From Ceratodon purpureus (Eukaryota; Streptophyta; Bryopsida; Pseudoditrichales; Ditrichaceae), in contig CM026422.1 of NCBI GenBank assembly GCA_014871385.1, forward strand, positions 22,065,014 through 22,129,013: a stretch of DNA of 64,000 nt. The letters are read 5' to 3'. The notes below the pieces were generated by a model, which was not told where the DNA came from, did no database searches, and saw nothing but the letters and a program-made list of their open reading frames with translations. The position numbers and the translations under genes were made by a program. Of the stretch, positions 1 to 64,000 are shown piece by piece; position 1 is the first letter of the stretch, and every line of letters begins with the position of its first letter.

Positions 1-1081
1 AGCTAGGCCAGACCTACCATCATAATTGATAGTGCGCAGCCGCCAAATCTCAAGTTTAAATGATGACAGGGTTTGCAGCCGCCAAACGTTAAAGTTGACA
101 AGATTACCAAATTTTGTAGGTTGTAGCCCGCCAAACCACCCCCTCCTTCCTACACCCTTTTCCTTCATTCGTCACTCTTCTTCCATCTCCCTTTTCTTTG
201 TGTGCTTCACTGTGCGTATGCCGCCTCTTTGTATCACCATAGCTTGTTTCTCTCTCACCCTTTGTTGACTTGTGAATCATTTAGGTTGCAGATTTTGCAA
301 TTGTATATCTAAGACTTCATAGGCAAATGTTGAAAACTGTATCATTTTAGGGTTAGCAGAGTATAGTTCGTTTTTTGTAGCCTCCAATCTCATATCTTAT
401 ACCACTGGTTTTCTATAGCACTGAGGATTTTTGCAACAACTCGTGTTTCCTGCGGGCTTGCTGATTCAAGAAAAACGTTCTTCGTTGAGGTTTGTAAGCT
501 TCTACTAATTGTGTTTCTTTACAATGCTTTTAGGCGCTAAATGTTTTTGATATGCCTTGTTTTTCTTCACACTTTCCCGGAATGTATTTGTTTTCTAGCC
601 CCTAGCTTAGTGGATAGTTCTTTAGCGCTCAATAGCAACATTCCTTTGTTTGCATCATATTCGCTTTTGTTGTTACAAAATGTTTAGTTGTAGAAGGTTT
701 TCTTGACAAAACGCACTCCACTTCAATTGTACACGCTCGAATCTCAACAACGTATCCACCTCCAGGTACAATATTAGCAATCACATTGGTTTGCATGTAG
801 ATGCCCTCGAGAATGTCATGAGTTGCACTGTCTCTGTTGTTTCACCAATCTATTTTGTGTCTACATTGACGTTGATATCCTCATCATTGTGAAAGGTAGA
901 AATTTGCTTCAAATTCTACTATGCTATCAATCTCGGCATAATTTTGAAGGTATTATTTATTTCTTTTCAATAATTTAGATGTATTTAAAATTATTCCTAC
1001 GATCTGATCTACGATGCTTATATGGAACTAATACGTATAAATGAGATCGTGTACATGGATCTCTTCTACATTGCACAAGAT

Positions 1082-1105
1082 TCCAGTAGTCAATTGACTA
1101 CTGGA
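1082..1105. repeat. Perfect 24-bp palindrome
   Basis: A self-complementary sequence with CAATTG at its centre and arms TCCAGTAGT/ACTACTGGA lies about 150 bp upstream of the DUF7869-like pseudogene. It could be a terminal or regulatory site of that element, or a dimeric protein-binding site. Nothing else in the sequence decides this. Confidence 0.6.
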
Positions 1106-1262
1106 TTGATGCCTCAAATGTAGTATTTGGTTCTATACATATAGTAGAAAAAGAAATTTATTCCCGAAAGGGGTGAGTAGTTTGGTATTAGTGACCCTTT
1201 GTCTGGTAAGCATTGGTTCATTACCCAAATGAGCAATTTCACAAACATGGTTTTTCTTCACA

Positions 1263-2995
1263 GGTCCAAAAAGAGTGCGGGCAGAAGTTGATTTCTCAAT
1301 CATCTTGTAGTAAATATCGTAAACAACATTTTTCAGAGTATCAGATAAAGCGCTGCGGAGATGGCTTTGCTCAATGTGCAAGATGTGATGAGCTTACTAA
1401 ACTTCGAGATGTCCAAGCTTATGGTTCTCCTAGTTTTATACATGCAATGGAACTCCTTGAAATTCATCTCCGTGAGCAAGAAGCATGCCGCGCATTTTAT
1501 TACTTGAGCAGAGCATTAGCATGTTATCGGCCATTACAAGTATTGTGCATTATGCACGACAAGATAGATCATTCAAAGACATCTTCTCCTTGCTTTGCTG
1601 CAAAAAGCAAAGCAATTGATGGTTTAATGAAGCTTCCGGTTTCCGTAACATGAATGCTTGCTCATGGACACGGCGATAAAAAATATGCGCACTACACTCT
1701 TGACATCTATCCTGCAGATAGTAACCAAATAATTGGATCCATCGCCAAACTTCTTCGCGATTTAGAAAATCCTCCAAAGTCTCCAAATCCTAGCTCTCTC
1801 TTTGTAGGGGCTGGCTCAACTAAATTGGATGAAGCAGTCCTTGTAGGTTCAGAGCAATGCATTAGCTCTATACCATTGAAGCCTTTATTACCAAATTTAA
1901 AGGAATTTGTTAAACTACCGCTTATTTTGCATATACAACTTGATAACTGTTGGAAGGACAACAAAAGCCGACATGTGATGTGCTTTTGGTCCCTCCTTGT
2001 TGCAAAAGGCATATTTGAAGAAATCCAGGTTTCTTTCCTCTTGGTTGGACATACTCACAATGACATAGATGCCTCTTTTGGACGATGGAGCACATGAAAT
2101 TGCGCAAAAATGACTATCCAACCATTCCTTTGTTGATGAAATCTTATATGGATCTTGAAGATGAACCTGTTATTCCTGCTCTAATTGAAAAAGTTCCAGA
2201 TTTTAAATCCTTTATTGAAGAATACATCAGTGAAGATGAGCTCATTGGACATTCACGGGGTCAATAATTTTGATTTTATAGAGGTGTTAATGGATGGCCT
2301 CTAATGCAATATAAGTTGCGATGCATAGATGAAAAATGGAGACTAGAGGAAGGTATATAAAATTGTAGAAAGAAAACGACGATGGAAAGCCAAAGCTCCC
2401 TCATGGAAATCCTAGAGTTGTCTTCCCTTGTGCAATGAAAGGTCATACTGAAATTGTGAGAGGAATTGATGGTTTCATCCAACATTGGAGAAATGTTGGA
2501 ATTGCAGATGTTTCTGGAGAATATACTCGTCAACATGCACACCTTGTGCAGTATTGGACAGGTGTGAAAGATGCTCTTCTTGATGATGAGATGGAAGCAA
2601 TTGATGTCCTATGTATGGGCTTTTGGCACCGAGCTCGTCAAACATTTGATGTTCAAACTTTGTACAATGCTAATAGACAAGTACGAGATGAATTTTGAGA
2701 GGATGACCTTTATATTGGACCAAAGAGTCTCCGTCCACCTCCTTCTTTTCGTGTAGGGCATGATTGTTATGAAGGGCATTTCTTACTCCTTCGATCTGCA
2801 GTAGATAGTGAAGCTCCAATATGGCTTGCAAAAGCCACATCCAACCCAATTTTATCATTTGGTCATGTGAATTATAAACAAATCAAGGTGAAATGGTATA
2901 GACCTTGCATTCAAACTGGTACAAGGTCGATGCCATATCAGAATTGCGGTACAACAAGCAACTTCAAGTGGGAACCAGACCTCACGTATGACTAG
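1263..2995 (+). pseudogene. Decayed mobile-element gene with DUF7869-like domain
   Basis: Reading starts after a plausible splice acceptor at about 1262 and runs through several frames. Visible landmarks are a C-x2-C pair (FAQCARCDELTK), a D-x2-D-x3-KT-like segment (HDKIDHSKTSSP), an HGH segment, and the strongest block near 1926-2094, with LDNCWKDNK followed by VGHTHNDIDASFGRWS. That last block is characteristic of the DUF7869 proteins found in repetitive elements of many plants. A further segment at 2435-2995 carries a W-x(n)-SNPILSF and VKWYRP ending. The gene is broken by an in-frame TGA at 1651-1653, a frame change near 2097, another between 2267 and 2435, and a TGA at 2696-2698. Function in the source element is unknown. 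The family match is from memory of motif spacing. Confidence 0.7.
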
Positions 2996-5860
2996 CAATT
3001 TACAAGTACACTGTACAGATAGTATTTTAACATGGAAACCGAAGACTTTGCCTACAGGAGCTGTCAAAATTCCAAAACGTCATATTATACTAGCTTTAGC
3101 AAAAATAGCTTAGAGCATTAGAGCTGCGCCAAATGCTCTTGAAGTTGCAAGTGGTTCTGATAGTGAGTAGCAATTCTCTTAGACGCAGTGTATGTATGGT
3201 ATCACACTTCTTCTTGTACACATGTATCAACAATGTTATTCAAGGAAAATTTAGTTTGTTTCCATTTGTACTTCCCTCTTTTGGTTGTTTCAAAAAATTA
3301 TAATGTTCTTGAGTACAAAAAGAGTGGTGCAATTTTATATAAGTTGCTTCTTTGATTGTTTAGATAAATTCAGAAAAGCACTGAACATAATAGGATAAAG
3401 TTATTCATAGAACATATAATATACAATTTTTTATTCTACAATAATATAAGATCTAATTGGTGTACAATTCAGAGAATTGAATTAAATGAATATTTACAAA
3501 AAAATAAAATTTCAAAAATTATAATGTTAAAGAATACCTTTCACAAAATTCCATTCAAGAGTAAGATCTTGATAGTTATATATTGTAATTTATCTCAGTA
3601 GATAATAGCACAATTTTTGTAGTATTGTATTTAAAGGACATTATTATCTTCAATATGTAGTTGGTCTATGTATTTAATTGCAATGTCGCTGAAAAAAGAA
3701 AATCATTTAATGATTTATGAACAATTTAAATAATTTGGTCTTTAATATTGATACTCGTGAGCATCCTCAATTAGACAAATTTCACAAATGTGCATTATCT
3801 AAAATTTGTCTTCAGCTCAAGACTTACTACCAATGACTCTAAAGTACTTTAGGTGTTCTTGGTAAAGAAACAGTGCTGCGTCTTGAATTATAAATTGAAG
3901 GTCACTTTCATAAAATGAGATCCATGTCAATATTATAAATCCAAAATCACTTTCATGATATGTTTTAGTTCTTCATTATTAAATAGACCTCTCCAGGAAT
4001 TACAATTTTTGTCCCATTGAAAAGATTATACTGCATTTCTTATTAACCACAAAATTTCCATTATTAACTCTAATCTTTGTTTTAGATATTCATATAAAAT
4101 AGATAATAAATTGCTCTATAGCCCATCCCAAATTATTTGCCCCTATAGTGCCAATGCAATTTAATTCTATTAGCTATTAATCAACAACATGGTAAAAAGA
4201 ACTGAAACATCCATTGTGTTCAGGTGTTTTTTATTGTCAATGTAACTATTATTCTAATCAATTTATATTATAATAAAATAATAAAACATTACTTTCTTAT
4301 TTTACTTGATATAAAACATTTTATCACTAAAGAAAAGCCATAAAGGAATATTGAAATGTACATTTCATGAAAACATACACATAAATGTATAAAATTTCTA
4401 TGTTCTACCAAAATATCTTGCCACTCACTGAGTCACTATAAGTTTTAATTTAAAATTTTAATACTTTAAAATATATAAAATTTTAGGTAGTTTTCTAGTT
4501 TTCAAAATGTTTAAGGTTCACACAAAAAAGTGCATATGTAATGTGCATTACATGAAAATATACAAAAGCAGGCTATAATAGGATTGTGTTAAAAGAAACA
4601 TTGAGGAAGATTGAAGAATTTGCCAACGCATAAAATTACCCTTTAGATAATTAAAAGACATCCCCATGATTTGAGAAGATGTTTAGATTTGGTTTTGTGC
4701 AAGGTTATTGAACGGATAGACATTTATTTGATTGAGATAAAGTCTTGGTATCATTTTTTAGTATAAACAATATATGTTTTTAAATATAGATTCTTAATGT
4801 GAATCTATAGGAAACAATTCAACAAGTAAAGGATAACTTTCATAGAATCCAACTACTTCACCTTTTAAAGCTTAAGTGATAGAATTATAATACATTCTAT
4901 TCACGTTTTCAATTCCATGGTTCATGTAGCTCAACATTTTGCAAATTTTTGTTTAATCATACATTAATATGTTTGGAGGTACATATTATGTACACTTTGT
5001 TAGTTAGTGTACTTACTGTTAATTTAAATTTAGATGAACTGTATATAAAAATGTAGTGGACGTAAGGTGTAGTGTAGGCATAACTTCATTTTGTATTTTA
5101 TCCTATAAACAGGATAATTTTTTCATAATTTTTTTGATCTCTTGTATTTTGTGCCTATTCATTGAGGTAGAACATAAAACATGATCATTTAAAAGTCAAT
5201 CGTATTCCCAACATTCAAATTTGAATTAGTTAATTGGTTAAAAAAGTTGATCATAAAACCTGATGAAGGTAATAATTTCTCGAAAAACACCATATCTCAT
5301 AATACATGTGTGAATAATTCAGAACTCTTAGTACAAATTCTTGGACATATAAGACTTCAACGGAGTTCCAAATGTGTGGAATAGTCCCAAGTAAACGAAT
5401 ATGGGGTTGGTAGTTCTGGTCAAAATATGATGATGGATTATGGGACTGGGAACTGTGAGGAAGAGATGCCAAAGTATTTTTCACCACCTGCAAGAGGTGA
5501 AGAAGTTGACAATGCCAGTCCCATAAGTGATCAAAACACAGAGGCGGAGGGATGAGATTCACATTCAGATTCAGGATTTGATGCATTCGGAAGAATATGT
5601 TAATGACATGAACTAAACTTGTTGGTGCCGACTTTGCTATAATTTTTGCTTATTTTCTAGAATATTGTTCACATGATCGTCCAAGTCTAGCAAGATCACA
5701 CTACTAGCAACCATGTCGTTTTTCACTTACTATATCAAGCAATTTCGAAGTTGATGAGTCAATAGAGTCACATAAAGACAAGAAATGTGACCTTTTCCAC
5801 CTTCTCCGTGAGTGAAGAGCGACACTTTCTCAGTGAAAAACGACAGGTCTGCTTGTAGTG
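2996..5860. other. AT-rich intergenic stretch without a supported gene
   Basis: This stretch is strongly AT-rich with short homopolymers and no open frame showing a recognisable domain. The longest frame (minus strand, 5251-5586) has no family resemblance and shows no splice or codon pattern that would support it. No tRNA, array or tandem repeat was seen. Confidence 0.5.
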
Positions 5861-6485
5861 TCACAAGCATGCACATATCCTGGCTGAGTGATGATCTGTG
5901 ATTCCATGTCTAGGAAACCTGCTGAAAGGGGCAAAGGACATGCACAGGAAGGAATTAATGCCAACACAATCTTGAGAAGCTCCGGGGGTTATAAGCCTTG
6001 GACTCCGGAAACAGTCAGGGCTTATTTCTTTAGTTCTCGTGGCTTCAACCTCTCTCATCTTCATCTCTCATGTGAAGGAGATCAATTCCCTGATCAGGGT
6101 AATCAATTACAGACTATTACGAAGTATATTATCTCATCACCTCCATATGTCAGAATTTCCACGCTAGGGCTGAAGCTCGAGGGTTTAGGTTTTAACGACT
6201 TCACAATCACAATCATCGTTGGAGCTCCAAGGAATCAACTTCAATTCAATCAAGCTCCGACAGAATCGACTTCGAATTTCTCCTATTGCGATTAGCAGGC
6301 AGTCAAGATGGTGATCAAACAGAAAACAAGTAAGCAAACAACTCGTTTTTCCGTTTCAGATTGATTCTTTTGCAATGCCTTTCTCCATTGAATACTTCGA
6401 ATTGGCACAGAAAGAGTAAGTCCAAGCGTGTGTCCTTCGTAAGTATAGATGACTTTTAGGTAACTATTGCATCTAACGCTAAGCT

Positions 6486-6746
6486 TCATCTAAAACTAAT
6501 ATTTTGTGTAGATGCACCCGCTTCCATGATATAGTTTCTGTTTCGAGGGTCGGTCCTCATAATCAATGTAGCGGAACAATTGGTGCACTTGAAGGAAAAG
6601 CGAAAGATTTGGATATCCATGTATGTCTCCCCTTGGACGACCTCCTTGCGAGAATTGAACTTGGTACCGTTGTAAATTAAGCTCCCGCATGTATTGCACT
6701 GGATGCTCATCGGAAGCATCATACGCACCAGCTTCGCAGGATCCAT
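6486..6746 (-). pseudogene. Fragment of splicing factor YJU2/CCDC94 (CWC16 family)
   Basis: The 86-codon frame begins MDPAKLVRMMLPMSI and contains two zinc-binding pairs, CNTCG (near residue 18) and CTNCS (near residue 54), separated by GTKFNSRKEVVQGETY and IQIFRFSFKC. This is the N-terminal core of YJU2/CCDC94, a spliceosomal protein that helps the first transesterification step. In the full protein a basic linker separates DPAK from VRMMLPMS; here that linker is missing, and the frame stops soon after the AGAT-like motif (AGAST). The usual first 15-20 residues and the long C-terminal coiled coil are absent. I see no further exons in the 5.9-6.9 kb region. It is best read as a truncated, internally deleted duplicate. 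Confidence 0.75.
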
Positions 6747-6899
6747 CGGTTGCTCCCTCTCAACTCAATCTGGAGTACGTGAAGAAAGACTAGGACGGTG
6801 ATGGCAAGAAATGACAAACTTGCAGGAGGCCCAAGAAAAGGATCTTGGAGTCTATATGATTATGATGTCTTATATACCGTTATCAATCAGGTAATTACC

Positions 6900-8680
6900 A
6901 TCCCCGCCTTCCTCACCTTAATCTAAAAAGAAACCGCCAGAACACAAGCAGTGGACAACACAAAGGTCAGACTACCTAAAAGTAAATTAAGGGAATTGCA
7001 CACAATTGCTAATTTACAAAGTAAAAGACTTAATACCAAACAGAGGGTGTCCAGTGTCCACATACAAAACTAGATTACTGAATGTTTCCCATGGAATTTA
7101 AATGTGTCACTCCTCATCTTGAGCAGTCATCGTTGAGCCTTCTTCACACTGAAAACGTAAGTTGCTGCCTGGTTGAGATTGTTAGTAGTTGAAATTATTA
7201 ACTGATTACATGTCTACGAAATAGTAAGTCTTTTGGCTGTCAAGTTTTTAGATGTTGGAAGGTGTATCTTGCTTTAATGCTACAAGTTGTAGATGCTACA
7301 GATTATTTGCGAACGTTGTGCTCTCCTTTCTACGGTACCTTCACTACTGATTCGCAATTGTGTCTAAGTTCTATCCTCTTGCAGCTCTAGAATCAGCCTG
7401 GATCCTCTCTTTTGATGCCCATGCTCTCTAATCGCAACACTTCTGCTGCACAACATGATAATTTACATGATACTATACATGTACGTTCCAGTTACTGTCA
7501 ATCTTCAAGGAACACTCTTTAACTTGTTCAGGATTGCACAGATCGCTTCCTACCAACAACATCAACACACCATGAGTCCATATGTATCAGCTTCGGATTG
7601 CACTCGGCCCGAGCTTCCTCATCACTTACCCACAAGATCCACTGCCTATCTGATACCTTGATGGGTCGCACATAATATTCTAGTAACGTGTCTGTGTGTA
7701 AGGCTTTTCTCCAACGCTTGTTTTTAAATTCAATATATTCAGAACTATCCAAAAGAGTTATGAAATTCTAGCAAACTGATCAGAAAATCTCCACCACAAT
7801 GACAAACTTTTAAGGTACTAAATTTACAAAGAAACAACAAGTGCTCCACTGTACATGGAAAAGTATGATCAAAATAAAATTAAAAGTAAAAGAAAACCAT
7901 GACCTTCTTATGAAGACCTAACAGAGCAGTCTTGAAAGTTTTCATCTCTACGTTAACTTGTGAAGCTTTTCGGAGGGACAGTCTCGACGTTGTTGATGAG
8001 GAGTTGGGTTGTCACGGCGTTGAGTTTTATGATGAGCCATACATGCTCGGAGCTCATGAGAGAGTAGTTCAACATCTGTGCCGAGTCAGAAAAGGGCAAA
8101 GTGTACATGTAACGTGCAAAGTTAATCCGAAGTTTTCAAGGATCGGAGCTGCTCTTGACGTATTTTGATTTGGGTTCTTCAAGTGGTGGAGTGAAGAGAC
8201 GATCGAGAGCCGCCATCGACGCAGTTGCCTTACGAGGTATGTGTGCAGACAGTGGGAAGCTTTGTATGTTGGATCAGTGCTTTGGGGATGGGTGTTGTTC
8301 AGTATGGCTACAGTAGCTAGGTTTTGATGTGCGTTTCTCAACCTGTGTTAAATTGCTGAAGAGGTTTTGGTGGAGTAATTGAGATGGGATCATCTCTGCT
8401 CCCCAGTCCATGCTTCCCTTGTCTGCATCTTTTTTTTTGTCGAGTTCTACTCACTACCTCCATACCACTTGTTTTGCTCATATGTTATATTGAGTGGCCA
8501 TCTCCACATTAAATTTCTGTGAAGTCTTGCCAGTTGATGTCGGTCGTTCAAAAAGTTTCGACTGGGGTCACGGCTAGAAAGTTTTGTTGTTTCTTCGAGT
8601 TGATTCGGATTGTTACTTTGAGTAGCCATCAGTCTATCTTGTTGAGCTTTTTGGTAGAGTTTGGGGGAGGCCCAAGCTTT
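6900..8680. other. Region without a convincing gene, upstream of the F-box gene
   Basis: Several short open frames exist (for example + strand 7932-8168 and - strand 7528-7752) but none has a recognisable domain or matching splice structure. The last few hundred bases are likely promoter and leader of the downstream F-box gene. Confidence 0.4.
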
Positions 8681-8683
8681 GGG

Positions 8684-8752
8684 GTAAGTAAGAGGAAGAG
8701 GGGATGAGCCTTTTGTGAATGACCCTAATTTGGAGTTTTGTTTGTTTTCCAG
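8684..8752 (+). other. Possible 69-bp leader intron of the F-box gene
   Basis: A GTAAGTAA donor and a pyrimidine-rich TTTGTTTTCCAG acceptor lie 65 bp upstream of the F-box start codon. An intron here would lie wholly in the 5' untranslated region. It rests on splice consensus only. Confidence 0.35.
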
Positions 8753-8816
8753 GTAAAAGGGGATTAAACCCTGAGCAGATTTCTTCAAGGGTTTCAAGAG
8801 AAGAAAGTCGATCTCA

Positions 8817-10049
8817 ATGGCGCGATTGTGGGACGATTTACCGCCTGAAGTCGTTGAGAACGTGTTAGCTCGCCTTCCTGTCCATGCCCTCTGCCGATCT
8901 CGGCTTGTTTGCAAGAAATGGGATCACCTGATAACCGACCCTGGATTTACATCCTTCTATGCTCAGACGTCTCGGCGAGCATCCCATGTGCTCATCATGC
9001 CAAGGGAGTTGAGCATATGCCGGTCGATCAAACGCAAAAGGAACTGGGAAATATTGGACATAGAGGAGAAGCGGTTCTACACCCTCAGCGAGAATTTCAT
9101 TGAGGATTATCTCCTTCGCACCAACAAAGACTTTGCGCACTTCATCCCATGTATGAAATTCACACTTGCTGCCGATGCGGGGCTTGTCTACGCAATGTAC
9201 TTCAAATACGAAACCCGGCGGCATATTGTCTGCAACCCCGTGAGCAAGGACATCCACCAAATCCCGGAACCAAAATTCCACATCTTATACAACCGCGATA
9301 TTTTTCTCATGTTGGTGGACAATGCTACTCAAAGCTACAGAATCGTAACCATTCAGTTATATGACAGCCATTACACCAGAAGAGATCAAGTCCATCTCTA
9401 TGATTCCAAGACACTGCAGTGGAGGAAGCTCTGCAAAATACCCGGAGATTCCTACTTAGCTCACTCAAGCATCTTCCTGAGAGGTGTTCTCTTCACTTTG
9501 TTTTTTGACTTGTCCATAACTCCCTGGCGCCCGAAATTATGTGCGTGTGATTTAGACACTGGTGTCTGGTGCCATATCGATGTTCAGCTACCTCAACCAT
9601 CTCATCCGCAAGATAAACTTCAGCTTGTGGTGAGCTTGGATCGTTTGTTTTGCGTGGAATACTCTGGACTTCGGAGGTGTAGATCCTCTCATATGACCGA
9701 TTGGGAGGCTTTGATTGAGTTGGAGCCAGAGCAGGCGAAGCAGCCGGTTACTGTGGTCATTTGGGAGATTCTCCTAGCTGATAGGGAGGTGAGGAAGGTG
9801 GCAGAAATGCCCAAGCACAGTCCCCAAACCTTACTAATGGGTGATCCAGTGGTGGCACTTGGGTGTGGGGACTCCATAGTTGTTTCATCTTTGGTTGCCG
9901 GTTGCTGTGTGGCATTTGACTTGCTGAAGCATTGCTGGCATGATCCATCGACTAATACTGAGCACATGTATGGCACTTGTATGCTGGACCCGCATCGTGA
10001 GTATGCCGGCCTTGTCAATCTTGACTTGAGAAAGTTTGGCACAAGTTGA
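8817..10049 (+). CDS. F-box protein, substrate adaptor of an SCF ubiquitin ligase
   Basis: This intact single-exon frame of 410 codons starts at an ATG that opens directly into the F-box. Residues about 4-45 read LWDDLPPEVVENVLARLPV, then RSRLVCKKWDHLI, the standard LPxxxxxxILxxLPxxxLxxxxxVCKxW pattern that binds SKP1. The remaining 360 residues resemble the beta-rich, weakly conserved C-terminal half of plant F-box/kelch-associated proteins, with recurring W residues (near 200, 240 and 296), but no clear kelch blade is visible, so the substrate cannot be named. By family knowledge it would recruit target proteins to a cullin-1 ligase. Plant F-box genes of this type are commonly intronless. 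No frame damage is present. Confidence 0.88.
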   Translation: MARLWDDLPPEVVENVLARLPVHALCRSRLVCKKWDHLITDPGFTSFYAQTSRRASHVLIMPRELSICRSIKRKRNWEILDIEEKRFYTLSENFIEDYLLRTNKDFAHFIPCMKFTLAADAGLVYAMYFKYETRRHIVCNPVSKDIHQIPEPKFHILYNRDIFLMLVDNATQSYRIVTIQLYDSHYTRRDQVHLYDSKTLQWRKLCKIPGDSYLAHSSIFLRGVLFTLFFDLSITPWRPKLCACDLDTGVWCHIDVQLPQPSHPQDKLQLVVSLDRLFCVEYSGLRRCRSSHMTDWEALIELEPEQAKQPVTVVIWEILLADREVRKVAEMPKHSPQTLLMGDPVVALGCGDSIVVSSLVAGCCVAFDLLKHCWHDPSTNTEHMYGTCMLDPHREYAGLVNLDLRKFGTS

Positions 10050-11769
10050 CAGCCTGAAGATCTAACAATTGGTTGATAACATCATGGTCACTAGCATGGT
10101 TACATGCTAAATTGTAGATATCGTCTCATGATCCAAGCTTCTACTGGAGATGAGGACATGGATGTTGCTCAGGTACCACAAATTTTGAGCACTAGAGAAA
10201 GTGTCCAACTGAATGTCATTCCAATTTAGGAAAAAAATTGTGGAATAGGATTAAACTGAATTAAAATGAATTACAATGCTGAAGAATTTGTAGTGGTGCA
10301 AATTTAAGTCTTGAATTTAATTTTGGTAGTAATTTGTTTTACGACTAAGCTGTGGAAGCACATGTGAGTGCACCTGATACACCATCACCACCAATGGGAA
10401 ATCAGAGCTGCTATTGTGGTGTATTATATAAATGCTAGATCGTTCTGGCTTTAGGTCATCTCACAGCTGAAAAGCATAATCAACTCAAGCTTAGGAAGTT
10501 CATAAACTCTTAGCGAACTTTGATAGCAATAGAATTCTAAACCTTAAAGATTCTGATGTCTTCATCGATGAGTAGGGTGACATTGTGAAAGGGTACAAAC
10601 CTACTATGGTACTACGATATGTGTAGTGACTAGTAAAAATAGATGCACAACCCCTTGATGGATGAAATGCTTTCAAACAAAATAACTTCTTTTATGGAAT
10701 GAAATTCGTACAATGTATTGGACTTGGTACCTTCCAAAGTAGTGTAAAAACTATTGAAAATTAAAATTAATCTAAGCCATTTTTATATCCATAATATGTT
10801 GGTTATTTTGTGTTTTTTAAAATCAATGATAATATGGTTTTAGGGTTTAGGGATTATCTTAGATTTAATCATGAATGATGAAGGATAGACTTAAAAATCA
10901 TATCTTAAAAGAAGTATGATCTTCACGTATGGTTGCAAAAATATGGTGGTTTAAATGAAGAAAATGTCTTTTTCAAAAGGCATTGTTCTTCATTAATTAA
11001 CGAACTTTATAAACGTATATATTATGTATACATAATGACAAATATAGCAAATTTCTAAAACACGCTACATAGAAAATTCGAAATCAAAATTAACAATTGA
11101 GTGTATTGATTATTTCCCTTAGTTTTAATAGCCATAATTTTACGATTGTAACTCAAAATCAAATTTTCAAGTGGGTCATGATTCATGAATCTTAAATCTA
11201 TTCCTCATCATACACTGTTAAAATTTGAGTGATTTTTCTTTTTCTAGCGATATTAACATTCATCTCGAAAAATGAAAAAAGATCCAAATGTGGATCTTGA
11301 AATAGCATTGATTTTTTTTAATCTTCAATATTTTTACACTACATACCAAAGTATCAAGTCTAATGAATTTTGTACCAATCTCATTCCATGTGACAAAACA
11401 GTTTTTATTTAAAAGCATTTCATTCATTGAGATATTCACTGCAATTTATGGTAACTAAATTGTTAACCACCTCTTCCAACTAATCATTTTCACCCTTAAA
11501 TGACATTTTGGATCCTAGGTGGGTAGCCCGGAAGGAATCTGATTTTATTTCCCCCAAAAACGGCTCTGTAGTGCATTGTAGCGCCGCACTGTAGCACTGT
11601 AGCATTGGAACACTGCTGAACTTCAGCTGCCCCAACCTCAGAACTTGTTCAATTTGATAACTTTGATTGCTTACCAACGATTCCACAATCTCTCAAATGA
11701 GGCGAAACTTTGGAATACAGATGGCTTTTCTAGTAGCTTTCCAACGCAACAAGTTTCACTTGATTTGGT
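10050..11769. other. Intergenic, AT-rich; insertion site of the CACTA element at its end
   Basis: No supported gene. The last 250 bp before the transposon (11,520-11,770) are less AT-rich and contain short reiterations of CACTGTAGCA-like sequence, so the transposon may have landed in an older repeat. Confidence 0.4.
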
Positions 11770-11772
11770 TGA

Positions 11773-11785
11773 CACTACAAGGGAA
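11773..11785 (+). repeat. Left terminal inverted repeat of the CACTA element
   Basis: CACTACAAGGGAA, identical to the reverse complement of 26,925-26,937. It would be recognised by the transposase. It abuts the TGA target duplication at 11,770-11,772. Confidence 0.92.
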
Positions 11786-11789
11786 ACTG

Positions 11790-11903
11790 TGTCCTAATTG
11801 ACAAAATGTTGATAGAATTCTGTCAACCGTGGTGTCAATTAGGGTACCTCGATTCGGTCACATAGTTGACAGTTTTTTGTCAATATGACTGTCATCTTGG
11901 ACA
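11790..11903. promoter_or_regulatory. Left subterminal repeat cluster (probable TnpA sites)
   Basis: Six copies of TGACA or TGTCA in both orientations fall in about 115 bp, ending with GTCATCTTGGACA at 11,891-11,903. The same 13-mer recurs at 26,878-26,890 near the other end. In En/Spm, TnpA binds short subterminal repeats; the assignment here is by analogy. Confidence 0.7.
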
Positions 11904-13600
11904 AAATTACACGTAGGATTCATCGTTCGTCAGGATCCTTGCCACTCTGGACTTCCGCAGCCATGTCAGCTTGCAGGTTTAACCTGATAATTTTCAGATT
12001 CTTGAGGTAGATTCTGTAAAGTTCGAGGAAGGTTCGTCATTTTGGAAAGATCATTTACACCTTCACTTGGTAATTCTTTACGCGCTCTTTCTTTACTGTG
12101 AATCTGGTTATTTTAAAAATAGTAAGGTTCTCTGAAATTTCGGCTTCAACCGCTCAGGTGTTCACAGGTGTTGATGTCTGCTGTTTGAGAGTGTTTTAAG
12201 ATCCAGTAGTTCTAGTTTACTCTCAATGACGTGTTTTCATTCTGACCAATGACATTCACAGTATATGGATAATGTGGCATTTAAAAAGGAAAAATATAAT
12301 ACAGAATTAAATATTAATAGTGTGTTGCTTTCACACTGTTCCAAAATTCAAAGCATTTAGAATCCTGTTTTCTCGGTTTTGAAGTCTGTTCTCTAGACGC
12401 GTTACAGAAATCAAGTTCTCCATCACTTCGTATGCCTGTATTATATTTCCCACAATTATGCCTCCCCCATGCTAATTGAAATCACTTCAGCACCTGTGAA
12501 TCATACAAAACATTTCGCATTTTCCAATCCTATTGTTAATCACTGCAGTGGAAGCTCTTGTGCAACCCAGTATTTAAAGTCTTTCCGAAGATCTTCTTCT
12601 TTCCTTGCAGAATTAATAGACCAGTGCAGGTTTCCCAAACGAATGACTCTCAATGTCTTCTCGCCTTCATCTTAGCGCGCGCTGGTTTTATCACAGGTCG
12701 AATGCTCCCAGGTACAGCGTCAGGCTGTTTACACTGCGAAAAAACACTCTATGCAAACTTAACAATAACGTAATTCTTGTTAAATAGGTTAATGAAACCG
12801 CATATTAGTCACACATGGAACACTGGATTTCAAGTATTGACTTCGGAAATGCATACCCACGTCACTGTGTAGACATTGAACTGAATGCGAAAAGAAGACA
12901 GACGTAGCCGTCTCTGTTACGCTAGGTGATAACATTGGCTTCACAAAAACTCTGTCGTCTACGTCTGCACCATTGTATACTATTCTGTACGTAGATCTTC
13001 AATTCTATTGCTGCATACCCCCCTGTCCTACCCACTACTAACCTCACAAACCTGTTCCGCTTGCGACGTTTCTGCATGTGAGCTTGTCTCCCCGGCATGT
13101 CCCTAAAGACGCAGAACATGTTAGAAAACAATTACAGGCTGAACAAATAAGCAGAAATATCATCATTTTATGAGCTTCATGTGAAAGATGTATATGCAGG
13201 ACGGGAAAATAGAAGATCTGATGAGAATTGCCTATAGCTAAACTATATTAACTGAATAAACGCGTATGGTATAATCTCACATGTCTCAACCGCGTAATTG
13301 TTATGGCAGGAGCAGCATCTTCTGACTCTACCTGCAGAACAAGTTGAGAGCCGTTAGTACGTCATCCAACTTAAAGTGATATACTGTCTAAATATACAGA
13401 ATATTGTACACTCACAATCTCCCAGTCGCCTCCTGTTCCCACTTCCAAGATGTTATTCAGTAAATCATTTTTGGAGAAAAGAAATCAACGTAGAGAACTA
13501 GTATGGGTAATCCATTTTATTTTTCTTCTTATCATGATATTTATGACTAAGTACATGGATTCCTAGACTACTCAGTCATGAAAGACACATTAGAAGGTTG

Positions 13601-16600
13601 TTACTGTACCCCTGTTCCCTGCGCATGCTTCTGCAGTACTCCCTCTTCAGGTGCACAATTCACAATAACTTGTGGACGACCATGCCCAGTCACCGAACCA
13701 GCTTCTTCCTGAGCGACTGCGTGCTGCTTCTCTAATTCTGCAATTCGTTTCAGTAGCTTCAACACGAAGGGGTCAGACTGAAGTCGTCCCTCGCTCATAT
13801 GCTCCACACCCATGCTTGCAGTATTCAACATGTTCACTTCTGCGTTCGTTTTTTTTTTCTGACGTTCGAAACCTCTGAATCCATTTCTCTTCGGGAACGA
13901 CATTGGCCCTCTCCATCAGAACTATCTTCCTCCTGCTCTCCTTGATAGTTCATTACGCGGGGCACGTCACATGTCAAGGATGGTACAGTATCGCAACCAT
14001 GCATGACACTGTCCATTTTTTTCTTTTTCAATGACTGTCCACCATATCCTTTGTCCCTTTTCATCTCGGCATCAATCTCATGAGGTTCAGGTGATCTTCG
14101 GAACCGCTTCCGAAGTCTTTCTCGTACACCGACCTCTCCCGACGGTCCAGTTCTTCCGAAATTCACCCGGCTAGCATTGGCCTTGCTGCAGTCCACAGAT
14201 TTCTTGATGTTCGCAGGATTCTCCATTTCCCTCTTTAGCGACCTCCAGGTCCGGTCAGATATATCCTCTGGTTTTGGTGACTTCGCTTTGATCTTCTTCC
14301 ACAAGCTGGCACGTCTTAGTGATACCCCGCGAGCTATGACTTCTTTCACGATTTCGAACTTCAGAGGATGACTATACTCCCACGTGTGCTGGATCCACTC
14401 AGCAATTTCCTCAACCGCATCTCGTGGCTGCTGGTTGATAACCCCTATAGCTGGATCCAATTTCCGTGATAGTAACATAACCTCCTTCCGCCAGTCCGAG
14501 ACACCAACGCCGTAAGGTTTACCGGTGAACTGGTCTACCTTCAAATAGTTCCTAGGTAATCCTTCTCTTCGACGTCTATCTCCTTCTCTGTCTCGAACCA
14601 ATTTCTCGTGCCTTCTTTCTTTTCTCTTCTGCGCTTCAGTTTCGTCCTCATAGCGTTCGGGTGCCATGTCTAGAGCGTTATCGGGTCCCCCATCTTCTTG
14701 GTCTTCAGCTTCCTCCACCTCCTCCTCATACTCTGACTCACTACCGTCACCACTGGCACTGTCGTTGTCCTCGTTATAGAAGGTGTATGTTTGTTGTTCC
14801 ACGGTCCCCTGTCCTTGAGAAATGAAAGGCCTCGCCCTTGCACCGACATCTACAGCTCTGCCAAAGGTCTGTTGCCAATCAAAACAGTATATCAAGTAAA
14901 GGCCCTCTTTCAGTGCACATTGACCTCGTATTTATCGACTGAGAAGAATTTCACCGAGGCTCTTGGATTACAAAAGATTTACTACTGTACGACAACAAAT
15001 GACACCAAGTGTAGGAAAAATGTACTTCATTTTCTCCTAAGTAAGTTGGTCATACTGGATCAAATACCACCATTTAAGCGTCGTACAAATAACTCCGGGG
15101 ATAATGAAGCGCAAAATACAGTCCTCTTCAGAGGTGGCGTTAAAAGTATAAGCAAGTACCCTTCTTTATAAAGATTCAGATATGCAATAGACAAGTTCTA
15201 CATACGTACGTCATTCCGAAATCAGTTATTAACTGGCAGGTTAAATGAACAAAGTTCTCACATAAAGAGAGAGTACCTCGACAATCGCTTCTGCCCCATT
15301 CGTAGTTGGAAATGTCCCTATGTTTTCATTACTCGGAGCACGGTTACCCACATGGCCCACAGAACACTCCGGTACTGTAGTCCCTCTATCCTGTCTGGAA
15401 ATTCTCTGGCTCGAAACTTGGTCTGCATCGGAAAGGGAAACTGTCATTAAATCGTTGTTTAAGGGGAAACGTATGACCTCTGTCACTGTGTTCTACATTG
15501 TGAAAGGATTCTCTGTCAATATAGTTAGTCGTGTATACTGCAGATGATTGGTGAGAACATGTTCATTTCCATTAACATCGTACGTCGACAAATTTTAATA
15601 CTAGTACAATATTAAACTTTTATAAAAAAATGTCATATGATTTGATGACCAGAAGCACTTCTTACGTTGAGATGTAGGGCCGTTCCGTGGAGGTGCTGTA
15701 ATGTCACCGGTCCGTGAAGTAGACTTAGTGGTCTCCCGTATGGCCTGATTGTTGTTTGATGATTGCCTTACTCTCGTCGGTGTCACTGTCCTCGGTTCCA
15801 CTCGATCATTGGCCTCTCCAGTACCTCCTGAGACTCCTCCTGTAGATCGTGTATTCGGATGCTGTCTTGGCGGGCGGAATTGTGGAGTGGCAACGGGTGA
15901 CTGTGCATCTCGTGCAATCGGAGTTTGTTTCGCACGAGAACTTTCTGTTTCTAATACACCTGCCACAGGGGCCGAATCTTGAGTCCCGATTCTTATACAT
16001 GGTCCGCCACCACCATCTTCTGCAGGTCCAGTACTCAACGTAGACTTCTTCGGTCTTCCCTTTGAAGAAGATGCCTCACCCTGGAAGGACGGTTCCTCTC
16101 GACGTGATGGAGGGGGTTCTTTCCACTGCACAAATTTTTCACTTCTCCTCTCTGAAGGAAGACGTAGAGCCATATCCTGCACAAACTTATATAATACAGA
16201 ATTCTTTATTCCATGTTTGTAGAAATTCAAGATAATGCAGGACCACCGAGTATACACAAATCGTACTTTGATGACTACTTCATTGGTAGGCAAATGCCAT
16301 CGTGAACCAACATGACTTGCACTACTTTGTGATATGATTCTAGAAAATCCAAGAAAACAATTACTACAGGCATGAATAAATCCAGTTCTTGTACGGTTTA
16401 TTACTTTTCTCTAGATCATTCCTCAGACACTCTAGAACTTCTTTGTTTACTTTTGAAGGACCACGAGGACCCACTGTTTTCAGAAAATATAAAATTGTAT
16501 TCACTGAAAGCCTTTGTCAATGTACAACTGAACCCAAACAGCCACTCTTACTGAGTCCCGTGCATAGTCAGATCAACGTCGTCCACGAGGCTACGACAAT

Positions 16601-17990
16601 ATACACCGAATTTAGGTTTGGGGAAGCGGGACCAGTATATTTCCAGTTAGGTATACAACTACTTCAGATAATATCTGAGTGTCACCAAACGACCGAAAAA
16701 CTCTCAAGTCTAACAAGTTTTACACTGAAAAAAATTAAAGCGCAATGAACAACTTACTGCACAGTAGTCCTCCCCGGAGGAAGAGTCCGATGTGCTGCTA
16801 GTATCCGCCGCCTCCCAGCTTCCTTCGGTTTCACTGCTGTATTCGGATGACTTGTAGTCCTCTTCTTCGGTGTCTACTCCTGAAACCCCGTGTCCCACCG
16901 AGTCTTCGTACTCTTCGTCGCTGTCGTTGCCTGTTGAGTCCGATACGACTGCGTTGTCGCTCCCAACAGGACCAGTAAAGGTATTCCTACTAGGTTTGTA
17001 CTCCTCTCCACTGCTACATTCAGATCTACTTCTCCCGCGTGGACTTGGAACTAAGTAGTCATTCTTTTCAGTGCCAGAGCCATCTGATGACCACGAAGAC
17101 ACCTCTGTAGGAGTTCTGATTTCTCCGGTATCTAAAGCTGTCTTTGCCTCCTCTAGAGCTTTCTTGTTCTGTTTTGTGTACCTGTTAAGTTGCCAAAAAC
17201 AATAGTGAAGCAACAACTACAAGTGGAGTTCCGTAATCTCAATTAACGAACTCATACATAAGGAATTCTTGCGCACTCACAGTGAACGATGTAGAAATCT
17301 AAATACCTGCTCCGTGGAAACTGTTACTCTCACATTTCTAAACAAGTGCCGCCCAAACAAAAACAAACCAAGCACTGGGGGGGCTCGAATGTTTGACAAG
17401 GACCTGTTAAACAAGAACCCGAGCTAACCCTCGCCGCCTTAGACGTGGAACGAACTAGCCTAAATTGACAGAAGGCATGCAGAGAGAGATAGGGAAGACG
17501 ACAACAGTATTAACGACTAGAACAGAACTGGGAGTCTGTGCCTTCTCGCATGCGTTTAGAATTTTTCATCCAATTAGGTAAACTGTGCAAGGAAAATTCC
17601 AGAGAATTCTGTCGTTTGCCATGTTCAAACGAGATATCAGCTCCACGTACGACTTTTAAAAACCCACTAACATAAGTCTATCACATTACACCACGCTGAC
17701 TGGAGACGATGAAATAACGGCGGAAAGGGGGTGCTCCTAATTGCGGAGGCGGTTACCCTTTCGTGCCTATCCCTCCTCGCCCTCACAAATAGTTAATTTG
17801 GGATTTCAGAGATCGTGTAAGTCCGAGGAAACCGTTTTCTACATAGCCATATACCAAATTTGCTTTAAAACAAAAAAAGGTAACTGTGTGATACTTACAA
17901 CCAGTTTACTACTCCAGTTTGTTGACGCAGTAGCTTGTCGTTTTCCACAATAGTTTCATACCTCTTCAGTTCGTAGTGACTGACCTTCAT
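13601..17990 (-). CDS. TnpA-like protein of the CACTA element (plant transposase_24 type), one frame break
   Basis: Exon model: 17,990-17,899 (ATG; MKVSHYELKRYETIVEND), 17,181-16,758, 16,176-15,666, 15,479-15,277, then 14,868 downward; every junction is GT..AG and keeps frame. The early part is rich in S, E, D and P. The last exon holds the recognisable core: SDWRKEVMLL, a long helical segment with TWRSLKREMENP, then DCSKANASRVNFG and an SGEVGVRERLRKRFR stretch, similar to the Ptta/En/Spm (transposase_24) family that binds transposon ends. The frame stops at 13,834 just after an A10 tract (T run at 13,849-13,858). One more A would join it to the frame ending at 13,601, which carries the family-typical SDPFVLKLLKRIAELEKQ coiled coil. 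So the copy may be frameshifted or may contain a sequencing slip. Confidence 0.75.
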
Positions 17991-19071
17991 TCTCACTTGT
18001 TCAATGCGTGTCCTCCTGTAAGCGTGAACTTCTGGTGTATACAGCTCAAGACTAATTTGTCTAGAGGTGTACTATGTGATTAGAGTGCGGAAGAACTCGC
18101 CCTAGGTTTGGGGAATCGGATACTGTAGTGTGCATCTTCGTTTCTAGTATCCGTTGAGGTATCTGATCGAAGGGATTGTATGACCGAGGCGAAACACAGA
18201 ACCCTAAACTCCAGGTATATATCCTCTCCAAAAACCCTACTATGGAAGGACTTCGTTGTCCACCCAATCAGTCATTGCAATAATTGATGACATACTCACA
18301 TATAGCATGGATCGCGTTGTTGCTTTGTCGTGTCAAGTCAGTTCCTTGCATTCAGTCGCTTAGAACTTAGGTTTCGCAACGGGTCTATTTAATTCTGCGA
18401 TGGGTTGCCAATTTTGGGTGCTGTCACATTGAATTAAATGACAAGGCCATCCACAGTTTTCCCTGTCAATTCCGCTTCTGCAAATCATAAACGTATGTTA
18501 CCAAACTCCAACAGCGTGAATGAATATTTTAGGAGTGTTAGTGATTCATTATCAATGTCGATTTGGCTTATCATATTTGTATGCAATATGTTTTATGGTA
18601 TTGCTGTCTTGATTGTTCCGAACTGCGAACACTACTTCTGAGCTTCGTCATTCTGCTCTGTACAGGAGAGGTATACTCTGGACGTTTCCATTGAAATTCG
18701 GTTCATCAATACAGTCTCAAACATCCGTTGAAACAGGGTGAGAATCATGTTCAAAGTATACTTCATTTAACTACTTGTTCCTCTGCGTTTATTTTATGGA
18801 GATTTGTGTCACCGAAACTCCAAAAAAAAAAAAAACACTTTTCATGTACATTTTAGAGACAGTTTTGCAATGTTATATACTTCCGATAATTTGTAAAGGT
18901 ACTGCTCTGGAATATTTGTTTGATTCACGTGAAATGATGGGTCTCTGAACATGTGCCTACATACAAGTGTGGCTTCATTGTCCGTATTTTCGTAGAGTCA
19001 AACACTAACAATCATTGATAGTGTGGGACGCTGTATTCCAGGATCTGTATCATTGATCAAGTAAAGAGAAA

Positions 19072-22000
19072 ATGAGGGGAACCATTCTTGGGCAGGCCTA
19101 CCACTTCGAGAGGGCTTTAGCTGCTCGTCAAGGCATCTCACGCTATCCCTGTGGCTGCGAGCGATGCCACGGATTCAAGACACAGTCCGTTCATAGAGTA
19201 GAAATTCACCATCGCAAGTACGGTCGCGACAGTACCCTCGTAGACCCTCTCCTTGTAAGTAAACTCTATTACGGAACTCGATGTACCTATGATGCATGGC
19301 TGGGCTTTTTAATCTGTATAATCAACGTAGAGTACATACTTATATGGGACATAAAATCTTGTGTCTTTGATGTATTGTAGCGTAATCCAAATTTCCCATT
19401 CCAAGGGAGAGAGGACTCTGTGGGGGAAGATGCTTCGAATCAAGGTCCCGAATCGGTAGAAATAGAGGAGGAGGAGTTCCTTGATGCAGAAGATATGGAT
19501 CAATTCGAAGAGAATCCTCCAAATGTGGAAATACACTTCGACCACTTAGTGGAAAATTATTTTTCAAGAGTGGACGAGCTCCACAGACAGTCAAGCGACT
19601 CGGAAGACGAAGTGATTGATTTTGATGATTTATCGTCTGAGGAAGATGAAGAAGACCAAACACCTCTACTGGAGCGTCTGCTTCGAGATTCGGTGGAGCC
19701 ACTTTATCCTGGCTCAACAACTACCAGGTTACAATTCAGCGTCGTTTTCATGTCATTGTGTACGTTGTTTTCAGTGAGCCATCATTGCCTAGACGAAATG
19801 TTGACATTTTTGAAGCATGATGTCCTGCCTCCTGGAAACAGTTGTCCCAAATCGTCTTATGAAATGAAATCCATGATAACGAAACTAGGTCTGTCTCATG
19901 AAACAATACATTGCTGTGATTGCGGGAAAACATTATATTGGAAAGAGAATTCGGATCTGCAAGAATGTCCAGTCTGCTTGAAGTCACGGTTCATCCCGGG
20001 GTCAATGACTGTTCCAATCAGAGTTTTGCGATACTTTTCAATTATCAAAAGACTGCGTAGAATGTTCCGCTGTCCAGAGATAGCGAGGCATTTGCGGTGG
20101 CATAGTACACATCATTCAGGAGATAGTAAAATGCGATCGGTTGTCGATAGTGAACAATGGCAATTCATTGAGCAGCGTTTTCCAAAATTCAGTGGAAAAG
20201 AGAGAAACATTAGAATGGGTCTTGCACTCGATGGTGTCAATCCTCATAGTCTCCAGTCTTCAAGGCACTCTGTTTGGCCAGTTATGATTGTATTATACAA
20301 TCTTCCGCCATACCTTTTGACAAAAAGGTTTTTTGTAAGTCTTACTATGATAATACCTGGGCCTTCTTCCCCGTCAGAAGACACTATAGATATTTTTTTA
20401 CAACCCCTTGTCCACGAACTTAAGAAACTATGGAAAGGGGTTTCAGCTGTCGATATGTCTGAGCCGGAAGGTCCTAGACGTAGTTTTAAACTACGTGGCA
20501 TGCTAATCTGGACAATACATGATTATCCAGCTTATACCTTAATATCGGGTCAATCTGGCAAAGGTTATGCTGGTTGCCCTATTTGTGGGGAAGGGACATA
20601 TGCCGAATACTCTAAACAAGCAAGGAAAACCGTGTTCCTAGGCCATCGTAGATGGTTGAGACAGGGGCACAGGTGGAGGTTAGCTCGTGCTGCATTTAAC
20701 GGACAACCTGAGCTACGTGCATCTCCAGGCAGGCAGTCTGGATTGACAGTGAGACAGCGAGGAGCCTGGAGAGAATCCTTTTTGAGGATGGGTGGACGGC
20801 CAAACTCCAAGCACGATCCCGTAAAGAAGACCGGTGTGAAGAGAGTGAGCATTTTGTATCAACTTCCTTATTGGGAGGTAACACTCTTACCCTTATGTCA
20901 GTTAGAAAAATTATTCGTGTATTACTGGTTACAAATAAACGTTGCTTCATATTTGGAGATGTGAGGTTCAATGGTAGCTGTACCGAAAGGATTGACATAA
21001 GCAAAGTGTAAAATCTTATTGACTTGAATATGGCTTTGTATCACCCGGAGCCGTTAGTTATGAGTTCTCCCTGGACACAAGAGTACACATACAGTTTTAG
21101 TCGTAACCGAGCAGTGTATGTTAATTTAGAAACTGGATTGCATTGCTCACTTGGAGTTCAAGAGTCCAGTATTTTGACGCTCATGTATCATTTTTTGTAT
21201 CTCATAAACTGAATGAAGAGCTCAGTTTGAATCATTTGCTGTAGATGCCCTCTCATTCATCAGTGTCACCTGACTTGCTCAAAAACTACATGCTCATCTA
21301 TTGCTGTAATGTGATATGTAAAACAGATGCTTCCCATAAGGCATACTTTAGACGGTATGCATTGCGAAAAAAACATTTGCGAGAATCTATTGCGGACCTT
21401 GTTTGGAGAGACTGATGATGCTAGATCGCGAGAAGACATGCGTATTCGTGGGATTCGAAACCACCTACACCTACATCGAAATCCAGATGGACAGACATAC
21501 TTTAAGCCAGATGCTCCATATGTCTTGACCAAGCCGCAGCAGTCTGAGTTTCTGAAGACCTTGAACGACTTGAAGTTTCCATCGAATTACGTGGGACCCC
21601 TAAGACAAAGGATTCTGCATGGCAAACTTAGAGGTTTGAAAACTCACGACTTTCACATACTATTACAACAAGTACTTCCTGTTTGCCTGAGAAATGTAGG
21701 CAATTCACGTGTTGTGGGAGTAGTAATGAGAGTGAGTAGGCTGTTTCGGAAGATATGCTCTAAAACGGTTGATAAAAACGACAAGCTGTTGATGATAGAG
21801 GATGTGGCGGAAACAATATGTTGTTTAGAAAAAGAGCTACCACCGTCGATATTTGTGATCATGATGCATCTTCCCATTCATTTGGTTGAAGAGCTCTTCA
21901 TATGTGGTCCAGTCCATAATCGATGGATGTACCCGTTTGAAAGGTACATGAAGGGTTTAAAAGGATTTGTTAAAAATAAAGCTAAACCAGAGGGCAGTAT

Positions 22001-23806
22001 GGCGAATGGATATCTACGGGAGGAGTCAATTGGGTTTCTCAACGAATATCTTTCAGAATATACACCTACCACGAAGCGTGCATGGGATGACAAGGAAGAA
22101 CCGGCGATGTATGACGAAATATTGGAGGGTGCGAAAAGGGACCGCTTAATGACACCTGATTTCTTGAGCTTAGTGCATGCGTTTGTGTTAGAGAACACAG
22201 AGCACATGGAAGTCTACCGCAGGTACTTACTGTTCCTTCACCTGAAGTTCTGTATGAGTTATGGCAGGTGTTTTGACTTCGAGATTGCCAGCACTGATCA
22301 TTTACACTGGAACTCACAGTAGAATTCGCTTATAATCACAGTCGTTGGGGAAAAACTGGTACTCTGGAAAACATACCCTGTATTTATGGCTAAAGGTCAT
22401 GGTCTTTGCCATTGGAATTGTCGTAATGTTTCAGGTTAAATCTAGTTTGTAGTCATAAGAGGACATCGTCTACATTTCCAGTATGTAACAGCGTTTTTGT
22501 TTACATGATGCATGTCCCTTTCAATTCCTGGTCCTCTGTATTGTATCGAATCGCGTAGCTTCGAAGCTATATCGTGTACATGTTGATGTACTTATTACCA
22601 TATTCTCTGTATTACAGGAGGTACGAGGAAGCTGTCTCAAGAAGGGAGCAGGAAAGAGAAGATTACAGAAGACTCCAGCGCCGGAGGGGGAGAAGAACAA
22701 GATTCGCATTTCCATTAGAGCTTAGTGCGCTCCCTGTTTTTTCGGCTTGGGTTCAGGAGGAAGTAAGGTATGAGCAGCGCGCCCGGGTTGATGTGGATCC
22801 AAAAGTGGTGGACACGGCTAGAGGGCCATTAGATGTGGCTACAGCATACAAATCCATGTATGCTTATGGAAATCATTTTAGAGTTTTAAGCTCCGAGACT
22901 CACTTAAAAACCAGCGACAGTGGAGTTGCTGCCACTTATAAACAAGTTTGTCGAAATAGCATGCGGGATGGTAATTTTGTTACAGCAGACGTGGAATACG
23001 TGGGTCACATTGAGGAAATCCTAGAGCTAAACTACAGGCGACATTGCGTAGTTGTGTTAGTATGTGATTTTGTGAAAGCTAATTACAGAGGTGAAAATGC
23101 AACCATAAAAAAGGACAAATGGGGTTTCACATTAGCGAACTATGAACGTAGGTACGGTAGAGTTTGCAAAGATAGTTTTGCGTTTCCGGTGCACTGTGAA
23201 CAAGTCTTTTATTCCAACGCCAGTGAGTGCCCAGGATGGAGAGTGGTCTTGAGAAAAGAAGTTCGCGGAAAACGGGTAATACCAGAAGGCAATACCGAAG
23301 GCGAGAGGGAGTTATTTCAGATGGGCCGGGATGAAGAATTTGAGGGTTTGCGTCCCGATCGGGAGGTGGGGGAAGAAGAAGTGCCACAAGCAGCGACAGG
23401 TAAAAATGTGGTTCTACAACCTCCACTAACAGGGCACATGGGGAGACCATTCAGACCGGGTGGCCGAGTAACAGGCAGAGGAGGACGCAGGGGGAGGCGT
23501 GGGAGGGGAACAGAACTTGGAGATCGAAGACGACGAGTGGCAAGGGAGGGAAGTCCGAGTTCATCTACCGAGCCTATCACTCAATTAGGAGGAGAAGGTG
23601 TTCCCGTTGATGAACACCAAAATGAAGTACCTCATAACAGAGCGGAGTCATCAGCGGCATCAAGTCTTCGAACGCGAAGGGTGCGCCAACGAGTAGAAAT
23701 TGATGAATGCACCGGCAGTGATAGCAGTACAAACTCAGAAGAGTACAGTGATTCTTCAGATGACATGACCTCCAGTAATTCCTCACGGAATTCAGAATGG
23801 GAATAG
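19072..23806 (+). CDS. CACTA transposase (Tnp2/TNPD type), four exons, intact
   Basis: Exons 19,072-19,254, 19,381-20,877, 21,327-22,222 and 22,618-23,806 join in frame at GT..AG junctions to give about 1254 residues with no internal stop. The first exon has a Cys-rich CGCERCHGF followed by a His-rich helix, as in the transposase-associated zinc domain. Exon 2 has CCDCGKTLYW, ECPVCLKSRF, the LALDGVNPHS block, IDIFLQPLVHELKKLW, CPICGE and FLGHRRWL, all typical of Tnp2. Exon 3 opens with IRHTLDGMHCEKNICEN, then the DUF4218-like region (PIHLVEELFICGPVHNRWMYPFER). Exon 4 has a DUF4216-like domain (RRHCVVVLVCDFVKANYR ... EQVFYSNASECPGW) and an S/E-rich tail. It would cut and join the element ends in the nucleus. 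Confidence 0.88.
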
Positions 23807-24844
23807 TAAGAAATGTTCTGCATGTGCGTTTCGCCTACCCGATATCTACTGAATTCAACCTACTGTGTCTCATAGAATTCTTTTGGTTCACGTGTCAACT
23901 TCATCTTCATAAATTTTTTCAACGTGAGTTCATGTAATCTAGGAGTTGATGTGTCTTTGCTTTCATAGAATTTCAGTAGTCCTATCCATATATCGCTTAC
24001 AAAATGCTTGTCCTGTCTTAGAGCCGTCGACATTGTAATTTCGTTATTATACTCTGCTGACATGTAGCTACTAAGTTCAACGTCTCCAATGTGGCATACC
24101 CAGTTTCCAACGTAGTCTATGTATTGAATCTTGCTAACCCTCCCATGTGCACATATTGTCTAGGTTGGCAGCATCGGATGCCTCTAAGGACTGAAGAACC
24201 ATTTTTTGATGGGGAGGAGAACTAACTGTCAGGTAATGCAGTATACCTCTACCATCATTGATTGGAAAACAAATGCAGTATACCTCTGAGATGGACAAGA
24301 ACTCTCGTAAAGGTGAGACATTGAACCTTAAGCAGGACTGTAGGAAAATGCAAAAACTGTTTACTATATACGATAACTCTGCTGATATGTATTTCATGGA
24401 ATTAAAACAAGTCAGGCTCTATCCTCAGAGCGATTCAGTTGTATATAATGCAGATGAGCGGGACACGTTGATAGCAGAGAGTGTAAGAGGTTGTGACTGT
24501 AGTGGACCCAAGAAATGTTACAAAAAAGCTTCCAGGTAGTCGAGTACAAATTGGGAAGTGTCGATGCTAACTGAAGTTGCTAAATCACATTCTAATTACA
24601 TATAACTCCCACAAGTGGAATGTGTCCTTCCATAACAATCCTGAATTTACATTTAGGTTCTAGATGTACGGAAAAAGTGATCTTTCGAAGATCATTTGAG
24701 CTGCGAAGACATCTTCAGACGAAGACCTTGGATATTGTACTTAAACTTCTTGACATTAATCAAGAACTGACGTGTAAACTATGTACTGTGCATGAGAAGG
24801 CAGGACTCCGCAATCACATATTGCACTCTCGCATCGCTACCAGT

Positions 24845-25306
24845 CTAATCCTGAGGGCTTGAATCTGTGACCACTTCCGACTCAACCGCATCACTCACGG
24901 AGCTCTCGAAACAGTTCTGGCAGCTGTAGACCCGTGTAGAAGACTCACTGCTATATTCGGAGGGTGCAGAGTTGCTGTTCGCGCTGGAGTCTCCTTCCTC
25001 CTCGTCACCGTCAATGACAATTGGGTGAAAGATGCAGCATCCAGGCCGGGCTGGTTCCACAGGCTGTTGCGCTATGTAGTCAAGAAGGTGGACACCGGAG
25101 GCATCACCAAGCGCGATGGCTTTGTTGTAAGTAGAGTCAGTCCACCGGAATTCATTAGAGAACTGAAGAAATTCCCCCAACAACGGAACATCAGGGTATC
25201 TAAGACGCAGGAACTCTCGGCGCCTCTGGATGTGAGCCAACCATTGCAGAATGGCGGCTTTGTCAATGGCATACGACTGACGCGGACAAGACATTGAGAA
25301 GGCCAT
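24845..25306 (-). CDS. Uncertain 153-codon ORF inside the CACTA element
   Basis: A minus-strand frame with ATG at 25,306 reads MAFSMSCPRQSYAIDKAAIL and continues as a helical, basic-aromatic N-terminal half, then an acidic, Ser-rich tail (EYSSESSTR, SSVSDAVESEVV). The tail style resembles the Ser/Glu tails of the transposase and the TnpA-like protein of the same element, which argues for a related origin or an extra exon. No family is recognised. A possible upstream continuation in another frame (25,263-25,505) was not joined convincingly. It could be an accessory element gene, captured host sequence, or chance. Confidence 0.35.
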   Translation of the reverse strand: MAFSMSCPRQSYAIDKAAILQWLAHIQRRREFLRLRYPDVPLLGEFLQFSNEFRWTDSTYNKAIALGDASGVHLLDYIAQQPVEPARPGCCIFHPIVIDGDEEEGDSSANSNSAPSEYSSESSTRVYSCQNCFESSVSDAVESEVVTDSSPQD

Positions 25307-26794
25307 GACACTTGTTCACAGACTCTACCGAATCAGGTGGAGGAGAATGTGATGCAGAACTCGGAGGACGTATAACTAATTCGCAGAGACGATCAACTGG
25401 AAAACGGTAGCGATGGAAAATCAGTGAGGAGGTGATTTGGCTCGGCATAAGTTGAAGACTGTTGAAAAGAAAGTGGTGAACGGTTTGCAATGAACAGTGG
25501 CGCATGGCACCAACATATTGAACAAATGGAGGTTCTTCCTACGTCAAGGCCATGGGCACATAGGCAGTACTTGACATAACAGGGAACGGAAAGAGATTTC
25601 GAAGACTTCAGGTGAATCACTCTCACTATGCTTGTACACATTGGGAGGTGACAATTCGTTAATTTCGTACTCACAGTTGATAGTTTGATAATGTACAGTA
25701 TAGGTTCCTAGATTGCTTCTCATGATCGACGTACATTTTCAATACAGAGTCACATGTGACATAGGGAGACTTTTAGAATCTCAGAACTGGTTATCGTACA
25801 GCCTCGTATGTAATTTGCCAGATTTGATAAGCCAAGTGCATTGACTTGTAATCCACATGTGCCTTTTATATGCGCAGCACCTTCAAGATTCAGAGACTCT
25901 CACATCTGTACCCGTAATTGAGCTTCAATATCATTCAAGCGGAGCTACGGTAGACGGGGAAATGTAGGAAGAGACGTATTTCAAATGATTAATCTGTCAG
26001 TGCTTTCAATAACATCGATTTACAATGTAACCCAAAACATAAATTAACCGCATTTGGGAGACATTCGTAGGCTTTTTTATTTTCTCCCATTACAGTCATT
26101 TCACATGATCAATTACCAGTGAAAATTATATCGTCACATTGCTAATTCATATGTGTAATGTGCATATGAATATGGATTTTAATTTCTATGAACTACAGTA
26201 ACCTATTGGAGCGGATATTTTATCTTCTGGCCGCCCAGGTTAACTTCCCAAAAAAAACATCAGTAATTTCTGAATTTTAAAAAATAGTGAATCTTTAAGG
26301 GTTGAAATGGTTTATTTAATAGACAGATGCTATTGTAAAACAGACCCTAAACAACACAGAAGTCACCCATGCCATCACTAGATAATGTATGGGTCACACA
26401 GTATAATCATAACTACAGTAAATGTCAGAGAATTCTACAGTGCGAATGACACGTGTGACACTCTCATTTGATAGCGTTATTGCACTGTGGACGCATGTCC
26501 AAGATAAAAAAAAAATTAAACGACCATTCTTGGAAATCCCCATGAGGTAGTTAAAAACAGTCTTGGAATTCGTGGGTCCCCCTCGTGAAATACCCTTCAC
26601 CTTCCCTGCAGAACTAATTTTATCCGACATGCGGTACAAGTGGTAAACCTTTTGCTCCTAAACCACACTAAATTTAATGGGATTTTGTGAAGTCCACTGA
26701 AGGAATGGACGGAAAGTTGTGAATTCGTCGAGTATAAATTGGAGATCCATGATTCTCCTAAGATCCGTCGACATGGTACAGTCCACGCTGGAAA

Positions 26795-26920
26795 GCGCAT
26801 CTCTAATTGACACGGAATTGACAGACTCTGAAGAGTCCAAGCAGTTGACAGAAACTGCGGGCACAAATGGTCGTTTCGTCATCTTGGACATTTTCGTGTC
26901 ATTTTTCTGTCATCTAGACC
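26795..26920. promoter_or_regulatory. Right subterminal repeat cluster (probable TnpA sites)
   Basis: Five TGACA or TGTCA motifs plus GTCATCTTGGACA (26,878-26,890) mirror the content of the left subterminal region. The 13-mer is in the same orientation at both ends, while the short motifs occur both ways. Confidence 0.68.
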
Positions 26921-26924
26921 CCCG

Positions 26925-26937
26925 TTCCCTTGTAGTG
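26925..26937 (-). repeat. Right terminal inverted repeat of the CACTA element
   Basis: TTCCCTTGTAGTG, the reverse complement of the left end, followed by TGA at 26,938-26,940. Confidence 0.92.
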
Positions 26938-26940
26938 TGA

Positions 26941-27906
26941 GAAATGAAACTTCTGTCTCTAGTTATTCCATTAAACCAAGCCCGTGGGGCTGGCTCTGAC
27001 GTTTAAGGGTTAATTACACTAAAACACTAATCACGATTTTCGTCTCACAAACGCCACTGAGTGCAAAGGACGTACATCTACAACCTTGAAAACTATACAT
27101 TAAGTCCAAAAATTGTGTTCCAATCCAAAAACCAAAGGATTGGACCTCAATTGTGGTTGATGTAAGGAGTAAGTTATAAAAAATATTAAATCTTATAAAT
27201 TAGATACTTATGAAGACAAAAAAATAAAAAATATAATATTTTCTTTTGTTGATATCTTTTATTTTTAAGCCACCTAAAGAAGACATTTGGCTAGAAATTG
27301 AAAATCAGTAAATTTGATCTTTAAAAGGAGAATCTTAGTTTTTCAAAAAAACAAATCTTTATACATCAAGTGCCAATCTTGCTATGGTGTTGTTTTAAAG
27401 TGATGTTCAACCCCAGAGCCCACCTTCCTAGGTGGCCATTTTCAGAACCCCATGGCCCATTTAAATATTCCAACTCTACCTCCAAAAATATTGGAATGGG
27501 ATTTGACTGGGATCTGTTGGAGCCTTTGTAGCCTTTGAAGTTTCTACTACATTCTACTTTCTAATGTAGTAGAAACTTGAAAGACTATAAAGGCCCCAAC
27601 ACAGAATCACATTAAGTATTTGTAGAGAGTCGAACATGATACCTCATTGTTGACTCTTGGGAGCTTTAAGCCCCTCCTCTTGCCTACCCTCAACTGGTAG
27701 CTTAAGGTCATTCTGAACCTGCTCCTTGGATTTTTGGAGTGGCTTAAGTATTGGCAACCAATTTAATTATTGATGTGAAGGTAAAACATCATTTCCCACA
27801 CCAACTCATCATTTCCCACACCAGCAAATGAAAATGATACTTTCCCACCTCCACCACACTAGAACATCTAAAGTCACTTCATTTCTAAACCATCGTAGTT
27901 ACTGTA

Positions 27907-27938
<32 letters not shown>

Positions 27939-28480
27939 CCATCACTTCTTATATCATTTTATAAAAATGATTTGTTCCCACCTGCACATCTTACCACAGC
28001 TAGAGTCACTTTACTTAGCAATCAATTTAGTTACTGAAGTAAAAATAAACCTTCATACTAAGGGCCGATTTTCATTAAGGGGCCGGGCCAATTTAGCCCG
28101 TTTGAAGGCTTGAATTTCCCCTTTTGATTGGCTAACAGACTGAAATTGGCAGCAACCTTTTTACATTTAAAGGCCGGGCCAATTTGGTGGTATGAATATT
28201 TTAATTAGAAAATGCAAGTTTTGACATGGCCCGAGCTTGATGAGTTGGATGCACCAAGAATGGAAGGCCAATTCTTGACCTCACGGACAATGTCAAATTT
28301 GACTAAAAAAACCTTTTATTATAAAAAACACTTTTCTCCAATTCATTTGCAAAACTATAGGGAACTAAGACCTCCACCTTACGCCTACGAAGAAAGTGCC
28401 TACTAGATGTCATCCATCTTTCCCTTCCTTCCTCCTTCATGTCCACCATCCATAATTCATTGTTTTTGTACTTAAATCAT
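26941..28480. other. Gene-free stretch with simple repeats
   Basis: AT-rich, containing an uninterrupted A27 tract (27,912-27,938), a short direct repeat of CATCATTTCCCACACCA around 27,788-27,823, and the hairpin listed separately at 27,516-27,600. No coding region seen. Confidence 0.5.
27516..27600. repeat. Hairpin with 38-bp arms (MITE-like or MIRNA-like)
   Basis: Left arm 27,516-27,553 pairs with right arm 27,563-27,600 with four mismatches, including a perfect 16-bp inner stem (AAGTTTCTACTACATT). The loop is 9 nt. I find no target duplication at the edges. An 85-nt fold with a few mismatches is compatible with a small-RNA precursor or a foldback element. Confidence 0.6.
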
Positions 28481-28489
28481 TGCTAGAAT

Positions 28490-29716
28490 TTTCAGCTCCT
28501 ATACCATTTCAGGACTTCTGTCAACGTCTTCTACATGGCTTGAATACGCTTTTCCTTCCAGGGGGCTACCCATGCTTCTCATGGGCTCTTCTCCGTACCG
28601 GATGACGCTCATACATCGGAGTGCGTCCGCCGTCATATCGCACGGGCTCGCGTTCATTTCATTCCTACGTCCACCCGCCCTAACGCTGCCATCTGGTACC
28701 AATACCTGCCGCTGCTGAAGCACCTCACGTTTGACCCGGGCCGTTGGAGCTGGCGGACGGGCGCCCCACTTCACCATTACTATGCCAAACAAGGTCGAGT
28801 ATTACGCTAGCCTCGTGCGGAACTTAGCGTCCCTATTGCGGCCAAATGGCGAGGGCTCGTACCCGCCCATTTCAGTCCGGACCGGACTGGGTCGACGTGT
28901 GGAGGGACTTTAGACCGTGGAAGGGAGCGGCGTTCCTCTATGGCCTATATTACCGCTCCATCGCGGTTAACTATGGCGCCATCGTGCGACACCGACATCC
29001 TCCGCCTTGTGCCAATGCTGCACTACCGCCGTAGAAGAATCAATCATTCACTGTTTCTACGAGTGCCCATCGGCTTCGCGTGTGTGGCAGCTTGCATTCT
29101 TGACACTCTTTTTGGCAGCCCAGATCCCTATAGGGCCGTGGCTGTGGCCCTTGCTCTCTTGGAAACAGTGCCTCCTTGTCACTAACCTTGCTTCTAGCCT
29201 CGGCGCTCTCTTAGGGACTTAGTCTCTCATCAAAGGGGCGGTTATTTGGAATATTTGGTTGTGTAGTAACGCGCGCGTCTTTCAAGACCATCGGTGGACA
29301 GATGCCCACTTGCAGCAAGTGCTTTGGGACGCAATCCTCGACCTGGGCCGAACCAACTTGACACATGTCACTTGGTTCCTCTAGTTCAACAACGTAGGTT
29401 CCGTCGTGTTCGACGCCAGTTTCGCGCGATCTTGGAGTGCGGTGGAGTCTACTGCGAGGTCTAGGGCGATTCCAATCAATGGAATTACTGCAGCTCGGTG
29501 ATTGGGTTCTTTCAGTGAATCGAGGTTTTGTATAGTCGTTTTTCCAGGTTACCGCCTGGGTGTTGGTTTCTTGCTAGTAGGTTTTTGCTCGCCTCCTTGG
29601 CTTTGCGGCGGCGCTTTGTTATTTCTCTTCTTACAGTGGAATAAAAGGTTCCAGTTGTCTCCAAAAAAATTTATTAAAAAAGAAAAGATATTTAAAAAAA
29701 ATAAAAATAAAAATGA
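28490..29716 (+). mobile_element. 5'-truncated LINE (non-LTR retrotransposon) remnant
   Basis: Near 28,880-28,990 a frame reads DWVDVWRDFRPWKGAAFLY, the conserved end of the LINE reverse-transcriptase region. It shifts frame and continues at 29,007 as CQCCTTAVEESIIHCFYEC, the C-x2-C...H-x4-C zinc motif (zf-RVT) of plant L1-type ORF2. After an in-frame TAG (29,220-29,222) the same frame continues with VIWNIWLCSNARVFQDHRW, the normal post-zinc tail. The copy ends in an A-rich tail (about 29,664-29,716). GC content is clearly higher than the flanks. It is broken by frameshifts and stops and cannot be active. Confidence 0.8.
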
Positions 29717-30332
29717 TGTTTAATTAGCAAAGCCCAGAATAAATATGCTTATGAACTCAAATACTATGGATTTTAAATCTACATAGAGATGCGTAACTTA
29801 CAAGGATGTGTTCTATTTAAGCTAATATTATTATGGGTCTTAATACAACTCAAATACTGTGGATTTTCAATTGAAATGACCCGCATTAATTGAAAAGTCT
29901 CCAAATAATGCAGATCGCTCTAGATAATCTGGTCCACATGAAATAGAATTCTAAGGTAACTTTGGGAGTGTAGACAATCGATTGATCCCGTCTCCCTCTT
30001 GTGCTAGTTGCTGCATTTTATGACATAGGTGTGCATGATGATTTTATTTTGATTTTGTTTTTATACAAATCAAACGTCGTTCAATTGCTCACAACTGGAT
30101 GATCACTTATCTTCATTATAAAAATAAAATAAAATAAATATCCAGCGTGATGATTCTCAGATTTGTTTATTTGTTCATTTGTTCAATTGTTTTCATAATT
30201 ATTTGCAAACAAACACCCTATCCTGCTACCGTAGTACTGTAGTCCCCTTGGGCGATGATTCTCAGTTTTGGTGAATGTGGATTCAACAATGGCCTACTTT
30301 TAGAAGGCAGACGTGCAAGGAAGCCTGGCATT

Positions 30333-30509
30333 TATATGGATGGTGTTCACTCACATTGCTACTACAACCTTTTTGTCCAGAGTTGATGTCATGTAGCTAA
30401 TGACGTATGTGGTCAATGCAGTCCAATTTTCCAGAATCTTGAGAGCTACTCGAATAATGCTGAAGGTTCTTCAAATCTAAATTGGCTATGACGTGTACGG
30501 AGCTTGAAC
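30333..30509 (+). repeat. Direct repeat copy 1 (about 177 bp)
   Basis: Begins TTATATGGATGG and ends GAGCTTGAAC. It is nearly identical to 30,932-31,108, with about ten single-base differences, including several substitutions and a one-base length change. The two copies flank a segment with inverted ends. Confidence 0.8.
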
Positions 30510-30510
30510 T

Positions 30511-30933
30511 AAGGTAGTAATACCATAAAATAAGACCCCCCATAACCTGTGTAGTAGACTTGTGCTGAAATCGCACCAACAGGAATCATGATCCATGATT
30601 TTTGTTACAATTAGATAAGCGTTGAGATTTTTTGAGAACCGTTGATATACCTGACAAGCGTTGAGATCTTATATCGGTTTTGGGTAGAGCTGCTTTTGGA
30701 ATAGTGCCTCTGCCAGTAGTAGACTTTATGAAGTCTACAACACAAGAAATGGGGTGGACAAACTTTTCAGCTAAAATATTTCTAGGAAATTGTATTTTCA
30801 TCAAAAAATTATGAAAACAACTTTTATCATTCTGTTTCCAATTTGTCTACGTACTTGCAATAATTCCCTGAGAAAGTGATAGTTCAAATTGCTCAAAACT
30901 CCTTATTCTAACGGTTTATGGTATTACTACCTT
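30511..30933. repeat. Segment bounded by 19-bp inverted ends (MITE-like)
   Basis: Starts AAGGTAGTAATACCATAAA at 30,511 and ends with its exact reverse complement at 30,933. The 423-bp interior has no coding region. It sits exactly between two direct repeats of 177 bp, so it is either a MITE or the middle of a small composite element. Confidence 0.65.
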
Positions 30934-31108
30934 ATATGGATGGTTTCACTCACATTGCTACTACAACCTTTTTGTCCATAGTTGATGTCATGTAGCTAAT
31001 GACGTATATGGTCAATGCATTCCAATTTTACAGAATCTTGAGAGCTACTCGAAGAATGCTGAACGTTCTTCAAATCTAAATTGGCTATGGCATGTACTGA
31101 GCTTGAAC
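30932..31108 (+). repeat. Direct repeat copy 2 (about 177 bp)
   Basis: Second copy of the repeat at 30,333-30,509, same orientation, overlapping the last bases of the inverted-end segment. Confidence 0.8.
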
Positions 31109-31600
31109 AAGCTTTGCAACATTTCTCTAACCATGGCATCGCACAAATACTTTATAGAAGCATTTTAATTGAAACATAGTCAAGAGTAAAGACAAAGCAC
31201 AATTATTAGCAAAAAATGTTGAAAAAAACCTCGAGGCCAATGGGTCGGTCCATTACCTCATAAAACGTCCTGTTCAAACCAACACGAATGGCTTACTAGA
31301 GCTAAAAGGCTGGTTTTATCCTCACGACCTTTCACTTTCTGCTAAACTTTCCTTCGGTAGGCAACCCAACCAGTTCACAAGTACTGCATTCTTGCGTGAT
31401 ATACTTTTACTTTAATACCATGGGCAACTTTCGAGTCGATGCCACGATTGAGTGATTGTCGGAGACGAAGAGTGAGTTTTTGCTTCAATAGTTGAAGTTT
31501 TGCCCCAAAAATTGTTTTGCTGGTGATTTGGAGCGTGGATTCTGAGTTCCAGGACGTGGAACGGCTGGTGTTGCTTGCTCCTCTGCACGGGAGTTTCGAG

Positions 31601-32687
31601 GTATGTGGAATTTTTGCTCATGGCTTCGTTTGTGTGTTTTTTTTTGCTGTTGCCGTGATTAGATTCGGTTGAGTTGGGCTCTCGTAGGGTTTCGGCTTTT
31701 CTGGGGTTTGGTGTTGTTTGGAGCTCAGAGTTTGAGGTTGGGGGTGTGGGGTTTGATTTGGGAGGGTTTTGGAGAACATCGGGGTGTGGATTTGCGTAGA
31801 TTTTTTTTGGTTGTGGATTTAGGGTTTAGGGTTTAGGGTTGAGGGATGAGGGATCTGGGGGATGCATCTGGGGGTTTGGGTTCCAAATGGGGGAGAGAAA
31901 TGAGAGGAATATGAGTAGAGTTTTCTAGGTGTAGATGCAGAATTGCTGTAGCTTGCAGTTTGGGTGGAGAGTGAGGAATTTTACTTGTTTTGTTGAGTCA
32001 TTTTAGGGTTTAACCTTTATTTTCCACAGTGATTCAGGTACGGCATTTCCTGCGTTTCGCATGTTTATTTTTCTTGGAGGATGTTGGATTTTGGAGTGAC
32101 TTGAGATGCCTGAATGGCTGACTTCTCTGTGGGCTTATTTGGTTTAGGGTTTTAGGATGGATTGAAAATGGGAAAAGAATTTTACCTTAATGTGTTTGAG
32201 ATCCTGGAGTTCAGGTTGTTCGATTCTTGGTTAACCCTGGGTTATAGTGCGGCTGACATGAGTTTGTGGACGGAAAAAATTAGTAATATTGTCCGTTATT
32301 GTTAGCATAGGTCGATCTTGTTGGAAGTCTCGTTATGTGTTTTTGAGCTGGCTTGAATTGCACTTCAAGTAAATGCCTGGTCTCTATATGTATTGGTTTT
32401 TTAGAACTATTACATTAAACTGTTCAAGTGAGCTGTCTTACCATCTTGGTCGAAATGGCAGGTCATTTTGTGGCCGGAGCTGTTAATTCGAGTTTTGCTG
32501 TCTTTCTGTAAGCGCAACGTGATTTCGCATACCGTAACCTGTTGGTTTCCAGTTAGGGTCTCATCTCTACTACATGTTTGACGGTTCTCAAGATCTGGAC
32601 CGACTTTTCTATAGAACATTGAGAAAGAGATATTGATTCGAGAGATAGCTCTCCCTTGTCTGACTGTGATTCATTATGTTGACGTAG
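31601..32687 (+). other. Leader intron of MIC10 (1087 bp)
   Basis: The donor TTTCGAG/GTATGTGG and the acceptor GACGTAG/GAGATGG lie on either side; the start codon follows the acceptor by 3 bp. The intron is T- and G-rich, as expected for a long first intron, and contains three tandem TTTAGGG units at 31,818-31,838. Long leader introns often raise expression in plants; that role is inferred. Confidence 0.55.
31818..31838 (+). repeat. Three tandem plant telomere units (TTTAGGG)
   Basis: (TTTAGGG)3 within the MIC10 leader intron. Short telo-box stretches of this kind are common near transcription starts of plant housekeeping and translation genes. It is not evidence of a chromosome end. Confidence 0.8.
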
Positions 32688-32690
32688 GAG

Positions 32691-33080
32691 ATGGATCGAC
32701 CACTACAGATCCAGTATGAGCAGAACTGGGATGCAACTATCGACCATACATTGAGACGCTTCGTCTATGGCTCCCTCTCAGGAGCAGCATCTGCTCTGCT
32801 CTTCTTCAGAAGTCCCACGACTCGATGGGCTGCTGTGGCCTTTGGAGCAGGAGCAGGCATTGGATCAGCGTTGACAGACTCATCCCAGCTTTTCCGTGGC
32901 GCCATCAGCGCCAGTTCGCCGCCCGTTTCTTCACCAACCCCTGCACTTGTTCCTGAAGTCCAGGAGTCTAGCTATGCTGATGCTTCTGAAGTCCAGCAGT
33001 ATAGCCATGCTGATGCTCCGGAGCCGAAGCATGTTGAGGCGCCTAAGCTTGAGCGGTTTGAGAATCAATCCTCAAGTTGA
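32691..33080 (+). CDS. MIC10: MIC10, core subunit of the mitochondrial MICOS complex
   Basis: The 129-codon coding exon begins MDRPLQIQYEQNWDATIDH. Two membrane-spanning segments follow, each with the glycine motifs that define MIC10: YGSLSGAASALLFF (about residues 26-39) and AFGAGAGIGSALTD (about 50-63). MIC10 sits in the inner membrane as a hairpin, oligomerises through these glycines and bends membrane at crista junctions. The conserved core fills the first 70 residues. The remaining P/A/E-rich tail is unusual in length and contains an imperfect repeat (SSYADASEV, YSHADAPEP). The last four residues (QSSS) and the stop come from an inserted foldback element at 33,063-33,157. Confidence 0.85.
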   Translation: MDRPLQIQYEQNWDATIDHTLRRFVYGSLSGAASALLFFRSPTTRWAAVAFGAGAGIGSALTDSSQLFRGAISASSPPVSSPTPALVPEVQESSYADASEVQQYSHADAPEPKHVEAPKLERFENQSSS

Positions 33081-33157
33081 TCTAAGCATCTTGGGCTTCT
33101 TGGATAAGAGGCTTATCCAAGTAGCCCAAGATGCTTAGATCAACTTGAGGATTGATT
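33063..33157. mobile_element. 95-bp foldback element inserted in the MIC10 3' end
   Basis: Two 46-bp arms (33,063-33,108 and 33,112-33,157) are complementary except at one position, with a 3-nt loop. The element is abutted on both sides by the hexamer TTTGAG (33,057-33,062 and 33,158-33,163), a good target-site duplication. It contains no gene. It supplies the present stop codon of MIC10 (33,078-33,080). Confidence 0.8.
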
Positions 33158-33163
33158 TTTGAG

Positions 33164-34900
33164 AATGTTAGCCATCGGCTAATTGTTCCTGCTGCGCACC
33201 ACTGAGAAGCACTTGTTGCTAGGATGTATTGATGCGGTGTGAGCAATAAGACTATCTTAAAAACTCTGGCTTCACAATAACACATATGAAATGCCTCCTT
33301 CGATAGCCCTACATCATATTGGTGATTGGAATCACCAATTTCCAAAAAGTTGCATTTAGCAACACTGGGGGGGGGTCTGCTTTAGACATTGCTTAGACCC
33401 CTTCATTGTTGTAGTGCAACAACAATCAGTGCCAGAGAGACTCCAGACCTGAAACCTCAATTCCCTAAACGCTGCTTGGATTAGGTTAGCATGTCAGCCA
33501 TAGCGTGCTCTAAACTACCATGTCGCAAGCAGATCTCAGCACGAGGCTAATGAAACTCCCCACCCAACTGCAAGTCTAAGTTAAAGGTGACTTCAGCTCT
33601 TCAAAAGCTGACCCTATTGGCACCGGAATTGTTTTAAGGGTCTGCACTGCACAGAAACATTAAACTAAAGCAGAACAGTTCACCTCCTTCTTTTACTAAC
33701 GACCTTGTACTGTACACAAGAAAGGTGTATGTACCTTGACTACTGATGAAGATCGTACAAGTTGGTTAAAGAACTCCAAGTCTGATAAGGGATACGTTAC
33801 CAGAACTTCTTTTGATTGAAAATGCCTGCAGTGTAGAAAGCATCCGGGTGGTGATCTTCCCCGAATAGTTACCAAGTTAGAGGTCTTGCACAATCTTAGT
33901 GTTTGGAATTTGTCGGACGACATGAGTAAGTTGAATTTGGACATGTGTGGGGTATTGCAACTATAGAGAGTATGGATTTGTTAAAACCAGTACCGAATGT
34001 CATTTCATCGTGTGAGCTCAAATTATTTTACTCAGTTAACAGCAGAAAATCTAGTATGTTTACGCACATTTCCCTTCCTTAGAAATACAGAACGTGTTCG
34101 AAGTTAATACTTTGCACAAAATTTGACATTAGCTTTGCATCTATTGCGAAATGAATACCCAGGAGATGAAAAATAAAACAGAAACATGCTAGAGTACTTC
34201 TGGAAGAGTGTGAGTAAACGTTGGAAACATGCTGAAAGAAAATCGTAGCACCCATGAGCTTTTATCTATACAAAAACAATGTAGAAAAAGTTGATGGGAT
34301 CATTCCATGAACGATCCCCCGTTCTGGTAGGTTAACAAGGAGGTATTGAGAAGATGTAGAGGTTCACAGGACCTTTCTGCACAGTTTTAGAAGAGTGAAA
34401 AGCAAGCTTCTCCAGTACTTCAACATCTAGAGCAGGGATTCTACCTAAAAGTGAAGTGGGGACAACTGTAGTCTAAATGACAGAGAAAATGGGCTATGCA
34501 GGAATCCTTTCGAAACAGACGTGTTGTCTGGCGTTCCAAAGTGGATGCTTCATAGAAGTACTATAACTACAGACACGCATGAATCACATGCGAAGAAAGT
34601 CATGACGGTCTAGAAGCAGCAGAACCGAAGGGAAAAAAAAATGGCTCTGCACAGCCATCCAACCCAGCTAAACCATCTAGCTACTTCACTTAAGTACATG
34701 AAAAAACCTAGACACAAGTGCCTCTGGAGCTGTGCTGTCCTTTACATGGGCTGTACACAAGAGAAATAAGCTACAATATAAAGCTGTATCAGCAGTCCAT
34801 GAAAGGGAGGACACCTCCAAGATCCACAATTTTTTTCTCCAGCTGCAACCATAAAAGTATCAACAGTAGATTAAAACACGGAAGTTTACTTTCAAAATGT
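33164..34900. other. Intergenic between MIC10 and the HPt gene
   Basis: Presumed 3' untranslated sequences of the two converging genes plus spacer. No further coding region or RNA gene is supported. Confidence 0.4.
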
Positions 34901-34901
34901 T

Positions 34902-36770
34902 CTAAAGGTCTGCACGGCAAAGCATGGACTCGAGACAGCAGTGTTCAGATGTCAAATGTTCTCTGGTTGCAGCAAGTACCTTGAGCATTTTTCCAAGTTT
35001 AGATCGAACAATGTTGAATTCTTCCTTCGCCTTCGCTAGGTGGTCAAGACACCTGCAACACAACGTTGAAAATCAATCCTAATTAATGGAGGCATTTGTG
35101 GTGTCACGTCTTGCTCTAAGCGGGAATGCTATAGGGATTGGGGCAAAAACGTTAACATAGTCATGACAAACAATGGGAGGTCAAAGAAGAAAACTAACAG
35201 AAATACTCACCCTTGCTTGTCTTTATTATCACAACAATGTCGGAAAGTAATGCACACTTGCATTACTCGTTGCGCGCCAATGCTGAAACGGGCAAGGTTA
35301 TATTGATAGGTTAGCTACCACTTAAGCAAATTTCAGCACTCTAATGGATCACAAAAGTATTAAACCAAAAACTAGTAAGTAAGCAACCTAACACCAACAC
35401 GCTGAAGGCATCACCTTGCTCTATAACAGTACTGAAGCAACAAGGAAGAAAGGATTCTCAAAAAAATTGTTCCTAACGCTAAGAGGACATAGCAGGGACA
35501 ATAACTAAAGAAAAGCTCATTTACTCCATTAATGTGATCCAGTAGAAAACTTTGCTGAACCAACACTCCCCCTTGATTGTGATATCAAATGACGTTATTG
35601 TACACGATTTAACAATGTCCAAGGTTCCACCTCCAACGCAAGGAAACGCATAGCGATAGCCAAACACTACAAACCAGGAATTCATGCAATCAACTAATAC
35701 CTGGAGCTGCTTCCTTTAAATTGATGAACATGGCCGTCCACAACCTTGTAATCCAGAGGATCTGCCTTCCTGCAATCCCAAATACAAAAGCTGCACTTAA
35801 CATCCCGGAATCCCTCTCTGACTCTTGAGCCCATGAGTTCAAACAAAAATCTAGCTTGATCACCATTAAGCCGATGAAACAACAAAGAGTAATGTCCATC
35901 AACTATCCATCAACTATCCAGTGTTCCTCTCTCCATCTAGAACATTCGGAAAGGGAGTAGAACAGATCTAGGTCAAGGACACATACAATGATTCAGAGAG
36001 ATTCTCCAGAAGCTTCACAGAGTCGTCAAAAAACAGAGTCACCACCTCCTCCAGAAAATCTGGTGTGCTCTCGTCTTGCAGCATCTGAAGCTGAGTGAAC
36101 TGATCGTCCAAAATCCCCTGCCAAAACAAAAAAAAAACGCCCTCATCAACCCCTCGCCCTGAAACCATCAATGCATCCCCAATCAACCAGTAGCCCTACC
36201 TCATCACACCAACCCTAACCCATCACCACCAAAAAAAAAAAAAAAAACCACATCCAAAGCTCCATTTCCACAAACCCGGATCCCAACCATTACCTCAGCC
36301 AGCATGCTATCAACTAACTCCTGATGCTGGGCCAGAAGCTCCTCCACATCGTCGCTCTCCGGTTCCTCATCAGCAACTGCCTCAGGTTCCGGTTCCGGCG
36401 CCGGCTCCGGTTCCTTCACCTTCACCTTCACCTTCTCCTTCTCCACATCCTGCACAGCACTCTCCTTTGCTGTGGGCACCCACTTCGCATGCACTTCCGG
36501 CACTGCAGTCTCCCGGGGAGCTACTCCCTTCACCAGCGCTCCCTTAGGAGCCTCCGCCAGGGGCTTGCCACATGTAGCTGCAACCTGGTGATGACTCTGG
36601 TGGCTATGGTGGCTACCACCACCACCCACACCAACTCTCGCTAACCCCGCCAGCCTTGCCCCTTTGCCCAGCCCCCACCCCAGCTCGCACAACCAAAACC
36701 AGAACCCGAGCTCGAACAGCTCAACCTGTGAGCTCCGCCTCCACTGACACCCCTCCAGTTCTACAACCAA
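34902..36770 (-). CDS. Histidine-containing phosphotransfer (HPt/AHP) protein; 5' end unresolved
   Basis: Exons (minus): upstream of 36,294, then 36,117-35,987, 35,769-35,701, 35,282-35,211 and 35,052-34,902, all with GT..AG junctions in frame. Exon 2 encodes [17 protein letters not shown] and [12 protein letters not shown]; exon 3 [14 protein letters not shown], in which the His before QFKG is the phospho-acceptor; exon 4 [15 protein letters not shown]. This is the plant AHP four-helix domain, which carries phosphate from cytokinin-type hybrid kinases to response regulators between cytosol and nucleus. The exon upstream of 36,294 stays open to about 36,770 and encodes an E/P/K-rich stretch and a helix ([17 protein letters not shown]) aligning with the usual first helix. 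Its only in-frame ATG is at 36,305, so the start is unclear. The C terminus after KMLKVL diverges from relatives. Confidence 0.85.
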
Positions 36771-37860
36771 CCGCTCCCACCACGCTCACCGCGCGGCAGA
36801 GACCCCCTCCCGCCCTCCCCTGGGCCCCTTCTCACAAATCCTCCTCCAAAAAAGGCTCCCTCCTCATTACCACTCCCTAAACCATCCCCTTAGCCTAACC
36901 CAAATCACAAACCACAACCATAACACACACAATCCTATCTCTCCGAACTCATACCCACTTCAACCAGTGATCATCAAACTCTTCCCAATGCACTCATGAG
37001 ACAAAAACTATGGTCTTTGCAACAGAAACTGGACTTTGGAGTCACGTGGAATGCAGAATCGGTACGTCCAAGGTGAGAGGTTTGCGAAGGTGGGAGGTGT
37101 TTGCAGAGGTTTGCAGAGGTTTGCAGAGGTGTCTTCAAGGGACGTGTTTGTGGGAGGATGAGAGGCGTGAAGAGCGGTGGCGATGAAATGATGGAGGCAG
37201 TGATGGTGTGGCAGATGCAGACACCACTTCACATTATATTTGGTGTCCTCTTGGATTTAGTCTGATCATGGTAAGTTAATCTTATCAACCTGAGCTCTCC
37301 GGTGCATAAAATTCACATCATCTCGCATCTGTGCATCATCATCTCCTGGCCCTCGGAAACATCTTCCAGAGCCTTCCCAAATGGGCATATTTAGCTCTCA
37401 TTTTTTGATTATTTTTGGATCAATTTTGGATTATTTCTGTGATTATTTTGGTGATTTTTAATGTGATTATTTTTGTGAGAGTTTGACATTTGGGAGACGG
37501 TAGAAATGGGGAGAGGTTGATGGAATTGGCGACGTCGACCAGGAGGTGTAAATTAATGGAGTTCTGGAAAGCACACGCTTGAATCGTGGACCGTATCAGA
37601 CAAAACGAACTGAGTCTGTCGACTTCGAGCCCCACAAATGAGTTGAATAAGGAACTTCTGAAGCCGAAATAGAAAATGACATGGAAAATTGAGGATCGTG
37701 CATCTTGGCTGCACCAGTATCTTTCTCGGGCTAGGTTAGGCCAGGTGGCGACGGCACCACAGTCGCGGCCCACGATGTCTCTTCGAGTATTTTTATATTG
37801 TTACCGTGATAAATGCATTGACTCGGCTCCGAGATGGCCCTAAACAGGCTCATGTAAGAA

Positions 37861-37935
37861 AACTTATGATGTTGTTTGCTGTAATCTTCCTGCGGAGAAG
37901 ATAAGTTATGATGTTGTTTGCTGTGATCTTATAAC
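37861..37935 (+). repeat. Short direct repeat, two units
   Basis: TTATGATGTTGTTTGCTGT occurs twice, 48 bp apart, followed by AATCTT or GATCTT. Similar GAGATGGCCC phrases flank both sides. Local duplication without evident function. Confidence 0.6.
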
Positions 37936-40900
37936 TCGGAGATGGCCCAGGTGGTCGAAGTGGAGGCGTGTCGTAAATGCACTGGAGAAGGTGGTTGAAA
38001 CTTGAAACCTGGATGTGCTTCCGATACCGTAACTTGTGCTGCGAGGTTTGTGTCATACTTGTACTCTAGCTTCAAACGGAGGCTTTACGCTACTATATGG
38101 CCTGTGCCATGCAGTGCCGGGTCACAATTTTGCAACTGTTTATGGTAACCAATTTAAACATGTTGCACAGTGTCCGAAACTTATCTGGAAACTGGGACAA
38201 TAACTGTGAAGGAAAAAACAGGTTGGGCGTCTTGGACTTGTCTCAAGCACATCCCGGTTTTTTGAAGGTGTGAATTAATATCTGACTGAAAAGGAACCGG
38301 CAATATTCTGAGTGTTTAATGGTGGAGCTTATCCTTAGATGGTGTGAAGACGGCAGCGCCGGTTGCAGTGATGTCTACATGAATGCATTAGCTTCAGGCG
38401 GGTGTAAGAATGGCCGTTTGAAAACTTCTTCTGAATTGTTCTTCACCCGGCGTCGTGTAAATGTAACCATCCGCAGAGAAGCACTTGTCACGCAACGAAC
38501 GTTTTTTTTTTCCATGTGTAACAATCAGGTGAGGTGTCTGTAATGCCCAACTGAGTAACGGTAACAGACGCAAGTACTTGCAGATTTTTCTGGAGAGGTT
38601 GCTGCAGAGCTACGCTGTTATGACAAAGTGGAGCAAAAGAAGTCGTGCAAACAGATTCAGATACACTTGGCTCCATGCCTTACGCCTTCAAAAATTAAGT
38701 AGTGCATTCAGAGTCGTTGTGAAATTAACGATCTTTGTCCCACTGCTTACGGTTATCAATTTTGACAAACCTGATTTTCCCATGTGAAGGACATCAAAAC
38801 TTTTGGGGAGTTTGGGGTCCATGGTTCCAATTTTTATCTTTTAGAGTTCCCACCAATTCTAAATGCTGTATGAAAATGTTTCTTTCTTTCTTGAAAGGCC
38901 TTCTGTTACTAATAGTTTGCAAACTACACTAATGTTACGGCCTGGGCATCTGTAAATGATTGCTAGGTCCTGACAGATTTGACCTTTGTGTAAGGAGTGC
39001 CCTAATTAGGCCAGGGAGCCATTAAGGAACTGGACAAGGAGAAGCAATTCTATTGGCAAGTAATGATCTCTTCTACTCCGGCACTTCTCTGCTCAACAAT
39101 ATCAGTTTTGCAAAATTTGTATTCTTATCATTCGACATGAAACGCAACATTATATTGCCTCTCGTCTCTCAAGACAATGGGTGAACCAGTATCCTACTGC
39201 CATTCCCAGTCTTGTTTAGGAGAAAAGAATCTGCAAAAGAATCACTAATTTATAAACTGGTAACACGGCAACCTAAAACAGAGAACGCCAGATAACGAAG
39301 ATGGGGAGAATGATAGATGGCCATTATTGATCACATCAACAGCAATTATCCCTCAGAAACAACCGATGACAAAACCATCGAACGGGAATTAAACTGGCAA
39401 TGATCAATATAATAACCTTTACAACGTCATCCTTAAATTTATCATGTCAAGACACAAAGAGTTCATTTCCATTTGTTCTAAATGCATGATGATGGGTTCC
39501 ATGGTAGGGTACTGTGGATTCAATTTCAAAAGGAATCCAGTGAGTTTGGCTTGAATGCTCTCTTCCTCAGCTTCAGCTGAAATGGTTCTTTGACAAATGA
39601 AGTCGGGAATTCATTGACCAGCTACAATATCTAAGCAAGAGTCTTAAATCCCAGCAGCCCTATCTTTCTCCGTCATTGTAATTCCAGAGAATCCAGATTC
39701 CAAGATTTTTTTCTTGATGGCACACTCGCTCCATTTCAGACGCTTCCTGATGCAACGTGATGTCCCTTCACTCTAAGCATCCATCAATTCAAGGTTTCAG
39801 TTAGCACATGCCTCTACAATCATCAACAATTTTTATCAACTCTACAATCATCATCAATTTTTATGAGTAGTGGAGGAAATGTTCATTACAATTAAGTAGG
39901 TGGTCACACTGCTGAATTGAAAAATAAGAAGAGTTTTCAAACTGTCCAGAAAGATGCCGCTGAAGAAACTCTCATTTCCTTACATTAAAAACTAAACTAC
40001 CCATGAATCAATGATGACAACTTAGAGGGAATAGCTAGATGGAGACAGATATAATCTAACTACTGATACCCAACATTTGGAGGAAGCATAAGAAGCTTGA
40101 GCAGTTTCTCCATGGCTTCTCTCCCCACAAGCTTTCATTGATACATCCTCTGCATTTGATGTCCTATGCTAAAATCACACTCTATCTGCTTCTCGAGTGT
40201 CCTGTATGCCGCTCCGTCTATGCTGCCATTCAATCCTGTGTCTAAAATGCACACAGAAGAACATTCAGGGTAGGCTCCTTAACCGGTAAATGCATGCACA
40301 TAAGCTACACTCTCCAAATTTTTTAACCACTGCTGGATTTAAACCTCTACCCCCAAACATGGTTGTGGCAAAACATATGTAATATGAATGAGACCTTACA
40401 ATGCTATGTTCGTTAAGTAGGCCAATCCTGTTTATATTGCCCGCCGCATTAATCAAATAAAGAGAGAAAATAATCTGAAATCACACTATTTGAGCTGCCA
40501 ATGTAATGAAAATGACGTTTTACGTTACAAGCCACACCTGGGAGGATTTACTTTCACACATTTCCACATAATTCATAATCCTAATTGTGTTCTTCGACAT
40601 GAGGTTAAAAGTGCTGGTTGAGAAATCACCTGAAAGTGCCATATCGTAGTCTTGTATCTTCATGAATAGTTGATCTGTGAATATTGCTTGGAGAAGGAAA
40701 ACCAAGCTCCAGCTCTCGGATAAAAAGGTTTTACATGGGGAGAGCAAGGCAACTCAACCAACTCATGTCACTGTGGATAATGGGCAGTGAACTGAGAGCG
40801 TAGCCATGGAGAAGTCCCTTCGGTGGTTGTGTTGGACCTCAAGCGATAAATTGCGAAGAACAGAAACACCACCAACTGAGGATGCATGCAAGTGGCCACC

Positions 40901-41630
40901 ACTCTCCATGCTTGCGCCCCGAAGGAGAACGCCGGGAGGCGCATCACAACTCCAAAAATTATAATCAAGTTCGTCTTTCAGATTAAAAATCCTCCTAGAT
41001 CGCCACTTCAGACATCCCCTCAACTATGCCATCCAGGAAAATAGCTGCACCCAGCTCTCCACTTAGCTCAAAATCTTCCCTGAATCAAGATCAACTTCTT
41101 CACTAAACCTCGATCAGCATTTCCAAATCAAATTGAAACAAGATATAAAAACAGACTTGCAGAAATGTGGGCTGTTCCACAGAGAAGTTACTCTCCCTCC
41201 AATTCAATAAAAATTTCAAAACACCTTCACGAAATCCTGGAAAACGAAAAGAATGTAGCCTCAGGACGTCCTCTTACTCAAACCTTACCAGCTCATATCA
41301 GAGACTAACCATAGTCTTATCAGAGCCGCACCAGAGTCTTTCAGGATGATTTTCAAAGCACAGACACAGCAAAGGAAACCTCAACAGTTATGAATGTTGA
41401 GAGAGAGAGAGAGAATTGTGGAATGGGGAGAGAGTGGATTTGGCTATGAAGTGTGGATGAACAAGCTTCAAGGTATAGTCTAAAGGATAGTATTAGAATT
41501 TTAGAAGTGTTTGTGGAATTAATGGGCAGTTGATGAATGGGAAAGAGAACGATGAGACGTTGGAGGTGAAGCGTTGAAGCCTTCCCAGCATCCCTTCATC
41601 TTCTCTGTTCATATTCAAGGCCAAAACGCC

Positions 41631-41760
41631 ATGTTCGTTAAAATGGCCAATCATGTTTAGATTGGCCACTCAAATAGTGTGACTTTGAGTTCATTATCCC
41701 ACTTTATTAGAATAGTGTGGTGATTAGTGAAAATGAAACTGGCCAATTTTATGAATATGG
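41631..41760. repeat. Short inverted-end repeat, MITE-like family member
   Basis: Begins GCCATGTTCGTTAAAATGGCC and ends with CTGGCCAATTTTATGAATATGG, roughly an inverted copy. Related pieces occur at about 40,408-40,505 (GCTATGTTCGTTAAGTAGGCC) and, in the opposite orientation, at about 44,708-44,755. The shared core includes CAATCATGTTTAGATTGGCC-like sequence and CTCAAATAGTGTGA. Confidence 0.5.
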
Positions 41761-41800
41761 TGATCCAAAGACCGTCCTCTTATCAGAACTACAGTGAAAA

Positions 41801-41968
41801 AAGTATGAAATCTCAGACAGCTTTAAAAGTATGAAATCTCACACAGCTTTAGAAGTATGAAATCTCACACAGCTTTAGAAGTATGAAGTCTCAGACAGCT
41901 TTAGAAGTATGAAATCTCAGACAGCTTTAGAAGTATGAAATCTCAGACAGCTTTAAAAGTACGAAAAC
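41801..41968 (+). repeat. 26-bp minisatellite, six copies plus a partial one
   Basis: The unit AAGTATGAAATCTCAGACAG plus CTTTAG starts at 41,801, 41,827, 41,853, 41,879, 41,905 and 41,931, with a partial unit at 41,957. Copies differ at only a few positions (AGACAG/ACACAG, TTAG/TTAA). Confidence 0.9.
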
Positions 41969-42122
41969 AGTCCAAAGGCAGAAGCACAAGGAGGAGCTGA
42001 AGCGCAACTTGGAAAGGACTGGAGCCTTGGAAGTTGGAGTTCTGGTAACTGACCTGGGTAACTCTCAAGTTCTGATAACCGACCACATTCTTCAAAAGCC
42101 AGACTTCCTAGAAGAAGAAGTT

Positions 42123-42152
42123 GAAGAAGAAGAAGAAGAAGAAGAAGAAGAA
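42123..42152 (+). repeat. GAA/AGA trinucleotide tract
   Basis: About ten uninterrupted GAA units, continuing a slightly impure stretch from about 42,110. It lies upstream of the Nudix gene leader exon. Confidence 0.85.
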
Positions 42153-42340
42153 GGGGTAATTTATATCACTGTCCACAATTCTCTCTCTCTCAATAAACTG
42201 GAATAACTTACATCACTGCTCAACAGCATGCAATTGCAAGAGCGAAGGTGATGAGTAACCTCCATCCTCGGTGATCGCCACCATTCCATGTCCACCGCAC
42301 TGTCCACACCCTCCACAGATTGATCATCTCCACCAGACTC

Positions 42341-42433
42341 AGGTCAGTGGCACTGCTCATTCTGCTGTTGATTCGGTGGTGGATGGGTTGGGGTGGGGTG
42401 GAGTGGGTGAATAGGCAGCTTGTTTGTTTCTAG
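42341..42433 (+). other. Probable leader intron of the Nudix gene (93 bp)
   Basis: Donor ACTCAG/GTCAGT and acceptor TTTCTAG/GCTCAAG fit consensus; the start codon follows at 42,477. The upstream exon shows no open ATG frame in phase, so it appears untranslated. Confidence 0.4.
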
Positions 42434-42476
42434 GCTCAAGTTTGGGTGCTCTGTCATTGCGGACTCCTCCCCTGCC

Positions 42477-44137
42477 ATGGCTGCAGCTTGCACTGACCTT
42501 CCCCCAATGTACCGGGCTAATGTCGGTATCTGTCTCATCGATCGTGACAATCAGGTTCGCTTCACATGTATCACTTTCTCTTGAATTATTTTTTAAGTTT
42601 TTGTTTTATCTTTAAATTTGGTTTTTTTGGTTTGGTTTGGTTGATGAAGAAAATGGCATCGATTACGTTGCAAGTTGAAATCAGTACACATGGAGGACCA
42701 GGCAATCCTCGAGTCTTAGTTTTAGATATTGTAGGAATTTTTCTGCAATGTGAGAGAAGTTGTTATGAATGTCTTGTTTTGAAGTAGTCTCAGATCTGGG
42801 TGATATATATGTTAAAGAATTTGATCAAACCCTAATTCATGGAATCCTCCGATGTCGGAATGCGTGTCTATCATGAAAATCATGATGACAGAAATCAGTT
42901 TGAGATTTACACTGCATTTTGAAGGTATCTTTGATGATTCAGTTGCAAATTATTTGCCTTCCTCGTGTGCGAATTTGGGGCTGAATCTTTTTATGCGTAT
43001 CTTGTGTACCAGGTTTTTGTAGCCCAGAGAATGGATCTTCCCGGAGCGTGGCAAATGCCTCAGGTATGATGACCTTCTCGGACATGCTAATTTTTTTCCA
43101 AATATTCCTCTGGTGGTAGTCTGTATGTGTTCTTGCGAGGATATTTGGTATAAGTAGAAAGGTCACAATTCAGTTTTGGAGACAAGCACGTACCGGTAGT
43201 GAATTGTGGGAGCTCTGGGGAGCTGGTTAGTGCAGGGAGGTATAGATGGAGAAGAGGACCCTCGAGCTGCGGCGTTTAGGGACCTAAGGGAAGCGACCGG
43301 AGTCACCTCCGCAGAGTACTTTGGAGAGGTACCCATATTTTCAAAAATTCCTTCATCCCCTCCAAATCACAAAAATTTCCTTATCCACAAGTATTTGCAA
43401 TACATCTTCACATGAATTCATTGCTCGGTAGTCTCAGTTGTCTGAGCATTTAGCCTCCACTGATCAACTTATGCAGAAGGATTTTTGTTTGTCTGTTACT
43501 CTGTTTGGATGATAAGAACGTGTTGAGTGATTAAATCTTCATACCGCTTGTATTCCTGATAGCTTAATAGTAGCAGGCTTTGATTGAATTTGCAGGTGCC
43601 TGAATGGATAACGTTCGACTTTCCACCCGATGTGAAGGCAAGGCTTATAACCTTGTGGGGAACAGAGTGGAAAGGGCAAGCTCAGAAATGGTTAGTGGAA
43701 CTCTCGGCTGTTTAAGTTAGTTCTCGGCAGCATTGATTTGTGAGTACATTTATTACATGCACAAGCTGATACACCAAGTAGATTACTTCTTCAATAATTC
43801 GCCTCCAAGAGTGCCGGACCAATATCTATCATGCATGCCTTGTGTGTCTTGCTACCTCAAAGCTCCATCGTCTTCTCAATACTCTAGTTTGTATTAATTG
43901 AAAACTGCATGTCTTTTCAGGTTCTTCTTCAGATTCACTGGGAATGACAGTGAGATCGACTTGCTAGGCGATGAGGATAACCCTGAATTTTCTGAGTGGA
44001 AATGGTTGCCAGTTGAAGAAGTCGTCAAAAATGCATGGCTGCTAACTTCTAAACCTCATACTCCTTTGCTCCGGCTTACTGCATTTCATTTTCGATGTCT
44101 TCACTGTAGGCTATCTTTTAGATTAATTCAAGAATAA
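42477..44137 (+). CDS. Nudix hydrolase, plant diadenosine-polyphosphate/RppH type, altered Nudix box
   Basis: Exons 42,477-42,554, 43,013-43,063, 43,236-43,328, 43,596-43,690 and 43,921-44,137 join in frame at GT..AG sites. The protein begins MAAACTDLPPMYRANVG, then VFVAQRMDLPGAWQMPQGG, the Nudix box, LWGTEWKGQAQKWFFFRF and EFSEWKWLPVEEVV. This is the arrangement of plant NUDT25-27-type asymmetric Ap4A hydrolases and bacterial RppH, which cleave dinucleoside polyphosphates or pyrophosphates. In the box GX5EX7REUXEEXGU the sequence shows RDLREATG: the first catalytic Glu is Asp and the last is Ala. After EEVV the C terminus (KNAWLLTSKP onward) no longer resembles relatives, suggesting a lost last exon or a missed splice. 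It may be inactive or altered. Confidence 0.82.
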
Positions 44138-45074
44138 TTTTGAGAATGCTCATGGTTCTTGGATTACTAAGAATATGATCATTGGTGAAGTCTGCTTGTG
44201 GTCATACTTATGAAGGGAGACGTCTGTACAGACTGTGGAATTCAAGAGACGAATTTATGAACAAGTTCTAAAGCATCTGGAGAAGCTGATAAACTGATGT
44301 TGCAGTACTTACAAATGGGTCACTCTTCAAAGGCTGTGAAAGTGCTGCTTTACTGTGGAGCTTGGCTTGGACGTTTTTACAGCCTAAGCTTGTTTTTACT
44401 CAATGGAATCCTTTTGCATGCTACATGAAATACCTGGGCACAACTTCTCTGGAGCAGAACAGGAGCGAAAGGAATTGGGTGAGCTTAAATTTGCTCAAAA
44501 TTTATACTGATTCATCGAAATGAGCATGTACGATATTGATCTTTAGTCACTGTTCAAGCTGCATATGTGTGATGTAGCAAGCATCTACTATCTTCACTTG
44601 ACCAAGAGCATCTCATTCTGAAGAGATTGATGTTCATTTGTAAGAATGACATTTTCTTAGTTTTGGTTACAGAAATTTGATGCAATTCTTAACGCAACAT
44701 TCTTCATTGTGTGGCTGCCAATATAAACAAGATTGGCCACTTTAATGAATATGGCTATTTATAAGCAACGAAGATTAGTGACAATGTACAAAAACTCAAT
44801 CACTTCAGACAAAGTTGAAAAACTTTTGTTGATGGTGACAGAACCAACGGTTGGTTCCAGAACCAAAGGAAAACCTTTCTGTTGGTAGTGACAATTTTTT
44901 TTGTCACCGGCGAACATAATTTAGGACAAAAGGGCAATGATTATTTTAATCACAATGTCATTGTTGCCCAAAGAATGAAGAAGACTGTGATCTACCCGAA
45001 ACGAACTCCTGTGCCCGAGCTCAAGCTTATCACAGACCATCTAAAAACACCAATATACACACCTCTGAACTTAC

Positions 45075-48000
45075 TCAAAGGAGCTCAAGAGGACCGCATA
45101 ACAGAGTCACTAACAGCAACAAAAGACCACCGAGAAAGGCTTTCGGTGAATTCCGAAACGTTCCGCTGGTAGGCCAAGTATCAGGAACGGCACACTCGTC
45201 TCCATTAAACCAAACCTTCGTTGGAAATCCAGCTCTCCCCTTCACATCGATCCCCGGAGTAGTTTTTTTCGTGAAAGATATCACCGACTGCAGCACCGAA
45301 ACTCCAGTTTTTGCCTGGTCGGACCCAAGTAGATAGTTGTTGTAACCGGGATTCCCTTGCACAACAAGGCTTGTGTTTGTTGGTGGAATCAAGGTTCCGT
45401 TAACCAAGGTTCCGTTGAAAGTGTATGCCTTTTCATATCCTGGCAATGCTTGTGGCATCTCCACAACGGCAAACCAGTCTGGGTACGTGACGTTGGACCA
45501 ACCGAAGAGAGACATTCTCGCACTCCAGCCCTTGGTGTAGTCTGACACTACGTGCCAGTTGATGTTAACCCCGCAGTTGTCAGGGCAAGGAAGCGGATTG
45601 GGGACCTCCTTGTGGAGGATGCTGGCCCATGCGAGGAGCTGGGCTGTTCGATTCTCCGGGCGCATGGTTAGTGCACTGTAAGGAAGCAGCATGGCGGAGG
45701 TGTTGGCGTTGCATTGAGTGGGGTTGGGATTTGGGAGCACTCCGCAGGCGTATGTGGGGCAGGGGACGATGGAGTCGTTGAGGTATGTGGAGAACGAGAC
45801 ACAGCACTTGGGCGGTGGTTTCTTGGGTCCTGTTGTGACGTTGCAGCTTACCTGCACAAGGAGAAACACCAAATTCGGATTAGAACAACAATAAATACTT
45901 GTCAATCCCCAAAGTAACGCAAGACGATCTAACGCTTTGTAACAGAATTCTGTTTGGCATTCCGATTTCTATGGAAAAACCCAAAAAAACCAGTCAACTC
46001 TCCGTGCAATTTTGCTTTCAAGTTGAGTGCACTATTGTGCACAAGCGATAGACATTGAGCTTATAAAGAAAACATATCTAGCTATCAACTTCACACAAAC
46101 AGTACAAGAGCCAACTCCCCAATTTTGGTCGCTGCTCGTAGTAATCCAGGATGGTGTGACTCTCTGCACTGGAATTAAATTAAACCACTTTCTACACAGA
46201 AAAAGCAAAACAGAAGCTGACTCTTTTGGAGCTAATTTGCATCTGAGCCAATTACACTAATGGTAGGCGATGAGTTGAAGAAGAAATAAATGAGTACCTG
46301 CCATGTCTTCTGAGCAGGTTTATTGTAGTTCAAGGTTGTATCAGGATCAGGGAATAGACTAGGAGCAATGCGTTTTGGAATGCCGCACGTGTAGGAACTG
46401 TTTACAAGATTGAAGTTAATAGGGGGGACCAAGTGCAGGGCGTCGATGTTGTAAGGTTGGACCTTGTACACCTGCATGGTGAATGCAGATTTCGATTTGG
46501 AGGGGTCAATAATAGCTGGCAGGATGGTTCCATTCCTGCAGCAGTACTTGACGTTACCCAGAGTGGTGTCGTTCTGTTTCTGGAGAGGAAGGTCGGAGAT
46601 TTCTGGGGTAACGGAGCAGCTCAAAGCGCTGTTGATGTCCAAACCTGGTGCGGGCTGATAGCTTTTCGCGGCAAGCCCATTCACACATACCTGCGTGTCT
46701 GCAAATTTGGGCCTTGCTCCCTGCATGCTGTAGATGAATTCGCTCTCTTGCCATGTCCAATTCAGAGCCCAGTTATCCAGCCTTCCAACTGGACTGTTGT
46801 TGGAAATAGTCACCTGCAAGTTCGAGAGAGCAACAACCACTCAGATTCCAGATGCATAAAATATCCCATTCGGAATCTTGAGTTACTAACGCTAAAACGC
46901 ATGAAGGATGAGTTTACCAAATTTCTTGCCCAAAGCCACCACATTACATAACATTAGGTCAAGCCCAAAACATCTTTGCCCAAGAATCACCGTATTAGCA
47001 CAATAGGATAATATGGCCAGGACAAAATGTACCTGTGCCTGGTAATTGGTGGCATAGGTCGAAAGCACATCATAAGTGATTGTGAAGTCGCCATATTCAG
47101 GTATATGAAAACTGTCGTCGTTGGTGAGCGTTATGTTGTTATTTGGCTCAAGGCAGCAAGTGTGCATTGTATCATCTGCCGACACAACGCATGCATCAGC
47201 TCAATGGATTATTAAATGGTGGAACACACAATGAATAATTCTTGCTCAATAACAGAGTAATATGGAAGCATAACACATTCGCGCACACAAGCAGATGAGA
47301 AACAACTAACAAGGCAGCTCACTTACTTCCATAAAGTTTGGGGATGCTGCAATTGTAGCCCGGGGTAGTGAAGTTGACGTTGGATGGCATGGGATTCTTT
47401 GGATTGCCGAATTCGGTGCCGACGAGTGTAAAAGATTTCTGAGACTGTGTTATGTCCCCAGCTGTTTCAATCTCATTGTGCAGGGTTATGAGGGAAGCTG
47501 GTAGCAGAACGCATCCTTGAGACACATTCGCTGGGTATGCACTTCCATCCTCCGGCGTCAATGTTCCGGAATCACCGGATGCCGAGACAAGAATCTGTCC
47601 AGTCACCAGAGAAGTGGTTAGTTTTTCAACAAAATAACAAAGGTGGGTGGCTGGTGAAAACACTTCAGCACAAGAATCTTTCATCGAGATCATCGAGATC
47701 ATCAACATCAACAAGATCTTTCTCAAAACTTAACGAGTGTTTATGAACTCCCTCTAGAACTCCTACTTTTAAGAACCAGCCTCTCACAAGAAGGGCGTTG
47801 GTATTCAAACCACTACTGAGGCAAGGACACCCGTTCTCTACAATTAACAAGACCAGGGTATGATTAATCCAAATATCAAAAGAAAATGTAAATAGGAAGG
47901 TACACCGAGAAGGTTCAGTGTAAGCACACTCCAATTCTGTGAAATGAACATCCCCTTGGTTCAAAAAAGAAAAACAGGAAAGAAATTGGAATTTATAAAA

Positions 48001-48341
48001 CAGAGCTGCAGAAATCACACCTCTCTGTTCCTCCAGTTAAGTCCGACGCCCCAGCTGTCCACAGTCGAATAGCCCTTGTTGTTCACAGTCAAATTAGCCT
48101 CAAAACGATAGGGTTGGTCCACTAATTTCGATGCATTAGGTGAAATTCTCAAAACTTCCTGCAACTGGTATACTATCTCGACTCCATTGCAAGAAGGATA
48201 AACGTAAACTGTGGCGTTAGCTGTAGCGTTAGCTGTGCCGTTAACTGTGCCGTTAACTGTGCCGTTTTGCCCCCACACAGACACAAAAGCTGAAGAGAAC
48301 GAAAGCACGAGCAGCAACCAGGCTCCTCTAGAGCTCCCCAT
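45075..48341 (-). CDS. COBRA-like GPI-anchored cell-wall protein (COBL7-11 subgroup)
   Basis: Exons (minus) 48,341-48,021, 47,594-47,327, 47,175-47,033, 46,813-46,298 and 45,851-45,075 join in frame to 674 residues, the usual length of the long COBL7-type proteins. An N-terminal signal peptide (LLLVLSFSSAFVSVWG) is followed by N-glycosylation-rich NGT/NAT repeats, an N-terminal domain ending DSWGVGLNWRNREILVSAS, then the cellulose-binding-like COBRA domain with many WALNWTW/ESEFIYSMQGA residues. The CCVSFSTYLNDSIVPCPTY motif of the family starts near residue 430 and a hydrophobic tail (GGLLLLLVTLLC) fits GPI attachment. Family members sit on the outer plasma membrane and guide cellulose deposition. 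No damage seen. Confidence 0.92.
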
Positions 48342-49740
48342 GGCTTCCCCTCAAAGCATAAAGATGGCTGACAAATTCAACCAACAAGTACACTCCAACA
48401 TAATCCACACCTGATTGCGAAAGCTCCCGGAACGCTCCAGAACAGAAACCTCAATCCTAATCAAACTCCCACTCCCAAACAATCGACAGCGACCAGACAC
48501 AATTTCCTAAATCCACCACAGCAAATTAAACCTCACTACAAACACACCCTCACCTCCCACAAACAATCAACCAAAAATTGCACCTAAACCCGCAGCAGGC
48601 CAAACTTAACCAACTCCTCCAAACTCTCAGCAACTACAAAAACTGCCTCCGACAGACTCAAAAAACTCCAGAATTGGTAACTAATTGGGCAATCTGATCG
48701 AAGATCAAAACTTCAGCTGCAAGGCACGTTGAGATGTTGATTGGGAGCGGAAGGTTGAAATTGTGAGAGAGATGCTGGTTGATGCTGGCTCCGAGTGAGC
48801 TGAAGAGGCTATGTCATCAAGTGCAGGCTGGATCACATCACAGAACGCGGCAAGGCATGGCGAGAGGCGTCCTTCGAAGTTGCGCGCTTGGAAGCTGCTA
48901 CTAGCAGACTACTGTAGGGCCGCAGAACGTTACAGCACAGCCGAGACGATGCTAAAATTAAAGGCCGACACATGGAAGACTGGGCTCTGGAAGCCTGTGT
49001 CCCAGGGTGAAAGTGCTGGAAATGTAAACCATGAAGCAGCGTTTCGTCACCAGATTGTCCAGGCCGGAAGGTCGAGTCGCCTGCGATGCAACGTGCGCCA
49101 GCGACTTGTTAGTACGCTTCCCGGTTCAGGCTTCTACCGGGCAACCGCAGTAGCCATTCTTTAATGGAGTCTTCATCTTTCTAAAGAGAAGAAAGCTCCT
49201 GCTCCAGGTACCGGTCGGTTTTCCAACTTTTTCAAACCTCAGGGCCCACGTTCCAAAATCAGTGCGCGACATGACGGAGAAAATCTTCCCAGAACACTCT
49301 ACCCACCTGAATATACTTAGTTTTCCGTGTTTCTTTTGTTTTTTTAATATATCCATATTCCCAATAATTAAAGATTCGAATATCGCACTGAATAGTGTAG
49401 CAGGATACCTGTCAACATTGACCCACTTTGCCGGAATTTGAGCAGACTGAAGTCATAGTCCACAAGTAGCGTGCACAGGCTGTGTCCTAAACACCTGAAA
49501 TGTCCAGTAAATCCGAAACGTGTTAATAAGCAGCATTACCGAGGAGACACTGGATGCTATTCGTGCAAACTGCAAGCCAATACTCAAACTCTGGGTAATG
49601 TACCACTGGACCAGGTTGATTTCTTTCTATCACGAATTGAACGCAGCTTAGCCAGGACTTCATGACAAACCTCTCTGATAACTCGAAGTTCTTGAATCGA
49701 TCACCAAGCCACAAAGATTCACCTTGATGACTTCACTAAT
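48342..49740. other. Upstream region of the COBRA-like gene
   Basis: Probably promoter and 5' untranslated sequence near the gene. One plus-strand frame (48,811-49,164) is open but has no recognisable domain and is not called. Confidence 0.35.
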
Positions 49741-49744
49741 TGGC

Positions 49745-51325
49745 CACCTTAATTTAATCTTGCAGAGTTGAGAACAAGCAGATCAAGCCGTGATTCATCT
49801 GCACCACATTTGCATTGGGTTTATTGGAGCATGTACTCCTTCCTCCAAGGTGATAATTGCCGTATGATCCTACCTCGTATGTTCGAGGTGAGTGCCGCTA
49901 GCTGATTTAGGTCTAAAAATTACTACTCCGGCATATCACGCGGCTGCGTGATAGCATGATCCTGCTAGTTCGCATTGTTGATCATGCCTGCGAATCTATT
50001 CATTCATGGTTGTCGAATTTCCTATGTAGTTAGAATGAAGGACTCAAATATTTGGCACAGATGTGTCAATACTAATCCAGTTTGTATCTGTTATTTCAGC
50101 AAGATTTTGTAATTGCGTTCTTTCCAACAGATACTGCTGCCGATTTTGCGCAATTATGACGAGGCCCACGTAGCGAATAAAGCTCGGAAGAAGAATCGCA
50201 TTCCCTGGTTATCCTGAAACCATAAATCATTGTCACGCTGCCAATCAATTCGCACATAGCGTTAATGTAATAAGACGTCGCAGTGTGATGTTCCAAGGTT
50301 TCATATATATTTTAGTACTCATGGACCGAGAGGATCGCGCCGGAGGAACAACCTTGTGCAGGACGTATGGGCTGTGCACGTTCCGAGTTCATAGTGACTG
50401 TCAATTGCTTCTTCAATGTGGCTCTTTGTTGCAAAGACTAATCAAACGTAATCCTTCCATGAAGATCCTTCTCTTCTAGATCATCAATGTGGTTTGACAT
50501 CCTTCAGGCATCGCAAAATGTTTCCAACTGCTAGACTTGATCCTGAATTTCCTCCTCTGTTTCCGACAATGTCTATTCTCACTGAGAATTGTTGATGAGC
50601 ATCGATTGCGATTGTTCCCCGTCTTTGGATTTCGTTCTCAGATTCTGCAGGAAGAAACTAAGCACCATTTGACACACTCAATGCGTACTGTCCGTTGGAC
50701 GGGCTGCAAACATACTAGAATCTCTGAGTCTCAAAACCCTAATATTTGGAAAAACTTGGAACAAAGTCGTCGAGCACTTTTTTGAGATGGAACTGCACAA
50801 AATGCCATCCACGACTCAAACGCTGTTTCTAAGTAATTTTCAAGCTCTAAATTACACAGACTTCCAGGGCGCAAAAGCCAATGCAAATGGCAGAGAATCG
50901 CAAGAGAGGCCCCACCGGTTTGGAGATAAAAAAAAGCGAGATTACAGAGGCAACAGAACTCTGATCTATCCAGAAGCCAAAATGTCATAGCCCGTCCCAG
51001 AAAACCGACAATCTGGGATTGAACCCAGTGCCAAAATGGAGTTCAGATCTGGTATAGCAAGATATCACACCAAACGAGAAACCGTACACAAAACAAGGAT
51101 AAGGTCGTTATTCCCCAGTCACGACTCATTTATTGGCTTCGATTGAAAACCCATCATGCAAACCAAGCAACAGAAGAGGACCGAGGTAAATTACTTCTTT
51201 ACTCCTAGTTGGTTCATCTGTGTTTACAGGTTGCGCTGTGTAAGCGCAATTCTGAAGTTGCATCGATTCTAGTTATTGAAAGGCATGCAGAAACAAAAGC
51301 GATGGAAGGGAGACCCCGAAACCTA
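49745..51325 (+). repeat. Long dispersed repeat, copy A
   Basis: Same orientation and order as 58,398-59,545. Matching blocks include AGCAGATCAAGCCGTGATTC, GAGGTGAGTGCCGC, CTCCGGCATATCACGCGGCT, AGGGACTCAAATATTTGGC, GTTGATGAGCATC and GCGATGGAAGGGAGA. Copy A has about 420 extra bases (roughly 50,140-50,565) absent from copy B. A short inverted repeat (TATCACGC/GCGTGATA) lies at 49,934-49,953 and is partly changed in copy B. No known protein family is seen. Confidence 0.75.
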
Positions 51326-51653
51326 GTCCAGAGACGTAGCATCAAGTATATGTAACCAAAATATGCTATGGTAACATAGAATTGAACCAGGTGAACTCAA
51401 TCCAGGATACTTCAAATTGAACAGCGTACCTGGATACTTGTCAACATAGATACAGTGTACTGGTTTGGCTTGTTGTGCTGCTCTTACCACTTCCTGTCGA
51501 GATGTTAAACATAAAATATTCATGTGGAATGCATCTAGTATAATATTCAGTAAGAAAGGAACATAACAACGCCTTGTTGACTGTTCAAATCAAAAGCACA
51601 CTAGTAGTAAACATGTGCAAGGAAAAAGCTGGGAAAGGATGACGCCAACGCAC

Positions 51654-53156
51654 CTGAAAAGGTGTTAGAATTGGTATGCAGAGAGCATCTAGCGAAAGGT
51701 ACGAAGCAATCTGGGGGCGGCACTCTGACCATCAAACTGAAGGCAGATAACAACCGAGTTGGATTAACTCAGGTAGACACTACAAACGAGTAGAGAATTC
51801 ACTCCAAAAAAAGTATAATTTTACATAAATTTTAGAAGATAATTCTAATTGCGCAACAAGAAAGGGTAGCTGATGTCCTCAAACCATATACATAACAGAT
51901 TCATTATACACATTTATACGAACCAAACAAACATCAAAGATAAAGCTCCATTAAGATAAACTCTGTGCTGGTGAGTTAAATATAATTAAGGAATTCGTGA
52001 CTAGTAGAAGAGACTTGTACCTAACTGCAAGAAGGGCCACTAGTAAATTGAAACGAACACAAGGAGAAAGAAACAACTGAACAAAGAAGATAGATCCGAA
52101 AAATCCTCCATTGCACGTCGCTGTACCTCAAGCCCTCAACAAGCTGAAGTTCATCCTCCGACGAAAAATTCAAGCCAGCCTTCCCACACATGTCTTGCCG
52201 GTAGATATCAAGCAAAACATCCGCTGACCCTCCCAAATTTAGCCTCCTGCATGTCGAAATATGTCCAAGAAAGGCTCCAATTACAGCTAATTAACAGCAC
52301 ACTAACAACAAGGTGAAGGTACTCAAAAATAACGAGAGCAAAGATTTAATGGAATTTGCAAACATTAATGTATGAAGGCAAGCAAAAACAGGGCGGTTCA
52401 CGGTATACGTGGCCATGTCACACATAATATCTACAAAACAGAGAAACTATTGGGTCTGGTTCAACTAACCATATTCGCGAACATGCTTCAAACCTAAAGC
52501 TGCAGCTCCACGACCATCCTCCGGCACCAGTAGAGCACTGCTAAGTAGCTGAAGAAGTGATGGTAAAAGCGATTGGTGCACTACCTGCTATTTTGCTCCA
52601 CCAGCGACATAGATAGCATAAATATCTAAATACAGGAACTCTCTCATGAGATCTAACCACATGATCACCTCATGTTCTATAAGATTGCTGCACTGAAACC
52701 CTAGAACGCATGCGGTGGCAACACAGTATAAAACCTTTTAATGGCCACTGACTTGTAAATCACATCCTGAGCCAACTCATCATGATGAAGAAACCACAAG
52801 TCTCAACTTACAGGTGTAGATGTGCTGAGCTTGCGCAGGGCGTTGGGGCAGAAGCAAATTACAAGGCCCTGACCATCAGGTCACGCAGTAGACGTCAACT
52901 CCACGTCCATTAAATTTAAATGCAACTCAAGATATTCCAGAATGCAAGGTACTATTCGTACCCAATACGTGAAGATTGCACATGTTCGGGACAACAAGTT
53001 ACCTGGGGCATGAAAGCATCATCTGAAACTGGGACTGCCTTCAAAGCAATAGCACGAATGCAGCCAAGAGCTGCTTCTGCAGCACGCATATCCCATGAAC
53101 CTCCACTTGATCTGGCGCTTGCAGCAAGCTGTGACAAGATCCCAGTATCAGAAAAC
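51654..53156 (-). pseudogene. Pseudogene fragment of a transportin-SR/MOS14-type import receptor
   Basis: Four exon-like blocks on the minus strand follow the order of plant MOS14/TNPO3. 53,156-53,003 reads SWDMRAAEAALGCIRAIA and ends DDAFMPQ. 52,584-52,470 reads LLPSLLQLLSSALLVPEDGR and AAALGLKHV. 52,246-52,127 reads NLGGSADVLLDIY and SSEDELQLVEGL. 51,736-51,654 ends LDALCIPILTPFQ. Splice sites look normal, but the 52,470/52,246 junction does not keep frame, and a five-base C run (minus strand, 51,717-51,713) has one base too many for the last block. Only about 155 of the roughly 950 residues of such importin-beta proteins are present. MOS14 carries SR splicing factors into the nucleus; this copy cannot. 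Confidence 0.7.
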
Positions 53157-53332
53157 CTATAGGACCGAGTTTCCAAGATATTCATCAACACCAGATTAAT
53201 TAAGAAATTCTCGCACTAGATCTTGAAGCAATTCGCTTGAGAATGGCACAGTCTTAAATCAATTCCGAATGACAACATTAATACCCTAATTCTCGCATAT
53301 AAGTTACAGTATACACATAACATTACACGATT

Positions 53333-53468
53333 GCTAAGAGGGAATGTCAATCGATGCTATTTTAGAATTGATAGTGAATCACCTGAATCATAGGAATGAT
53401 GTGATATCTCTGATTCAGGTGATTCACTATCATTTCTACAATAGCATCGATCGACATTCCCTCTTAGC
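53333..53468. repeat. 136-bp hairpin with 59-bp arms (MITE or MIRNA-like)
   Basis: Arms 53,332-53,390 and 53,411-53,469 pair with three mismatches and a 20-nt loop. ATT flanks both edges (53,330-53,332 and 53,469-53,471), compatible with a 3-bp target duplication. The fold is also of a length and pairing seen for young plant microRNA precursors. Confidence 0.65.
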
Positions 53469-53743
53469 ATTCACATTGAGCATATCCGCCATAGCTGAAA
53501 CACAATGACCCTCCATGCGTTAACGGGACTCTGTTCCAAGAAAACGTTGTTCCAAGTTGCACAAGATGAGCTTAACGGAGGTGATGGACTCTTCGGAAGG
53601 ATGTGTAATGCACTGAACTAGAAAAGCCCAAAGCCCACCAGATGTGGCGGCCTTGCTTGCTTGCAGTCGACACTACCGTAACTTAGCTTCCAGACATACC
53701 TTCACGCCATCGCCCACATGCAGACATCCTTACACGCAAGCGT

Positions 53744-53770
53744 ATCATCATCATCATCATCATCATCATC
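53744..53770 (+). repeat. ATC trinucleotide microsatellite
   Basis: Nine ATC units followed by three GTC units, in a pyrimidine-rich stretch that may be leader sequence of the downstream gene. Confidence 0.85.
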
Positions 53771-54375
53771 GTCGTCGCTTTATAAGTAGCATATTCCTTC
53801 AAGCCGTGACTCCTCATCAGCCATCTCTCTGTCTCTCTCCTCTCGCCGCTCTGTCTCTCGCATGCTTCTTTTGTCCATCCCAATTCGACCCCCTTCAGGT
53901 TCGTTCCTTGTTTGCGCATCCTAACTCAGCTTCTGTGTAAGTTTGGCATACTTTGCTTTGCTTTGATGTCCCTTCTTCGCTTTGTGCCATGGCTTTCTAG
54001 GCTTACGACGGTGAGGTGTGGTGTGATGTGGGTCGGGAGAGAGGCGTCAGAATTGGGGAACAGTTTTCATTTCGCTGTTCTTGCATGGCTGGTTCAGTGG
54101 CCAGTGATGGTGGCCGGATGTTGCTGTTGTTGCAGAAAATTTGGGGGTGCATTTGGTGTGAAATCTTATGTGTTTAGTTATTTTGGGTCGTTGTGGATGG
54201 CTATGGCCATGGCCACGGTCCTTTTTCCATGCGTGCTTTGATCTGTGAGGACCGGAGGGGTTCGTTGTTGAAAGGATCATGTTGGCTTTTGGTTTATTTG
54301 CCACTCTGACCAAAGGTTGGGTTACTCTGGGTGCAGCGACGTCCGCGGGTGTTCTGGAATGTTCTGATTCGTTTG

Positions 54376-56480
54376 ATGGCCTCGAGGTTGGTGGAAGCGA
54401 CTGCTTTGAGGTGCCCAACTGCATCGACACCCGTGAACAGCTCCTGGAAGCAAAAGGGTTCATCGATCTGCCGCGTTCGAATTTCTCACAGCTTGGTAGC
54501 GTCATCCTCCACAGGTACATTGATGCAATGGTTTGCCGATTACAGTTTTGTTACGCAATTGATGTTGTCTAATCACTAGGTATTCTGACGTGAGCGAAAG
54601 CGTCTAATCGCCATTCCTGGTTCAGATGACACTTCAATATATTTCCCTTGTGTGTCCTTCACATATTTTAAAACCCTCGTATTCTGAGATTTAACAAAAT
54701 TCCAGCTATTCCCACTATTTTCGTCATCTGACGTAACATTGTTTATGCTGATGTGAACTCTCCTCGCCGCTTTCCAGGGATCTCAACTCTCACTTCAGTG
54801 CCTAGGTCTGCAGAGGTCTGCACAAGGATGGCAAGCACACAGGTATGCTTTCAGAACCAGCAAATTACATTGAAGAATAGATGTGCTTTTAGGTGAGCAA
54901 TGAATTTAAGCTTGTTTGATAATCGTGAAGTGAATGTGCCTAAAATTTCGTGATGTGTGTGTGGCAGGGAGCTGACGTAGAGACTGAGACTGCATCTGAG
55001 AAATGGACCATGCCCGATAGCAAGGGAGTCGGGTATGAAACTGTGGTGCAAGTTACCCCTCGTGATGTGTGGTACTGGCAAGCCGACACGCATTGGAAGC
55101 ACTGGCAGGGCTTTTGGATCAATTATGAACCAGAGAAGACGAAGGAAGTCGTGAAGGAGTATAAGTCCGTTCGTTCACTGCAAATCCGTGATCCAGAACG
55201 GACGAAGCTGTATCATCGGTATGTGTTCTAGGTTGCTCTTCTTCATAGACCGGAAGTTATTAAGAAACATGTTTATTTGATGCTCTGCATGCCAGTTGAC
55301 ACATTTGATTGTGGTGGGCAGAAACCAGTGGTACGATGCTAAAGGGTTTGGCAAAGACCAGAACTGGGAGTATGGACCCTGGAACATGACACTGGAGGAG
55401 CATGCCTTACACGATGGAATCTTGCACCCAAATTCTCAGCATCATCGTGTCCTTTTGATGCCGTCTGGAAACCTTGGGTGGATTCAAATGTATCTCAAGC
55501 CAAACGACTCAAGATCGGTTATATTTAGCGAGCCCATATTTTATGTCAGTAAGTAATATGTTTCCCATATTCCTAAGCTCCTCTAAAGTTCTGTTGATAG
55601 ATTTGAGGTTCAGACCCCTACTCTCGACAATTCATTTTGGTTTCTCGTTTAGAAATTTACACCTTAAGAATACCATATTTGGATGGTGTTTGATTTGCCC
55701 TACCTTGGGCTTTACCCAAAGCGTTGATTATTTACGCCCAGTTTATTTTATTGGTTCTGAAGTAGGGAATTTCTAACCTGTTTGACAGACCCCAAACAAA
55801 GGATCTCTGTCCCTGTGGGCTATAACTCCGAGGGTAATATCGGCGTGGCTCTTCTGCTGGAGGAAGTGAAGGACACAGAGGAGAAAATGGACTCTTCGTG
55901 GTCGGGGACCTTATGGAAACACACTAGGTTTGTAAACTCGCTTTGATCCCCTGAAAGCCCACATCTGTACAATAGATCTATAGGTTCTACACAAATGCTT
56001 CCTTTCTGATGATTGATGTTTTGGTGTTATCATTTGTGGGTACCTATGAGGTTGCAACATGATATGAAACGTGATTATTCAACCTTCAAAGCATAGTCCC
56101 TATGTAAAATTATGATTTGATTGTCACTGACTGTGCGGTGTTGCAGGGATCCACTGGTGGACACCAGGGAGGAGCCAAAAGGAATTTATCAAGGTCACGA
56201 AGAGAGTATATCTCCAAAGTTGGAGTGGATGATGCGAGAGGCTGTTTGGCAAGGCTTCAAAGGAGGCCTGAGCGAAGAAGAAGCGAAAAATTACATCCTC
56301 ATACACATGCCCAACAACGTAACCATATTTGCGCCGAGGAAAGCTGCTGTACATAAGGATTTTGCTTTCTATGTCACGTATGTGGAGAGTGACACTCGAG
56401 TGCGTGTCATGTCCGTTGCCTACGGAGCCGATCTCAACCTCGCATATATAAAATCTGGCGTCTACGACAAGGTTGAATGA
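54376..56480 (+). CDS. Probable plastid-targeted protein of unknown function (possibly DUF3598-like)
   Basis: Six exons join in frame at GT..AG sites: 54,376-54,514, 54,778-54,842, 54,968-55,218, 55,322-55,548, 55,789-55,927 and 56,147-56,480, giving 384 residues. The first 65 or so are rich in S, T, A and R with few acids (MASRLVEATALRCPTAS onward), as in chloroplast transit peptides. The mature part has HWKHWQGFWINYEP, GPWNMTLEEHALHDG, LLMPSGNLGW, FSEPIFYV and a later RISVPVGYNSEGN segment: a W-rich, beta-strand-rich pattern of the kind in cyanobacterial and plant DUF3598 (lipocalin-like) proteins. That family link is tentative. A shorter product could start at the ATG at 54,828. No frame damage. 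Confidence 0.75.
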
Positions 56481-58395
56481 GGATATGTCAACACATGGGT
56501 TTCCCCTTCCAATTTGTCGAGCTTATCAATGATGAAGACTGTATTTTTGTGTTATATAACAGGGATTCTCGAACTAGAGTTTTTGTTTTGATTGACCTTT
56601 CCATCTTCGAGGGCTCCTTATGGAGTTTTACCACAAAGGATCCAGCTATTAGATTCTAGAATAAGTTTTAAGCTTCAGAAACTAAACGTTGTCCTCCTTT
56701 GTGGGTGTTGAATAACTAGATGGTGTTAGTAGCTATTAATCTAGCATTCTGGGGTTGTAGAGACTATGAACAGCACGTGCTGATATACTACCTTTTGGGA
56801 GCTTCTTGTTGAACAGATGGTTATGTACAGTACATGTGTGCTCTTATGCACAGCTCCCGCTCAATTGTGAAAATGAGAAACATCCCAGATTGAGAAATGC
56901 CCATGTTTCTCTACACAATAATCTCATCAGTGTGGATGTGAGGATAGTGAATTGTCAAGTCAGGAAACTCTGTTTTGGATCGACAGTATGTGATTTCATG
57001 CAGATGTGCCTTCCTTGAATTCAAGTTATTGTGGAATTTCCATAATTTAAGCGATGAGAGTTCTTAATATGATGATGCTGGAAATATGTAGGCCTCAACA
57101 TAGGGGTTACAATAGCAAATCTCAACCTTGCATATTTTATATCAATTCATCTTCTGGTCACACAATTGAGATGGTTTCCACCAACGCTGTCAGCAGTACT
57201 TGTGGACATCTTAATTCTTCTCGCACGATCGTGTGATTCTTATGGCCGCGGCTGGTTTAAAGCAGAATTGTATAGTCGAGACATTCGAGGCGCCAACCTT
57301 CCGGAGGAAAATGCTGGTTTAAGTTCTTCGTCAAATACTGCATCAATCCAGTTCGTAGGAGATGTGTCACAGATCGCACCTAACTCTCATTCTTCTCAAT
57401 ATACTTTGATGGAGGACTCATTTATGCACTGTATACATATTCTGAGTATCAAAATCTGTGTTCACGAAGCATCGGGCATTTTCACCGTGATATTGTTCCA
57501 ACATTCTCTGCCCTATCGTTCATAGAACTTACACATTGCAACTGTGGTCGTAGCTGCAACTCCAAGCGACAAAATCACAATGCTGAAGCGCTTTAATAGT
57601 GCCACCGCAGCAAGACATGGACTGTGTGCATTTCTACATCTACACAGCATTTTAACGCTTGCAGCCAAGTTTGCAATTTCCATGAATGTAAAGTTTGAAG
57701 ACATCCAAAACTCTGCATAGTTCCCTTATAGGCAAGCCACGTCCCGTTTTCTAACACCGGCCTCTCGCTTATCGTGTTCGCTGTGATGGCCGTGACGTGA
57801 AGCTATTCATGCTAGCCTTGCATGAATGACAAGAAAATTGGATTACACTGGACCTGCTGGAAGAGCAACTTACCTGGCGCCACATCCTGAAGTACTAAAG
57901 CTGTGCAAGCATCGACTAGAGAAACCGGTTTTGATTGCTTCTGGATTGCTCCTCCACAGTTGAATCTAATTACCAAGTCTTCGCAATGAACTGCTTGTCA
58001 CCTGCACATGACATTTACAAATACAGCTGAAGTACTTCGTATAACGAGAAGGAAAAAAGATGCAGCCTAGTCGGGATGCAATTACAGTACTGACGGCATG
58101 TACTGTACTGTACATACGGGCATACATTACAGTCTTAAAGATGATAAACTCAATGCAGATATTCTATTGAGTTCTATACCCCCATGATTGGGATTTGCAA
58201 ACGAAAGATTAATGAATTTCGTGAACTCCCTTCCAATGAGCCATTCACCATGGCTAATGTTCCAACGTTATAGTTTCAGGTCCTACCACAGGGTGACGCT
58301 CATTTGATCGTATTAGTTGAGCTTGCAGATTATAATGGATAATGAGAGCCAATGTGCCGTTGTCATGCTCTACCGCCTGCAGGTAATATCCTTTG
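56481..58395. other. Downstream spacer without a supported gene
   Basis: The start is presumably the 3' untranslated region of the preceding gene. An open frame at 57,166-57,525 with a hydrophobic start has no recognisable domain and is not called. Confidence 0.4.
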
Positions 58396-58397
58396 GC

Positions 58398-59545
58398 CAC
58401 CCTAACTTAACCTTGCAGAGTTGACAACATTGAGCAGATCAAGCCGTGATTCATCTGCAACACAATTACAGTAGGAACCTTGCTAAACATGCACTCCTTT
58501 CTAATAAATATGTCCTATGATCCTACGTCGTAAGATCGATCATCGAGGTGAGTGCCGCAAGCTGATTTAGGTTTTAAAACTACTCCGGCATATCACGCGG
58601 CTACGTGATAGCAAGATCCTGCTAGTTCGATTCGTAAGACATCACAGATCATACCTGCGAACATGGTTGTCGAATTTCCTATGTAGCCAGAATGAGGGAC
58701 TCAAATATTTGGCACAGGTGTGTCAGTACTAATCCAGTTTGTATCTGTCATTACAGCAAGATTTTGTTGCGTTCTTTCCTACAATTTACTGGTGCCGATA
58801 TTGCGGCAATGTCTATTCACGCTGGGAATTGTTGATGAGCATCAATTGCAATTGTTCCCCTTCTTTGGATTTCGCTCTTAGATCCTGCAGCAAGCATACT
58901 CAAGCACCAATGTGTAATGTTCGTTGGACGGGCTGCAAACAAAGTAGAATCCTTGAGTCTGAAAACCCTATTTGGCAAAACTTGGCACAAAACCGTTAAG
59001 CGTTGCCTTGAAACGGAACTGCACATACTGCCTACACAACTCAAACGCCGTTTCTAGGTCACAGTCAAGCTCACAGTCATACAGGCCAATGCAAAAAGGA
59101 AGAAAATCGCAAGAAATCCCCACCGGTTAGGGGAAAACAAAAGCAAAATTCAGAGGCAACACGTTCGAATATCTCTCTGTAGAAGCCAAAAATGCCACAC
59201 CCCATCCAACCCAAAAGACAGAAAGTCTGGGATCGAACCCCAAATGCCAAAATGAAGTTCAGATCTGGTATGTAGCAAGATACCACACCAAACAACAACC
59301 CTACACAAAACAAGGATAAGATCGTTGCACCCTAGTCACGAGTCACGACTCATTTACTGGCCTCGATCGAAAACCCATCATGCAACCCAAGCAACAGAAA
59401 AGGACACTGATAGTAAGGCAAATTACTTCTCCACTTCCTAGTTGATTCATCTGTGTTTCCAGGATGCGCTGTGTAAGCGCGATGCTGTAGTTGCATCGAT
59501 TCTCGTTATTGACAGGGATGCAAACACGACGGCGATGGAAGGGAG
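58398..59545 (+). repeat. Long dispersed repeat, copy B
   Basis: Second copy of the repeat at 49,745-51,325, about 8.6 kb downstream. A frame near the 3' end (ALCKRDAVVASILVIDRDAN) is also open in copy A (ALCKRNSEVASILVIERHAE), but the changes are not biased toward silent sites. Confidence 0.75.
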
Positions 59546-59699
59546 ACGAGTGAGGATGAACACGGAATACGGCTGGGAATCAAGTAACCCACCTGGAATG
59601 TGGCCGGATTCAGTGTTTGCAGAGGCTCACTCTCACCTTTGCCCATAATTTACATGCTATGCACGTCACATTGGCATACAACCAGATCCAGCAGTATAT

Positions 59700-62600
59700 T
59701 TGAACATTAATGCCATCTCTTACACAACACCTGCCAACAAGTTCTCACACCCATACCCCTGAAACACTTTTGAGTCAGTATTCAAAGCATGTACTGTCTA
59801 TCTCCCACAATGCAGATAGATGTGCTCCAAGCGATAATGGCCACACAAGGAGCATCAAACCGCTACAAATGAATCAAAAAATCAGAAAACCTGTATTCTT
59901 AACAACCCACGTCGAAGACCACCGTCGGTATGAAAGACCCCACTCCCGGCTACCAATACCTGGCTCTTCCAGTCCACCATTCCGATGATCAACGCACAGC
60001 ATAGGCTACTCTTGACAACATCCGCGCATGAGAGTTATGCAATTGCCGAAAACACACGCTTAATTCTGTGCAAGCTTGACAATCATACCAGCTACCATCA
60101 TCAACGTCAACGGGTAAGTCTACTAATCTAAACCCCGCTAAAATCAGCTTCAAACCTGAAGTAAAAACTCAAATACACACAACCTTCAGTACTCGTTTCA
60201 CTCGGTGGATTGTGATGATCTCAATGCGATCATTCCACCAACCCTAAAAAGCTTGCTTAAACCTTAAACCCTAACACAACAACCCAAACACTGAAGAATC
60301 ACCAACTCTTCTTCCCATCACCTTAACCTATTTACCCAAGTGTACAAAAATTCAAGCACATATCAAAATCATCTAGCTCTAGCACGTTTGCAAAACTGTG
60401 ATCGATCTGCATGCATGACCTTCCCGGGCACCTCATCTAACCATGATCAATCAACAAGCCGCCCATGTTGACTCCGGGCATCACAATCCTAGAATAATCC
60501 TGTGCAGGTTCCATGTGGGAGCTCATCTGGTTGGATTCACGACCCCAACGTCACTGCACCATCATCCAGTACCGCATGATCAAATCATTGTCGTCCACCT
60601 CCATCTCCAAGTCCAATCTGCTGCTTCATGGCTCCTGCGTCTCAGCTTCTGCCGTCTTGAACCCACATTCTAAGTCATATGAAATCTACACGTCTACCGT
60701 AATCCACTCCAACTCCATGAGACCTACATGTGATGCTCATGGAGCTCGGCTGCCAGGGCGGAGCCATTCCCGGCTTGCACTGTGGACATGGATTTTCGTT
60801 GACAAAAGGTCAGGCTTTTAGAGTGAAAACTTTTTTTTATTTTTATTTTATTTTTTTTAATGGCTGTTTTAATACTTTGAGTTGCTTTGCACTTTGCAGT
60901 GGCTTTTTGGGATGTGGAGCCCAATCATGAAACTGGTGACATGGGAGGTGAGCGGAGGTACTGTGGGAGGTTTGACGTCATGGTGGGAGGGGGTTCACAC
61001 TGCAACTAGTCCACTGGAGCAGGAATCAGGGGAAATGAAAAGCATGGACGATGATTGAAAGTGGGGTGGTTGTGAGCAAAACTCAATCATCTCTTCTAGC
61101 ATTTCTTATAAATAATTATCATGTAATCTAGCAAGAAAAACTATGAAACTTCATTCTGATACTCCTCAAGGATCTAGAATTCATCAACACTACTGTTACT
61201 TGATTGAAAGTGGGGTGGGTGAGAGCAAAACTCAATCATCTCTTCTAGCATTTGCTTGTCATGTAAACTAGCAAGAAAAACTATGAAACTTGATTTTGAT
61301 ACTGCTCAAGGAAAGGAATTGAGCACTGTTGTTAGTTGATTGTAAGAGGTTGTGTGGCTTTGGAAAGAGGTTTGTCTTGAGGGCAATGTGAATCTGAAGA
61401 GAAGACTTGGAAGTTGGTTGGCTTCATTCTGCAGAGTACTAGCATGATTGTTTGGTGAAGTCTCTACAAATTGGTTGCTAGCACATTTGCATCACTGCAT
61501 TGAAAGCCCGGAGTATGTGCTGTGTGCACGCAGAGAAGGCTCCACGAAGTGATGTAACTAGTTTTGTACTGTGACCGTAGAAGCATTTTGGCGTAACTAA
61601 GGAAGGTCAGCATCTAGCTTGGAGCCTACCATGAAAGCTGAAATTATTCACAACTTTCACTTGCACTTATTTAACGTAATAATTTTCATATATATGCACT
61701 TCACATACATACACTTCACATTTTTACACCTCAAAATTTCCCATTCAAAAACCAAGCACATATACAACAACTTAGTACAAGTTAAGTGAATAGGGTGACT
61801 ATGCAAATGGTCCATGGCATCTCTTTTCATTTACTTTTTTGTTTTAATGGAATTTGTGTACCTTGTTTCAGATAAGTGAGGTTCCAAAACCAAGGAAAAA
61901 ACAAGTAAACACATGTGACTTCCATTGAACACAGACCTTATCAGAAGGAATTAATGAGGGGGGTTTGGAGGAGTGGTAAATGACAAGCTCATGTGCCATT
62001 GATGAAAGCTCTTTCCGGGATCCTGAAGCTTATCCAAAAGAGGGGGGGAGCCACACTCCGGAGACCAGTCCTGCCTGGCCCTCCCCCCTCCATAGCCAAG
62101 ATAACTTGTAACTTCTTTAGTAAAACCCCTCCCACACTCAACCCCCTTCCTTCCACCCCCAAACTCCAAATATCCAAACACCCCCAATATCTAAACCCCC
62201 ACAGTTCACCCACCACACCACACTTGTCTAGGCTCCACTGCCCCACCCAAACGCCTACCATTCATGTCCCTCTCACTCTGACCTAATTCCACCCCCTGCA
62301 CAGAAAAATGACTTCCATGTGACCATGACCCTTGTGATGATCCCCCCTTCCACGACATAGCTTTATATCCCCCAAAAAAACTCCAAAACTGCCATCAAAG
62401 AGGGGGGTTAATTTAGCATCTGGGCCCCACCACGAACTCACCCCCCATTGAATCCCCTAAAAGCAAAGCTAATTAACCTCCACCATATTAGAGGAACAGT
62501 TGAAGCGCCATGTCACCAAGAATGATAGAAAGATGGCCACGAATGCAGGGGGTGTGTCTTGTCCGAAGGCACTGTTGGAAAATATTAACCAAGGGGGCCC

Positions 62601-64000
62601 CAATGGAAGGCAGGCCCCAAATGAAGTTATAACTAATTTCTGGCGGTGGTGGGAGACGGAGGTCAGTTCTCTGCCGTGGGATGGGGGTGGATCGACGCCT
62701 AGGATTGTCCACTGACAGCCAACACGGGGGGGAGGACGTGGGGTCCACTGGGGGACAGGGTACCGGGCCCGGGAGGATTCCGTGGGGATTCCGGGGAATG
62801 GCACCGCAACTTGCTGATTACCCGCTTTTTGCATCTTAGATGGGGAGCCTACCATCGCGCAGGGGGACTCCACATCCGCTGCGGGAGTTGCGGGCCGTGA
62901 TCCCGGCCCCACCGGTTCGCCGCCCGGTGGGCCACGGCGTGCGCGGTGAATTGCGCAGCGTGTGGCGTGGCCGGCCCGCGGGCGTCTCGAGCGAGCCGCT
63001 AAAAGATCTACGCTGGGTTGAGTTGTTACTGCTGCTGCTGCTGGGGTCTACCGGGCCTGGCCGGCTTCTGGGAGCCAGGAGCTTCAAAAAGATCTGTGTC
63101 TATTGTTTGGAATCAAATCCCTTATGCCTGTTGCCATGTTCCCTTTGTTGAAATATTTCAGTAAAATATTTCAAATATTTCTCCATGTTCTCAAAGAAAG
63201 GGAGGTAAAAAGGTGCCTGAAGTTCTCTTTTGCGATGTCTCAACCTAAAAAAAAGGTACCTGAAGGAAGGGGTACCTAAAACCCCCTCACAATAAACCTC
63301 GTCCTTGTCTTAATGACATGGCGAGCCTTCCCCTCCTTGATTCTAATTTTAGCAGGTATAGCCTCGTTTTAGTAATTAAAAAAAAAAATTTGATGGAACC
63401 AAGAAACTCGAATTACTTCATTATGTTTAGTTTTGATAATTTATAGAATTATTTTTAATTATTTTTTTCATCAACAAATTTTTTATAGAAAGCTTTTAGC
63501 CCCTACGAATGGATGCTCTGCTTGAGGGCCCTTCAACATTAAACTGATAGTTTGTTAGCCCATCTGCGCTCAACGGCAAGGTTACCTCGATGTTTTGATT
63601 ATTTGCCATCGAAAAGAACTTGACTACACTGTGATTTGCGGATAGCACTGAGAGAAATGGAGAGCTCTCACGTATTAGGGTTAGAAATGTGTCACTGTTT
63701 TATTTACTTGGACTCCCGGTTAAAGAAGAGGGCAAGGTTTATTGCCAGGACCTAAAACCAAGAACCGAGAGGAGGGAGGTGTACCTAAAACCAACATATG
63801 CTTGAAACTAATAGTATGGGTTTTTGATGTGTTTTGGAATTTAATAGTTTGTAGTGGTTCTAGAGGAATATTGGTTTGAAAGGCTCTTTGATTTAATGGA
63901 ACATTTTTAGGTTAAGTGGGCCTACCATGTGCAAGGGGAGATGCTGTATGTTTGTGTTTTTTTCTGGAGAAAAGGTGGGAATTAGAATGGGTTGGGCTGG
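59700..64000. other. Gene-poor right end with simple repeats
   Basis: No supported coding region. It contains a tandem duplication at 61,053-61,340, T- and A-rich tracts near 60,830-60,860 and 63,375-63,480, a C-rich stretch at about 62,040-62,300, and a GC-rich block at about 62,690-63,070. Confidence 0.4.
61053..61340 (+). repeat. Tandem duplication, period about 149 bp
   Basis: GATTGAAAGTGGGGTGG starts at 61,053 and again at 61,202, each followed by GAGCAAAACTCAATCATCTC and CTAGCAAGAAAAACTATGAA. The copies differ by scattered substitutions and a 15-bp length difference; a third start (TTGATTGTAAGAGG) is only a remnant. Confidence 0.8.

Follow-up and report, generated by a model that had tools for sequence, protein, structure and literature searches.

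What is known of the biology of CACTA transposons comes mainly from maize, snapdragon and a small number of crops, in which TnpA and TnpD are produced from one transcribed region. In lettuce, contiguous transcription of the tnpD-tnpA pair LOC111904991/LOC111904992 has been reported and, citing work on maize, was called essential in the available part of that report (PMC8195511). The Jozin elements of Chenopodium combine Transposase_21, DUF4218 and DUF4216, and some types also have Transposase_24, located in ORF2, which Peptidase_C48 can follow (available text of PMC8978399). A four-exon gene has been put forward as the ancestral CACTA transposase, with Region I introns placed on or near the conserved E (available text of PMC4158355). 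The soybean Tgmt*, as far as the accessible text describes it, is a putative autonomous element of 20.5 kb with imperfect 13-bp terminal inverted repeats (TIRs), a three-base duplication and one large gene that gives rise to alternatively spliced transcripts (PMC2613891).

Here we describe a CACTA element of ~15 kb in the moss Ceratodon purpureus that is ordinary as a CACTA but unusual in its layout. It occupies positions 11773..26937 of the window, by which we mean the whole stretch of 64,000 nucleotides analysed (C2:22065014-22129013). Like the En/Spm-type elements of angiosperms represented by the lettuce pair, it has CACTA ends, a 3-bp target site duplication (TSD), subterminal repeats, a tnp2 transposase gene and a second, TnpA-like gene; unlike in that pair as described in the available text, the two genes are divergent on opposite strands and are accompanied by a third ORF (PMC8195511). 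It also resembles Tgmt* in its large size, 13-bp TIRs and three-base duplication, whereas the single large gene of the soybean element is replaced in the moss by separate divergent genes (PMC2613891, available text).

At the left junction, TGA is directly followed by CACTACAAGGGAA (11770-11785), and at the right junction TTCCCTTGTAGTG is directly followed by TGA (26925-26940). The 13-bp TIRs (CACTACAAGGGAA at 11773..11785 on the plus strand and at 26925..26937 on the minus strand) match at 13 of 13 positions, and the TGA duplications lie at 11770..11772 and 26938..26940. A search of the window for the TIR with at most two mismatches returned two matches, both exact, for a chance expectation of 1.86. 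Because about two chance matches are expected at this tolerance, the pattern search is weak on its own, and the case for the boundaries rests on the exactness and position of the matches, the TSD, the other copies and the empty site. The left subterminal cluster (11798..11901) contains five TTGACA/TGTCAA words together with TGTCAT and TCTTGGA, and the right one (26807..26913) contains three TTGACA, two TGTCAT and TCTTGGA. Counted over the terminal 200 bp, TTGACA/TGTCAA is found five times at the left end and three times at the right end, compared with an average of 0.21 and no more than 2 in interior segments of the same length (142 segments). Similar clusters were present in 13 elements, with 2-5 motifs per 200-bp end, compared with averages of 0.05-0.24 in the interior. 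For the longer word TTGACAGA, there is no clear enrichment across the window (8 occurrences for 4.4 expected; 9 of 100 shuffles reach 8). One occurrence of this word, which is like the subterminal motif, lies at 17465-17472 between the divergent genes and is perhaps a regulatory binding site.

The element is inserted into an older repeat whose relatives keep the empty site. This repeat, ~358 bp long, is now split into a left part of 285 bp (11488..11772) and a right part at 26941..27013. A genome search with the left 285 bp gave 165 first-look candidates, 40 of which were scored, namely the place in the window and 39 others, so that at least 39 other copies exist with 88-91% identity over the left part. 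The window flanks were then joined into one query and compared with the best five relatives, which were fetched for this purpose. In all five the joined flanks align across the junction over 357-362 bp, with 89-91% identity and no more than one gap opening, and each relative reads straight across it with a single TGA. Since all five fetched relatives keep the empty site, the insertion is demonstrated. Elsewhere in the window, we found a DUF7869 fragment at 1654-2094 (1.1e-30), from another gene or repeat, an F-box protein frame at 8775-10046, 1.7 kb to the left of the element, and COBRA-like exons at 45078-46840, to its right; the COBRA and F-box domains fit a land plant. Scanning the window for Rfam families and tRNAs produced no match.

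The genome was searched with the ends of the element. In the 362.5-Mb assembly (151 contigs), the left 300 bp identified 40 places, with 40 of 44 candidates scored, whereas the right 300 bp identified 21 (21 of 21 scored), this element included in both cases. We read 18 end pairs, which comprise 11 full-length copies of 15,165-15,928 bp (this one included), two derivatives of 2.9 kb that have ends of this kind flanked by perfect TSDs, and five ends-only pairs, two of them 15.4 kb, one 17 kb, one 33 kb and one 208 kb apart. Identical 3-bp TSDs flank 16 of the 18 pairs; the two pairs with no matching TSD, at C6:108.96 Mb (CGA/CAA) and C3:22.4 Mb (GCC/GCG), count against the interpretation we favor. 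The ends 208 kb apart (C12:16367648-16576099) share a matching CGT duplication and may reflect nested insertions or an assembly join. The middle portions of the two 2.9-kb derivatives (~1255-2954 in L039 and ~1241-2613 in L040) have no match to the element at E 1e-5.

On the plus strand, the transposase gene is made up of four exons, at 19072..19254 (beginning with the ATG), 19381..20877, 21327..22222 and 22618..23806 (ending in TAG). The initial annotation had predicted a four-exon transposase free of stops, and our model bears this out: it encodes 1,254 aa with no internal stop, and its splice sites are largely kept across the 11 full-length copies, with donor GTs in 11, 11 and 11 of them, acceptors in 10, 11 and 9, and the ATG in 10. 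Copy B7 lacks the ATG and two acceptors, and A2 lacks one acceptor. Exon 2 carries the PF02992 (Transposase_21/tnp2) domain (2.7e-65, 220 bits for a cut-off of 28.6) and exon 3 a DUF4218 domain (1.1e-30, above the cut-off). The DUF4216-like match of exon 4 falls just below its cut-off (7.7e-7; 30.0 vs 30.6 bits), and the resemblance of exon 1 to Transpos_assoc (E 0.069) well below. This combination of Transposase_21, DUF4218 and DUF4216 is like that described for Jozin in the available text (PMC8978399); Peptidase_C48 had no match in the nine ORFs of the moss element that were scanned. A search of PDB sequences with exon 2 gave only weak matches (E 0.66 and 0.93), which were taken as chance.

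The normal stop codon of the transposase is reached in this copy, A3 and B6, and in B2 the frame is open but its end is shifted; seven of the 11 models carry one to three premature stops, a point against our interpretation. In ten comparisons of this copy with the others, dN/dS was 0.066-0.095 at dS values of 1.1-1.9, which are near saturation (in-house Nei-Gojobori script, which passed over codons containing gaps or stops). Residues D345, D442 and E560 are conserved in all 11 copies and E574 in 10; the G of A3 at this position is a further point against our interpretation. D345, D442 and either E560 or E574 are candidates for the DDE catalytic triad. Intron 2 follows E560, 14 residues ahead of E574, and, if one of these two is the conserved third acidic residue, this intron would predate the split between mosses and seed plants. 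As in the ancestral model, the gene has four exons and its intron 2 lies close to the Region I introns, while the moss host and an intron 1 far upstream of Region I set it apart from that model as available to us (PMC4158355). We also considered the tnp2 matches that end at intron 2 as a sign that other families share the intron, and rejected this reading because the query enters this element's own intron at that point.

The TnpA-like gene lies on the minus strand, where the interval 13601-17181 holds three blocks with a third-position coding signal, the middle one weak. The main exon (13601..14868, with an approximate start) is recognized by this signal, by blastp and by dN/dS. Two probable internal exons lie at 15666..16176, which projects to 511 bp in 10 of the 11 copies and to 512 bp in one, and at 16758..17181. 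There is a phase mismatch between two of the exons, so the joins are only partly fixed, and our search for a first exon identified none. When the main block was compared by blastp with the longest frame from each of five PF03004-passing places, all five gave values of 2e-26 to 7e-35. Against our interpretation, besides these joins and the frame break described below, the protein in the window does not match PF03004 even at E values of up to 1, and its sole Pfam match is a sub-threshold one to Nop53 (0.0027). Because it is related to the five proteins from PF03004-passing places, we regard it as a Transposase_24 homologue by intermediate. Its dN/dS values are low (0.07-0.11, ten comparisons), and a single-sequence AlphaFold model of the main exon was of low confidence (mean pLDDT 49).

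In this element, the TnpA-like gene and the transposase gene point away from each other, and the same arrangement was found across the genome. For this count we used 82 tnp2 places at 43-100% identity (one second piece dropped) and 111 of 112 TnpA-like rows. A TnpA-like match lies within 12 kb of 55 of the 82 listed tnp2 places and is divergent in every case (55/55), although these pairs include related copies and are therefore not independent. For the remaining 27 places, none of the listed TnpA-like matches lies within 12 kb, which weighs against our interpretation. A second count set 43 PF03004 hits against 50 of the 82 tnp2 places and yielded 17 pairs linked within 20 kb, again all divergent. 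In strand, the two genes differ from an En/Spm-type single transcription unit, in which tnpD and tnpA share one strand. We found no divergent tnpD-tnpA pair in the literature searched on CACTA ORF orientation; since most subscription papers lay outside that search, such a layout may have been described before in some plants.

A third gene, ORF3, is located on the minus strand at 24845..25306 and encodes 153 aa plus a stop. It is conserved and has no Pfam match. Counterparts of 142-155 aa are present in nine of the 10 other full-length copies, the gene being broken in B7, and dN/dS was 0.11-0.28 in nine comparisons (B7 left out). A genome search, in which 150 of 583 candidates were scored, reached down to ~30% identity, and 13 diverged matches were fetched for an alignment of 17 sequences, among which nine residues are invariant. 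A Pfam scan of these 17 members gave two weak matches, each in one member (best 0.005). ORF3 alone had no match among PDB sequences, and the alignment had only a weak one (0.043) to an antibody chain, taken as chance; a single-sequence AlphaFold model was of low confidence (mean pLDDT 38). The conserved N-terminus, probably helical, is followed by a P-I-V-I-D-D-D-like acidic stretch. This HPIVIDDD-like stretch is presumably similar to a SUMO-interacting motif, for which we consider it a candidate.

When the 150 ORF3 places were compared with 232 listed tnp2 places (out of ~2,000 tnp2 candidates), 33 pairs were linked within 12 kb, all of them on opposite strands. ORF3 lies downstream of tnp2 and convergent with it in 24 of these pairs, and upstream and divergent in nine. 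The other 117 ORF3 places have no listed tnp2 within 12 kb, which must be set against our interpretation. A wider count of neighbors (97 of the 150 rows, 25-kb limit) found 24 convergent pairs and one same-strand pair at 22.7 kb. Beside two diverged ORF3 places, no tnp2 was found in either (one 2-kb stretch each, ~4.2-6.2 kb away). We propose that ORF3 may be a conserved accessory gene of the CACTA element. All three genes have been under purifying selection (dN/dS 0.07-0.28).

The right end of the element has a different history from the rest. The 2.65 kb or so from 24,300 to 26,937 are 90.5-91.1% identical to copies A1-A3, compared with 68% for 11,773-24,240. Identity profiles to these copies in 500-bp windows place the junction at 24203..24283, with values of 86-95% to its right and 50-86% to its left. 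Moreover, dS to the same three copies is 0.14 in ORF3 and 1.1 in the transposase. Because both identity and dS to A1-A3 differ across the junction, the data would be best explained if the right end had been exchanged, through recombination or gene conversion, once the subfamilies had separated. The left part, too, has relatives, in the form of deleted copies: over its left 954 bp, the element shares 90-91% identity with the two 2.9-kb derivatives. At the junction, the 13-bp word GCAGTATACCTCT is present in two copies (24238-24250 and 24275-24287), as if by template switch or end joining.

Based on our data, we are highly confident that the element is a class II CACTA (EnSpm) transposon of a moss, with tnp2, a divergent TnpA-like gene, ORF3 and a mosaic right end. 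The CACTA identity and ends given in the initial annotation are borne out by the TIRs, the TGA duplication, the subterminal clusters, the tnp2 domain, the copies and the empty site. We infer that its proteins would act as their angiosperm relatives do. By this analogy, the plus-strand tnp2-type DDE transposase would excise the element at its TIRs and ligate it into a target cut with a 3-bp stagger. The Transposase_24/TnpA-like protein, from the divergent gene on the minus strand, would bind the TTGACA subterminal clusters, and the minus-strand ORF3 protein might serve as an accessory.

The initial annotation considered the element possibly autonomous. Of the two genes by which we judged autonomy, the transposase is intact and the TnpA-like gene, in the copy of this assembly, is not; the claim thus holds for the enzyme, but the broken frame of the second gene weakens it, unless that break is an assembly error. 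Near 13,840-13,860 (minus strand), beside a run of ten Ts, this copy has one base fewer than all 10 other full-length copies and leaves the frame before the conserved C-terminus. An error of assembly next to such a homopolymer is possible, and if the base were restored all three genes could work and the element would be fully autonomous. This reading disputes only the defect and is compatible with the CACTA reading. In its favor, the transposase and ORF3 are open, and the C-terminal frame past the break (ORF 13601-13915) is still open and 59-73% identical to four copies. Nevertheless, the additional base is found in every one of the 10 other full-length copies, eight of which are open through the break region into the conserved C-terminus (B3 and B7 carry their own stops), and we consider full autonomy possible but doubtful. 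If the break is real, this copy would depend on others for its TnpA-like protein.

The same break, together with the lack of a close full-length sister, could instead mark a dead insertion, in which the transposase frame has not yet decayed and the copy no longer moves or supplies enzyme. The 1,254 codons with no internal stop, a dN/dS near 0.08 against copies at dS >1, and the matching TIRs and TSD argue otherwise, and make this slightly less probable still than full autonomy. A different question is whether the minus-strand genes are in fact one, with ORF3 as the first exon, a 7.7-kb intron holding the opposite-strand transposase, and then the TnpA-like exons. Such a gene would supply the first exon that the TnpA-like gene lacks in our model, and in linked pairs both ORF3 and the TnpA-like gene are opposite to the transposase. 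Yet ORF3 has its own stop, no donor scoring at least 5 within it is kept in at least seven of the 11 copies, and nine of the 33 linked ORF3 places are upstream of tnp2, so that a single minus-strand gene seems to us quite improbable. We retain the CACTA element with three separate genes as the preferred interpretation.

With respect to age, our data do not establish the recent origin given in the initial annotation. This element is at most 72.3% identical over its length to any of the 10 other full-length copies aligned, and it thus cannot be dated from a sister copy; its perfect ends and unbroken 1,254-codon frame only suggest a modest age. In the family as a whole, the closest sister copies are 99.0-99.3% identical, suggesting that parts of it moved fairly recently. 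A search of the genome for tnp2 gave 1,940 first-look candidates, and all 150 that were scored pass the Pfam cut-off. In Sphagnum, according to the available part of that study, no other classified type of repeat is as abundant as CACTA (6.8%; PMC9946827). The earlier remark that intact CACTA elements are rarely reported outside the seed plants may be true of individual elements; as a class, however, CACTA is well documented in Sphagnum and has many tnp2 candidates in this genome.

CACTA genes are over-represented on contig C6 among the listed places. This contig of 110.5 Mb makes up 30.5% of the assembly and holds 39 of 82 tnp2, 60 of 111 TnpA-like and 89 of 150 ORF3 places. Among the 15 tnp2 rows ranked 17-31, 12 have stops and 13 are on C6. 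This 110-Mb contig is presumably a sex chromosome. The C. purpureus genome has been reported, in the accessible text, to be 360 Mb in size, with U and V chromosomes of more than 100 Mb that represent ~30% of it (PMC8000587).

As a tentative and less probable extension of these results, moss CACTAs might form a distinct three-gene class. In such a class, a divergent promoter region would drive tnp2 and the TnpA-like gene in opposite directions, without using the contiguous tnpD-tnpA transcript considered necessary in maize. ORF3 would be a cofactor dedicated either to transposition or to evading silencing, and the exchange of whole end modules between subfamilies, as seen at the right end of this element, would spread ORF3 independently of the transposase. 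If true, the divergent genes and the extra conserved protein of the moss would mean that the coupling of tnpA and tnpD is not general. Additionally, the presence of an intron close to the presumed third acidic residue, a position also found in angiosperm transposases, is relevant to the ancestral four-exon gene proposed in the available text of PMC4158355. A haploid moss with several intact-looking copies would be convenient for testing both the layout and the ancestral-intron questions.
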